Assembly: GCA_019055375.1 (NCBI GenBank)
Contig: JAHQIW010004709.1
Location: 62,001-126,000 of the forward strand
Length of the DNA stretch: 64,000 nt
Direction of reading: 5' to 3'
DNA from: Parelaphostrongylus tenuis
Lineage: Eukaryota; Nematoda; Chromadorea; Rhabditida; Metastrongylidae
Position 1 is the stretch's first letter. Each line of letters starts with the position of its first letter. The position numbers and the translations under genes are program-made. The notes beneath the pieces were generated by a model. It did no database searches, had not been told where the DNA came from, and was given only the letters and a program-made list of their open reading frames with translations. This document shows, one piece after another, positions 1 to 64,000 of the stretch.

Positions 1-1448
1 CTTTGTTGGAGGGTAACAAAATATCGCTTGCTTAGAAAAATTGCAAAGCAAAGACCATAAGATTTTACGACACTCACTAAGTCTTCTCATTTAAATTAAA
101 CTGAACTTACATGCCTATGCAAAACTCTGTGGACTAATATTAACTGAGAGACTTACTATGAATAAAGCTATGGATGCTCACAAGATTTACTTAATCCTAT
201 GACGCATTTTAACTGAGGAATTTCTTTGCTGTGAATATGAAAGTGTTTGATCAGACAGACTGCGTGTCAATTAAGCCCTTCCACGTTTTTGAAAAAGTGA
301 AAAGAGGTCAGAATACTGCTAGTGTTCAACATATCCCATACTATCACATTCGTGTCTGCTCAAAAAGAGAACATTAACTCATAATGTCTTCCTACTTTAA
401 CATTTTAATGTCGCACATCTAGTGTGCTACGGTGCTTTCAATAATCAATTACGATTGAGGCGAGTGTCACTCAGGCACTCAGTTTAGTCTAACTGCCATG
501 GCCAATCACTCAGTTAAACTCCAATCCTCTGAGTTGCATAAATGAAAATTTTCCAGAACACTCAAATGATCTTTGACATCATTTTTCGACGAAATTTCTT
601 TGTGCGCTGATAGAATTGCTGTATGCTTTCGCTACAACAATTTATTCTTCCCATTATTTCTTAGGTGTTTTTCGTTGTTGCCCAATAAATGGACCACATT
701 GTCTACATCTTGCAGTAAAATGACTCTCAGAGTCAGAGCAGTTCATAATTTCCAACGGTTTCTTCCTGAAGTGGGGGTGGTGGTCTCGTAGCTGGTGACT
801 CAGGCTATTAGAAAGTTATCAGAAAGAAAGGAAATGGCTCGACTTTTACTCGGACGTTCTCTTGCAATCACTAAGAACGTCTCGCCCTGGCTACGGCAAA
901 CACAAAAAGATTTCATTCGGCTAGTACTGACTTTCATGAAGATGTTCAAGCAGTAATCGAAATGACACGGAATATTTGGAATGGCAATTTCTTCCATCAC
1001 GTTCAATAAAAAACTGCCATTGATTAACATTTTCCTTTCTAACACTACTGAGAAATGAGTTCGGACATATGAGTGGTACGTACATTTTAGTACTGTCTAC
1101 TAGAAAATATATACTGAGTAGTACTTAAAATCCGCATATGCATTAGAGTACTCTATCAGTGTACGTCATATTATCAAATTCACAACCAGTTCACAGAACT
1201 TTCTAAAACTATCTGCAGCAACACGCACAGTCGAAGAGACCACTTTGGACAATTGGAGCCTAGACAGTTCAGAATCACAGAGAATCCTCGGTAAGAAAAA
1301 TCATCAGGGAGAATGATTCGATAAGCGAACAAAGTATGTTGAAGAACTGCGATAAACTTCTCCATACTATAATATCAGTAGGACAAAACTTGAGAAAATG
1401 ATCTACAAGGCAAATTTCTTAAAGCTAAAGCTTTAAGCTGTAACTTCA
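1..1448. other. AT-rich sequence with no recognised feature
   Basis: I see no convincing exon, RNA gene or repeat homologous to the families elsewhere in the window. Short open frames here lack motifs and coding-like composition. Confidence 0.5.
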
Positions 1449-1655
1449 AGAGCTCTCGGCGTTGACCAATCCCTGAAGAATGCACCATGCATTCGTCTTC
1501 AATTTTTAACTTCGTTTGAGGTGACTGGATGCATATCTGGCCTTTACAATGACTCGTGGTGGCCTGCTGCTGACCTGAGTCAGTGCTGCGAATCCTCCTA
1601 GATAGTTCTGAGACCAGTCTGGTACCAATTTACCGGCCCCGGAGAGAAGTTTCTT
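1449..1655 (-). repeat. SINE copy, body only (tRNA-related head missing)
   Basis: This is an antisense copy of the window's main SINE. It keeps the 3' body (minus strand: TTGGTACCAGAC..., the GACTCA/CACGAGTCATTGTAAAGGCC block, GAATGCATGG, and the GAGAGCT end) but stops before the A/B-box head. The loss of the 5' head fits 5' truncation during target-primed insertion. The family assignment rests on alignment by eye to the complete copy at 2818-3135. Confidence 0.75.
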
Positions 1656-2803
1656 GTTTAACCAAATAACGAAAAACTGAGTAAAAAAAATCACATATAA
1701 TGCCAAATATAGTGATCGAAAACAAATGAGGTGAAATAATATTGCAATGGGACATTTTCTAACATGGGCGGGTAACTGAAAAATTCTGTTGCATAGCTAA
1801 CATCGACGAACGCTGGACAATATACTTCGAGTTGATAGTGAAATTAGAGTGGATGGTCTTCTAAACTGTCGATAAATAGGTTCGCCTAGTTCAATCGTCT
1901 GGCGTTATCGCAGTGACACACTTCACAAATGGGCATAACCGCTGATGTCTTTTCAGGCCGCTCGATTCTCGGTACTTCTTGTCGCATTTTCAGCTGAAAT
2001 CAAAGTACTTAACGTTTTCCTCGTTCCCTTGCTCAAATTTTCTCAAATTTTACTTCATTCCGTTATTAGAATTGTAAGATCAAGTCCATAGTATTGTACA
2101 CATCGGCACTAGTGGTAAACATTACCAGGTGAGACATCTTGCTTTTTGACTGCTTTTTTCAGAAACCCCTCTTATAACAATGTATAATCTGATAACATGA
2201 ATTGTAGCGTTGAAAGACTGATTGCAAGACTGACTTCAGTAAGGCAATGAATGTGTACCACATGAATGGGTCTATTTAATGCCTAAAACAAACCACTGAA
2301 GGCGGAATTACGACACTTCCACTTTGCATAATCTTGAATCTCAGTGATGACGCATGAAAAGTGTAAAGGAAAAAGCAGTCATCATCTGATACATTCACAT
2401 TTACTGTAAAAGCCAAATTTGGAATTTTATTATCTCTAATAGTGCTTGATAAAGATCAAAGGATAGCGTAATCTTTAGTGAATGATTGATGTCGAACGCC
2501 TTATTTTGATTATTTCTAAACATATGTTCAGCTCGTTTCAATGAGCCTGATTGAACTATTGTACACTCGTTTTTTAGAGTTTCTCGAGCACTGATTACCT
2601 ATTGTGTTGATCGTCTTCAAATTATATGACATAATTGAGTGCTACTCAATGATGCTACTAAAATCGTTTGCAGCCGCGTTTACAGATGATTTCGTTCTGG
2701 ACTAGAATAGTATCATAGGAGAAATACTCTCGTTCTCCTCGGATTCAGTATTTCGCTCTTCTCGTCATCTGTCGTCAAATACTCACCTTGAATAATCTGC
2801 TCA
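1656..2803. other. No recognised feature
   Basis: AT-rich sequence with no recognised gene, RNA or repeat. Confidence 0.5.
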
Positions 2804-2817
2804 TATGTATTTCACCG

Positions 2818-3135
2818 TGGAGCGCATGTGGCGCAGTGGTTAGAAGTGCCCTGCGTCGCACACGGGGTCACTGGTTCGATCTCGCGCTCATGGCTCACCA
2901 AGCCATCCATCCCTTCGGGGTCCGTAAATTGGTACCAGACAGGTCTCAGACTTGTCTGGGAGGATAAGCAGCACTGACTCAGTTCAGCGGGAGGCCACCG
3001 CGAGTCATTGTGAAGGCCAGATGTGCATTCAATCACCTCAAACAAAGTTAAAAATTGAAGTCGAATGCATGGCGCATCCCCCAGGGATTGATCAACGCCG
3101 AGAGCTTTATCCTTTATCCTTTATCCTTTATCCTT
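2818..3135 (+). repeat. Full-length tRNA-headed SINE, reference copy
   Basis: This is the best complete copy of the commonest repeat in the window, about 320 bp long. The head resembles a tRNA gene, with an internal A box TGGCGCAGTGGTTAGAAG at 2829-2846 and a B box GGTTCGATCTC at 2873-2883. The body follows (CTCACCAAGCCATCCATCCC, GGTACCAGAC, TCTGGGAGGATAAGCAGCA, GAATGCATGGCGCATCC). The copy ends in a (TTTATCC)n tail of four units at about 3108-3136. A 10-bp direct repeat, TATGTATTTC, flanks it at 2804-2813 and 3136-3145 and is a likely target-site duplication. Such elements are transcribed by RNA polymerase III and moved by LINE machinery. Which LINE is unknown, because the tail does not match the RTE tail seen near 46810. 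Confidence 0.85.
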
Positions 3136-3428
3136 TATGTATTTCGCCCCCAAAATTTATACCCATGATTCTCTAAATCAGAAAATTCTATTAAAGAATT
3201 CAACTGAACAATTAGCTTGTTACTGCATGTGCCGGATGAGTCGCAAGGAAATTGCTTAGACGTTCTTGACTTCTCAACATAAATGGAATATCAACAAGCG
3301 TCAAAAAACACGGAAAAGTTTGGCATCATTATAGGCGACGTCGATATAAACAGTCGAGAGTGGTCCATGATTATTCAAGCAGACACAATCACTCGGCAGT
3401 GGTCACTGCAATGTCGGGAAATTTTGTC

Positions 3429-3645
3429 GCCTGAGTTGCTGTGATCTATTGATCGGCGCCGATTGCTTTATATGTGGGGGTATATCCTCAAGGAACTGGC
3501 TGAATCGAAGGCCTCTGTCTGTGATACTAAAGAGCTCGACAGGACAAAACACGCCCCTGTTTGCCGCTGCGTAAATGTCGTAACAGAACTCATAATAAGC
3601 TCAAACATGTCATCATGTTGCACCGAAAACTATTGGCAACAACAA
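3429..3645 (+). repeat. Degenerate hammerhead-family repeat (subfamily B)
   Basis: It aligns end to end with the copies at 6930-7105 (-), 7517-7705 (+) and 57236-57405 (+), sharing the CGCCTGA start, GATCGGCGCCGATT, TATATCCTC, GGCTGAATCGAAGG and the terminal GCTCAAACATGTCATCAT. The ribozyme core is decayed here: GACAAAAC stands where GACGAAAC is expected, and the CUGANGA box is not recognisable. I see no coding potential. Confidence 0.55.
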
Positions 3646-3654
3646 TATGTGAAA

Positions 3655-5050
3655 TGCAGTTGAGACATGGATATTTTCATATTGCTCACGTTAACATTTT
3701 CTCTTCAATGTCTAACATCGGCTTGTTGCGGAGTTGACGCTGGTCTAAGTTCCCGTTGTACTCACTGTAACACCTATGGGCATTATCTCGGCTACATCAG
3801 CGATTTTCATTTCACCTTCCTGGTTTTGAAACAAATTCTATTTCACAGGTAGTCATTCTTCCCTTTGTCTATGCGCTCTCCAACCACCTTAATAACCCTC
3901 CAATGGCTATAGAATATATAATCTTTTTTGTGACGTGAAGTCGTGGCCCAATGGTTGTTGTGATACTCGTCGCAGCACGCACGTTCTTAGCTCATAGTAA
4001 CAACCAGACACTCGTCCCACTATGTAATTATATGTTTTCAGTAATTTATTATGCCATATGACCTCTGTCAGCAATATTACGACGTTTACCTTGCAGCTCT
4101 AATATTCTTCTAATTCAAATTTATTTAACAGCAAAATCAATATAGCGACTGAAAATTAGCAAAGAACAACTTGCTTGCAAAAATCATAGACATTGGCAAT
4201 TTCTGCGACTCTTCATTTCTACCACACACTATACAGCAAACCCCCTCCAATAGTCTCGCGTCAAAAAAGAGAAAATGTTCATGAGATACATCTTCACATT
4301 GTTCGTACTCACTAGAGGATCCGGCTTGAATGAGCTAACGACTATTTACAAGAAGACTAGGAAAACTCACAAAAACAAACAAGTGGAGAGAATTTGACAC
4401 ATATAGGTGCCACTCGTCAGAAGAGTATTAAAACCACATAATGACTAGAGAACTCTCATATAATTTATACGTCGGTGCTCCTGATTTATATTTCTAGAGA
4501 GGCGATTGCGCTAAATTCACTGTGATTCGCGATTTCACATAGGACACAAAGGTTGATGTTTCAGATACATCGGGCTAGCATGTGTGGACGCAAATCATGA
4601 GAGAGCCTCTACGGAGTGCCATGAGTATATTGCTTTCACTTGCTACATTGTATCACCCATGAACTGGTCGCTTGTTAGTGGTTGCGCAATCGTTATTTCT
4701 TATTGTGCTAATCTGTATTTCTCCGTGAACTTAACTCCAGGTAGTTCTCAGTCATCGTGGTCAACAGCAGTAGCCAGTCCACTGGCTTAGAGAATAATTA
4801 TCTAGCCGGGATCTAAGTTGTCACCGCACTAACGGCGATTTTCATTATTGGTTTACAAGCAGCTGAACTCGTGGATGAAAATTTCAAAATCTTTGTTTAA
4901 AAGACCACCACCAACTAAATATCACATTTCGATATTAGGTCCAGCCATCACTTCCACGTGGTAGATTTGGAATTCTCATGAACACATGATTGGAGAACAG
5001 CAAACTATACCAAATAAACGAGAGAAATGCATTAGGTTATCGCAAGTCGC
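3655..5050. other. No recognised feature
   Basis: AT-rich sequence without an identifiable gene, RNA or copy of the named repeat families. Confidence 0.5.
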
Positions 5051-5084
5051 TTCTCGCAAATGTTTACCGCTTGATTGTGGCTAG

Positions 5085-5665
5085 AGGGTGTTCCTGGTTG
5101 TCGGACTGCGATGTGGAGAGGGGGTGTATCCTGTTAGTAGGGCCTTTCAGAAAAAGAGAAATTCTGATATTTTAATGTGGAAGGGCCACCTATGAGCAAA
5201 CTGTATTAGAAATCGCCCGTCGTATAGTATCTAATAGTCGCAAAGCGGTAACCTTTCTCTGACTAACAACAGCCAGCGGTTGCCTGATGTGGAGAAGAAT
5301 CGAGGAAGGCTCTGGTTATGGTGACCCTGGCTATGGTGACTTTGGAGCTTCAGAAAAACAGAGATATTCCTGCCTCAGCGCGCAGCACACTGTAAACTTC
5401 AGCCTACAACGTTGGGCGGTGAGAAGATAGGTGAGAGGTGATGAAGTGTTGAGATCAACGCGGGTGTCACTGACGGGACAAAGGACCAAAACGAACACGG
5501 CCACGACAGACGACTTCTTTTTGCTTTGTACCTATAACATCAGAATAGTCTCTTCTGATGCTGACTTTTACTTATATCTTAAGCCAGCTGGTCCTATCAA
5601 ATTCCATGTCATATCCTGACAATACACGAAAAGCAGATAGATAGACATGAAAGAAGCAGACGACG
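5085..5665 (+). mobile_element. RTE-clade retrotransposon, 5' fragment (second lineage)
   Basis: This is the start of a non-LTR retrotransposon different from the copies at 22.8-24.9 and 46.8-50.2 kb. A reading frame at about 5431-5619 contains LLCTYNIR, then IKFHVIS and a broken continuation. That matches the start of an APE-type endonuclease domain (the TYNAR motif, followed by the strand that precedes the catalytic LQETK block). Upstream, 5055-5165 and 5273-5430 look like two related 5'-UTR segments, each with a gatgtggaga block and a cagaaaaa(c/g)agagat block. This suggests a duplicated 5' leader. The frame breaks at the TGA at 5617-5619 and the rest of the element is absent. It is a 3'-truncated dead fragment. 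The RTE assignment is confident; the outer boundaries are not. Confidence 0.65.
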
Positions 5666-5899
5666 GATCGCTTGCTGATAGTGGAGCAACATTATTTGAA
5701 AACGCGCTATTCTTCAAGAGGAAAATTACCGTCCATAGAGAAAAGTTGCAATGAGCGTGTGGTTCTTTTCCGTTCAGGACGGGACGGGATGAGGGTGCAA
5801 ACTCTCTCGCTGGACCAGAATTCTCCAAAGAGTATTAGCAATCATTCGGAAGCTCGGATCTCAGCCTGGTGCACCAGATAGTCGTTTTTTAAATTGTCT

Positions 5900-6929
5900 T
5901 TTCATAACGATGCAACACAAAGAAAACATATGTGTTTTTACCTGCGAGCAATTCTCTCCTGGCGGAAACTTTTTCTTAGATTATGAGCAACCTTTTAATT
6001 GCGTAACTTCCGACGATTCCAGCGCTATATTCAGTTGCTGAATAGACTGTTTCGGTGTAGTGTATTGGGAAAAATAAAAATTTATTTTACATGCGAGGCG
6101 CGTTTGAGTGCGCGAGCTGAGTGTCTGCCGCCCCTGGATTTGATTAGGCGTGTGTCGCGATCGAGCCATCAATCGATCACGCTAGTGAGTCATACGTGAA
6201 GTACAATTTTTGTTATTTGTATTGAGATTTTCTTGCCGAAATTCAAAACAAAACGTATGTCACTGTTAGTGCAAGAAATCTTCTACACGATCGTATGGTT
6301 TTCGTACTTTCAGCGGTGTGATAGTAAAAGCACGAGGCCGGTGAACAACATAATTTTATTCTTAGTGCTAGAGCGTTATAAAGGGTCCTTTCAAAAAAGG
6401 AGCATGTAGCGCAGTAGTCAGAGATTTAAGCTTTCAAATGACTGCCAGCACTCTCATAAGAATTTGTTGTCCAGCATAAGAGATCGTTTTTCATCAAGCG
6501 CCGTTCAATGGAAAAGTATTGCCATGTGAGTCGATCAATAGGAGAATGGGATGATTTCTCAGAAGACGTCAACTTTACTAAAAAATTGTTGATATCTACG
6601 AGAAAAATGCAAGATTATCCGAAACCGTAACCGATTTGTACAAAGTCCAACTAAGCTCGCGCTATTGAAGCGCATTCGCAAGATTATAGCTAGGATCAAA
6701 TATCGTTTGCTTGAAGACAGGTAATAATATTTATGCGTGCCTGTGAGGAAAATTACAAAAATCAGTCGGTATCGTATTCTTTTCATGACGAAAACAAGAG
6801 TTTATTATCTTGGGTTCCCGCTCGTGGATGAACCGCGCGAAGCAACGAAACGGTCTAAGTGCCACGTTTTCATTCGATTGTTTTTATAGACCCCGCTCAA
6901 AGACTATAATAAATTGATAAAATGACAGT
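5900..6929. other. No recognised feature
   Basis: AT-rich sequence. A 35-bp stretch near 6401-6435 resembles the SINE A-box region but nothing after it does. Confidence 0.45.
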
Positions 6930-7105
6930 ATGCTTGGAGCCTCTAATGAGGTGTGATATGGCACTTATACAATATTGAACAGGTTTGTTTCGCCTTTCCA
7001 GGCTCATCAGTATTACGCTATCCTTCGATTCAGCCGATACCAGGGAAATGCACCTCTACTTATAAAGATATCAACACCGAATGAAAAATCACCGCAAGTC
7101 AGGTG
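6930..7105 (-). repeat. Hammerhead-family repeat, subfamily B (minus-strand copy)
   Basis: On the minus strand it begins CACCTGACTTGC and ends near AGGCTCCAAGCAT. It is homologous over its whole length to the plus-strand copy at 7517-7705. The two copies are inverted with respect to each other and flank a SINE at 7109-7421. The ribozyme core in this copy is listed separately. Confidence 0.7.
6975..7016 (-). ncRNA. Hammerhead ribozyme-like core, intact boxes
   Basis: On the minus strand the CTGATGA box is at 7010-7004. Stem II is GCCT-GGAA-AGGC at 7003-6992, four pairs closed by a GNRA tetraloop. GAAA is at 6991-6988. These are the invariant parts of a hammerhead catalytic core. Stem III could be ACA/TGT around AACC, followed by a U. 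Stem I (GTAATA with TATTGT) can form but sits a few bases further out than ideal, so activity is uncertain. A structure-aware search or a cleavage assay would settle it. Confidence 0.65.
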
Positions 7106-7108
7106 TTT

Positions 7109-7421
7109 AAAGGATAAATGATAAAGCTCTCGGCGTTGATCATTCCCTGTGGGGTGCGCCATGCATTCGACTTCAATCTTCTTAACTTTGTTGGAGGTGG
7201 CAATTAAATGCATATTTGGCTTTTACAGTGACTCGCGGTGGCCTCCCACTGAACCGAGTCAATGCTGCTTATTTTCCCAGACAAGTCTGAGACCTGTCTG
7301 GTACCAATTTACCAAACCCGGAGGGATGGATGGCTTGGCGAGCTATGAGCTTGAGATTGAACCACTGAGCCCTTGTGCGGCACAGAGCACCTCTAACCAC
7401 TGCGCCACATGCACCTCATAG
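7109..7421 (-). repeat. Full-length SINE copy
   Basis: Antisense copy of the main SINE. The head at 7421-7330 has the A-box region (minus strand GCGCAGTGGTTAGAGGTG), and the tail at 7111-7125 has degenerate AGGATAAA-type units. It lies between two inverted hammerhead-family repeats. Confidence 0.85.
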
Positions 7422-7516
7422 TCAGATGATAATTCCCCCAAAATTTCAGTGAACAAGAGTCGAGTTCGTTGCTGATAAAATTATTCATACCTCTTCATTT
7501 ATGAAGAGGATTTTTT

Positions 7517-7705
7517 CACCTGACTCGCCAGTGATCTGTTGTTCGGCGTCGATTCCTTCATGAGTAGAGGAATATTCCTCTGGGACCGGCTGAACCGAAG
7601 GACACCGTATTATTGATGAGCTTGAAAAAGACAAAAGGTCTGCCTAGCACTGTATAAGTGCCATAGAAGACCTCATAGAAGGCTCAAAACATATTATCAT
7701 ATGGT
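7517..7705 (+). repeat. Hammerhead-family repeat, subfamily B
   Basis: It starts CACCTGACTCGCC and ends GGCTCAAAACATATTATCAT. The region equivalent to the ribozyme reads TTGATGAGC (about 7609), with C3 of the core changed to T, and AGACAAAAG in place of GACGAAAC. The core is therefore decayed. It is the inverted partner of 6930-7105. Confidence 0.65.
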
Positions 7706-8109
7706 CTGTAATATTATCTTCAAAATCTTTATCCCCATTTTTTCATCTTTCATGGCGCTCATAGCGCATTTGCTAGAGGTTTTTTTGCGAAATAGACAAG
7801 ATCGTATTCCGACTTGACCCCATGTTCCGGCAAACTAAGCCTCCATTCTCTACGGCGACAGCAAATTTATCCAGATTTGAATGGGAGATCCAAAATTTTG
7901 GCTATGAAAAAAAACGTTCTATCTTATTACATCTAGCAAATATGTATTTATTCACCTCTACGGCATCCATTGGAATCGTAGTCTTTACGCTTTATCTTTG
8001 AGCCTTTCTTCGTAAGAGCATTGAGGGTTTTGCTTGCTCTGGTCAAGCACACTACTTTGAGTGTTGAAATACGCAGCCTCCGTCAAAGCAACTGCACTTC
8101 TTTTTTTTT

Positions 8110-9115
8110 ATAGGGTGCGAGAAAAGTTTTGTTAGTTTTGTAGCTTGCTAATTTTGGCATTAACATAAACATTTTTCTATTTATTCCGAAAATTCACTAA
8201 ATTCTTTGCTCAGTTTTGGCGTATAATTCGCCTTATTTATTTGTCTATTTTCAACTGCTTTGAAGTTGTAGATCGTAAAAATGAACGCATCGTAATAGTT
8301 GAGTTGCACAAGACGGGAATGTAAACGGCCGATAATGTCAAAATCGACTGGTTTCGTTCCAGCAAGTGTTTGCAATGCCGCGGATAGTTAAAAGAGACTG
8401 GAAATATTGAGGACCGCCTTCGAAAAGGTCGCTTAACCACATTGCTTACTCATGAAAAGATATGAGTTGTCAGTTGCGAACGAAGTCCCGTAGTGTTCGA
8501 TGCTTAAAATGGATCGAGAATCTCGAGATTAACCAGTGGAGTACACGAAACACACTGTCAAAAATTAGCTAAGGCTGGGCAATTACAGGATCGCACGGCT
8601 TCACTTTCTTGACATAAAGAAGAAAGAAGAACGGCTTCTAAAGGTTCACGAAATGGTTGGTCTAATACCTGGGTGCTCATCTGTTGGAGGTGTTTTGATA
8701 GCTGAAAAGATATGCACAGTTCAACAACTCCACAATCGCCAGAATCGACGTCAAGTCTTCAAGATGGGTCAACAGAAGTCTATAGCAGTGAACCGTGGGC
8801 CGCAATCATTTACTGGCCTCTTTGACGGGCTAACATTTGGCCCGCTCAGCGATTGTTTTCTGTCAAGAGCTATTTCCAGGCCCTCGAGGCAAAGACCTTT
8901 GACCGTCGAACTTGCCCGATCTCGACAAAATGGTTAATACGTGCGGCTCATACTGTAGGAAAAAGCTTTGGCTACTAGTTGCGCTACCATAGACGCCTTT
9001 AAAACGGCATTGACACACGGCTGGGACGGAAATACGGTGGAAACTTGTACAAGTACCGTTAAGAATTGTCGCAATCTACTTCATAAATGAACGAAGGCTA
9101 AAGGAAATAGTTTTT
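8110..9115 (+). pseudogene. maT/Tc1-mariner (IS630-type) transposase pseudogene
   Basis: This is a degraded DNA transposon. The left end near 8112, AGGGTGCGAGAAAAGT, looks like a terminal repeat beside TA. Broken frames downstream follow the usual order of this family. A helix-turn-helix linker comes first, with ETGNIEDRLRKGR at 8394-8432. Next is a second HTH segment with GVHETHCQKLAKAGQL. At 8695-8765 EKICTVQQLHNRQNRRQVFK corresponds to the FTDEK-type first catalytic Asp region, with the Asp lost. The C-terminal segment has CATIDAFKTALTHGW (about 8980-9020) and STVKNCRNL. There are many in-frame stops, including TGA after HEKI and TGA after TASLS, and frame changes are needed throughout. 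No matching right terminal repeat was found. It is certainly inactive. Confidence 0.75.
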
Positions 9116-9119
9116 GAGA

Positions 9120-10850
9120 GTGTTTTATGAGCTTTGTTGCTTATTATTGAAGTTTTTGATTCAATGAATGTAATTAGCTTTTTAATAAAATGAGTTGGGG
9201 GCGCCGTGGACGTGTGGTTGCAAGATTTGTCGCATTGCACGTGGAGCCGAGCTCCACCCCAAACTCTCTCCGGCAGTCAAGAACAACGCTCTATAGAACA
9301 CCAAGTCAGGCTATCAAAGCGACTGCAAGGAGGCTCGCTCAACCACTAGTCAGTGACATTCAAGAGAGGACGATTAAACGAGTTAGGTGTTAGATTACTG
9401 GAATACGCATAGTGAAAAAAAAAACACTGTGAAGACTGATCAGTTTACAAAAATAAAGCGAAATGAATAGAATGAATTCATTTCGTTATGCGGCATATTA
9501 TTCCACCCATTTACACGATCCGTCAACACAATTTTTATTGCGCAGATCGCAGTACTCTCAGCATCCCAACATTCCATTCGTTTTTGGTCATCTTCTTGTA
9601 CGATGTCGAATATTGGACTAGCATAATTCTTGCAGTCTCGAGGTCAGCCTACCTGTGGCGCTCTATAGGGAGTTTTACCGACTGCCGGAGAATGGGGGAA
9701 AGGGGTGAGTTCAGCTGCACGCGTTCCGCGATCAGCATTATAGCCACTGGGACACGGCAGCTCATAGAGTAATTTTACTGTTGAAATATTCTAATTAGTC
9801 GATAATTCTCGCACCTGTGGACGTTCTCGTTTTCTAGTGTAGATAATTCATCAATATACATATGTCATTCAATCATCATTTGTGCACGTAAGCACTACAA
9901 GGGTGTAATGGATAGACAAAACCACGAGCTGACCTTGACATAGTCCATAGAAGTAGAAAGTTATGCTCAAAAGTAATGAATCTCAATTGATCTAAGGCAA
10001 CAAAATCATTGTTTCCATGTATCCGAAAACGTATCCACTTGGACACAGATATTATTTAAGGCAGTGCTCGGAGGAAAAAAAAAACTTTTTTCTCAAACAT
10101 TAAATGATTATTCGAAATTTCAATTTTCGGCCATTTATTTTTCACACTTAGCTTACTATTTCGCTCATTTGATGGCTGTGGATGGCTCCCGTTAAATGAA
10201 ATTATGCGCAAACTCTTCAAATTTGAAGTTAAACATGTTTTTTTTCAAAAGTAGAGCAATGTGGTATAGATACTGAGATTGAAATACGCAATGTACTATG
10301 ATAGCAAAAGCAACAGAATATGAGCTTGAGATCCCTCCCGTTCATAAACCACGAGAAAAAATGATATTGTCTGAATATTCCATAACGTTATCCTCCTTAT
10401 CTTTATTCTCATGTCTTTGTTTCAAAGGGACTTGCAGCGCGGATGGTTGAGGTGCTTTACAATATACAGTGGAACCCTACCTCGGCTTAATACCACGTCT
10501 TGCCTCCTTCAGATGTTTCTCGGTATAGAAAACACGTGCTATGAGTAACCTGGAACTATGAGTAACCAGTAGATATTATAGAATTCGGCAATTGTAACAC
10601 TGTTTATTTTTCGGAAAAATCGTCTCATTGCAGTGTAGTAGGGTAAATGAGATTGAGTCTCACATATACTGCGCATTGCCTTTCCGTAGGGTACACGGCG
10701 GCTGTGGATCGATAGAGCATGCAGGCGCTTTCGCATATAGATTGCAATTTTTTGTTGTTGAATTCAGGATTTCCCCGCTTTGAATAGGCCTAAGATAAAA
10801 CGTATAACTCTGGCATTAAAAGATCTTCCCTACATGTTAATGTTTACAGC
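9120..10850. other. No recognised feature
   Basis: A GC-richer open stretch at 9190-9393 and another at 9488-9772 show no motif I recognise. The rest is AT-rich. Confidence 0.45.
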
Positions 10851-10856
10851 GCTTCG

Positions 10857-10895
10857 ACTTAGGCTGATTGGCCTAGGCTTAGACTTAGACTTGAA
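10857..10895 (+). repeat. Short degenerate TTAGGC/TTAGAC run (telomere-like)
   Basis: The sequence ACTTAGGC, GCCTAGGC, TTAGAC, TTAGAC, TTGAAA is a short imperfect run of the nematode telomere hexamer. It is too brief to be more than an interstitial relic or chance. Confidence 0.35.
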
Positions 10896-11689
10896 AGGGG
10901 ACTTAGAAAGTAATATGGATGGAGTATGCAAAGTCTTAGGCTTTAAACGACAGCAGAAAGTTTTCGTTCTAGAATGCGAGCACAAGAAATCTAGAAATGC
11001 CTGCGAAACGGTGAACCAGTACTCAAAGAAATAACGAAAATCCGCACGATAACGCGCGATGCTTGTTAAACACAACATTATTTCCCACGCTATGGCGCTG
11101 TAAGGAAGACTTTCTAGAATAAGTGCATTTCCAAACTCTCCGAGACTTGATTCGTATTTCTAGCTGATAATAAGTTAGATAAAATGTTTTGTGCAGCGAA
11201 TGATAACCACGATAATGTTGAAAGCGCGCAGCCGGTGGGAAATTCAGTTTCATTGCGAACTCTATAGAATTATGACGAAACTTTTCAAAAAAAAGTACTT
11301 ATCTAAATCACCGAGATATACGCTATCTGAAGATTACGAGAAGTATGAAAATAAGTAACTGTACAGCAAAATATTGCCGTGGTAGTGGTAAACGCGCACG
11401 ACGCGTGTGAAACAGAATATCAACTTGAATGCTGCAGCACTACAAAAAATGCCTCTTGAAGAAACGAATGCATACACCTATTCCCTGAGACATATGCTTT
11501 TAACTGATTACCGATACTCTTATAAAAAGTCCTTGTTCTGCAAAAGAGGCCCTTTCTTCCTTCTGTCCTGATGACGGAAAAGAACCGATAAAGATTAAGG
11601 ACTAAGGAGCCTGGCTTTAGTGCAAGTTACACGGATGAGTAGATGTATATCTGTAAAATACAATGAGATGAAACGTTGTTTTTGAAGCC

Positions 11690-11812
11690 GTTGTTTCCAT
11701 AGTCCCAAATAAGTCTGAGGGAGGCCAGCACGTGGGATCAAGCCGACGTAGGGTTTCAGGTCTATCGCAAAGCACCTCAAACAACTGCGTTACACGGCCC
11801 TTTAAAGACAAA
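11690..11812 (-). repeat. SINE head fragment
   Basis: Minus-strand sequence with an A-box-like TAACGCAGTTGTTTGAGG and a B-box-like GGCTTGATCCC, followed by the start of the body (TGGCCTCC, TCAGACTT). The 3' part is missing or unrecognisable. Confidence 0.45.
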
Positions 11813-11906
11813 GGCATGAGGATAAAGATAAGGTGGATAAGGAATGAAATATTGAGGCGGTTTCATTGCTTACCATGAGCAATCCACGAGCAAAACTTAC
11901 TTAATA

Positions 11907-12240
11907 TTAGGTTGGAAAGGAAGTTAGGGGCACTTGTAGAAAATTACAATATGTATCAATTTGATCAAAATCAATGTAGCTATTTTGCAAAATATAAGTA
12001 AGCGTTTCCTAGCATTTTCTGCCACTTGTCCGCCAAGTTTCAAATTCTGCCAAAGTCGACAATTGTTTCGACGTGGAGTCACAAAAAGTCTTTACCTGCT
12101 TTCGTCAACTTCATCGAATGATTCAATTAGACATTCTAAATGAGGTTTACCGCCGAGATCAAAATCTCCAACATCGACTGCAGCTCGCTGTAAAAGACCC
12201 TTTCGCTTGCTTTGAAAGCTGACTTCCATCAAATCTTTTT
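11907..12240 (-). mobile_element. Mariner relic with one terminal repeat and transposase C-terminus
   Basis: At 11907 the plus strand reads TTAGGTTGGAAAGGAAG right after a TA dinucleotide, matching the start of mariner-type terminal repeats of the TTAGGTTGG kind. Reading inward on the minus strand, 12033-11980 encodes ADKWQKMLGNAYLYFAK followed by a stop. This is the conserved end of mariner transposases (DKWQK, Y-F). Further upstream on the same strand, about 12190-12110, VGDFDLGGKP resembles the GDFDLEDKPRSGRP linker that follows the N-terminal HTH. The two are only about 80 bp apart, so the central catalytic domain appears deleted. The C-terminal call is firm; the N-terminal match is tentative. 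Confidence 0.65.
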
Positions 12241-12419
12241 GAAAGAAAAATCAAGAATTTTTCTTACGTTTTCGTCTTCTTTGAAATCCATTATTTTGGT
12301 TTCCTTCAACTGGTTTTGAATTGGCTGATGGTGCACCGCTAAGTAAGGAATTTCACCTGACAATAGCCTTATATACAGTGTGGCTGTTATTGATACTGAT
12401 TTTCCCTTGATCATATTTT

Positions 12420-13700
12420 GTCTTCTCCAAGCTTTCCATCCTGCAGTAGCAATATCATTTACCAGCTAACACAAAGCGTGCAAGTGAAAGGAGCAATACC
12501 AATGAATTATCGGTACTTCTCCGTCATCACGACCCTGTTTTGAAGATTGCGGCAAAAACGTATTTCTTGCTTTTGTGAACGATTTTAAAAGTCCTTCTAT
12601 AACTCAAATCAAGTGAATTTGAATGGTGTAATTTATTTTTCAAATATCTTGTTCCTAAGGATGTAACACGAAATAATATTTTTTTTCACATTTGAGCATT
12701 TCTCACCAGATAGAACCTGTTCTTACAATCAGATTTTAATCGTTAAATAAAGAAAATCTTATCAATTTCTAGCGTATCTTTGGTTTTTGGGAGGATATTT
12801 TATGCAGCTCTGTAACGCTCAAAAGAACGTTGGGTTTTACACATCCGAGTTATTACCGTTACCGCACCCTTTTGAAAGCAAGCTGTTTTCTTAATTTTTT
12901 TGAGTGGCTCTGTAGCTTAAACGATAGCTCAAATCCAGACGACGATCACACATCCCGACTATGATATCAATATGGGTAAACGACCCGAATGAAGGCGGAG
13001 GAGGAGGAAGGCACAGCGAAATTTTAGTCACTTAAGCATTTTTAGCAATCTCGTGTTTTATCATCTTTTTAACGATTGAACTTCTAAAGTATGCCTTTCT
13101 ACACTATGCATATCTGAAACACAGTTCTCACAACTTAGGCTTTTCATTGCATTTCTGACCGATCAGTGCTCGCTATCGTCTGCTTATACATTTAGGTCTA
13201 CAACACCTAATGCTTGGTCTACAAAACTATTTTGAGAAGATTAATAGGACTCTAACTGCTGGATTAACTGGTAGCAACACACATCGTAGAGCGTTGAAAC
13301 AGTGTCTCTGCTTGCGGTCCTCCAGACTTAACTATTCTTAATGAGGCGAATATTGACAAACTAATGCCAGCTGCTATGTGAAGCATAGACAACTCAGATT
13401 ATGGTCAGTAGCTCACTTTAGGAAGCTCATACCGTTGAGACGGTGACCAGCTCATTAAGCAAGAACGTTTCCACGCAAACGTGCTGTTTTCCGACGTTCG
13501 TGATTTCGTCACTGTGACCAAGAAAAAAAAAGAGTAATTATAGACATAGTAATACTGTAAAGGTGGTAAACAGAATAGGGAAAATAATCGAGTTCGACTA
13601 TCATATGGTCAAAATTCTCCTCAATCGACGCAAGTTTTTAACAGTTTTATGGCATGGCTTTAGTTGTATGTTTGTTTTTGAATGATTTTTAACAAGCTAC
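12420..13700. other. No recognised feature
   Basis: No gene, RNA gene or named repeat recognised. Confidence 0.45.
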
Positions 13701-13704
13701 TCAG

Positions 13705-13839
13705 GAAACTGTGGTTTTCATGATAAAAGAAAAAGAGTGTCCACAAAAATACAAGCAGCCACTGCTGTCTGATGTTGCTGCTTCACTGAAAATCATCGGA
13801 TTGATACCACATCCACCTGGGAGTAAGAGCGATGAGCAC
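13705..13839 (+). CDS. Candidate internal exon, unidentified protein
   Basis: A 135-bp open segment of exactly 45 codons lies between an acceptor-like CTACTCAG ending at 13704 and a perfect donor GTAAGT starting at 13840. It is phase 0 at both ends. The translation begins ETVVFMIKEKE and contains YKQPLLSDVAASLKIIGL and IPHPPGSKSDEH. Its composition is protein-like, unlike the surrounding AT-rich DNA. I do not recognise the family and cannot see neighbouring exons on the plus strand. It may be an exon of a long-intron gene, a captured fragment or chance. Confidence 0.4.
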
Positions 13840-14309
13840 GTAAGTCTGGATTCTGTATAGAAACGAGTGACCCCTACATTTTTGCTCATTTGTGCTTCTC
13901 AGCTAAACATTAAGTGCTCAGTTAACTTATTATCAAAAGACTAACAATAGGTATCAATTCAAAATCTCGGCAAAAATCCACTGCAGTTTGTTGTGCTCTG
14001 AATCCGGTAAATACAAATGGCTTCTATTTCGGGTCGCTAGCCATGCATTATTGGCAAGCAACCGTGTCCCACTCGAAAAAATCTGTGCCACGTTTACAGT
14101 AATCAATGGATATTAGCGGATCTCTATTCAAGCTCAACTTATGCTATGGAATGCTTATTAATGATCTAATGAAAGAGCTGTGTACGAGAAATGCGTGCTT
14201 TTAAAACACAAATCCTCTGTTTTGCTACAGCAGTATAATAAGACCGTTCTGCTCTCAGTTCTCTAATAAAGAAACTCTTACTATCATCATGGTAGAAATT
14301 TTTGCCCAC

Positions 14310-14999
14310 CTTTCCTACTTTTGCAGCAAGCTGCTCCCTTTCTTCAGAACACTGCTGCAAATGAAGTGACTGATCGGCGAACTGATTTTCGGCCATCTAG
14401 AATAAAAAAATGTAAACGTTCCACAAACTGTAATCTATGGGTTAGAATAGTCTTGTAGATTACACGCACTAAATAACTCTCAGGTAAACTGGATCTATCA
14501 CTGATAGCCTACTAGACCATACCCATTTGAGGTGAGCTTCAATAATTATATCGAAGTGAAAGTGGTAGCAAATAGGTAACCTCGATGGTGCAGTGGTATT
14601 ATGCAGTTCCTATATGGGTGAAAAGTGAGTTGAACTCTCCCTTGACGTCCGTTCTGCATATCACTCAACACTCTCATGAGACGTTCTTTGGAATTTTTAC
14701 TAATAATCTCTAACCTTCCTGCGTCTTTCACTTTCGCTTAGCATTGCTTGCACGTTCATAACATCTGTTTCACACGCTGCTAATTCAGCCTTAAGCTGTG
14801 TCCTTCCCTTATCACTCTAAACGACAACGATTAAGTGGACAACTGCATAGAATTTCGTAAGGTTGAAGGAACTTACCGCTGCTTTCGATCTCTTAAGCAT
14901 ATCCATCTGTTCCTCTAACTCTTCTATTTGCTTCTGTTATTTTACTCATAATGCTTCGCAACGCTCATCAGCTTCACGTATGATCTCCGTAAGTTGTTT
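14310..14999 (-). pseudogene. Class II myosin heavy chain rod fragment (non-muscle type), pseudogene
   Basis: There are three minus-strand exon-like blocks with splice signals. Block A (14999-14877, 41 codons) includes KQIEELEEQMDMLKRSKAA and ends at GTAAGT. Block B (14816-14715, 34 codons) runs SDKGRTQLKAELAACETD... to SESERRRK. Block C (14396-14310, 29 codons) reads MAENQFADQSLHLQQ... to EQLAAKVGK. Intron A-B is 60 bp and intron B-C is 318 bp; both end in AG. Joined, the blocks form heptad-repeat coiled coil. The order and residues match the rod of non-muscle myosin II heavy chains (the EELAEQLEQ...KRKKVEAQLQEL...ERVRTELADKV region). Block A has two in-frame stops (TGA 14948-14946, TAA 14939-14937), each one C-to-T change from a sense codon. 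I found no motor-domain or flanking rod exons. It is therefore probably a duplicated fragment that is now dead. Another coiled-coil protein is possible. Confidence 0.6.
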
Positions 15000-15254
15000 C
15001 TAAGGGAAAAAAGCAGCAGTAATATGAGACTGCCATGATCAATATGAGATTATATTATTGTGCAACAATAGATATTCGAAAGCGTTGTAGTCCAACTCCA
15101 TGAGTGGATACTACGCAATACTTGGTAGATTCCGAAATAAACGATATGGGATAGATAAAAGTGCATGTACTGATGAATTTTTGAGGTATTCTAGGAGCGA
15201 AATCAAACTGAACTACCCCATCTTTGACATTTTTATCAGAAATCGAGTGTCAGT

Positions 15255-15375
15255 ACAGTGAGGCAGCGGGCGACGCGCACTTTGGACCTTCTACTTCTAC
15301 TTGTTAGCGTTACGGGCACACATCGCTCTGTTCTGAGTCTAAATGAACCCGATTATAAATACTTCTTTGAAACGA
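15255..15375 (+). repeat. Dispersed repeat, copy 1 of 2
   Basis: It shares GAGGCAGCG, the 20-base core GCGTTACGGGCACACATCGC and the following TCTG...GAGTCTAA with 17712-17850. The family is unidentified, with no coding signal and no clear terminal repeats. Confidence 0.6.
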
Positions 15376-15734
15376 ATGAAAAAGAAAAACTGACTAATGC
15401 GTAACTTATGTGCCATCACTACTTCCTATTGGGAGCGTACAAATAGAAATGAACCACACTAACGATTTGTATTGATAGAAGGGTAAGTGACAATCAAGCA
15501 TGAATATATCAGATCATGTGCTGACATTTGAGACTACCCCATAGCAATTGAATCAAACGGTCTACTATGTCAAAGGAAACTGTGAGGTAAATAAGCAATA
15601 GATAAGAAATCTGTTTGCATCTTCGACGTTGCGGAGACATATCAAAGCACTAATTTTTATCATTCCGATTCGTTTCGACTGTTTTCTCAATTCCACGCTC
15701 AAGATTCAGTATAGCTAATAACTATTTCTTGAGC

Positions 15735-15840
15735 CATACATGCGGTTTGTTATGGGCATTTGTACAGCCCAATACACTTTCTTCGGCCTTGGCAGCCTCA
15801 TCAGATGGACAGGCGCTTCGGCTTTAGCCAATTCTCTAAG
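15735..15840 (-). repeat. Hammerhead-family repeat, minus-strand copy
   Basis: On the minus strand it carries the family core and the downstream TTGGGCTGTACAAATGCCC. A short plus-strand piece of the same family, GCGTATCGGGCTACACAAG, follows at about 15973. A long plus-strand copy follows at 16045-16340, giving another inverted pair. Confidence 0.65.
15767..15810 (-). ncRNA. Hammerhead ribozyme-like core with variant stem II
   Basis: Minus strand: GTCCAT (stem I 5' strand), CTGATGA (15804-15798), stem II GGC...GCC, GAAG, GTGTA, then TTGGGC (stem I 3' strand). Stem II pairs as GGC/GCC where other copies have GUC/GAC, and stem I has CCA/UGG where others have CCG/CGG. These compensatory changes support a conserved fold. 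The fourth base of the GAAA box is G, so this copy is probably inactive. Confidence 0.6.
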
Positions 15841-16044
15841 GAGAACACTTACCCCTAACATAAAGAAGGGGCAGACGTACTGTTTACACGTTTCATTGAA
15901 TGAAAATATCATTGAATGATAAGTGTTGTGTACACTCGATTGTTCTTGGCTCTTATCACTGAATTCACCATAAGCGTATCGGGCTACACAAGTGCCCAAA
16001 ACAGACCACTTGCGTGGCTTAGAAAATGATTAACAAGCTTATTA

Positions 16045-16340
16045 AGTTATGAGCGTGGTTTTAAGAAACCACTCGAAACGAAAGGAATGATATACATAAC
16101 GATACCAGACAAGGGCAATCGAGAGCAAACAGTGCAAATCGGTGATATTTCCACTTCACGGAACCTGTAAATAGCACGTTTGCACCTTCTCTATGGAGGC
16201 AGATGAGTCTCTTTGGAGAAGATTGCCTATAGACGAAAAGCCTGCGCAACTGACGAGCGTGCCAAGGACGAAACACGTGTATTAGGCTGTATAGGTGACC
16301 ATGCCGGACCACGTGCATGCTCAAAAAATAATTATCAGGC
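16045..16340 (+). repeat. Hammerhead-family repeat, nearly full unit
   Basis: It is collinear with the 318-bp unit at 20801-21118. It starts GAGCGTGGTTTTAAGAAACCACTCGAAA and passes through a diverged middle (GACAAGGGCAATCG). It reaches the ribozyme core CTGACGAG...GGACGAAACACGTGTA at 16250-16281 and ends at CATGCTCAAAAAATAATT. Confidence 0.65.
16244..16287 (+). ncRNA. Hammerhead ribozyme-like core with intact boxes, poor stem II
   Basis: CTGACGA (16250-16256) and GAAA (16270-16273) are intact, stem III is ACACGTGT and the predicted cleavage base is A16281. Stem II (GCG...GAC) keeps only its closing G-C pair, and stem I pairs at four of six positions. The core is recognisable but probably weak or inactive. 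Confidence 0.55.
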
Positions 16341-16399
16341 ACAGCATTTTTTTCAACTATGCTATTTTGAAATCTTTCAAAAGTTGAGGTTTTAAATCC

Positions 16400-17470
16400 A
16401 TTTAATGACCAGTAAAAGTTTCGCCAACAAAATTCCGTAATGGTTTTCAGCGTTTTTGATACCTCGCCTTCTCAATTCACAGCTTTAGTTCCAAATTTTT
16501 GCAGCAGATACCTGGGCACATCACATGGTAAGCACACAGCTTGTGGCACTATGAGTAGCAAAGCCAACCTTTAAGGCATTCCTTCCAATTATTTTCATTC
16601 TTTTATCAAGTCGAGATCTTGGCTATTTTGTTAACCGAAGGTGTATTTTCAATTGTTCTATAATTAGTTGTCTCCCTCGGAAAACTCATGGGCGGTGAAT
16701 GTAGGTTTGTGGGACTTGACCGTCTTAGGTTCCTATGACAGTCCACCAACTTGCTCAAATTGTCTACGTTAAGGTACAACTAAGAGATACTCCTTCAACC
16801 CGATAGGTCGTAAATCTCTATAATCAGTAGTGATCTTCAAGAGGATGCATCAACTCGTTCGGGACGGCGTGTACTTGTGCTGGTACACGATTATTTCAAG
16901 GTACAAGATTTTTCCCTAGACTTTTTGGAAATGTTTGAAAATTCATATCGTGGCGATTTGAATGATATGTTTGATTTCTCAAAGCTCTTCTTATTATGCG
17001 GTACCAATATAAATATTATTATGCTTCACTAGCACATCTAGTAGACGCACCTATTGGCTTATTGTAGTAAGCCTCATCAGTAGCACTTGCCTTTCGGTTC
17101 GGACAATCCCTTGAATATAAGGCAATCAACGCCACACCTCTTATACTGGATGCACTGTGATTTTATGCGTATGTCTAAAGGTAAAAACACTCATGCCTTC
17201 TAACAATCTTTGCTTCTCAGTGGAAAATGGCACCCTTTGAAAATAAACAAATTTTCAACTCTTTTTGCACAAACTTCTCATTTACTTTCAGGAAATGAAC
17301 CGTATTATCCTACTTATCCTTCGTCAATCATAAATGAACTGCAACACTATTCTATCTCGATGGACGGATAAGAGATAAGCAAACGAGATATTTCAGGTGT
17401 TATCAGTTTACAAGAAACGATTGCAATTCGAGCAAAGGGACGGATGATGTTATAAAATGCTATGAGCTTG
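16400..17470. other. No recognised feature
   Basis: AT-rich sequence; nothing recognised. Confidence 0.45.
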
Positions 17471-17479
17471 TTATTACAG

Positions 17480-17614
17480 AGAGAAGCCTATGAGAAGACC
17501 TACAAAATGCACAAGGAACTCTTGTCTAGTTTGCAGTTAGAAAAAGCGTACGTCAAGTCAGAAAAAACTTTATTACGTGAAACTAATGCTTGTTGGGCTG
17601 AAGAGATAGAAAGA
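17480..17614 (+). pseudogene. Exon-like coiled-coil segment, unidentified
   Basis: After an acceptor-like TTATTACAG ending at 17479, an open frame of 45 codons begins REAYEKTYKMHKELLSSLQ and continues through EKAYVKSEKTLLRETN to AEEIER. It ends at a TGA at 17615-17617 and continues RKVLITNEQ afterwards. The composition is highly charged and helical, like a coiled coil. The stop is one C-to-T change from CGA, the same decay pattern as the myosin fragment 2.6 kb away on the other strand. I do not recognise the protein. Confidence 0.35.
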
Positions 17615-17711
17615 TGACGAAAAGTCTTGATAACGAATGAGCAGAAACAGTGAACGCACCTTTAGCTCATTCTTAATTATTCTCCTGTGTTACATACCTT
17701 TAGTGTGATTG

Positions 17712-17850
17712 CAATGAGGCAGCGCGCGGCACTAATTTGAGGCTTTCTTCAGTGCCTCTCAGCGTTACGGGCACACATCGCTCTGCTTCGAGTCTAAGTG
17801 AGCCTCAATTACGAATGGCTTGTGTCAAAGCGATTGCAAAAAAAATTAAC
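17712..17850 (+). repeat. Dispersed repeat, copy 2 of 2
   Basis: Homologous to 15255-15375 through GAGGCAGCG and the shared GCGTTACGGGCACACATCGC core, then CTTGTGTCAAAGCGATTGC against CTTCTTTGAAACGAATG. Family unknown. Confidence 0.6.
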
Positions 17851-17857
17851 TGGTGTA

Positions 17858-18035
17858 TTACTCAAGCGGAAACTCGTAAAAGGTGTCTGTAGAAATTAAT
17901 CGAAGATCAATACCAAGCCACGAAAGAAGCTCAGTGGCCTCGACAACCACGGGGTTAGCGCTGCGGCATAAGTGACCAAGTGTGGAGATCTGGCGCTTCA
18001 CAAGAACCCTGCGATCAAGGATAGCACCTTGAGCT
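17858..18035 (-). CDS. Candidate coding fragment, unidentified protein
   Basis: The minus-strand frame reads LSAQGAILDRRVLVKRQIS..., then VVVEATELLSWLGIDLRL and ends TFYEFPLE before TAA. GC-rich third positions and codons such as GAG, GTG, CTT, ATC and GAC set it apart from its surroundings, so it looks genuinely coding or recently so. Upstream, an acceptor-like TTTTCTCAG is followed by GAAGAAATGTTT in another frame, and a TGA lies two codons before the open segment. That implies a frameshift or a missed boundary. There is no ATG start. I cannot assign a family. Confidence 0.4.
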
Positions 18036-18439
18036 GACAACTCTCAAACATTTCTTCCTGAGAAAATTGATTCTCTAAACCTTTCAAAACAATAACGGAC
18101 ACATTCCACAATATGATTCTCTTCATTTCACGAATGTATTTGTAATCCGTTTACTGCTCAATAGCAGTCTGAAAAGAATATTCTGATTCGAAGATCAGGA
18201 AACCATTAGTTGGTTTATAGTATGAATTTACTCCGAGCTGAACTGTTCCATTTGATCACATTTCTGTGCATGCCCACGCCCTCCCCATTGACCCATTCCC
18301 GACTGCACTCCACATTTTTTTTGTGTCAGCTCAGTGGAATGCAACAATTCATCGCTAGTAGTCTCTGTGCTTTTTGAAATTTCAGTTGTTCTACTGACTT
18401 GCCTCGGGCCTTCAGGTTGTTAATAGAAAGCTCCGTTAA

Positions 18440-18690
18440 TCTGGCGCACCGTTTCAATAGCATTTTCGCCAACGCGCCTATTTGTACGTGAGTAGCAATG
18501 AATTTGGTCTCAGGGCAGGTTCATTCTAAGACATCTACAGGCAAGTTCTACAGCAAAATGTTCGCAAGAAAAAGCGCAATTGAACGTTTCCAAAATCAAG
18601 CAATCTTAATTACTTGTGGTTAATAAATTTGGTGCTTATTGCTAAAGTGCCAGAACTTATGGAACGACCTGCACCGATAGCGAAAAGGCA
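18440..18690 (+). repeat. Dispersed repeat family R3, copy 1
   Basis: It ends in TTGTGGTTAATAAATTTGGTGCTTATTGCTAAAGTGCCAGAACTTATGGAACGAC, read as overlapping blocks. The same blocks occur at 40960-41040 and, more diverged, at 39690-39750. No coding signal or obvious terminal repeats. Confidence 0.55.
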
Positions 18691-18699
18691 GATGAGTCG

Positions 18700-19560
18700 G
18701 ATGAGATTTATCAACACTGGCATCAAACTGCACAGAGGTCTTTGCTAGGTTACGTCTGTGAATGTTCTTATAATGTTATCATAACAGTTTTCTGTTAACA
18801 CAAGTGTAAACGATTCAAACAGTATGCTTGATTTCTAAAAAAGGTTTCCAATCAGAGTTGGAAGAGCGAAAAAGGAATAAATATGACAGTAATAGACTCA
18901 GTAGAACGTTCATTCGGCAATATGAGAAAAAACTAAGAGCATAAGAGCATAAAACAAAATTTTTTACAAAAGGGGAGAAAAAGTTCGAATCAAATAACGA
19001 AACGTGCTAGAATGCGCGGCACTTAACGTTGTTTTTGCTGTTACAACGCATTAAAAAGGCGTTTTTCGCAAAGATTGGGAGCATTGAGATTTGGTCCAAT
19101 GGCCACAAAAGGCTTCAAAATAACGTAAAAATCCTTGTCCACAATAGGCTGAAAAATTGATTGCGACCACGAAAAGGTATCGAAAAAATTGAATGTTGAC
19201 AATCATGTGATTATGTGATCTAAAAGTATATCACATAGTAAACAATAATACACACACGTACACCAAAAATAAGCAGGCTAATTTCAATTTGATGCCCTCA
19301 CGTAAAGAATTAGTACTTAAGTCTACTGATAACCTATTTCAAATAGAACTCAATAAAATTCAGTGACTTACTTTTGCTTCGCCTCTTTTGCAACAGTCGT
19401 CGTTCTGTCGGCCAACTTCTATGATTCGTTGCGGTCATCGACTAATCCACCGACATCTCGAATTTGGTAGGGCCCGATGTTGCTCTGGAAAGATTCGTGT
19501 AAGAGATAAATGCTGACAGCAGTTTGGTTGTGTGACTGAAAAGCATATTATCTAGTGAGA
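18700..19560. other. Old repeat relics only
   Basis: Near 19033-19065 there is a copy of the old family motif CTGTTACAACGCATTAAAAAGG (compare 21438, 45722, 51337, 53094 and 53572). Nothing else is recognised. Confidence 0.4.
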
Positions 19561-19569
19561 GTATACAAA

Positions 19570-19852
19570 AGGTTGAAGGATAAAGCTCTCGCGTTAATCA
19601 ATGAGGGATGTGCCATGCATCCGCCTTTGATTTTTGGATTTCGTTTGAGGTGACTGAATGCATATATGGCCTTTACAATGACTGACAGTACTCTCCCGCT
19701 GAATCGAGGCAATGCTGCTTATCCTCTCAGACAAGTCTAGTACCAATTTTCAGACCGCAGAGGGATGAATGGCTTGTTAAGAAGTAAGCGCGAGGTCGAA
19801 TGACCGACCTTGTGTGGGATGCAGAGCACCTCCAACCACTGCGCACATGTTT
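19570..19852 (-). repeat. SINE copy
   Basis: Antisense copy of the main SINE, with tail side GGATAAAGCTCTC at 19578 and head side ACCACTGCGCACATG at 19836-19850. Several small internal deletions affect the middle and B-box region. Confidence 0.75.
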
Positions 19853-20590
19853 TCAGTGAGAATATGTATATATAGAAAATTTTTTGTACTAGCCGCTATC
19901 TCCAACCTGCTTCAGTTCTTTAAAAAAAGTTGATTTTGCCTTTTTTCAATGTGTTAATAGTCATTCGACTGCTTAAATCACGAAAGTCTTGATGAGGTAC
20001 TCTGTTTTGAAATTGCGCTGTTCTTACCATGTAAACCTTTTGCTTTTCTTACCTAAAATTGAATTTTGTTTCACACTCATGCATCTCTCACTAAACAAAA
20101 CTTTTTCTTCAAATTTTCAATAACCTTTCGATCGCGCAAATTCCGGGGATTTCAAATATTACCTTGGCTCTCACGAGAGAATTCCTATTGGGCCGAAACA
20201 GTCAAAAGATCATAGTCAAAAGAACATGATTTAACATGAACTTTCTGCCGGTGGAAAGCTCCGCCCATAGAAAAATCTTCAAGTGTGACACATAACTTTA
20301 TTTTTGCAGCCGCTGCGCATTAAGAAGAGTAATTCCAGAACTGAAGCACAGAGGGAAATTCCTAAAAACCAAGCTTTCAGATTACCGCCAAAATTTTAGC
20401 AGAAGCAGAAAAAAGAGCTTTTGTCAGGGGATCAAAATAGAAGGCAGTTGACGGAATCGCTCCGAGTTTACGACAGTCTTTTTTGACCTCTATTTCGAGT
20501 GCTTTGTTAAGACTACGCTCAAATTTTAACAGATTCTCTCATTATTATTTGAGCCAACTTGTCATGAGGTCTGGTAGGTGCTCTTGTCCA

Positions 20591-20633
20591 GCCCGATACA
20601 CGTGTCTCGTCCTTACAGACTCGTCAGTCGGGC
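20591..20633 (-). ncRNA. Hammerhead ribozyme-like core in array
   Basis: Minus strand: stem I GCCCGA with TCGGGC (six pairs), CTGACGA, stem II GTCT-GTAA-GGAC (GNRA loop), GAGA where GAAA is required, stem III ACACGTGT (one base altered at its start) and cleavage-site A. All helices are intact and a single substitution in the GAAA box probably inactivates it. Confidence 0.75.
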
Positions 20634-21008
20634 AGAACCTGTCGTCTTTCGATCTTTTTATAGTCAGTTCTCTCTGAAGCCCTACTCTAAACTAACTAAA
20701 CCCGACTGTAAGGAAAAAACACGTGTATCGGGCTGTACAAAAGCCTTTACCAGACCACATGACAAGCTAGCTCAAATAGTAATGGAAAATTTTACTGAAA
20801 TTTGAGCGTGGTCTTAACAAAACACTCGAAATATGGGTATAATATTTTAAAAATACCAGCCAAAGAGCAATTGGGTTTACAACGCACTGTGTTATGTAAA
20901 AATTTCACTTGGCAAAGAGTGTAAAGCATTCGTCTTTGATAATTCTCTATAGGGGAGTAGGGCTCCCGAGAGAACGGACTATAAAGAGGTCGAAAGACGA
21001 CGGATTCC

Positions 21009-21051
21009 GCTCGACTGACGAGTCTGTAAGGACAAAACACGTGTACCGGGC
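21009..21051 (+). ncRNA. Hammerhead ribozyme-like core in tandem unit 1
   Basis: CTGACGA is at 21015-21021, stem II GTCT-GTAA-GGAC at 21022-21033, AAAA replaces GAAA at 21034-21037, stem III is ACACGTGT and the predicted cleavage base is A21045. The equivalent base in the next unit is A21364, so a transcript cleaved at both would release a ~319-nt monomer. The G-to-A change at G12 should abolish activity in this copy. Confidence 0.75.
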
Positions 21052-21327
21052 TGTACAAAAGCCTTTACCAGAGTACATGACAAGTTAGCTCAAATAGTAA
21101 TGAAGTGATTTACTGGAATTTGAGCGTGGTCTTAACAAAACACTCCAAATATGGGTATAATATGATAAAAATACCAGCCAAAGAGCAATTAAGTGTACAA
21201 CACTCTGTGCTAGGTGAAAATTTAACCTGAGATAGAGTGTAAAACGTTCGTCTTTGATAACTCTCTATAGGGAGAGCAGGGCTCCCGAGAGAACTGACTA
21301 TAAAGAGATCGAAAGACGACGGGTTCC

Positions 21328-21370
21328 ACCCGATTGACGAGTCTGTAAGCACGAAACACGTGTATCGGGA
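21328..21370 (+). ncRNA. Hammerhead ribozyme-like core in tandem unit 2
   Basis: Stem I CCCGA (21329-21333) pairs with TCGGG (21365-21369). An outer helix GGGTTC (21321-21326) pairs with GAGCCC (21378-21383) across an internal loop, as in natural type I hammerheads. The core is TTGACGA (C3 changed to T), stem II GTCT-GTAA-GCAC, and intact GAAA at 21353-21356. Stem III is ACACGTGT and the predicted cleavage base is A21364. The palindromic, loopless stem III implies cleavage as a dimer. Confidence 0.75.
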
Positions 21371-21409
21371 TGCACAAGAGCCCCTACCAGACCACATGAC
21401 ATGTTGGAT

Positions 21410-22480
21410 AATCAATAATGAAGCGTCTTTTTTGACTGTTACAGCGCGATATGAAGTTATTTTCAAAATTGAGTACATCTTTGAAGTTGCTGGGATTTGT
21501 GTTTTCGAACGATTATTAGGAGATTCGCCCGAAGATTTTGTCCATTAAAAAATCCTTAGATGTTAAACAGATTATTGTTTTCACTGGTATAGCGCAACAA
21601 GCAAAGAATTTTGAAAACAAACTATAACATTGAGATTCCTGTGACTTGACCTATCGAATAACCTCTAAAATCGTAGAAAAAAGCGAAAAAACTCTTTGCT
21701 CACATGGTGCTCTAACAGGATGGAAGTGACGAAAATGAACTAAAATCATAAGCAGATCTCAGATTAATGCAGTTACGTAAGTATGATAAAACATAATTCT
21801 ATCGAAGACTTATTTATGACGGCAACGTAATCATATAAAAAATAACTCATGCTTGTCAGTGCCGTAAAGGTGTCAAACAGACACTCAAAAGAGCAGCGAA
21901 CTCTAAGAGGCCGCTCGTGACTACGAATGATCGCGATTAGAGCGCGATTGCGCAGCGCAAGGAACTCATAAGTGTTAGTGGAAATGTTTCTCTTGAACAT
22001 GCAAAAATACAGTCTTTACATTTTAGTTCTGCTTTCCTCATATCTTATTCGAGTCCTAGAAATAGCAGTTTGGAGTAAAAATCGGAAGCCAATGAACAGC
22101 GCTCAAGAACGAAGTGAATTCAGGAAGCCATGCCAGGTCATGAACGAAGAGGCATTCGTTGCAGCAGATACACACTAGGCCTGGCCTCTTTTCAACTGCG
22201 CTGGCTCGCGTCCATAAAAACTATTCACGCCGCCCCGATTGAGTTAAGTCTTAAAACTAAGTGCACTTCGAGTAAGCAGTAAGACTTAATTGCTCATATT
22301 TAACGTCTACTTTTTGGGTCCCATCTGCATTGCTTACTAACCTCTTCGGCAGCAGATCGATCTCATAACGCAATGAGGCTGCGAGCAATTTTCGTTATCT
22401 AATGATGGTTTTTTTTGCTGTGATGCTTTGTAATTTTTTTACATGGTCATATGCTCTTCACGCATATATAATTATTATGT
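21410..22480. other. No recognised gene
   Basis: An old repeat motif (CTGTTACAGCGCGATATGAAG) lies near 21438. The rest shows nothing I recognise. Confidence 0.4.
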
Positions 22481-22489
22481 ACGGTGAAA

Positions 22490-22750
22490 GAGTGCATACG
22501 GTGCAGTGGTTAGGGGAGCTCTGTGTCGCACACAAGGTTGATAATTGGAATCGCGCTCATGGCTCACCAAGCCAACCATCCATCCATTCGGTGTCGGTAA
22601 ATTGATACTGGATTGGTCGCAGAATTGTCTGGGAAAATGAGCAGCACCGATTCGATGCAGCGGAAGGCCGCCCACGAATCATCATAAAGGCCATATATGC
22701 ATTCAATCATCTCAGACGAAGTTATGAATTGAAGACAAATTCATGAATTC
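22490..22750 (+). repeat. SINE copy abutting an RTE fragment
   Basis: Plus-strand SINE with head CGGTGCAGTGGTTAGG (22499-22514), body CTCACCAAGCCAACCATCC and AGGCCATATATGCATTCAATC, running to ATTGAAGAC near 22733. The canonical tail is missing and RTE-derived sequence starts within tens of bases. Confidence 0.8.
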
Positions 22751-22759
22751 GTGAGACAA

Positions 22760-23323
22760 TCAAAGTGAGAGAGAGGTAGTTTGTGGTTGAAACCTTAATC
22801 TAAATCTTTTTCGGAGTCCTGTTTTTTCACATGGCTGTCTTTCGTCCAGTGTTCTGTCCGTATTATTTAGGATAACTTGAGTGAAAAGTTTATAGTCAGC
22901 GGGCAGCAAGTAGGTTGGGCGACAATTGCCTATCTTGTAAAGGTCTACCTTTTCAAACAACAAAGCGGTCTTTCTGGCTTTCCTTTGATTGGGAACCTTG
23001 CATTCTGAGAGAAAGCGAGTAAAGAGCCGAGTCAGGGTGTTGATGAGAGGTGGCGGCAGGTTCTTCAAGTGTTCTGATCTAATCCTGTCTGGTACCGGGT
23101 GTTGTTCGTTCTTTACCGACGTTATAGCATGTGAAATATCGGAAGGGAGGACCGGTGGAGCAACATATTCATCCTCTTTCAATGTATATGGCGGTGAGAG
23201 GACATGGCTAGCGAAGAGGTCCAAGTAGTACAGGTGGTTGAATTTCTCTATTGCCCTTCTGGAAGCTGTAAGTGTCCTGTTAGGGCATCGGAGTGCAGTC
23301 ATCTTGGCCTTTTGCAAATGCAC
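22760..23323 (-). pseudogene. RTE reverse transcriptase N-terminal part (copy B)
   Basis: A 187-codon open segment contains RPNRTLTASRRAIEKFNHLY, the linker DRIRSEHLKNLPPPLINTLT, FLSECKVPNQRKARKTALLF and ILNNTDRTLDERQPCEKTG. These align with the equivalent parts of the 47432-48379 RT. It stops before the palm motifs, so it cannot encode an active enzyme. Confidence 0.85.
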
Positions 23324-24373
23324 TTCCCAGCTTCTGCAGCTTCTGTCACAACTGCTGTTCGTCTCTCTTTGAAGTCTTCTTTCATCGCTTTTATGCAGCG
23401 TTTCGCAAGTTCGGGGGTAAGGTTTCGGTTGCTTGTAGCTCGTGCAATTCCACGCTGACTTATCAGCTCGGGTGCCTGCGGTGACAAGAGTCTTTTCGTG
23501 AGTTCAGGACTCTAGGCTTTCATGGCGCTAACGTGAAGATGTTCAAGAGGTTAGTCGTACTCTTCATCGATGTTGGCGTCAACGCTATCTTCCTTGGACC
23601 GACTAATGACTTGATCGCGTTTCAACTTATAGCAGTTTTGAAATTTTATTTTCAAAAGTAGCGGCTTTCTCCCTTTTCAGCAAAAAGCGGAACGCTGCTC
23701 CGAGAAGGCGGTGGTTTGGTTTCATGTAAAACTTAGAAGCAACAACGGCATATCTTAGGCAGAACTTTCAACTCACTGAGATGTGGTCTACTTCATTATG
23801 ATACTCTCCATTAGAAGAATTTCACGTTCACCGCGGAGAGTGAGGCTTCTGTAAATGTGAGTTGCCATGGATGATTTTAGTTGTCATGGCAAACTGAGAT
23901 AACCTCTCACCGTGTTCATCCCATAGTCCGTATGCCCCAATGTGACGTTCTTCTGACGTTCTCCAACTCCAATTTCAACTCAATCTCCAATTTCAGCTCA
24001 AAAATCTCAACAATGATGTTGCAGTGCATGGTATTCTCAAGAGAGCTTTTTCAGGTCCATATAGAACGCTTCGATTTCGTCTTCGTCGTAGCTTGATGTT
24101 GGTACGTTAGCAGCGAAGATGGTCAAAGTCGGCATTGATCCAAATCGTTTCAACTGCCACAGTCCGATACGGGTTGTTAGTTGCTCAAATAAACCGATCA
24201 TACGGTGAAATTCGATTCGACGAAGACGTTATCACCGCTGACACCTTTGATATCTCATATTCCAAGAAACAGTTCTACTCCGGTGCCAACACCGTTAAAA
24301 GGATAGCGTCCTCTTGTCTCAGCTAGGCCAATGACGTCATATCTCATCCTTTTTGCTTGAATATGTAAATCTT

Positions 24374-24583
24374 CTATGGCGGATTCGTGAACAAGTGTGC
24401 TGCATTGTAGGTGCAGATCGTCGTTTTAATCCGTTTCGATTTTGGCAGCCTTTTTTGACCGGAGATTTTAGCAGCCCTTCCTACTCGCCCTACCCAGCGC
24501 TGCTGTGCAAGGGGTTCCTTAGGTATCAAGGGAATGAGGCCCATATTATTGCTATTTCTAGAGTTTTGATACCCAATGTACAA
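24374..24583 (-). pseudogene. RTE N-terminal extension joined to endonuclease start (copy B)
   Basis: An open segment reads YIGYQNSRNSNNMGLIPL, then VGRVGRAAKISGQKRLPK and continues without a stop into TTICTYNAAHLF, the first strand of the APE endonuclease (TYN motif). In copy A the same extension is separated from the endonuclease by a frame change. This copy therefore suggests the ancestral protein was one continuous chain with a leader of about 100 residues. Confidence 0.7.
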
Positions 24584-25518
24584 CTTGCTAGGTTCTAAAC
24601 GTCGGGACTGAGTACTTATGAGTAACGTGCCAGTCTTTCTCGGAAAAACATGGGGAGCTTATTCGTTGGAGGCGACTCCTAACCTCCTTCTGCATAATTG
24701 TCAGCCGCTTAATCACAGGCTTTCGGAAGATTCGACCGGTAGAAATAGGTGTTGTGAAATCGGCGCTGCAGAAGTAGGAAGCTCCTTCCCTGAATCCACC
24801 TGCGTCTCTGAAAAACACAAGGTTGCTTTTAGTTAGCTCATAATTCCGCTATCCACCATCTGGGAACGCGTTGCGTGCCCTCAGGGCTAACCGGGTGGGA
24901 TCTCTCAAAAGGAGAGATTGTGGTGTCAAGCTCCATTTACAGTATATCCATAGGAACACTAAGACTAACCAGATCCAGCAACCACAACTGCTTCTCAAAT
25001 TGTCATACTCGGGAAATGAGTGATGTCCTGCCTGCTCGCGGAATTCAAAGGAAAGTCCGCCTTTAATTTCCAACATATTCTTAGGAACAGCGCCAGAAGT
25101 GGCTCACAGTCACTGCGTATGATATGGAGTCACAATGTTAGCAGAATTAGTTAAACGGGATTCCATCGGCAACAAGCGAATTGAAAGCAAGATATTCTCA
25201 TTCTTTTCACAATATACCAAAATCAGCTTACTTATCGACGTTATCTGGGCATTTACTTTATTCTTCATTCGTAGCTCTCTCTCGTAACTTTTGAACCCTT
25301 CAAGTACGATGAGAGTCATTTTGATATAAACACGCGAAGTCAAATCTCGCTCATGCACTGTAATGGCGGCTTCACGTCTCGTGGGAAGGCAGACAGAGAT
25401 GCAGACATGCTTGCACAGATATTGGAGGCGTTGCATCTCTTGGAAAAGTAGCATCTCATGGGAAAGCGACGGCCCGATATCGCATGCCTATCAACGCTAG
25501 TCTCAAAGTTTATACGAG

Positions 25519-25820
25519 AAGCGCGTGTGACGCAGTTATTTGAGATCATCTGCTAAGACACATGGTCGATCAATCGATGGTCGACGGTCGATGGTTCGAT
25601 CCTTTATTCAAGAATCGCCATGTCTTCCATTCCTTCGGATTAAGTGAACTGCTGGAAGACTTATCTGAAGGGAGATGGCTGCACTGATTCAACAAATCGT
25701 TTAACCACCGCGAGTCATTACATAAACCAAATATGCATTCAAGACCTCATACGAAGTAAAAATTTGGGACGAATGCACGGCGCATCCTCCAAAAATTGAC
25801 TGACTTCGGGAGCTTTTTTG
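25519..25820 (+). repeat. SINE copy, long-insert subtype
   Basis: Related to the main SINE (body: CCTTCGGATTAAGTGAACTG, CGCGAGTCATTACATAAACC, GGCGCATCCTCC), but the head has about 25 extra bases between the A box (GTGACGCAGTTATTTGAG) and B box (ATGGTTCGATCC). The extra segment is built of TCGATCAATCGA / GGTCGACGGTCGA. Confidence 0.7.
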
Positions 25821-27099
25821 GTTCAATATCGTTCGATCATCGCGTTTGTCAAGAAAACTATGCTATCATCACTTCCCCATGGATATTACGACAATTTACT
25901 GCCTATCGTTTCAATCAGTTATACAACCTCTCTACACTCTTCTAGATCACTGACGTATCGCTGGTGAAGAAGTCGTGTACTGAACTCATTTTAACCCCTC
26001 TACCACTGTCCAACGAGATCATCTAATTAAATAAGAATACCATAGCATCAGGTTGGATTCTGACATCTATGACATTGCGAGAAAGCAATACATACATTCA
26101 TTTGCACGAAAAGAAACCGATTACGTTTCTGAAAATAGTGATGTCATACAATTCGATTCAGTGTACTATCACCTGCTCACATTTCATTGATTCATTATTT
26201 GAATTCCTTCTGATATATCCGGTATCTGCGAAAATATTTCGAGTTTTGGTTTTTTTCCCCCACGCGGCACGGGATGGAAAAAACGATTCTCTTACTGGAC
26301 AAGAACTTCTTGGAAGAGTGTTAGCAATCATTCGAGAATTTAAATCCCTAGCTGATGCTGCATTTTCAAAAACACCCTCTTATAGCGCTGCAAAATTCAA
26401 ACTAAGATTAAGTTTCAGATCGGTAGCGCAACTGTACTATTAGCTCGCTGGAAACACAAAAAGCATGCTATCGTGCAAAGGAAATCTTGTAATATTAGAG
26501 CCATACATATTGTCTGGAGTTTCTTTCAATACGCCAAAATGTTCCTAGTCGAATGACAAAAATTGTACGTTACATGTGACACACCGGCGTATTTTTATCG
26601 ATCTATTTCGACCCGCCGGACTGAATCACCAGCGACCACACCCCGACCGTAGATTAACCCATAAGTGAATGCACCGAAGAAGTGAAACTTGATCTCATTT
26701 ACCTTGTTACACTAAAGTGAAGCAGTCTTTCTAGAAATTAAGCACAATGTTGGTATCGTGATAACTTACGTTATTGAACAATTAGTATTAATCTAGGAAG
26801 AGCTGTGTTTTGCGAGAAATATGCGCTTGTGAAATACAAATATTTTTCTATCGCTGGACCACTGTTGAAAGACTTTTTCAAAGAACGGCCACATACCGCG
26901 CTAGCCAGAGATCTGAGTTTTTGAATGATTACCAATGACAAAATGTGGCAATAACAACAAACAATCAAGCACAGTATCATACTGTAGCCTCGGCCGTGTA
27001 GTGTTAACACGCACACCGGTACAGATATAATATGAAGGATAATGAACATAATGTAAAGAGCAATAAATAATGAGTAGTAGGAAATACAACGCCGACGGC

Positions 27100-27250
27100 A
27101 TGTGGCGGAGTGACTAGAGGTGCCCTGACTCGCACACAAGGTGAACGGCTTGGCCTCGCGCTTATGGCTTACCAAGCCATTTATCCCGCCAGCGTCGGCA
27201 ACTTAATAACGGGGCTGGTCGCAGACAAACTCAAGAAGTATTATTCGCCA
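27100..27250 (+). repeat. SINE copy, 3'-truncated
   Basis: Head GGCATGTGGCGGAGTGACTAG and body TTATGGCTTACCAAGCCATTTATCC are present up to GGGGCTGGTCGCAGAC. The 3' half is absent. Confidence 0.65.
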
Positions 27251-27259
27251 ACTTGCTGT

Positions 27260-30200
27260 GGGAAGCATTAAAGGATGAGTTTTAGTTAGATTTTTATGCA
27301 TTTATAGGTGTATTCAAAGCATTTCTCATTCAGAAAGCACCCGTAATCATAAAGGCGATCACCACGGAGCTGAAATGTGCTGTGTTTGCGTCATGTCGAA
27401 AACGAAGTAAAAGATCGCTTGAGCAAGGTTTGATATTTTATGGACGACAAGAAAATTACGTCATACATGTTACATAAATGCTCGCTTCATTTCTCAGTGT
27501 TTTTTTTATGAATAGAGACTAGACGAGATCGTTGAGAACAAAATCTTCTAACGCTTCTAAACCCGTTGAGTCTCACGTTTAGTTTTCAAACAGCAAACGG
27601 TGCGAACAAGCGGTGGGCTTAGCGTGCTACATTGTAGTCAAGATATCTTTATATCCGAGTCTGGTTTGCAGTTTTTCAGGTTTGCATCTCGCGATGTGCC
27701 AGTAAGAAGCGATTATACAGATAACTGAAAAATCTACTTTGTTTGCGTTAGAGTGATCTGCTGCAAAAGTCTCTGGCAGCATATATTTCAACAAATTACT
27801 TCATATCCCATTTTATACAGGTCGCTATCATTTTATTCGTTTTGAGGATCTCATTGCCTCTAGCATTTAATTCGTTTTCCATATAATAGTGAATCTTGAG
27901 TATATCGGCTCCTCACAAGCAAACGTGATGAACTGCTTGTTTGGAATTCTGTGATTTGGTACACTTTAGTTTCCTGTAAGTTTGTCGCTGCCTGCAAAAC
28001 GAATGTGCAGCTGCAAACGTCCATTGTGTTTACGTTTGTCACATTTTATACTCCGAACTTTTTCCCATGTGGTGTAAGCAAGAAAATCTTTGTGCTGAAT
28101 TTATTTTAGGCCATCATCTTGCCTACCCTCTTTTGTAAGCATGCCACCCTTGGTGTGCTACAATCTAACTCTTTATGTGAGCAGATTTTCTATGTAACCC
28201 TAAGCTTACTGTAGCGCTTTATCTCACAAACTCTGTTTTTGTGGTTCAAATATAAGCTTTCTTTAGACAGAAAGGGTTGTTGCCAGTTGACAGTCAGCAG
28301 TTACCATCAGTTAGCAGTGAGCGGTTGGCCGTTAGTTCTACTGTAACCCTACCATATTCAATCCCTCATCCGATTACTCTACTTCCAGTTTATCCACAGT
28401 AAACTGGTTTAATCTTACTGTGTTCCCCACCTACGGTATCAGGTTAGTGTCAATTGCAATTATCTCAACAGAGTGCAGAATCGATTCCAAACACGCTCAT
28501 GATCATCTACCGCTCCCCATAAGCAGTAATACTAATTATTTTCACACAACTCGAGTTAAGTTTTCCCATCGATCGTGATTAGTACAAGAATCTCAGCAAG
28601 TTTCTCCCAGACAGTTTTCGAATTACTTTCTTGTCTTTGCTGAAATATCTGAAATAGCCACTTGTAAAAAAAGTGCACCTCTTTCACATAGGTACTAGCA
28701 TTTTCTCGTTATAATTTTCAGTGTTTTCATCGTGCTCCGTCTCTCTGCCAGCATTAAGACTGTATTCTTCGAGGTATACATAATTCTCGATATCAGTGGA
28801 TAACATGAGAGAGTGGAAAGGCTTCACTCTAAGAAAACCAGGACTTTAGCGTTAACAGTTCCCTATTAACTCACAATTCCACGAACCCGCTATTCCGTAT
28901 GCATTTTTAACGGAGTCCTTAGAAGCCTTCTTCTACAAAATTAGGGTTGTCAAGGACCCTATAAAGCATTTGAATTTTGGTTATGCTCATCATTTTCCAT
29001 ATCAGTCATATCAAGTGGATTTCACTGATTCTGCAATTTAACTCTTTCAGCCAAATAGAAAAAGAGCACGGAAAAGAACACTCAAATCGAATGGCTTCTT
29101 CATTATAACATGCACACTGTAGGATGGCACAGACTGTATCACATCAACAGTGGCAACTGCCGAAAATTAATGCAGAATTACAATCAGGCTACACATTCCT
29201 CTGAAAAATATTAACGCCTCAGAAGTTAAAGTCGTTATTGAAAAGCTCATAAAGCCGAAATAAAGTAAAGTAACATTAATGCGAAAACACATTGCAGTAG
29301 ACTGTTTCAATATAGAAAAGAGCAAGTATTAGTTACATCTCAAAAGAACTGAAAATCGGACATTTGTGAAAACAAGGAAGAGATTGCCGCAGCACTGCTT
29401 GTTTCATCCAAAAAAAAATACATTGTGTGATTACAAAACTAGCAGCATTTACATGAAGTGAAAACAACGATACAAAAGCTCTACATTAGGACAAGCACAG
29501 CAAAGCACCAATCAAGCACTGACATCAACTACTTAGTTAGAGTAATACTTTACCGGGATGTCCGACTGATTAACAGGGTGGAGAAAAAGTTTTGAGAAAA
29601 TGCATGTAACTTTTTTGGGTGTCGGCCATTTTTTGTGTTTTCAGGCTTATTTGAAAGCCAGCTTTTCTTCGCGCTGATCAGTATATAATTTATCTACTTG
29701 TTTCGAGATGGAGTTAACAAGCGAGCAAATTATGCTATTGATGACAAATGAATGCCTGTTGGTTTCAAATTCAACGGTGGCAAGTGAACGCACCCATCTG
29801 GCTTGAGGCGAAGACAGTTGGTAAAGGTATAGTGTGAGTACTTTGACTATTACTTTTTTTTGTTCAGGTGTAATAGGTGCATAAATAAATGTTTTACAAG
29901 CATTTTCTCAGAACTTTTTCCTCGACCTATTAGTAGATTACACGTAAAAATGGAGCCAGATTATCTTGGAAAATATGAAAATTTTGATGCTTATTAGTTT
30001 TAGCATAACATTTCCCTAAGCTTGCTTTTCTACCACGTAGTCCTGCATGTCATACCTCTTTTACTACCACGATAGCGATGGTAAGCACTTATGACAATGC
30101 GTGGAAGTGTGGGCTTAGCGGACAGGAAATCAAGAACAATCGTGAGCGTGTCAAGTTGATACTTATTCACTATAGAAATCTATCTAACTTAGTCCGAGAA

Positions 30201-30395
30201 GAGCTGTCTATTGCATATCACAATTTGTGGAAAAATAATCATTACAGTTACTCCACGTATCACAAATGTTCGCTGTAGAAAGGCTAAGCGCTCACCAGAG
30301 TGTGAGTTCATGGTCTTTTCGCTAATGGAAAGTAAGATATAGACTATTGCTGTACGTGTGGCTATTTAGGCAAGCCAACAATTTTCAAACGAATC
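27260..30395. other. No recognised feature
   Basis: About 3.1 kb, AT-rich, without recognised genes or named repeats, apart from a short impure CAGTTA/CAGTCA run at about 28285-28340. Confidence 0.45.
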
Positions 30396-30492
30396 TCTTG
30401 GTATAATTTTAGACCACACTCAAATTTCAATATATCTCACAACTGTTATTTGAGCCAACATGTCATGTGATCTATTAATGGGCTCTTGTACA

Positions 30493-30536
30493 GCCCGATA
30501 CACGTGCTTCGACATTGACAGTCTCGTCAGTTGGAC
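30493..30536 (-). ncRNA. Hammerhead ribozyme-like core, flipped stem II pairs
   Basis: Minus strand: GTCCAA, CTGACGA, stem II GAC...GTC, GAAG (last base changed from A), CACGTGTA and TCGGGC. Stem II pairs as GAC/GUC, the reverse of GUC/GAC in the 20.5-21.4 kb array, so both strands of the helix have changed together. Confidence 0.7.
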
Positions 30537-30761
30537 AGAACCCTTGACCTTTTAGTCAATCTTTTCACGATACTTTATTCCCCACACCAAGCGTAGGCGA
30601 CAACGAATAACTAACATGAGTTATAATGGAATTTGAGCATGGTCTTCAGAAAACCTTCGGAACGAACGGTATAATATATTTCACAATACCAATCAAGAAC
30701 AACTGAGTGTAGAACACTGCCGAAATCCACCTCGAAAGGATTCACTAAAAGGCGAAGTTCT

Positions 30762-30805
30762 GTCCGACTGACGAGACTCTCAAGGACGAAACAAGAGTAT
30801 CGGGC
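30762..30805 (+). ncRNA. Hammerhead ribozyme-like core, all invariant boxes present
   Basis: Stem I GTCCGA (30762-30767) pairs with TCGGGC (30800-30805), six pairs including one wobble. CTGACGA (30768-30774) and GAAA (30788-30791) are intact, with predicted cleavage after A30799. Stem II (GACTCT...AGGAC) has one A-A mismatch, and stem III is ACAAGAGT rather than the palindrome, so efficiency is doubtful. Confidence 0.7.
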
Positions 30806-30899
30806 TGTACAAGAGCCCATCAACACACCACATGACATGTTGCCTCAAATAAGAGTAACGACTTATGCATAGAGGGATCAACCTATGAGATATGAATAA

Positions 30900-31870
30900 A
30901 ATAAAAACACGAAAGAAAGATATCGATCACTTTCGCATGCACTTTGGCAGATTAATATTACTGTGTTTGGTGCTCAATGCCAACACTCAGGTATCGCTAA
31001 ACAAACTCTGCCAAAAAATAGCAATCGTCGTGTATGTGTTCGCATAATGTCTCTATCCTCTTTTGAAAATTTACCTTCCCAAAAGAACCCGACTACGGTG
31101 ATAATGTTTAGTATTCAATCAAATAAAGTGCGAATTATTTTGATGCAAAGCAAAATAGTTAGCATTTATTGCAAAGAACTTCACGAAAAAAAAATTTTTC
31201 TAAACCTATAAGAGAACCAGCAGTCTTCCATGTTTATAGAATTTCATGGACTGAAATCATCTGAGACTCTGTTGGCAGCCGTTATCTGACGCATAGAAGT
31301 AACTTTTAGTTCAGAAGAAAGACAACGCGGTGTGAGGGTTTGTTCCAATGGTGGAGTAGAATGAGTAAGCAATGGTTTCATTAAGCTAAAATACGGAAGA
31401 ATAACGACGTCAAAAGAGAACACTTGGGCAGAGAAGAGATATCTATTTTTGAAACAAATCCTTATAAAAAGGCATTATAGGCATCACACTTCAAGTGTCA
31501 TAGTTTCACAAGGCTTGTGCGCCTTAGCATAACGCGCTAACTGTATTGTATAGACTATATTCGCATGAAACCCCTCAGAACACTTTCTACACACCCGTTT
31601 TCTTTCTCACGATTTTTAGGGCTTCATTACTTATAACACAGTAATCAATGCAAGAACAAAAATTGAAGAAGATCACGACGAAGGCAGGACCAGAGAACTT
31701 GAACACTATCTGGATATATTTTTTTCTTACGTGCAAAAATCGATCATATCCAGAAAATCTTAATTGTGGTGAGCTGGATGGACGAAAAGAAGGTGCCAAC
31801 AGCTCAACGAATACACCTGCTCTCTCCTCCAACCTCGGGATGATGGCTCTTCTACTGACTGATCGTGATA
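30900..31870. other. No recognised feature
   Basis: AT-rich sequence with nothing identifiable. Confidence 0.4.
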
Positions 31871-31876
31871 GAAAAA

Positions 31877-32178
31877 GAACGCATGCGGCGCAGTGGTAAG
31901 TGATGCTGTCCGTCGCACATAAGGTTCATGGTTCGATCACGCTCTCATGGCTCACCAAGCCATCCATCCCTCTGCGTTTGGTAAATTGGTACCGCACGGA
32001 TGAAGGCTTGTCTGCGAGGATAGGCAGCTGGAACTCGACATAACGGAGGCCACCATGGGCTACTGTAAGCTCCTGATATGCATTCAATCACCACGAACTA
32101 TTCAAAAAATTGAAATTTAATGTATGGCGCATCCTTCAGGGAGTTATCAACACAGAGAGCTTTGTCCATTATCCTTCT
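31877..32178 (+). repeat. Full-length SINE copy
   Basis: Head GCATGCGGCGCAGTGGTAAG (31881-31900), B box TGGTTCGATCACG and body CTCACCAAGCCATCCATCCC are present. The 3' end is GGCGCATCCTTCAGG, then AGAGCTTTGTCCATTATCC. Confidence 0.85.
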
Positions 32179-32239
32179 CACCGAGAAAAACGTTTGTCAA
32201 TCCCATACACTTTGTTAAGAAGCATGTAACAGTCTGATC

Positions 32240-32400
32240 AGAGTCACTTTGCGGATTGCACTACATCACCAGTTCGATCCCCACCTAGACAATCCAAGCC
32301 TTTCGTACCTCAAGGTAATATACTGGTGCCAAACTTGCCTGGTGAATTCCGCTCAATCCAAAAAGCTAGTACTATCTACAGTGCAGGTTTGAGGATATTC
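32240..32400 (+). repeat. Degenerate SINE fragment
   Basis: B-box-like CCAGTTCGATCCCC and body-like CAATCCAAGCCTTTCGTACC and CTGGTGCCAAACTTGCCTGG resemble the SINE middle. The ends are unrecognisable. Confidence 0.4.
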
Positions 32401-32656
32401 CGACACCGCTATACTGAGGAATAATAAACTTGACCAACACTCGATGACGTCTCAAAAAGGAACAAACGCGTTTAAACGTATCTGAATGGAGTCGAATCAT
32501 GAAGAAAAAATGTGCTTTTAAAATGGCATTAGCACTGTTTTATAGTTCCGTCGAACTCTTGTTCTCAAATACTGTAGCTAAAAAAAACTTTGTTGTCGCG
32601 AGTGTGTTTAGTAGGAGGACGTTTCCATTGCATTGACAAAAAGGACGACAAAGCCT

Positions 32657-32822
32657 TCGGAGTTGAACAATTCCTGGGGATGCGCCATGATTCGTACTCA
32701 TCAAGCGTCGTTTGAAGTGAATGAATGCATTTCTAGCCAACACAGTGACTGCGATAGCCCATCGATGAATTCAGTCAATTTTATCCTAGCAGACAAGTCT
32801 CGCCTCACTCTGTATCGGCAAC
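32657..32822 (-). repeat. SINE 3' body fragment
   Basis: Minus strand: GACTTGTCTGCTAGGATAAAA, GAATGCATTCATTCAC, GGCGCATCCCCAGG. The head is missing (5'-truncated). Confidence 0.5.
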
Positions 32823-33029
32823 ACGCGTTCTATTTAGAGCAGTAACTCCCGCTGATACAACTTTTGTCAGAAACTTTACTTCCCAACAAATTATCTTATG
32901 CTTCCGGATAAAATCACCTATAACAAGCCATTTTGACTTCCCAAACTCTTCTATAATATAAGTTCCGGCAGGTGTAAAATAGGTACATAATGCATATCCG
33001 TCAATTAATTTCCCTGAGAACATCCTTTA

Positions 33030-34035
33030 ACCCTAGTTTGTTTCGGCCCATGATTTCACATGAGTGAGAAAACTTACTCGAAACTCATCCTGTGCAACCG
33101 ATATTTAGTCCAATAAGTATAGCGTTTCAGAATACGATGACAATAATACACATTTTCACCGAGGGGGCCGAAAATGTTCGATAGGACGTTCAATATTCTC
33201 GAAGGTGCAAGGCGATGTCAATAGGAAGATATTTTGACCTTTCGTGAGGTCCGTTATGGGCACTTTTACAATGCAAGACAGGTTTCCAGACCCCAGGATA
33301 TCAGGATTAATTGGATCGGAACTACGCGATTTTTTTTTCAAAAGGGGCACGATTTTGCACCCATGCTTATTCGGCATGATAATGTTACCGTTCACCTATT
33401 TTTCACTAATTTTGTCGAGAACTGAGCGAATTGAAAACTTTCGAAAAAACAGGAAAAGTTGAAATAGTGCTCGATGTGAATCTATTAACGCCACTGCGTT
33501 TGAACATATGCTAGGATTCTATAAGTACCGTGAGATTCTAAATCAGTGGCAGAACAGCGCCCCGACCAGAAAAAACCTCAGTAATGAGTTACCCTACGCT
33601 CTTAAAGATAGATCTGTTAGGAGATGTTGGAATCTGACGAGGTGCACAATACCATTACTAAGGCGACAAGTTCCTCCTGAGCAACCTCTATCCACTACAA
33701 TTGTTATGGTTGAATTATTCCCCAGGTATCACTACTCGCATGCGAGGCTCCTGTCTCTTAAAGTCTGTGCACAGCTCACAAATCGTACAGGCTTGAATGA
33801 GGCATAACTATGACAGAGCAACTCTGAAAGTATTATGCTACAGTTTATCATCGAATGACAGCCTTTATTAAGATTTAACTAATGTTTATACGCACTACAA
33901 AGAACATTTCCAGGGTTTATTATCAACCGTTTTTTTCCAGCCCCATTACGTATCACATGGTCTGGTGAATACGCCCACGTAATCTTTTAGATGAAGGAAA
34001 TCTACAAAAAATGGTTTGAAGATCAAATGAAGCTC
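33030..34035. other. No recognised feature
   Basis: An open stretch at 33508-33807 has no recognisable motif and looks like chance. Confidence 0.4.
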
Positions 34036-34040
34036 TTGTC

Positions 34041-34362
34041 ATTTAATCGTTTCTAGCGATGGTATTATGTTTCAAATATATCCCACTGATGTAGAATGAT
34101 GTGCAAAATTCTTGCGTCCATGCGGGTTTAGAACCCGCACCTCACTCTTTCCGGGAACGCGTGTTTTATCCTTCACACTACTGGCGCCCATTTTCCACAC
34201 CTGGAAGCTCAGCTGAAAGATAGATGCGCTGTAGCTTAAAAAGAGAGGTGGGCAAAATGAGCGTCAAAAGTGCAACGGATATAGCAGGTGATCCCGCAAA
34301 AAAATGAGCTTGCGGGCTCTAGGCCCACCTGACACAAAGTTTTGCACATCACCCTACATCAG
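34041..34362. repeat. tRNA-armed inverted-repeat element, copy 1
   Basis: The arms are long imperfect inverted repeats. The left inner end CTGATGTAG (34086-34094) with TGATGTGCAAAA mirrors TTTTGCACATCA and CTACATCAG (34354-34362). Each arm contains a tRNA-like T-arm: TGCGGGTTTAGAACCCGCA at 34121-34139 in the left arm, and GCGGGCTCTAGGCCCACCT in the right arm. The left arm continues outward to about 34041 (ATTTAATCGTTTCTAGCGATGG), shared with the copy at 57044. The tRNA-like parts face outward (left on minus, right on plus). No protein is encoded. Confidence 0.7.
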
Positions 34363-34529
34363 AAAGGATTTAGTGGAAAAAAGCGCTATGCAAATGACAA
34401 ATTTTTCCTTGCCAACTGTTTCATCTCACTTCTCACACATCCTTCAATTACTGGCCTGCCCATGATTTCTCTTGCATTTTCACACTTCTGATCTACATTA
34501 TGGTCGAAAAAAGAGGCGCGTATTGACAC

Positions 34530-34735
34530 AGCAAATAGAAGTGCTCATCGTCTCACACGACGTCGACGAACCGTTTCATGGTTCACTAAGCCTTCCATCC
34601 TTCCGGGGTCAGTGAATTTACCCGCTAGTCATTCTGAAAGCCAGATATGCATGCAATCAGCTCAAATGAAATTGAAAACTAAAGACAGGCTCATGCGCAT
34701 CCCTCAGGAAATATTCAATGTCGAGGGTTCTCTCT
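34530..34735 (+). repeat. SINE fragment
   Basis: Body blocks CACTAAGCCTTCCATCC, TTCCGGGGTCAGTGAATTTA, GCCAGATATGCATGCAATCA and GCGCATCCCTCAGG are recognisable. The A-box region is degenerate and part of the middle is deleted. Confidence 0.6.
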
Positions 34736-34854
34736 TTTTATGGCCACCAATATGACCAGTGACGTGTAACTATTTCCTGGGCAAAGGTTAGATGTTTTCT
34801 TCCAAAAAGAATAGGGCTGGCATTTAACAAAGTTGGTAAAGTCACTTGTGAGTT

Positions 34855-35010
34855 GGCTGCATTAGCTAACTTTTCTCCGCAGAAACTGCGGACATTCCGA
34901 CAGAGCAAGATCAGGGATATATGGTGGATGTGGTATGGTAGTCCAACCCTGTTTTTTCCAGAATGTGGCGAATCGACTTTGCGTTGTGAGGTGAGCGGTC
35001 AATACTTGAA
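34855..35010 (-). pseudogene. Mariner transposase fragment around the last catalytic Asp
   Basis: The minus-strand frame contains WKKQGWTTIPHPPYIPDLAL followed by SECPQFLR. This matches the mariner signature W..LPHPPYSPDLAPSD, where the PDLAPSD block holds the final catalytic Asp region. About 50 codons survive, with HLTTQSRFATF upstream corresponding to the DNARPH segment. There are no terminal repeats and the fragment is isolated. It is a relic. Confidence 0.7.
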
Positions 35011-35099
35011 ATGCCCACTGACTAATTACACAGCATTTTGGCATTAACCCGATTTGAAATAGAAAAAAATTGAATAGAACTAATGCGAAGGAAATATAG

Positions 35100-35780
35100 G
35101 AAAGCCCAATAAATGTGACAACCAATATAACTCACTCTCTTTGCATTGAAGGTGTACCATTTCCGCGATAAAATGCGTTATTCCATGAATTTGACCCAGA
35201 AGAAGTTAGAGACGTCACACCAACATTAGCAGTGTAAATTTCACTCTAGAAAAAGGAGCATTTGGGAAAGGTTGCGTTTACTTTGTCTCTATCGATGTCA
35301 CATGGGGTAAATTTCCTGCCTTTTCTATGACTCGGTGACCTATACAGCCATGTCTGAAATGGGGTACAAACATGAAGCTGATTATACAAGAGAGGCACAT
35401 TACTTGATTATACATAATCGACCATCCATCTCGTCATGCTGCCATTAAACCAACCGTAACCATTACGATAGCTGCGGCAGCCAAACGAATTATCTGCAAA
35501 TTGGTATTTGAATAAAGCGGTATGAAAATTACAAAATCTGACCAACCCTTTCGGAAACATGGACCCAATCAGCAGCGTGTTACTTCAAACAAAAGGCCGT
35601 CTTGCGTCTAACGATGGCGTCGAAGCTTCAGCATGCCACTGCTAGACGCAACATGCTATAGATGGGATGCAGAGGACTGGGTTTATGGTCCCGAACCCGT
35701 CAACGTTCCCATTTCAAAGAAACAACATACAGCAAATAACGTGACAGTTATCCGGGAAATCAAGCGCTGGGACCAAATGG
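35100..35780. other. No recognised feature
   Basis: Nothing recognised. Confidence 0.4.
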
Positions 35781-35787
35781 TAAAAAA

Positions 35788-36078
35788 TGAAGGATACAGC
35801 TTTTGGCGCTGATCATTCCCTGAGGGACGGGCGATGCATTTGATTCCATTCGCAGCATCGTCTGACGAGAATCAATGCAAATCTATCCTTTACGACAAGT
35901 AGTGGCCCAGCGATATATCAAGTCACAGCTGCCATTCTTATCGTAAGCTTGGAACAAAATCACCGATGCCGGAGAATGGAAGGCTAATAAGCATCACCAT
36001 CGGGATCAAACCATCGACCTTCGATTCGTCGACCACGTTTGTACTACAGAATACCTCTATTTACAGCGCCACACGCGC
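35788..36078 (-). repeat. SINE copy, long-insert subtype
   Basis: Antisense. The head ends in GCGCCACACGCGC (36060-36073), an inserted TCGACC/GGTCGA segment lies before the B box (minus strand GGTTTGATCCC), and the tail side is GGATACAGC at 35792. Confidence 0.65.
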
Positions 36079-36476
36079 TCAGATCACTTGCTAACTGCGA
36101 ATATATTTAGTTAAATCTAAGACGATTTATGCTGTTGCAATTTCTTCTCAATAAACCTACCTGGACCACCTTTTTTCAAAACCTGAAGTGAGTGCGTACA
36201 AGGGTCAAAAATAGTTTTGAATTGTAAGAAAACAACATCTAAGGCATGATACGAAGCACAGCAAAAAGTCCGCACCTCTAATGTTACAAAGCAGTACCAT
36301 CAGATCACAAATTGCCCACCTGATCTTAAAAAACCCCTTCCCCATGATTTGGAAAAAACTGCTATCCTACTACTTTTAAATCGGGCGACTTCCTGAGGCA
36401 GCATGTACACTGAGAATCAATTCAAGCAAAAAGAGTCGAACATTCCTCGTACTATTTTGTTCTTCTGATTATCAAA

Positions 36477-36772
36477 ACGCGTGTGGCGGCAATGGTTAGA
36501 GGTGTCTTGTGTCACACATAGTTGATCAGTAGATGGTCGGTGGTTCGATCACGCGCTCAAGGCTCACCCACACCTTCCATTTCTTCGGGTTCGGTGGACT
36601 AGTAGCAGACTTGTGGGAAATAGGAGCGCAGTAATTCAATACATCAAAGGCATTGCAAGTCACCGTAAAGGCCAGATACGCTTTCAAATACCCTAAGCGA
36701 TACTTGATGACGAGGAATTCATGAAACATTGCTCAGGGAAGTCACAATGTCGGAAGTTCTATCCTTTATCCT
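36477..36772 (+). repeat. SINE copy, long-insert subtype
   Basis: Head CGTGTGGCGGCAATGGTTAGAG, insert TTGATCAGTAGATGGTCGG, B box GGTTCGATCACG, and tail CTATCCTTTATCCTT at about 36757-36772. Confidence 0.75.
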
Positions 36773-36969
36773 TCACTCTGACTCAGTAAGTGACCTGTCT
36801 GTTGTCTGTGGCAACATATCGATCAGAGAATGCAAATGCCATAGCACCACGGAGACTGGGAAAAGAGAAGCATGTGCTGATACGATAATGGAAAAGACGG
36901 GTACCGACGAATATTTAATAGATTACTCAGAGGATAGACGAATTCAGCACGAGAGACGTGGATAGATAT

Positions 36970-38745
36970 CTACAGCAGGATTTACGGTAATTCCATGAAA
37001 AGGAGTACAACAAAATTCTTGAACATGTTTTATTCCTTGGGGGGTGGCTAATAATCAACTTCGCAAGAGGAGCGTGATTTCGCCACTTATTGAAATTCTT
37101 CTCTTGTTTGGGGAGAAATAGTTAGAATTTTTGTATAACTTTGATGTTCCATAATTTTTTCTACACGCTAATATACCTACTGTGCATATCTAATTCTTAT
37201 GTTCGAATAAAAGTACGAATGTGAAAAATAATTTTATTCTCGCTTCAACAGAGCTCTAAAATTGCCTTGAGAAGCCAAACATAGTAGTGAGAATGCCAAG
37301 ATGTAAGTTTAAGTGTACAGTAAAATACAGTAACAGTAACAGTAACAAAGAAGCCTTGCCCAGCAAAAAGACCGCTAAAATTCGCGCACCGAAGCGAATC
37401 TTACCGATCTTAAAGTGTTAAGCTACTGCTGGAACACTACATGTGATCACTGTGGTACTAAATAAATAGACGCTACTGGAACACATATGGCTGTGGGTTT
37501 CGTACAACAGTCCGTATTCAAAACTCATTTGCCTTAACCTAATTGACATTTGTTCCGTTCAGCTTATGAACATATCCAACTGTCCATATATTAAGTTGGC
37601 AAAAAAATTTGAGGACTCTATCGTTTTTGTTGACAATTTTTCAAAGCATCTAAATTTTTGCTTTCACTATCATTTAGAGCAGATTCTTGCGGTTTCTATG
37701 ATTTATACATTTGCTACATATGCATACACTTGTACATTTGTTTTAAGATACACACTTATAGATCTGCTTTGAGAATAAATTCTCCCAAGAGCATAAACGA
37801 TTGTTGATGTTACACCAGTATCGTTTGGGTTCAACTGGTGTTGAAACTTTCCGTCGGGTCGAAGGCCTAGGGTGACGAAACAGTTTGAGAGAACTGTAGT
37901 TTTTTTATTATTCAAATAAACTCAAAGAGAGAAACGGGGATTTTATGCAGAAGCAAAGAGCCAGCCGCCCATAAAAAGTTGACCGGCAAGCTGTTTTGGA
38001 TGCTACTGAGACTCTACGTCGTTGAGGACTCGCATGATGGCCGCCGATTTTGATTGTAGTCATACTAAAATTTCATTTTGAAGCAAACGTATAAGTGTTA
38101 TACCTGCAATAACCACACAAAGCTTCTCAAAATAATGAAAACAAAAACTCAAACTCATGAAAAATGATCAACAAAAGCAAAATTTGCCAACCCAGTAGCT
38201 GCCTAGAGTGATAGCATTCACTTTGCTTTCTTAAGAAATTCTATTTTGTCTTCAGTAAGCAATGCACAATGTAAAGCCCATATTCTGGCAAGATGTAGCT
38301 TCAAGACTTTTACAACTCAGTTCAAAGAAAGGAGAAAGCAAAGCAATGTGGAGACTTGTGCCTTTATTCCACAAGAAATTCAGCCACAAAAATTCGCTTT
38401 TCATTCACATTTTTAATCTGTATTATTGCACTGATGAGAGTACTGCTTAGTGCGCAGTTGCTTCCCCTCCCCAAAAAACATCCCCGGGAACCAATCAAGG
38501 AACGCCCAGTACGGATATCTTCGATATTGCAAGGTTTTCTGCCGACCAGTATTCTATCACACTCGAGAAAAGTTTAAATCTCAAGCAATAAATATGCGAT
38601 GAGAGAATAGAATGCGAGAAATGCGGAGATCCTCACAATAAAGTGTGAAGACGGGTCGCATAAATAAAAAAGATAATGCATTTCTGTGTAATCCTGTTAA
38701 TTACCAGCACTAGCATGCTTAAGCAAAGCCGTCATTTAGCCCCGT
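36970..38745. other. No recognised gene; short CAGTAA run
   Basis: At about 37318-37349 there is a short (CAGTAA)n-like run. The rest is AT-rich with nothing recognised. Confidence 0.45.
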
Positions 38746-38750
38746 ACCAT

Positions 38751-38969
38751 TCAGCTTGATTTACTTCCTCTGGAACGAAACTCCAATACTTTCAGTTTTT
38801 CCGCCTTTTCCTTATCGATAATGGTGAAACAGCGACCACGGGTAGGTTCCTCTGCGCTATAGTAATATCCTCTTATTCTTCTATTTTCTCGCCTTCTGAA
38901 AGAGCATGTTGGCTCCTTCAGCTTCAAAGACTGTGATGAAGGTATAGGATTTGTCATCAGTTGATCCAT
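38751..38969 (-). CDS. Hypothetical 72-codon open frame
   Basis: The minus-strand frame from ATG to TGA reads MDQLMTNPIPSSQSLKLKEP..., with FRRRENRRIRGYYYSAEEPT, RGRCFTIIDKEKAEKLKVL and a C-terminus RSRGSKSS. The protein is highly basic, and its composition and codon use look more coding-like than most frames here. An internal CCTTCATCACAG could serve as a splice acceptor, making this a last exon. No family is recognised and no upstream exon is evident. Chance is a real alternative. Confidence 0.3.
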   Translation of the reverse strand: MDQLMTNPIPSSQSLKLKEPTCSFRRRENRRIRGYYYSAEEPTRGRCFTIIDKEKAEKLKVLEFRSRGSKSS

Positions 38970-39329
38970 GAGTATGGAATTTAAATATTTGAATCCTAGT
39001 GTTAGCTGATAGCTAAAATTTTCGCTACTATGTCATTCGAAACATTATAACATAATCTACTGAATCTTGTGCGCTTACGATCGGCAATTCCATACTGACG
39101 ACGCTGAACAGATATTTCTTTGAAATAAAAACCACGACCTCGTTTCGACGGATAATATTATATTGTTTCAAGAGTTTTGGCACCATAGCAGTAAAAACTA
39201 AATTTATTGACATGAAGTAGCTAAGACTACACGATTCTGGTATTGCTCAATTGAGCATTTTTCCGTGAACACTTGTTATACCACTTTCCAATACTTATTT
39301 TAAAACGCAGCTGTCATGTGAGCAGTTCG

Positions 39330-39770
39330 CTTGCTACTCCTGCACGAATGACGCGTAGGGTAAAATGCTGGTGAATCGGTGCGCATGATTTAATGGAGCA
39401 TACTGTGAAGGCGTCGAGCGCGACTGATTACTCAAACCATACTTACCAGCTTTGAACGTCCCGAGCCACATCCTAGCTGTCTTTTCTGCAACCTTTTCAT
39501 CACCTCAAGCTCAATTAATCTTGCACACCGCTTCACCTTCATTTTTCCCTACGGGCCAATCGTGCATCAGAAGCAAGCCAACTTGTTCCGAAAACAGCTT
39601 TATCTCCAACCAGGTTTGAGCAAGTTGTATAGCAAATTGGTCACAAGAAAATGCCACATTTGAACGATATCAAATTCAAATTTACTTGAACTTCTGGCAA
39701 ATAAATTAAGTTTTTATTGCTCTAGTGTCAAAACTTCTGCACTGATCTACTACCACTAGAGAATACTGCT
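39330..39770 (+). repeat. Dispersed repeat family R3, copy 2
   Basis: It shares GCTACTC...GCACGAATGA, GGTAAAATGCTGGTGAA and the distal AAATAAATTAAGTTTTTATTGC block with copies at 40700-41060 and 18440-18690. Confidence 0.55.
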
Positions 39771-40242
39771 TCACTGCAATCTATGAGTTCTTTGGACTTT
39801 CGAGCTGCTTACACCATAAATTTATGTATTCTACAATTGTTTGAAATAGCACAGCGAATAAATGAAAGCAGAGCAAAAAGAAACAAATGCTTATTGAAAA
39901 GATAACAAATGGCTATACCTTTTAAGCTACTCAGTAATGGAATGAACGAAAATCCCAGATTCCATTTTTGATTTTTGGTCAATAAAACTTTCTAGAACAA
40001 ATGCACTCATCTAGAAAACGGGTGTCTCAAACGCATATTGAGATATGAAATAACGAGATATGTGGAGAGAAAAGTAACCTAGAAAACTGTTTAGTCATGA
40101 CATGAGACTCCTTCGAAAGATTGTTGTATGTATAATGTGCTTCAAATATGCCACAAAATAACACAGATACGATGCCCGAAAATGATATAAACGTGAATCA
40201 TACCAAAAACATCGGTTTTTATGTACAAAAGCAGTGACAGAA

Positions 40243-40553
40243 TAAAGGATAAAGTTCTCGGCGTTGATAAATCTCTAAGGGATGTGTCCCGTATTCGTCG
40301 TGATCCAGCATCGTTTGAAGAATTTGGATGCATATCTCTAGCCTTTGGAACAGCTCGCTGTGGCCTACCAATATATCAAAGCATCACTGGTAATATCTCA
40401 GACAAGTATGACACCAATTCACCGAACTCGGAGGGATAGAGAGTCAAGCAAGTCTAGAGCACTGAACATGGAAAAGCACTATCGTCCACCGATTGATCGA
40501 CGACGTTTGTGTCTTAGAGCACTTTTAGCCACTGCGGAATGCGCGCTCCTTTT
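40243..40553 (-). repeat. SINE copy, long-insert subtype
   Basis: Antisense. The tail side is AGGATAAAGTTCTCGGCG (40244-40261) and the head side ends in AATGCGCGCTCC (40539-40550). It has the insert CGATTGATCGACGACG between the box positions. Confidence 0.75.
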
Positions 40554-40699
40554 TACAAAAGTACGAAAATGAAAGGAAAGAAGATATCAGTTCGCTCCAC
40601 AAGTTGTGGTACTAGAGCAATAAACACTAAATACTTTAATCAGAAGTAATTCAAATTACATGACTTTGGTGTACAACATGCCTATACTTGGTCTGAAAT

Positions 40700-41060
40700 G
40701 GAGCTGTGGTGGAAACACATTCGTTTGCTACTCAAGGCACGAATGAAGCGCAGGGGGAAAATGCTGGTGAACGAACGCACAGGATTAATGGAGCTCTCTG
40801 TGGACGATTTAAACGCGACTGGTCCTCTAAACTGTTCCCTTCAGCGTTGAACTTTGTGAACACTTTCCATCCTCCTTTCTGCAACCGTATCGTCGTTTTA
40901 GGCGCCAATTTTGCGGGCCACTCTCTCAAGGGACATTCGTATGTGAGTAGTAAGCTAATCTCTAATATCATGCAGTTTCAATTATTTTTGGTTAATAAGT
41001 TTGGTGCTTAATCCTCTAAAGCCAGAATTCATGAAACGACTTAGAAAGAAATATCTCGCT
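40700..41060 (+). repeat. Dispersed repeat family R3, copy 3
   Basis: Blocks TTTGCTACTCAAGGCACGAATGA, GGGGAAAATGCTGGTGAA and GGTTAATAAGTTTGGTGCTTA align with copies at 39330 and 18440. An open frame through it is fortuitous. Confidence 0.55.
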
Positions 41061-41487
41061 ATGATAAGCAATGGATGCCGCCTATGAAGCGACAAAAGCA
41101 AAGTCCTCCTAAAACTTCTTTAGCTGGCAAATTGATTGAGTCCTCTCTGATTTGCAAATTCTTATCCCTCATTGTTTCTTCTCTGGGAGTCGAACTATGG
41201 AAAGACTGTTTCAAAGTAGAACCCCTGTGAGCCCTGCTTTCCTCAAATCAACGAAAATATTCACTGAAGCGAGGACTCATAGGTACCGTCTAGCCACTTC
41301 TCTAGACATACGTTATCGGGTTAATCTCTAGAATCGAAGTGTCCAACGCGCTAGTGCTTGAAAACCAAAATATCTGATACTGACTTTGGATCATAGTTAG
41401 ACCATCAAAGTCAGTAGGTATGAACAGAACAACTGATTGTATGATGCAAATAGAGATCTCATAGACGATAAAGCATACTTAAAAACA

Positions 41488-41773
41488 TGAAAGGTCCAGG
41501 AAATAATCGATCCTGAGAGATGTGCAATGCTTTTGGCTTTATTCAAAGCATCGCCCAAGGTGACTGAATGCGTGTCTGGCTCACAGTGACTCGTTGGCCT
41601 ACCAATGTATTAAGTCAGTTTCACTATTATCACAGCCAAGTCTGGTATCAGATCACCAACTTCAAAGTAACGGAAGATTGGTAAGCTTTTGAAGCGAGGT
41701 CGAACCAACGATCATCGATTGATCAAACAGGAGGTTGTCGCAAGTCACCTTCAACCATTGCGCCACACGAGCT
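41488..41773 (-). repeat. SINE copy, long-insert subtype (first of a tandem pair)
   Basis: Antisense, head side TTGCGCCACACGAGC (41758-41772), insert CATCGATTGATC. It directly abuts the next SINE, with no spacer that I can see. Confidence 0.65.
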
Positions 41774-42008
41774 ATCAATTTTTAACTTCGTCTAAGGCGA
41801 TTGAATGCGTATTTGGCTTTTAAAATGCCCCGCGGTGGCCTCCCACTGTATCGAGTCAATGCTGCTTATTTTTCAGACAAGTCTCAGCCCAATCTGTTGC
41901 CAATTCACCGACCACGGAGGAATTGATAGTTTGGTGAGCCTTGAGCGCACGATCGAACCACCGACCTTGTATGTGACGTGGAGCACCTCTAACCACTCTT
42001 ACGCGTAC
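41774..42008 (-). repeat. SINE copy, main subtype (second of a tandem pair)
   Basis: Antisense. The body starts TTTTTAACTTCGTCTAAGG at about 41779 and the head side is CACCTCTAACCACT near 41985-41998. The A/T-rich tail is missing at the junction with the preceding copy. Confidence 0.75.
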
Positions 42009-42401
42009 TACTGTATAGCATATACAGTGGAAAGCACGCTACCTGTTACTCCTTGAACTTCTCCAAGTAGAAATGAAATATAAGATGCAAGCTTGAAGAG
42101 GCTACTCTCATGTAAGAGGTACTATGCAATTGCAGTCATCTTCGTCATAAGTGCATTGCCACATCCAAGGAGTGAACCCAAAATCAGAGAGACTACAAAG
42201 TATAAAATTCCTTCCTTCGCATAGAGCAAATCAAATCAATTATGGAACTATCGAAAAGCACAGGCGAATTTTCCTAGCATAAAAATCAATTCGTTTGATC
42301 CAGCATCGCTTCCAGCCGAAAAGTTATCAATGGTACTGGAAGAGAAAACACATAAAAACTGCAACATAGCAAAATTTGGATAATTCTGTACACATGAACG
42401 A

Positions 42402-42697
42402 TAAAGAGTCAAAGCTCATAGCAGTGATCAAGCCCTGAGGGATGGGCCCTGCATTCGTCATCTACAATCCTATCAGATGACTGAATGCAAATCTGGCCTT
42501 TACAATGTTTCGCGGTGTCCTGACGATATAACAAGTCAGTGCTGCTCTACCCTCCCAAACAAGTCTAGTATCAGTTAATCAATACCGGAAATATGAAAGA
42601 ATTGGTAAGCTTTGAGGGCGAAGTCGAACCCTCGACCACCGACTAATCGACCACGTGTATGTCGTAGAGCACCTTAAAACGCTGCGTCACACGCGCT
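42402..42697 (-). repeat. SINE copy, long-insert subtype
   Basis: Antisense. Minus strand head GCGTGTGACGCAGCG, insert GGTCGATTAGTCGGTGGTCGA and B box GGGTTCGACTTC. The tail side is at about 42405. Confidence 0.7.
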
Positions 42698-43094
42698 TTT
42701 ATATGAACACAGTATAGATAATTACTTAATGCAAAGAATGAAGTTGATCACATCATATTTTACACTTTGCGAGATATTGTTAACTTGCTACGATTTTCTT
42801 GATTCCTCAAGAATCTCTTCGGAGGTGTTCACAAAAGGTCGCCAGAGGCTATCGATGACTCGTGGTGAGCACAAGGTTTGCCATTTAGGACCAGGCTTTA
42901 GCAAAAGTGAGGCCAATTCTAGCTATACATGAATGTAAACACCCAAAATTCTCACATAAGTGGTCATCCTAAACCGGAAAAACAATGCTTAGAACAGCTG
43001 TCAGCTCAACTGCGTTTGTGTAGCGAAATTGCATACCCGACCAAACCTGTCAAAGGTTGGTGGCTGATAGCTAATTTTGAGATGTTGAAGAATG

Positions 43095-43202
43095 AGTGGT
43101 CGAGCAAATGTGCCTCAGTGGTGTAGTGGTAGAGCACGCGTCCCCGTATGGGATGGAACGTGGGCCCGATTCCCGCCTGAGGTCGTGTTTTTGCTCACCA
43201 CT
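43095..43202 (+). repeat. Solo tRNA-like element with extended terminal inverted repeats
   Basis: AGTGGTCGAGCAAA (43095-43108) is matched by TTTTTGCTCACCACT (43188-43202) as an inverted repeat just outside the acceptor stem of a tRNA-like sequence. This extends the stem by about 14 pairs. The terminal GTG..GCAAA motif is the one found at the ends of the inverted-repeat elements at 34.1, 57.1 and 62.3 kb, so this may be a single-arm relative. Confidence 0.55.
43112..43183 (+). tRNA. tRNA-like cloverleaf, apparent GTA (Tyr) anticodon, probable pseudogene
   Basis: A 72-nt cloverleaf can be drawn: acceptor GCCTCAG/CTGAGGT (seven pairs, one G-T), D arm GTGT/GCAC with AGTGGTAGA loop, anticodon arm CGTCC/GGATG with loop CCGTATG, and T arm GTGGG/CCCGC with loop CCCGATT. 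The loop would present GTA, but the base before it is C rather than the invariant T33. The T loop lacks TTC, and there is no intron as expected for nematode tRNA-Tyr. It is more likely a SINE or element-derived tRNA relic than a working gene. Confidence 0.4.
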
Positions 43203-43221
43203 TAATTCTCTTAGGAATCAG

Positions 43222-43645
43222 CGATAATGGTAATGATAATGGCAGCGAAAGTAGTAGCAATATTGTAGTGATAACGATAGTGAAAGTGATAATGATGGTG
43301 ATGACAATGGTGATAATGATAGCGATAGTGATGATAGTGGTATGGATGATAGTGATAGTGATTAATGATAACGATGATGATGATTATGATAGTGGTAATG
43401 GTAATGACATACTGACAGTTATGATAGTGGCAGTGATAATAGTGATAATGGCAACAATGGTAATGATGGCAGTGATATTGATTAGTGCTAAGGATGATAA
43501 TGATGGTAGTGATAGTGACGGTGACAGTGATAGTGATAGTGACAGTAATAGTGACTGTGACGGTGATACTGGTAGTGATGCTATAGTGATAGTGACAGAG
43601 ACAGTGGTAGTGAAAGTGATGGTGATAATGATGATGATAGTGACA
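43222..43645 (+). repeat. GAT/AGT-rich low-complexity tract
   Basis: About 420 bp of imperfect GATAATGGT / GATAGTGAT triplet-phased repeats. A 129-codon frame through it encodes only low-complexity I/M/V then D/S runs and should not be taken as a gene. Confidence 0.9.
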
Positions 43646-44024
43646 GCTTTCCTGTAAGTGGTTGTTCCTACTCAGGGCGTACTCCCTCGCACTCCTGCAC
43701 GTAGTGTATGTACGTAATTCTTGTCACTCTCAATTTTCCTACGATCTCAATCACTTACCGAGGCGGCGGAGTGGAATGAAGGCGCTTGCTGTAACAGAGC
43801 GCAGGCACAACGGCAGTTCACACGAGGACCCATATGCACCGGCAGGCGAGCGTCGCAAACGCGACGGCGCGATGCCTCCTGCCTATCAACGGTGGGCGCC
43901 AGAGTGTTAACAACCGTAAGCCATGCAGTTGACAATCAATCAATCTGAAAGAACGCCGCGTTGATTCTTTCATAGTAAGTTTGGTGTGCAAAGTTCGGCA
44001 ACGATGCAGCTACATAACGGATAT

Positions 44025-44180
44025 GTTCCGAACGAATTGACTAAACCGAAAGGACCATGATATTGATGAGGCTAAAAGCGATATATGTTACCAAGCACTT
44101 CATGGGTGCCGCAACAGACCACATGATGGGCTCAAATCATATCGTCTGGGTGTAATAAATTTGAGCGAGGTATCAAAGTC
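44025..44180 (+). repeat. Diverged hammerhead-family repeat
   Basis: Blocks ACTAAACCGAAAGGACC, ATTGATGAGGCTAAAAGCG, CAGACCACATGATGGGCTCAAAT and the partner ATTTGAGCGAGG reproduce the family order, including the junction hairpin. The ribozyme core is eroded. Confidence 0.5.
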
Positions 44181-44549
44181 GATTGAAAGGTATTCAAACA
44201 GTCTTCAAAAACTCTGTAGGATCATTGCATAATTTCATAATGAGCCTAAAGAATTTTTCGAAAGTAAACAAACGAATTTTCTGAAGAAAATGAAGACAAA
44301 CTTTGAAAAGTCAAGGATTCGATGTTCATAAGTTCTGTGTTTCCAATCAACTTAAAAGAAAGACATCTGAGCTAATAACGATTTTCCATAATTGAAGGAA
44401 AACCCGCTAAAATCCTTGTAATTTTGCAAACATGTTTAGTTATTCTAGCTATATGGAATCCTAACTCTATCACATAGATACTCAATGCTATCTCGTAAGT
44501 CATTCTGCCTGAGAATCTTGCAGTTCATATTATAATATTTCTCAAAGCA

Positions 44550-44772
44550 TGCGGTGATGCGAATAGGAGTGGCGTGGGCCGAACACGTTGGTCAGTGGTC
44601 CGAACCGCAGTCATGCCTCACCAAGCCTTCCATCCCTCAAAGTCGGTAAACTGGCAGCGGACTAGCCTAGGAGAATAGCAGCATTGGCTCGATATTCCAG
44701 TAGACCACCGTAAGTCATTATGAATGCCGGAGATGTGAATTCAATGACCATAAGCGATACTCAAGCCTTAAG
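44550..44772 (+). repeat. Diverged SINE copy
   Basis: Body CTCACCAAGCCTTCCATCCC and CCACCGTAAGTCATTATGAATGCC are clear. The A box is poor and the tail missing. Confidence 0.65.
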
Positions 44773-44879
44773 GGAGGACTTATACCAACCAGGTACACGA
44801 ATTTTGAAGGCCTTTCTCGCTGCAGAAAAGTTTCCCTCAAACTTTTGGTAATCATTTGTAAGCTTACATCTGTGCGAAT

Positions 44880-46200
44880 CCAAAAACCTGTTTAGCATTA
44901 GGAAGAGCCTTTTATTACTTTGCAACAGCGAAAATATTATTTTTCACACTCAAGTTTCTTCATTTGACCGGCTGGGGCCGCTATATTAATAGGTGAAATT
45001 TATAATTCAGAGAAGCCTTATCGTTACATAAAAATGGAGTATCACGAATGAACTTTTTGTAAAGATTTCTTGACACAAAGAGTGACTACTCCTCTTGCAA
45101 TCCTTCATTTTTCGGCGGTAAGACCACATCCTTGTTCAAAGTAAGCTCTCAATCCCTATTGAACATAGCATCGCCTGTCTTGCGAGAACGCAGTTTGAAA
45201 ACACATCTTCTACGATTGAACATCTCCAAGTGGGTTTACGTGGAGGTATTTCTAATATGTAGCTCGACTGAGTGTAAGAAGAGCGGGCGTTCATCATTGC
45301 GCACAATGCGTTACTTTCCCTATCAGCACCCATATTCGAAAAACGTATTTTTAGCTCTTTCTACTCTTTCTAAACAGTTTAGTAGTTAATCGATAGCTAA
45401 ATCACGAAAATTCTAAAGAAACTGCATTTCTTGAAAGGTCTCGATATTACACTGTAACAGCAAAAAGATTATGTTTATAAACACTTGAGCATCTATCGAT
45501 GAGCAACGCTTTTCCATAGAAAATCCAGTAGTTTTTCGACAGCACAAATCTCGGCAAATTTAACTTAGAAATTTTAAGGATATGGTCAGTTTTTGAGGTA
45601 GACTTTTCAGCTCGTCGTTACAGCTAAAAGAACATTGAACTTAACACAAAGCGCAATCGATGCATATGTAAATTGAGCTGCGCAATCGACACGGCTTAGA
45701 GTGCGAAACTCAACGATCTTTCAGCTGTAACAGCACAATAAAAGGTCCTTCTCAAGAAACAAACTTGTCATTGAAATTGCTCAGGTTTGTGCTATCGAAT
45801 GGTTAATGAAAATCTGAATGGAAATCTAAGTACAGCGAAAGATGCTTGAGTATGAAAGAAAAATTGGTATTTGTGTGTTAAGCGATGACAAATTTTTAAG
45901 CCACTCTCATTCACTGAACAGGCAATTCTCATAGAAGTATTTGTAGTTATTCGAGAGCTCAAATCTTTGCCTGCAACAATACATTGCCGGTTTTTAAAAA
46001 ACACCCTTCTATAACCCTGTGGTATCCAGAAAAAAATTTATTTCTCACTCTCATTTCGCCTTCACTTTCACCATGAGTATAAATTGCTATAGACACGAAA
46101 AGCATGTCAGGATGTACAGAATTTTCCGTTGTGTCAAAATCACGCCTTTTCATTCAAAGTTTCTGTCGATGCGAAAAAAAAAATCTCAATAATAAAACAA
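44880..46200. repeat. Cluster of old AT-rich dispersed repeats
   Basis: Copies of an old family with the motif CTGTAACAGCACAATAAAAGG (45724) lie here, plus relatives near 44928 and 45455 and an inverse copy near 46000. Other members are at 19033, 21438, 51337, 53094, 53572 and 54270. No coding signal. Confidence 0.5.
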
Positions 46201-46819
46201 TAGTTGCTGCCGTTTCAGCGCTTGCGACAGGTCACTGTCGGGTTGCGAGGTAGTTCGGGCGATTATCTTACCAACAATTCGTTAGTGTGTCTTCCCTTCA
46301 CCTTGTTCTCAGCTATGAACCGTTTCCACAAATTCATGAAGCGGCTGAACAACAATCACGTTTGAAATATTGTTACCTGATTTGGGATTTTCCACCACAT
46401 TGACAGAAAAATGATAATACACGCTGTATTCAGTACTAGTTCCCCTATAAATCTCACTCTAACTAAGTTTAAACCAATCATTGGTTTATTTCCAATTATT
46501 CAGCTTTGAGGTAGCGAGAAAAGGTGGAGTACTTATGGATAGCAGAAAAATTCTGAGCGATAAGAGGCAGCCATGTTTGAAAAAAAGGCTTAGAAAATTG
46601 ACATTATGCAAACTATTAGTCAGAAATATGTGCCTACAAAAAATTATTCTAGGTGCTTCTCTCCATCTCCATCTATATTCAACTAGAGCATTTTTAATAT
46701 CCTTTTATTTTTGTTGTGAATTATTTATTGTTTTCAATTCTTATTCACTATTATGACTCTTCGGTCATGTATAAAATTGTGATAAATCAAACCAGGGTTT
46801 TTTGCTGTAATCACCTGTA

Positions 46820-47499
46820 TCACCTGTCGTCCCGTTGATCGTCGAGTGACTCGAGCGGGTACCAGCAACTCTTCCATTTTTCCCTATCGCGTGCAAGAGT
46901 AGCCCAGTGGGTCCTCCTTGCTCTAGGAATTCGCTGAGCATCATATCTTTCTTCCATCGCTTTCGTGAAGAAATCGGACCAACGGGTCAGTGGTCTTCCT
47001 TTAGAGCGCTTAACGTCCCGAGGAATCCAGTCGGTAACGGCTCTCGTCCATCGGTTGTCGTTGAAGCGCATCACGTGTCCGGCCACCTTATTTTCGATAT
47101 CCTGGCGTGTAGAACGGCGTCTCTGATTTTCGATCGTTGACGTAGGTCGGAACTTCGGATCCTTTCTCTCATTTGCGAGATACGAGATACTCCTAGCATC
47201 GACCTTTCGACTGCGCGTTCGATAACGGCAAGTGATCTTTCATCCTGCTTACGTAGCGACCAGGTTTCTGCTGCATACGTTAGGGCAGGGATAATTGTCG
47301 AGTCGAAAAGGTGGGCACGGAGTCGGATGTTCTTTGTCCTCTTCACTACATCTTCGATGCTCTTAAACGTTCCCCAAGCCGCTCGTTTCCTCCTGCTCAA
47401 TTCTGGGGCTAGGTCGTTCATCATGTTGATTTCACGACCTAGATAGACTGTAACTGGAGCATTCGGAGATTGTCGTTCCGTTGAGCGTGAATGGGGCAT
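46820..47499 (-). pseudogene. RTE C-terminal domain (copy A), in two frames
   Basis: The first part (47499-47071) holds LGREINMMNDLAPELSRRKR, RTKNIRLRAHLFDSTIIPAL, TYAAETWSL and ISKIRW. The second (47086-46820) starts AGHVMRFNDNRWTRAVTDW and ends ESLDDQRDDR before a stop. The order YLGxxI...AETW...RWAGHV is the usual region after the RT thumb in RTE proteins. One frameshift separates it from RT near 47460 and another splits it near 47080. Confidence 0.85.
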
Positions 47500-48379
47500 T
47501 AGAAACCCATCCGTTCCTCATGAACATTGTTTTCGTTAGATTCAGTTGAAGACCAATCTTTCCACAGGCGTTATCGAAATCAGTCAACATTCGTTCCGCT
47601 TGGCTGATGTTTGGTGTTATGAGAACGATATCGTCAGCAAAGCGAAGATGGTTTAATTGTCGACCGTCAATTTTCACTCCCATTTCGTCCCATTCTACTG
47701 TTCGCATGACGTTTTGTAGGGTGGCAGTGAATAGTTTTGGCGATATTGTATCGCCTTGTCGAACACCTCTTCTTACGTCAATGGTGATATTGTTGTAGAA
47801 TGGAGATATTTCGGTCGTGAAATCTTTATGAAGCTCACGAAGGATCATTATGTACCGAGTAGGGACGCCCTGGTTATCCAGAGCCTCTATAACCGCTTCT
47901 GTTTCCACTGAATCAAAGGCTTTCTTCAGATCGATGAAAGTGAGACAGAGTGGTTGTTTGTACTCTCGTGAAACTTCAATGAGTCTTGTAATCGTGTGGA
48001 TGTGGTCCATGGTACTAAATCCTTGTCGGAACCCTGCTTGTTCGCATGGCTGTCCTTCGTCCAGTGTTCTCTCAATCCTGTTTAGGATGACTCGAGTAAA
48101 GAGTTTATAGACAGCGGACAGCAAGCAGATTGGGCGATAATTGCCTATGTCGTGTAGGTCTCCCTTTTTGAACAACAATACGGTCTTGCTGGTTTTCCAT
48201 TGAATAGGGACCTTGCATTCTGACAGGTAGCGAGTGAAGAGCCGAGCCAGGGTGTTGATGAAAACTAGCGGCAGGTTCTTCAGATGTTCTGGTCTGATCC
48301 TGTCTGGACCGCGTGTTGTTCTGTTCTTCACCGACGATATAGCATGTCGGATTCGGAAGGAGGACCGGTGGAACGACAT
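47432..48379 (-). pseudogene. RTE reverse transcriptase domain (copy A)
   Basis: A 315-codon open stretch contains all the main RT blocks: the fingers GNYRPICLLSAVYKLFTRVI, EQAGFRQGFSTMDHI, palm motif A FIDLKKAFDSVE with its catalytic Asp, GVRQGDTISPKLF, and motif C RFADDIVLI with the two catalytic Asp residues, then LNLTKTMFM. The domain itself is uninterrupted and the catalytic residues are present. The upstream endonuclease and downstream C-terminus are in other frames, so the polyprotein is dead. It would have carried out target-primed reverse transcription on the element's own RNA. Confidence 0.92.
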
Positions 48380-48618
48380 ATTCTTCCTCTTTCAATTTAT
48401 ATGACGGTAAGAGGCATGGCTAGCGAAGAGATTCGAGTAGTATTGGTGGATGATTTTCTCCATAGCCCTTCTCGAAGCTGTAAGTGTCCCGTCAGGGTAT
48501 CGGAGTGCAATCATCTTGGTCTTATAGTTGGCGAAGCCTCGCTGGGCTTTGCGAATGCTCTTCCCAGCTTCTGCAGCTTCTGCCATAACTGCTGCTCTTC
48601 TTTCTTTAAGGTCTTCTT

Positions 48619-49143
48619 TTATCGCTTCTCTGCATCGTTTCGCAAGTTCGACGTAAGGTTTCGGTTGCCTGCAGCTCGTGCGATTCCACGTTGATGTATC
48701 AGCTCGAGTGTCTGCGGCGACAAGCGTCTCTTCGTGACCTTAGGACTCTCAGCTTTTATAGCGCTAGCGTGAAGATATTCAACGAGTCGATTGTATTCTT
48801 TGTCGATGTTGTCGATAACGGTATCTTCCCAGGAGCCGACTAATGATTTGAACACATCCCAGTTTATGGTAGTTCTGGGACTTCGTTGTTTGAATTTAGC
48901 GGCTTTCTCTCCTCTTCTCGAAAATCGGAACGTTGCGCTAAGAAAGCGATGGTCTGATCCCGTGTAGAACTTAGGAACAACAGCGACATTGGTCAGGCAA
49001 AACTTTCCATTTACTATGATGTGATTTATTTTGTTGTGGTACTCTCCATTGGGAGACTCCCACGTCCATCGCTGAGAAAGAGGCTTTTGGAATTTCGAGT
49101 TACCATGGATGGTTTGAGTCGTCATGATAAACTCAGATGGCAT
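48619..49143 (-). pseudogene. RTE endonuclease C-terminal part and linker (copy A)
   Basis: It contains WTWESPNGEYHNKINHIIVN (the W.SP.G....IDHI block) and TGSDHRFLSATFRF, the SDH catalytic motif of APE-like endonucleases. The linker to RT follows (NWDVFKSLVGSWEDTV, ELIHQRGIARAAGN). It is separated from the N-terminal endonuclease fragment by a frame break between about 49370 and 49143. Confidence 0.85.
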
Positions 49144-49370
49144 CTCACCCTGTTCGTTCTATTCTAGTCCGTGGGTCATTATGTGGCGTTCTTTAGACGT
49201 TCTTCTAGGTCCAATTTTTGCGCTAAAATCTCCGACAATGACCTTGAAGAATGTATGATCTTCTCTGGAGAATTTTTCGAAGTTCATATAAAACGCTTCG
49301 ACTCGTCTTCATCATAGCTTGACGTTGGTGCATAAGCAACGAGGATGGTCAAAGCCGGCATAGAAACACA

Positions 49371-49655
49371 TCATTTCAACCGTAATTGTCCGATACGGGT
49401 TGTCAGTTGCTCAAACGAATCAATGCTCACGGTCAAAGTCGATTTGACGAGGATGCCAACGCCACCGACACCTCTGCGATCGCATGTTCCAAGAAACAGT
49501 TCTTCTCCGGTGTCATAGACAGCGTGAAAAGGATGGCGCCTTCTCGTCTCAGCCAGGCCAATGACGTCGTACCTTATTCTTCTTGCTTGAATCAATAGAT
49601 CTTCTACAGCGGATTCGTGAGCAAAGATTCTTGCGCTGTATGTACAGATCGTCAT
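49371..49655 (-). pseudogene. RTE endonuclease N-terminal part (copy A)
   Basis: It begins MTICTYSARIFAHESAVEDL (TYNAR motif with Asn changed to Ser). IRYDVIGLAETRRRHPF follows with the catalytic Glu, then the glycine-rich RRGVGGVGILVKSTL. This is the N-terminal half of an APE-type endonuclease that nicks target DNA. The Asn-to-Ser change would impair metal or active-site geometry. Confidence 0.85.
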
Positions 49656-49699
49656 TTTAGTCCATTTCGATCTTGGCAGCCTAGTTCGGCCCTGAGATT

Positions 49700-50020
49700 T
49701 TAGCAGCCTCTCCGTACTCGTCCTACCTGTCGCTGCCGTACCAGGGGCTCTTTCGGGGTCAGAGTATGAGGCCCATAATTATTACTGTTTTTGGCATTTT
49801 GATATCCAACGTATAGCTTGCTAGGATCTAAACGTGACAGCTGGGTACTCACGAGTAGCTTGCCAGTCTCCCTCGGAGGAGCGGGAGGGCTTATTTGTTG
49901 GGGACGACTCCTAACCGCCTCCCATATACTTCCCAGCAGCTTGATTGCAGGCTTTTGGCCGACTTGACTCGTAGAAATAGAGTTTTTGTCAAGTCGGCGC
50001 TGCAGAAGCAGGGAGCTCAT
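49700..50020 (-). pseudogene. RTE N-terminal extension / ORF1-like (copy A)
   Basis: A 106-codon frame begins MSSLLLQRRLDKNS, continues through SRPQQISPPAPPRETGKLLV and contains YVGYQNAKNSNNYGPHTLTP and KEPLVRQRQVGR. The last two are conserved in copy B (YIGYQNSRNSNN...KEPLAQQRWVGR), so this region was translated. In copy B it is in frame with the endonuclease. Here the frame ends GRVRRGC just before it. The function is unknown; some RTE elements have a short first ORF here. Confidence 0.65.
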
Positions 50021-50416
50021 CCCCTGAACCCACCTGCGTCTCTGGAAAGCACACGGTCGCTTTTGGTTCGCGTTTTATTCCCCTATTCGCCACCTGGGGA
50101 CGCACCACGTGCCATCGCGACTAATCGGGCGGGATCCCTCAAAGAGGGAGGTCCGTGGTTCACTGTAATACCTCCATATAAATCAATGCACTTGACTAAT
50201 TGCCAAAGTCAGCATAATTCCGTAATAAACCAATGTTTTTCTCTAGACAAAACGCACATATCTAAACCAAAATCATATTGACCAAAAGAAAGTTTTTTCT
50301 ATCAAAATAATACGAGAATTCCAAAAATTTTCTCAAAACGGCAAAAAACCTTAACCAAATAGCGAAAATAGCGTATTTTGCTCTGCGCATCAATTTCCAT
50401 ACCGTTCCTTAGGGGT

Positions 50417-50475
50417 TAATGAAGTCGAATGCATGGCGTGTCCTTCAGAAATTCATCAACGGCGAATGTTTAAGC
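50417..50475 (+). repeat. SINE 3'-end fragment
   Basis: AAGTCGAATGCATGGCGTGTCC and CATCAACGGCGAATGTTTAAG match the SINE 3' end only. Confidence 0.55.
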
Positions 50476-50479
50476 TTAA

Positions 50480-53090
50480 TTTGCTGATGCACCCTCTATT
50501 GTCCTCCCTTCCCCTCCTCCTCCCCCCTCCCGGAACAAAGGACCCAGCCCTCTGCGTCTCTAACCTTCAACGTGTTGCGTCAGTCTTCAGTGTGCCAGTA
50601 TTGGACGACATTATTAAATGTAACACGTTGGGGGTTAAAGGCGGAGCGGGTTGGGCCCTTTGTCTCAAAGGGTTAACTGGTCTTTAGTACGTATGTTATG
50701 AAGACAGATTGTGTTCAACTCGGTCCATTGGTATATAGAAGTTAGGCGCACATAGAATCATCCGGTGCACTCTCCTAACACATAGGTGGATACAGAAGAT
50801 GGGTTTTTGTTTCTGTTACGTCCAGCTTATTCGTAGTTTTTGTTCGTACGTTAACATATCATTCACGCCCTAAATACAAATCTTCCCCTTTTTCGTTGTC
50901 TTTCATTTAAGGAAAACTCAAAAAAAAACTCTACGCTAGAAATCTGATAAATTTTCAAAAAGCAATAGAACATGTGCTTGCTCATGAACCAAAAGTTGAC
51001 CACACAAACTGCCACTTTTGTATTGAACCTCTGGATACGGCGACTTTTTCACTTTCAATTTAGACTCTTAAAAGTCATTTATAAACATGGATATTAGATA
51101 TTTCATTTGAGTACTTGATATTCAAAAACGCTTTAACAGGAAAATAGGATTACCTTTACCTTTTGGAGCGCAGTTGTTGTTAGCTAGGCCTAGCTGATGG
51201 CTTTTTGAAAAGTTCAGCTTTAAAATAATCAAAATTTCTGCTCCAAACGGTTATCATAAGTCCAGTAAAAAACCATCTATAGACCTAATTAAGTAAGAAA
51301 ATGAGCGCCGAGCTTGAAACATAATTTTCTTTCCGCTGCTGCAGCACAATAAGAAGGCGCTTCCAAAAACCATGCACACTGCAAATTTTCAATCGCTGAT
51401 ACCTGCACGTATTTCGCAGTCCTATTATATGAAGGACTCAGTTTCATTAGTATAGTTTAGAGTTTCTTAACCACCGAGTGACGGCTATAAAAATCGATGC
51501 GCGCAGCGTGAATTACGCAGTTGTTCAAGTTGTTCGATTGAAGTTTTTTCCTCTGTCTCTAATGGAACTTTTGGGTTTTGCATTGCTTTGATGCAGCACT
51601 ATTTCCTCTTCTCGCTCATATGCTTGCAGAACGTGTATAGCTTTTGTTTGTGAAACAAAGCTCTAGTTTACCCAATCATAGCGTTTTTGGCATTCAATCA
51701 GATGTGATAAAGTTGTACAGAGAACATTCCGTTATAAATCTTCAAGTGTTGAATAATTTACATTACATACAGCTCCCAAAACCATGGCAACTATTACATA
51801 TCAAAAAACAATAGATAATTATTCAGTGATGACCACGTATCCTGCATGCAACTGCAGTTCATCGATAACACTCAATAATTTGGGTTACTGATTCTTGGTT
51901 ATTATATATTTATTTATGTATATTACGTATCTGTTCGCCGTTGCAACCTTTGCCTCTTTACATCTGTCTTATTTTGCGTAATCCGTATTTTCTTAGTGAC
52001 TGACCTCAAGGCGATTCCGTTTACCACCTCTCTCAGCTTCCAAGAACTCAAAACTATTTCAATGTGACCATGTGCAGGTGGACGCAGCTGTACCAGACTT
52101 GGTCGTCCTCTGTTTCCTATGGGTGTATTGTCCTCCACCTTCACCGCCCACACCCTTACAGTGTGCTGAGCATTACAAATCATTTGTGGCTGTATTTACG
52201 AAGGCGAGTCAAATACTTTTAAGTACGGAAAAACGTTGTCTAATAATCCACAGATGCTTAGGAAAACTAGTCAGTTGTGCATATTTTACGTTTGTTTGTT
52301 GGTCACCCAACATTAACTTTTTGAGTGCCTTCAGATGTGTCCACAGAGAAAATGAGAGTCAATTTGACCTTCCTAAGCTTCGATGAAGCAAACGCCTTGG
52401 AACTTTCAACCGATATCGCATGATAATTGCCAAATTATATGAAGAGGACAATTTTGAAGAGATAACTGACAGATGGTTGTGAAAGGTATTAACACCCAGA
52501 ACCTTACCATCCTCTTTGGTGACGATAGGAGGTGTTCGAGAAAACGTGGAGCCTAGGTACAAGAAACTAACCGACTTCTACATATTCTACATGCACTACT
52601 TAAAAAGCCGACTGTAGCGCAGACACTGAAAAAAACTCTCTTTTTAGGTAATATGCAAACCTTTGGTCAGAAACAGGTGTCTCCGATGTAGTATTCTCAG
52701 CACGTCTCCCCTGTCAGCAACCGTATTCAGATAAAAACGTATTTTGTCTCCTTTTTGACGCTTTAGTATCTATTTGACAAGTGAAGCTTTAAGAACTGCA
52801 GGGTTGTATCTCTTTTTGAATAAATATCATATTACACTGCAGAAGTAAAAATAAAACTATTTTATGTTGAAGCATCTTTCACTGGACATAGCTTGTCAAT
52901 GAGACTTCCAATGACCATTACATAGTACAGTTCTCAATAATTTCATTGATATACTTTGTTTTCGGAAAAAAAATTTTATTGAACTGTTACAATCATAAGA
53001 AATATTTGATTTCGCACTCGACGCGCATCGTACGCCATGTGTGAATTGCGCTGCAACGATCCACACGGTGCCGAATGCGAAACTCAACAT
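50480..53090. other. No recognised gene; one old repeat relic
   Basis: An old repeat motif (CTGCTGCAGCACAATAAGAAGG) is at about 51337. Pyrimidine-rich tracts near 50495-50530 are not otherwise informative. No gene recognised. Confidence 0.45.
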
Positions 53091-54310
53091 TCTTCTAGCT
53101 ATAACGACGCATCAAAAAGCCTTTTTAAAAAAATTAAGCATGTTGCTGAAATCGTTAAGATTTGTGCTCTTGAATGGATATGAAAGTCTGAGAGAAAAGC
53201 CGCATCCAGAGAAAAACACTCAAATGTGCATCAAAATTTTATTCTTGTTGCTACAGCTTGCTAAGAAGCTTTTTTCAGAAACGAGCACACCGTGGAAACC
53301 CTCGGGATTTAAGCTAACGACAGGCATTTGAAGGGCGGCTGTTGGATATCAATTTTGCAAGATCCATCCACATACCGAATGCAAGGTATGCGTGCCTCAT
53401 GTAAAATGAGTTCATAGTTTCTGTGTTACCGCGCATTTAACCGCTTCTTGTGGAAGGCCAAAATCACAGCTGAATTTGCCGAAATTTACGTTATCGAATA
53501 ATCACTAAATTTTTTGAGGAAAAGCTTTTCTTAGCGAAAAATGTGTGAGAGCGAAATAAATTTTTTTACATTATTACAGCGTAATATAGAGGCCTTTCAG
53601 AAAACAGAGTATACGATTCTGATTTTTGAGATCTAAGCTATCGAATGACTACTACAATGCCTGGAAGAGCAGAAAAAAGTATTTTCCTTCGAATATGTAT
53701 GCTGATAGGGGAAGTACCGTATTCGCCGCAATAATGAGCGCGAGCTCTTCCTGCATCTACTCCCGCTACATGCTACGATTACCTCCACATAGACATCTGC
53801 AGAGCTGTTAAGCTGTAAAAAAATGTAATAAATCCCAGGACCGGCTATCTATTAAACTCGGCATAGCTTGAATAAATGAGTAGTTTCTTTTGTTAATCCG
53901 TTCCAAGGTGTTAGTGACGTTTATTTATTGAATAATAACGAAGCGATACAACAATGTAAAAGATGTACTTTCAAGCTACGTTCTTGCAGGACAGATGATA
54001 CAAATGCACAATAGGGGTTGAAAGTTTACATATTCTTTACCACAGCTGTGGTATCAACGCTGAAAATTAGAAAGTGTCAGGACAAGTAGTCGCTCTTCGT
54101 AACAAAAAAGCTTTTATAGAAATTTTGTTTTCATAATTCCTCCCTTATGTGACGATCAGATGCCCCTGACGTATAAACTTTACCTATAATTACCAATAAA
54201 CCGGCTATGACGTTCAAGCGGCGTTATTGAAACATTTCAGTCGTGAAAGTCAAAATTTTTTTTCTCTTGCAGCATTCTATGGTCTTCTTTTCAAAAAAAA
54301 ACCAATAATC
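53085..54310. repeat. Cluster of old AT-rich dispersed repeats
   Basis: Members of the old family lie at about 53094 (CTATAACGACGCATCAAAAAGCC), 53572 (TTATTACAGCGTAATATAGAGGCC) and 54267 (TTGCAGCATTCTATGGTC). Similar flanking text (GATTTGTGCT, TCGAATG) is shared with 45780-45800. No coding signal. Confidence 0.45.
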
Positions 54311-56755
54311 TTATCAAAATATTTGAGATTTGGCCTATCAAGTGACTTGTGAAACATAGATAACGAGCCATCGAAGATCCAGCCGAGCAAATGAGCATAC
54401 TGAGGCTGGAATACAACTTTATCTTCGATGTCACAACCCAATAAGAAGTATTTCCCAGAACTCAAACAAATATTTGAAATCACAGTAATTCAAGCCTTTG
54501 AATGGCTGCCAAATGTTCGCGAAAAAACATTCGCCTAGCGAGAAAGGCCTTCAAAAAATCGTGTACTCCAGCTGGCACACGTCATCACTCAGGGCTTAAG
54601 AACGTTACCATATTGACACTCCTAGTAGGAAGGAATAACCTTGGAAACACTCACATTTTATAGATATGATTTAGTCCTCACAGAAAAGTGCAATAAGCTA
54701 TTTTTTGGAAGCGCTACAGGCAAAAACTGATCAAGTAAGGAGCCACGATAGAGAATTGTAGGACTTTCGTGTTTCCGCAATGTACTAACTTATGAATAAC
54801 TTCACTGCGGTGCAACAATGAACAAAGACTTTACTGGCATCGATTCGAGCTACTCTGCTTCCGCAATGTCACAAATTCTAAATGCTATATTCGAAAGGAA
54901 CTACAAGTTCTTTTCTATCAAAATGATGGTTTAGTTCATCACATCTTACCTGCAAATACAACGCCAATTAAATTACATGGAAAGATAGTTGACAGCAAAA
55001 AAAAACTTAAAAAACATTTGTCAATTCAGTGTTTTGATAATATCGGTTTTGAAATGACGTTGTTTATAAACATTCAGTACAAATTTTTCCGTATAAATTT
55101 CAGCCTAAGTTCAATCAAACATAGTAGGATAGAAGTGCGAGTCTGGCATAATACGGCAGTTTTTTCCGTGCGAACTAACTCTCACAAAGCAATGAGCGCA
55201 TGCATTATCAATTTTGCATTTTGCTATCAAACTCTCAATAATCGCGGTGTACGAGATCGTTTTCAAAAGTTTTGTGATTAAGATGAACACCTTGACAACG
55301 AAGAGGATGGCTGAAACCCATATTATCGACGAGGACCGAGATCCTCGAGTATAAATGGAACAATACTTCTGAACGGTGGCATAAAAGCATACGAAATAAT
55401 TAAGCATTATTAAGACGCGAGATTCGGAGCATCTTAAGTGACTTATGAAGTCGAAACACCAAGAATGTGCATTGAAGTCATCATGAAGTATGTGCTGCAC
55501 TTCTCCCGACATTTGCTACGATGACTGGATTTTACACGATTAAATGTGGTGTTTTGCTGAATAAGTAGGAAAATGGGAAGCATCGGAGCGCTCCCGGAAC
55601 CTAAATAAACTTCAGGAAAGATCGTCATGTGATAGAGAAAGAAAATTTCTACGCATCAAATTGAATCATCACAAAGAAAATGACATTTTTGGAGGTGGAT
55701 ACCAACTTCTACAGCAAAAATGTCATCGTGAATGTTCCAAGAAATACCGTCCCAAATATGGTGCAAAAAATAAGATTCATCTAGCCGTTATCCGATATGA
55801 TATATATTTCGGTGGGTGATATTCCGGCAAATGATCAAGCTACTTTCACAGGATGCATTGTCACAACAGTTGCCTTGTATAGAACCACAGCGTGAGACTC
55901 TACTCGGTCGCTTCTTCCTGTACTGGATGCAACCCGATGCGACAACTCACATATCACGACAACGACCCACTGTGGAATACTCACGTAGATCAAGGTGGTT
56001 TTGGAAGGCAAATACGCCGAAACATCAACCTATTGAAAATTCATCAACAACCTCGTGTCGGGTGAATTACTAGTTGAATAATTTGAACTCACACTTGAGG
56101 CCACCAGGAACTCCTAATTAAATTGTGTGTTTTGACTTGCACACAAGAGTGTTATCCTAAAGATTTCCTCTTTCTGACCTGACTACAATTCATAATGTTA
56201 TCACTAACAAGGTGAGGAAAAGTATCATTGTTCAAAAAAGCAACACCATGGTGTTATATAGGAACACCTTACTTCTACTCATGTCCACATCCTGGCAAAA
56301 CTGTCCTGATATTCTTAACGAATAAAGATATCTGCATTCAAAAAAAGTTATTCAAACTCAATTTCCACATGATCTATGTTCTAAAAAGTAACCACGACTA
56401 AGAACGATTCTATCAGGAACGGATTATCTCTTCACATCAACGTCACGCTTATATTAGCCGCGCCTTCTGTTTTTAGTGGGAAATTTTTTGCCCTACAATG
56501 GCGAATAGCTTGCAATACTTTGACATAGTTGTCTCAACAATACATATCGAGCAAAATACTAACAAAATGGCAATTAAGTTGTGCGTACAGTTGTCATGAA
56601 TCTCTAAGGCAAGATGCCCAAATGGCATGAAATCCTTCAAAGATTGATTGATAATGGTTAAACCTCATGTCTCAGATCACCATTTCTCTCAATTTCTGAA
56701 AGCTTTTAACACTGAACTGTATCAAAGGCGATTCGGATCTCTCTCGATATTTCTC
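54310..56755. other. No recognised feature
   Basis: About 2.4 kb without recognised genes or named repeats. Confidence 0.45.
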
Positions 56756-56794
56756 TTTTTTATTAGAATAAAGTTATAGAAACAAATACACTCA

Positions 56795-57043
56795 CTGATG
56801 TAGAATGATGATTGAAACTTTAATACAAGCGGATCTACAACCAGCACTTCACTCTGTCCGGGAGCACGTGCTGTATCCGTTATACTATTGACGCCCATTC
56901 TGCAAACCACTCTTTCTACGCTTCCAGCGCTTCTAACTGTCAGCCGCCAGCCGTCAATGGCCTGGCCCGGTAGTCAGTTTCAACGTCGAATTCAGTCAAG
57001 CTGACGGATATTAGGTATTGGTGATCAAATGGAAATCTTCTTT
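56795..57043. repeat. tRNA-armed inverted-repeat element, copy 2 (left arm and centre)
   Basis: It starts CTGATGTAGAATGATG (56795), as in copy 1. It continues through TCACTCTGTCCGGGAGCACGTGC and GACGCCCATTCTGCAAACCACTC into a centre with CTGTCAGCCGCCAGCCGTCAATGG, which matches the centre of copy 4 at 62485-62510. The right arm is replaced by copy 3. Confidence 0.65.
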
Positions 57044-57235
57044 ATTTAACCGCTTTTAGCGGTGGTATAATGTCCTAAATATATCTATTGATAGAACGTG
57101 ATGTGCAAAACTTTCGCATCAATAGGGACTAGAACCCGTATATCACTCAATCCGGTAGCAGGTACTGTATCCGTTACCCGGATAGAGTGAAGTGCTGGTT
57201 CTAATCCCGCCTGATGTGAAAGTTCTGCACATCAC
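57044..57235. repeat. tRNA-armed inverted-repeat element, copy 3 (compact)
   Basis: It begins with the outer motif ATTTAACCGCTTTTAGCGGTGG shared with copy 1, then GTGATGTGCAAAACTTTCGCAT. The inverted partner is ATGTGAAAGTTCTGCACATCAC (about 57209-57230). The tRNA-like T-arm GGTTCTAATCCC is at 57193-57204, and the mirrored GGGACTAGAACCC is at 57126-57138. There is almost no centre between the arms. Confidence 0.7.
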
Positions 57236-57405
57236 TTCCTAATTTATTATTCGGCGGCGATCCTCTTATAGAAGAGTTTAGCCGAGGGAGATCGGCTGAA
57301 CCGAAAAAAGACTGTGCTAGTGAGAAGTCTTGGAGGACGAAGCAAGCGTCTATCAAACACTTATCAGACCTCATTACAGCTCAAGACATTTTATATCATT
57401 TTCGA
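57236..57405 (+). repeat. Hammerhead-family repeat, subfamily B, degenerate
   Basis: Homologous to 7517-7705 (ATTCGGCGGCGATCCTCTTATAG, GATCGGCTGAACCGAA, CAGACCTCATTACAGCTCAAGACAT). The core reads CTAGTGAGAAGTCTTGGAGGACGAAGC, with a strong stem II (GTCTTGGAGGAC) but a scrambled CUGAUGA box. It directly abuts the tRNA-armed element. Confidence 0.6.
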
Positions 57406-57409
57406 TGGC

Positions 57410-59290
57410 AGAAAGTCTCAAAAACGATGGCATTTAATTTCTAATAGTAGTCATTACTGTTTTTGCCTAAAATTCATGCAACAATTTCCAATTTTCCACA
57501 AGTGCCTCGGAACTTTCTTTCCAATTTAATATAAAACAACAATACGAACTCGAAGTAACTCGAGAACAACAAAAAGGAGAGTGTTCAAAAAACAAGCTGT
57601 TCAATTGCCGGCCAAAATTGTTTATCACGCTGTTCTGCTACTATGAAAGTGTTCGACTAAGTAGTCTGTTTCAAACAATTGAACCTTTCCATATTCAGAA
57701 GAAGACGAAACTGCCGAAAGGTCAGTCACTATTCCACTGTACTGCATAGTATTCAATAAACTCCACTTTCAGCAACCTCAACTCTGCTCACCAAAGCTGT
57801 CGATCTTTTATATATCAGTGGTGTGTGTGATGCTATCTCCTACATAGCAGTGTGGTTTCATATACAATAGCAATACTGCTAGAATTTGCAAATATTTCGC
57901 AATAGGATGTGATTCTCAGTAAATTTCGTGCACGCACACTCTGCACTACGTCTGCGATTTGGCGCAGTAACCAGAATTGACACCATAGTCGATTGACATT
58001 TAAATTTCTGATTAGTGAGCTCGTTGAGAAAACTGTTTTTGACATATTTCCAGATACATAATGAAGCTTTTATTGGTTGATATCCAGCATAATATTTCTT
58101 ATTACAAGAAATCCATTAACTACAGATGTTCTATCTCAAAAAAATTCTGTGCGGGTGCATGAATATCTGAAAAACATATGTGTTGAAGTCAACATGTAAG
58201 ATCCTAGGTGTGTCGCAGCGCCTATATTGAAATCAATGCGAATGGTCGCGAAACAATCAAATGCGTTTGATGCGGTAAATAATGGCAGCTTTCAAACCCA
58301 GCACACCTCGGGTCATAACTTCTGGATCCTTACCAAGAGAATATAAGTTCTTTCATTCTGCTGAGATACTTTTTATTTTGTTTCTGCTCAATGTACACTT
58401 CAACTTTTCCTAGCTGAAGCTTATATTCAAAAGGTGAAATGAATGAACAGTTAAGATATAACAAAATAGATTAAGATAGTGTTTCCCAGTGCACTATGAG
58501 TGATGTCATTTTTGTGTTTACATTGTAAATTCCCAAGATTCAAATTTTTCCTTTCATTTTCTGGGAGATCGAATCTCGAGGAGCTTGAGATCGAAACGAT
58601 AATTTGCAATTTTTATGTGCGCATAGGATACTGAAGCAAAATCTCTTCTATAAGCATATTAAGGTCAAGCTTTTCAAGTACTCTAATGATCCACGACAAT
58701 TATCAGTAGTAAAAACAGCTCTTCGATGTGTTGAGCGCCTCAAAATTATGAAAATGTAGATCAAAAACATCAGTAAAATCTAGTCTTGCCTTTGGTACTG
58801 CTGCATATATTATAGTAATGTTGAACAATCAAAGCGGCTTGTCCAATATGATGGAGCATTTACTGAGAATCCATTGAATGATTTGAGAATCCATTGAATG
58901 ATGCCCCTTTATTGCGTTTCCATTCTATGTTCAACAATTACAACATATAAGCCCAATAAATGGTTATCCTTTTACCACTACGAGCCTGCCCTAAATGTTG
59001 AAAACACAACAGATTAAAATATCAGCTCATTAAATACTGCATCAATAAGATTTACCCTGAGGATTAATTGACCGTTTTTGCTTATGCGCGTGGTTGGCTC
59101 GTTTGTTTATACATCATCGACGTTGTGAAATCTTGATGGTGGAATAGTGTCGTGTTGTAAGTTATAGTGAGTGATCTTATCAGAGGAGATTCGAACGGTT
59201 TCTCATATCTTCCTCCCATCTAATTATTTATACTTTCTTTCGCACCCAGTCATCAAGAAATCGAAAGTTTTTGTTCTAAAGTTTCCAGCG
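57410..59290. other. Mostly unrecognised; possible retroelement 3' end
   Basis: At 57698-57730 the text GAAGAAGACGAAACTGCCGAAA, followed shortly by AATAAA, matches 61701-61735. A 20-bp direct duplication (GAGAATCCATTGAATGATTT) lies at 58865-58903. Nothing else is recognised. Confidence 0.4.
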
Positions 59291-59499
59291 CAGACATCAT
59301 ATATATTGCGCATATTGTGTATGACATTTATGTGACTTGATTGAGGGAAAACTCCTTTAATACGTGTAAGAAATACAAATTCTATGTTTGCTTCACATAG
59401 CAACGGTTATTGCAAATTCGAAGAAATATCTCAGGAATATTTCTATAAGAAACTCCTACGGTAAAGCTAGTTATAATGCACCGAACTTTAATATACTCT

Positions 59500-59755
59500 T
59501 CGCATATGAAATGAAAACGATAAGCAAAATTGAGCTTCACGTTTTGACACACTATCACTGGAGGAGATCCGGTTTCGACAACAGGTAGTGCAAAATAGAT
59601 CTGTGGTGCCGAAGGGGAAGGAATGCAGATTTAGAGATCTGCAAGGAGCTCAGGATGTGGAACTGCTATCATGCACTCGTGAATTGGCAACAGAACTTAT
59701 CATCGATCGAAAGACAGTCTGGAGTTATCTCCGGAAACTTGACTTCTTTCCCGCT
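59500..59755 (+). pseudogene. Mariner transposase N-terminal fragment
   Basis: An in-frame stretch ending at TAA (59757-59759) contains CTRELATELIIDRKTVWSYL followed by RKLDFF. This is the second helix-turn-helix of mariner transposases (TRELAEELNVSHSTVVRHLKKIG pattern). WRRSGFDN about 30 codons upstream may be the FKRFRSGDFDL linker. The catalytic domain is not recognisable downstream. It is a relic. Confidence 0.55.
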
Positions 59756-60204
59756 TAATGGGACATTTCCTCCTGGACGCTGATTTAAGACATTTTATCA
59801 GGCTGAAGAGGCATGGCAAGAGTTTTATGATTCAAAGCCCAAGGAATGGTGTTTCGAGCAGATCTGGAAGCTCGCATGTCGTTAACAATAGATCGTGGAC
59901 AATGAAGGTCTTTGTTTTGAAGAATATTATTGCTGGTTTTGATTGATTTTTCGTACAAACTTTGAATTTTCAGCTGGTGTTAAGAAACTTTTCCAACTTG
60001 ATATATTGTGTATGACATGTATGAGATTGCGCATATTGTGTATGTCCGTCTCTGTCTAACTTTCCCTAGTGCATAGAAAATAATTCACTGACGTTTTCGT
60101 CATGATCAATAATGACCATTCACCAAGAGATTGCCAGAACTGGTATCACTCACAGTACTTTGAGTGCAGAAGTCCAAATTTAAACGTCAGTAGTGCAAAG
60201 TGAT

Positions 60205-60870
60205 CAATATCGGCGAAATCTTGACCATGTGAGGATATCAATACCGCCCATAGTCTGAATGCCCCATGATGTAAAGAGCAGATCCGTTCCAGTATCAGAG
60301 CCATCCTCAAAGAGAAAATATGGCTTTGGCTTTTTCTCTTGTTTCACGTATGTGTTCAATAAAGATTTTTGATGCTGGTGAGTGTACAATGCTGGAGTGG
60401 TTTCGGACTGCCAGTACTATTACTACAGATCTAGATAGCTTGAAACGGTCATGGCAATTCAACTTCATCGCCGTTCTCAACCCACTGTCGCTGATGTACC
60501 AATGACGCACTTGCATGCTTATTTGTGAGCATATACATTTTGATGCAAACGGTGAACTTTTTTTGGAGCGTGTCAAAACTGGACGCGCGTCTTTTATCGT
60601 CTATGACCAAAGGGGTTTTTACTTAACACGTTGCTCTCGCGTACTCGATCGATTAACCACCATGTACACTGCAGTAACAGGAAACACAGCTGTCTTTGAA
60701 GTGTCAATCTTAAACAGCGAAACTTCTTCCAAGTTTTAAGTCGACCACCGCTTGAAGTAACGATCTGGGACATCAGAACCCTAGTAAGGTGGTTATCCGG
60801 AAAATCGCGCTTATTTAGCAGCACATGATGCTCGAAGATGTGATATGATGAATGTGAGTTTTCAGGAAAT
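60205..60870 (-). pseudogene. Degraded coding region, unidentified
   Basis: The minus strand shows protein-like text moving between frames. First is LFPENSHSSYHIFEHHVLLN with FPDNHLTRVLMSQIVTSSGG. Next, one frame over, EVSLFKIDTSKTAVFPVTAV and YMVVNRSSTREQRV. Then QVRHWYISDSGLRTAMKLN, and finally VKQEKKPKPYFLFEDGSDTG and TDLLFTSWGIQTMGGIDILT ending WSRFRRY. The composition suggests a former exon or a transposon gene, but I cannot match it to a family and the joins are inferred. Confidence 0.3.
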
Positions 60871-60889
60871 AACGGCATATCATTTCATT

Positions 60890-62305
60890 TTTTTCCCCTC
60901 AAAAAAAGGAAGTGAGAAAGGAAAAATCCTCTATGGCAACAGCTAATCACAGGAACTGAGCACATTCTTGGATGAAGGTGACGAGGAAATGAATAAAATT
61001 ATATAAATATTGAGTTCCACACAATGTCTCATGTCGGATCGTGTTAGAAAGATTTTGAGCTATGCTGATTTGTTGCTGCAAATAACAGGAAAACTGCATT
61101 TGTGAGCTCATAATAGTTAGTAGTATTAACCATCAATAGAAGTCCCAGGTACCATGAAAAAAGAATGATATTCACTAGCAATTTCTCTTATTGCGTTGAA
61201 CTAACATTATTTAGGTATTGTCTGCTCTCTTGATAATACTTTTATTATTTTAGTATTATTTTGCTATGTTAATATTCTGATAATATATTTTATTTTTTAT
61301 TTTTATTTTTATTTTTATTTTCACGGAGTTGATTTTGAGATCGAAGTCACCATCCTTGCGCAGGAACATAAAACATCAGCACGAAAAACTCTGGAAGCGC
61401 TTTGGATTAATACGACCACCAACCATAAACCGCAGGGAAGGATGCCTCGATATCACAAATGATTTGAGTCCGTATATAAGACTGTTGTTTTGATGGGTAA
61501 GGCGTATTACGAGCCTATGTGATCTCCTTCCGGTAGTCTCTACTTGAATCATTCGGGGAAGCACATGAAATACAGTGAGTATGTTGAGAGTTGATTTTGT
61601 GCTTGTTGCAAACGAAATCTAGGTCTGCTGATTTTTTCTAAAGAAGTAATGGAGGTGTTTGACTGACTGGACTGAGGACAATTTGACCATTCCAAGCGCT
61701 GAAGAAGGCGAACTGCCGAAACATCAGCTGTCAAATAAAGTCTAATGTAACAACTCGTGATTGGCTTAAAGAAGGAAGTTAGAAATTTCATTATTATCTC
61801 CAACTATCACAATTTAGTGATGAGCGAATGAAAGCAATAATGGAGAGTTCAAATCATTATGTAAATATACTTGATAGTATGATAAAGAATTTTAATTATT
61901 TTAAAATTTCTCTACGAGCAATCGCTTGCGAATGGTACGATATCCATGTCGTTTATCTCCTCAGTGGCGATTTTCTGCAAGAAAAATCACGCAATTGTGA
62001 TTTCTATCAGTCAAATAGCACTTACGTTTTTGAAAAACGTCACAAGTTCGTTGTTTTTCTCGTCGAAAAATTTATCGAGATTCCTCACAACTAGGGCGAC
62101 TTCGTTGCACGGACCTGATGGGTAGAAAGCACGTAGGAGTTGTGAAGCAGAGAAGTTCACTATGAGAGAAAATTTTGTTCAATGTAGATGTGAAAGTTAC
62201 TTACCATCGGCATTAGTTACAACCATATACTCGTACGTGGAGTCACCAGAAAACTTGAGAACACACACTGAAAAACTACTGCATGATAAGAATTCATTTT
62301 ACTTG
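60890..62305. other. TTTTTA simple repeat and possible retroelement 3' end, otherwise nothing
   Basis: (TTTTTA)n runs at about 61285-61320. At 61701-61735 the text GAAGAAGGCGAACTGCCGAAA is followed by AATAAA and matches 57698-57730. No gene recognised. Confidence 0.45.
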
Positions 62306-62311
62306 GCCCCG

Positions 62312-62742
62312 TATTGCGGTAGTCGGATGTTACAATAAACCCAATAATGTAAAATGGTGTGCAAAAGTGTTTGCCTTAGCTAGGGTTCGAACCTAGGCCT
62401 CACTCTTTCTGGGAGCGTCTGCTGAACCGTAGAACGACCGACGCCCCTTTTTCACTCCACTCTTTTTACGCTGCAACGCGTTATCTGTCAACAGCTAACC
62501 GTCAACGGTCTGGCTTGGGTCCACTATCGACATTGAATCCACTCATGCTAACAAATATTGGGTTTCAATAATCAATTTGTAGCGTAGAAAGAGTGGAGTG
62601 CAAAACAGGTATTGGTAGTGCAACGTTTCAGCACGCACTCCCGGGAAAGAATGAGATCTGGGTTCGAATCCCAACTGACGCAAACGTTTTTGCACACCAC
62701 TCTGCACTATCGAGTTTATTACATGATTACCTATCGCAAATA
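62312..62742. repeat. tRNA-armed inverted-repeat element, copy 4 (best preserved)
   Basis: A 431-bp element with ~150-bp imperfect inverted arms. The outer ends TATTGCGGTAG (62312) and CTATCGCAAATA (62731-62742) pair, and the inner GGTGTGCAAAAGTGTTTGCC mirrors GCAAACGTTTTTGCACACC. A tRNA-like B box GGTTCGAATCCC at 62661-62672 in the right arm is mirrored by GGGTTCGAACCT at 62383-62394 in the left arm. Both are followed by a CGGGAG/GGGAGC anticodon-side block. The centre (62466-62590) has TCTGTCAACAGCTAACCGTCAACGG. No protein is encoded, so the element would be non-autonomous. Confidence 0.75.
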
Positions 62743-62744
62743 AA

Positions 62745-64000
62745 GTGAATATCATGCTACCTTCGAGTCATTTAAAATCTATATTGTGATGGAAATTTTC
62801 AAAGTAAGAATTAAAATGGGACAATTGTTCACTTCCGACAATGCCTATGGAAAAGAAGCTGTAATGTACAGAGTTATGCCCTCAATTCTCAAGTATACGT
62901 GGTTGATCAGGCCAAGTGAGCGTGTTTTTAGAGTTTCGTGCTACTTGAGAACGAAACCTGAGTAGAAAAAAATCTTCTTAGCGCTTATAAGTTAATATGA
63001 GCTGATTCGCTCACGCCATGACAAAGACAAAGGGCGCTTTGAGCTCTAAACCAACTTAGTACAGTTCAAAACGAACCTTATTAGTTGAAATAAATTACTG
63101 GATATACAATATCTGCTATTTTACCAAAGTGAAAACGTGATTTAATGCTACTGAAAATCGTCTTTTGTCAACTCTTCGTCGCTGGCATTTTGAGAATCAA
63201 CGCATTTGAAAGAGTTCACGCATTTCGTTCATGAAAACACTAAGACCTCGCAACAATGTCCTCGATGTCTATGGGTGCAAAGACTTTGTTTGAAAATACG
63301 ATCTGCAACTCGTTTTCGTATATTGTAGGAACAATAAGTCTAGGAACTTTAAAATCAAAAATACAGGTTTTGTGTAACTATAAGTGCTTTTAATTTCAAG
63401 AAAGTTCCTATTAGAAGCTAAATTCATTTGAGCTATCATAGCATTTTTATCGTCAAAAATGGTACAGCTAAGCAATAAATAACTTTGGACCCACACTGTT
63501 AGGAATGAAAATTCGACAAATACTTGGTTTCGTCCTACTTGACGCTAGAGGATTTAAATCTATAATAAAGAGAACTTCTAACGAATCATCTGTAGCTGGG
63601 GGTCTTATTCCTACAGACTATCAAATGCAATAAAAGCGAGGTGGCACAGAAGAGGTGATGTCATTGAGGAAGCCGCTGGAGGAACTTATGCTTTTTCGTG
63701 CCAAACCAGCTAAACATCTCATCCTGGCGTGATCGGGGAACTGACATCAGACACTATGAAAAGAACTGTATTTAAGAGATACCTGCATCAGCGTAATGCA
63801 TATGATTACGGTTGTGTGAAAGCAACTAAGGGCTCGGCTTCCCATGGCGCCACTTAATCACAGTCTTCTCTACAATTATCTTCTTTCTTTAAAAAGGCTT
63901 AAACCAAGGCATAGAAAGTTCACTAGGCTAAAGCTGTCGTGTTCATTGCTGAGGTATGCATGGCACTTCTTGTTCCAATGTTAACCTGGTGTTTGCCTTT
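62745..64000. other. No recognised feature
   Basis: AT-rich. The last 500 bp contain short open stretches (for example from 63620) without a recognised motif. Confidence 0.45.

Follow-up and report, generated by a model that had tools for sequence, protein, structure and literature searches.

The hammerhead-bearing repeat at 20.5 kb in the window, the stretch of 64,000 nucleotides of Parelaphostrongylus tenuis DNA analysed here, is in all likelihood a decayed insertion of an abundant family of metazoan-type non-LTR retrozymes, laid down by Penelope-type priming on both target strands. A first-pass annotation had placed a plain tandem array at 20493..21406. This has to be redrawn: the insertion, here called element A, comprises two head-to-head arms together with a target duplication, the inverted partial unit having been overlooked. 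Because an exact 12-bp repeat adjoins both ends of the homology, the limits of the element are set at 20488-21424 (937 bp), with the order inverted partial unit, then direct units. The 318-bp period itself is borne out by TRF (2.2 copies, 87% matches, 20706-21405), and the direct copies share 86-88% identity at offsets of 318 and 319. The inverted copy aligns over 211 nt at 81% identity (20477-20687 against 20955-21165). The G+C content of the insert is 0.42.

The units do contain the parts of a hammerhead ribozyme (HHR): CUGACGA, a short stem II closed by a UGUAAG loop, ACACGUGU, GUA and CCCGA/UCGGG. An outer GGGUUC/GAGCCC helix had also been proposed, and is found in the copy at 21328. The claim of a full core in each unit goes too far, since the first direct unit (p1) is without CUGANGA and the copies at 21009 and 21328 are mutated. 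Every HHR copy examined in the window is damaged; in hammerhead core numbering the lesions in element A are A14, G12 and C3. A search with the Rfam hammerhead family (RF00163, gathering score 34 bits), suggested as a check on the original reading, has a divided outcome. In the whole window there is no match of any Rfam family at gathering, the RF00163 matches scoring 27.1, 20.8 and 18.6 bits in element A and 16.6 bits at 16245-16287, whilst the same genome holds matches above the threshold. The highest-scoring copy of the window lies on the minus strand (20633-20591), within the inverted unit of element A. At a relaxed threshold no RF00163 match was obtained at 30.2-31.1 kb, the region of element C.

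Element A has relatives nearby. When the window was searched with a natural unit in triplicate, six matches were significant (E 1.5e-14 to 4.6e-189; a seventh, at E 0.77, is left out of the count). They fall in three loci, A at 20.5 kb, B at 15.7 kb and C at 30.4 kb, and in all three the minus arm precedes the plus arm. A profile built from the arms of these three adds loci D, E, F and G. In element D (6.9-7.7 kb) a minus arm again precedes a plus arm, and the two align with each other. There are thus seven family loci in the window, of which four (A-D) are two-armed, all of them head-to-head and none tail-to-tail (Table 1). None of 21 decoys (one reversed, 15 Markov and five block-shuffled) gave a match, nor did the refined profile against the reversed window. 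Target-site duplications (TSDs) are not visible at elements B, C and D. The minus arm of B (15658-15957) and the plus arm of C (30619-30858) each start and end within about 10 bases of one unit position, which may reflect one lap round a circle, or chance, as this concerns two of about eight arms. Some 370 bp of unrelated DNA (7122-7494), part of which resembles by eye a stretch near 19800, separates the arms of element D and is possibly a nested insertion. Just upstream of fragment F, at 57098-57235, a MITE-like inverted repeat was noted by eye.

Table 1. Retrozyme-family features of the window, in window coordinates.
Feature	Coordinates	Strand	Basis or remark
Element A, left TSD GTCTTTTTTGAC	20476..20487	.	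exact 12-bp repeat adjoining the element
Element A, minus arm, inverted partial unit with tail	20488..20688	-	
Element A, terminal hairpin of minus arm	20511..20554	-	alignment, pairs counted
Element A, HHR of minus arm, A14 changed	20591..20633	-	RF00163 27.1 bits, E 0.00041, below gathering
Element A, first direct unit p1	20704..21023	+	begins within the HHR, at ~20704
Element A, terminal hairpin of p1, GCUCAAAU..AUUUGAGC	20768..20811	+	fold and pairing counts
Element A, HHR p2, G12 changed	21009..21051	+	RF00163 20.8 bits, E 0.053, below gathering
Element A, second direct repeat period	21024..21341	+	
Element A, HHR p3, C3 changed and stem II mismatch	21328..21371	+	RF00163 18.6 bits, E 0.27, below gathering
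Element A, third direct unit, terminal part	21342..21424	+	right end in hairpin region (site 1)
Element A, right TSD GTCTTTTTTGAC	21425..21436	.	exact 12-bp repeat
Element B, minus arm with tail	15658..15957	-	about one unit
Element B, plus arm	15970..16337	+	HHR at 16245-16287 with unaltered core letters but damaged stems
Element C, minus arm	30408..30554	-	outer end between the two end sites
Element C, plus arm	30619..30858	+	internally deleted
Element D, minus arm with tail	6857..7121	-	
Element D, plus arm	7495..7700	+	right end uncertain, 7700-7720
Element E, fragment	33230..33285	-	
Element G, single arm with tail	44047..44193	+	
Element F, single arm	57307..57397	+	end near site 1

The family extends well beyond the window. 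In the genome assembly (481,506,261 bases), 20 of the 31 RF00163 matches listed exceed gathering, the best of those listed reaching 45.8 bits; these counts apply to the 31 matches listed, 74 of 119,811 candidates having been scored, and the 20 include a mirror duplicate (L003 and L004) and the two arms of one element (L005 and L006). The above-gathering matches were found again on the fetched loci. The profile made from the arms in the window matches all of the first eight loci fetched (weakest L002, at 4.4e-4), and an extended profile that includes arms from five loci matches all 31. Among the fetched loci there is a subfamily of near-alike units of 283-287 nt, and L016 carries four matches in direct tandem with a period of ~285. 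In a sample of 20 stretches of 10 kb, at coordinates fixed beforehand on contigs bearing a listed HHR match, 12 contain a profile match (36 matches in 19 clusters; none in the reversed decoy). If this sample is representative, family loci number in the tens of thousands, a figure which the choice of contigs may bias upward. The HHR pattern returned no match in IMG/VR and none in GTDB genomes.

These relatives sustain the retrozyme-like reading first given to the repeat: they include intact type I HHRs above gathering, and the unit is short, A+T-rich and partly tandem. Several attributes of metazoan non-LTR retrozymes, namely a non-coding repeat of ~170-400 bp that also occurs in tandem, with a type I HHR and a G+C content below ~50%, are found here, and the TSDs, which are to exceed 4 bp when present, measure 9-15 bp in 11/25 elements. 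Two side observations concern the fetched loci. On contig C821, L003 and L004 represent one locus present twice in opposite orientation, ~19 kb apart, either through an inverted duplication or as an assembly artefact. Sub-gathering matches to the microRNA families mir-1641 and MIR821 lie on head-to-head junctions (L007 1560-1657, L008 2728-2938), and palindromes of this kind might be taken for precursors of microRNAs.

Conservation within the unit is concentrated in two modules. When the arms of B and C are compared with the unit of A, identical cells amount to 222/301 in the HHR region and 106/131 between the end sites, against 416/720 elsewhere. Across the genome set the family has a type I HHR core and three covarying stems. 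In 34 distinct copies, 92.9% of 468 cells are paired (25-40% when the alignment is slid). Both sides of a pair are changed in 18 cells, a count reached by 0/500 shuffles, and across five measures the shuffles were as high 0/500 times on three and 1/500 times on two; the loci behind these copies were picked by HHR score. The second pair of stem III is UA in 14 of these copies and CG in 13, and the CUGANGA..GAAA core, sought by regular expression, is intact in 23/34. A chance origin of the motif is rejected on the E-values of the profile, the decoys without a match and the HHR covariation.

The copies of the window give a fainter picture of the same ribozyme. The seven usable ones have 77.8% of 126 cells paired (20-49% when slid), 352/500 shuffles attain as many pairs with both partners altered, a weak control, and RNAalifold returns an unfavourable covariation term (+0.92) and prefers another helix over stem III. 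Folded singly, none of the seven forms a whole HHR at minimum energy (z -2.65 to +1.59), and two are less stable than most of their shuffles. The second pair of stem II, among 11 copies, is UA in four, AU, CG and GC in one each, and unpaired in four.

The second module is the region between the end sites, which forms a hairpin in the A-C subfamily. In element A the hairpin GCUCAAAU..AUUUGAGC (20764-20812 with its margins) folds with a z of -3.89, and 0/200 shuffles are equally stable. In six copies taken from elements A-C, 92.3% of 78 cells are paired, as against 22-42% in the slid control; 3/13 pairs are changed on both sides, a count matched by 155/500 shuffles. In the other subfamily, three copies of the start region were folded singly with their flanks, and the expected hairpin appears in L003m alone; L005m and L007p fold otherwise.

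The anatomy of the insertions was followed in 29 elements, obtained from 31 seeds by removing L004, the mirror of L003, and L006, part of the same element as L005. The head-to-head arrangement, in which the minus arm comes first and the plus arm second, occurs in 23/29 of these HHR-seeded elements, and the other six (L001, L009, L015, L016, L018 and L024) have a single orientation. A plus arm followed by a minus arm within 500 nt is found at L013, L017, L028 and L029, each of which has minus then plus as well. In the fixed-coordinate sample, seven of the 19 clusters contain minus-then-plus and three contain plus-then-minus, one of them solely the latter. Megablast of the terminal 500 nt of each locus revealed no shared flanks except at L028, a locus that terminates inside its element.

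The outer ends of the arms are not scattered. In unit coordinates they fall mostly into two groups, at ~84-103 and ~138-147, the older copies deviating more. Among the two-armed loci called by rule, 19/20 have one end in each group, where 10 would be expected if the ends were independent (binomial P 2e-5, for end classes of 60-115 and 120-155 that were fixed after inspection of the data). Each end site is used once in 24/26 callable elements (23/25 without C); in this tally L011, L021 and A-D were added by hand, and C, whose end lies between the sites, was counted as tailed. L021 has two tails. The tally covers the elements other than L030, where the ends are unclear, and the six seeds of single orientation.

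Positions relative to the HHR cut come from 12 loci that are two-armed, fetched and bounded by a flank repeat of at least 8, which was trimmed (L031 is included). Site 1 lies at +33..47 past the cut in 11/12 of these duplication-defined loci, the exception being L013 (+16). For site 2 the range is +87..95, again in 11/12, and the exception is L031 (+101); when flank repeats of at least 9 are demanded, 8/9 loci fall in the range of site 1 and 9/9 in that of site 2. The distance from site 1 to site 2, which constitutes the tail, is ~43-62 nt in 11/12 loci. A palindromic or fold-back DNA transposon of MITE type, with long terminal inverted repeats and an HHR-like motif arising by chance, would account for the resemblance of the arms to such repeats and for the target duplications, but it is rejected as exceedingly improbable, given that the two outer ends differ in sequence in 11/12 loci, one at site 1 and the other 43-62 nt further, that the arms hold a variable and sometimes multiple number of units in register, and that the HHR covaries strongly.

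Exact flank repeats of at least 9 bp (9-15 bp) bound 11/25 elements, compared with 9/600 mismatched pairs of flanks; at the remaining 14/25 no flank repeat of at least 9 was found. This test comprised the elements other than L001, L003, L009, L011, L015, L018, L021 and L030. At L005, for example, a 12-bp repeat is found at 1204 and 1586. Taken together, head-to-head arms, target duplications and two end sites point to insertion of the Penelope type.

The inner parts of the arms bear on the template. In 15/21 two-armed loci no more than 12 bases separate the arms, or there is a slight overlap. Run-off on linear monomers should gather the inner ends at the HHR cut; by inspection they do not cluster there, save at L013 (52) and L029 (51). 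The arms span a variable number of units, sometimes several in register, and such arms run across HHR cut sites, which implies uncleaved, multimeric or circular templates. The closest relative of a segment lies in its own locus in only 12/43 cases; the two arms of a locus show no preference for each other as nearest relatives, which leaves the idea of one RNA template per insertion unsupported.

Penelope-like elements (PLEs) offer close parallels to this anatomy. According to the published description of rotifer PLEs, inserts consist of direct pseudo-LTRs (pLTRs) with an adjacent inverted pLTR and a TSD of 8-10 bp, one inverted pLTR may carry a 31-bp tail, and the head-to-head arrangement is the commonest (PMC3846280). 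For a purified PLE of Anolis, PAc, it is reported that both target strands are cut and extended, and that synthesis starts internally at two adjacent sites which bound the tail (PMC11167929). The commonest start, in a stem-loop, is given there as 111-118 nt into the ORF and the HHR cut as 26 nt into the ORF, which places the PAc start at +85..92 past the cut, compared with +87..95 for site 2 in 11/12 loci here. On these accounts the present family shares with PLEs an inverted partial copy in head-to-head orientation, a TSD of ~10 bp, an optional tail on one arm, and an HHR lying upstream of a start region for reverse transcription in a stem-loop. It differs, on the same accounts, in that the unit of ~284-318 nt has no ORF and stands in direct tandem at some loci, in that the tail is longer (~43-62 nt, against 30-40 in PLEs), and in that each start site is used once per insertion, as counted above. 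Frangieh et al. (2024) report no strand difference in start sites (PMC11167929); the pattern of one start at each site is not predicted by that assay, and goes beyond it.

These parallels, the start of PAc among them, lead us to read the insertions as retrozyme RNAs inserted in the manner of PLEs, and a course of events can be proposed. The RNA unit, of ~284-318 nt, would carry a type I HHR followed by a downstream region, often a hairpin, that starts reverse transcription. Transcripts would cleave themselves at the HHR and be circularised or kept as multimers. A reverse transcriptase/endonuclease of Penelope type, the presumed helper, would act in trans and cut the two target strands some 12 bp apart. 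Each of the cut strands would then prime cDNA synthesis, one at site 1 and the other at site 2, 43-62 nt downstream, leaving what in PLEs is called the tail. The two cDNAs, some of them longer than one lap, would be joined in the middle of the insertion to yield a head-to-head insert flanked by target duplications. We lean, by a small measure, towards the wider proposition that animal retrozymes are minimal parasites of Penelope elements, circular and made up of an HHR and a Penelope start region, and that the two PLE subunits may each start once, at one site per target strand, to give one short and one tailed end.

A different route to head-to-head inserts is the self-priming of a single cDNA, rather than priming on both target strands. 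Arkhipova et al. (2013) invoked self-priming on an antisense template for head-to-head PLEs (PMC3846280). We regard this route as unlikely here, for two distinct outer-end sites that serve about once each in an insertion are more simply accommodated by two primed starts, and PAc is reported to extend both strands in vitro (PMC11167929).

It could also be that the units are fragments of the pLTRs of an autonomous PLE, the head-to-head inserts being copies of that PLE without its ORF. The HHR, the start region and the tail resemble those of PAc in order and spacing, and solo pLTRs as well as inserts mobilised in trans are on record for Penelope (PMC3846280). Direct tandem units leave no space for an ORF, however, as at L016 with its four matches at a period of ~285. 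Nor was any PLE coding remnant found in the ORFs scanned, a scan that covers little. Pfam scans of 24 ORFs (4, 10 and 10) returned RVT_1, a weak Exo_endo_phos, a Pao peptidase and two weak, sub-threshold matches, with no GIY-YIG domain and no PLE coding remnant; a regular-expression search for GIY-YIG across the window found none, and in the sampled DNA no PLE remnant was seen in the 10 ORFs scanned out of 27 of at least 150 aa. An origin as pLTR fragments appears decidedly unlikely.

LINE twin priming, in which a LINE would mobilise the retrozyme RNA and the second target strand would prime at a random internal place to give an inverted arm, is less probable again. Twin priming yields 5' inversions with TSDs of similar size, and a LINE-type reverse transcriptase is encoded in the window (RVT_1, E 4e-34, 47432-48391, minus strand). 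Random second priming would nevertheless scatter the second end, which is observed at +87..95 in 11/12 loci and at +101 in one, and the other outer end is likewise clustered, at +33..47 in 11/12. Priming of both target strands by a Penelope-type enzyme is the reading retained here.

The comparison with known retrozymes places the family in a wider setting. Cervera and de la Peña (2020) leave the helper enzyme of metazoan retrozymes open, with PLEs as a strong candidate on circumstantial grounds (PMC7229834). Metazoan retrozymes are described there as tandem copies, whereas those examined here are head-to-head with two preferred ends; the terms 'inverted' and 'nematod' are absent from the main text of that paper. 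HHRs of amphibian satellites (newt and axolotl) act as dimers according to the same text, and the A, B and C copies resemble those HHRs in their short palindromic stem III. In the subfamily of L001-L031, by contrast, the palindromic stem III is longer (many copies read AUAGGCGCCUAU or ACAGGCGCCUGU), and part of the copies score above gathering. The Sm-alpha and W elements of schistosomes are likewise short repeats with HHRs in a worm genome. No head-to-head insertions of retrozymes and no retrozymes of nematodes were found in the literature searched, which lay mostly outside subscription journals. Retrozymes as such are known, and so are PLEs; no description was found in that literature of a retrozyme family whose insertions are head-to-head in the PLE manner and follow a rule of one short and one tailed end.

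The marks of PLEs carried by these insertions (a partial copy in inverted orientation, a tail, and a start as far from the HHR cut as in a purified PLE) make the question of the retrozyme helper directly testable, by computation on any genome with retrozymes as well as in vitro with a protein of PAc type. If general, the rule of one short and one tailed end would constrain how PLEs coordinate the two strands, a matter left open in the study of PAc (PMC11167929). Were retrozymes indeed minimal Penelope parasites, and were the sample to hold, a genome with tens of thousands of copies would amount to a natural assay of PLE insertion.

Several other features of the window were recorded. The RVT_1 domain noted above belongs to a LINE-like element at 46820-50074 (minus strand), with a weak Exo_endo_phos match at 49371-49778 and open pieces nearby; it presumably resembles the LINEs of strongylid nematodes. 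An open stretch at 22760-23503 (minus strand), without a Pfam match, repeats by eye part of this LINE (compare 47432-48739) and is probably an older copy of it. ARAGORN calls a tRNA-Ser(GGA) at 34113-34187 (minus strand) and a tRNA-Tyr(GTA) at 43112-43184 (plus strand); neither reaches the Rfam gathering score, and they may thus be pseudogenes or the heads of SINEs. A long microsatellite of TAGTGA type occupies 43266-43643.
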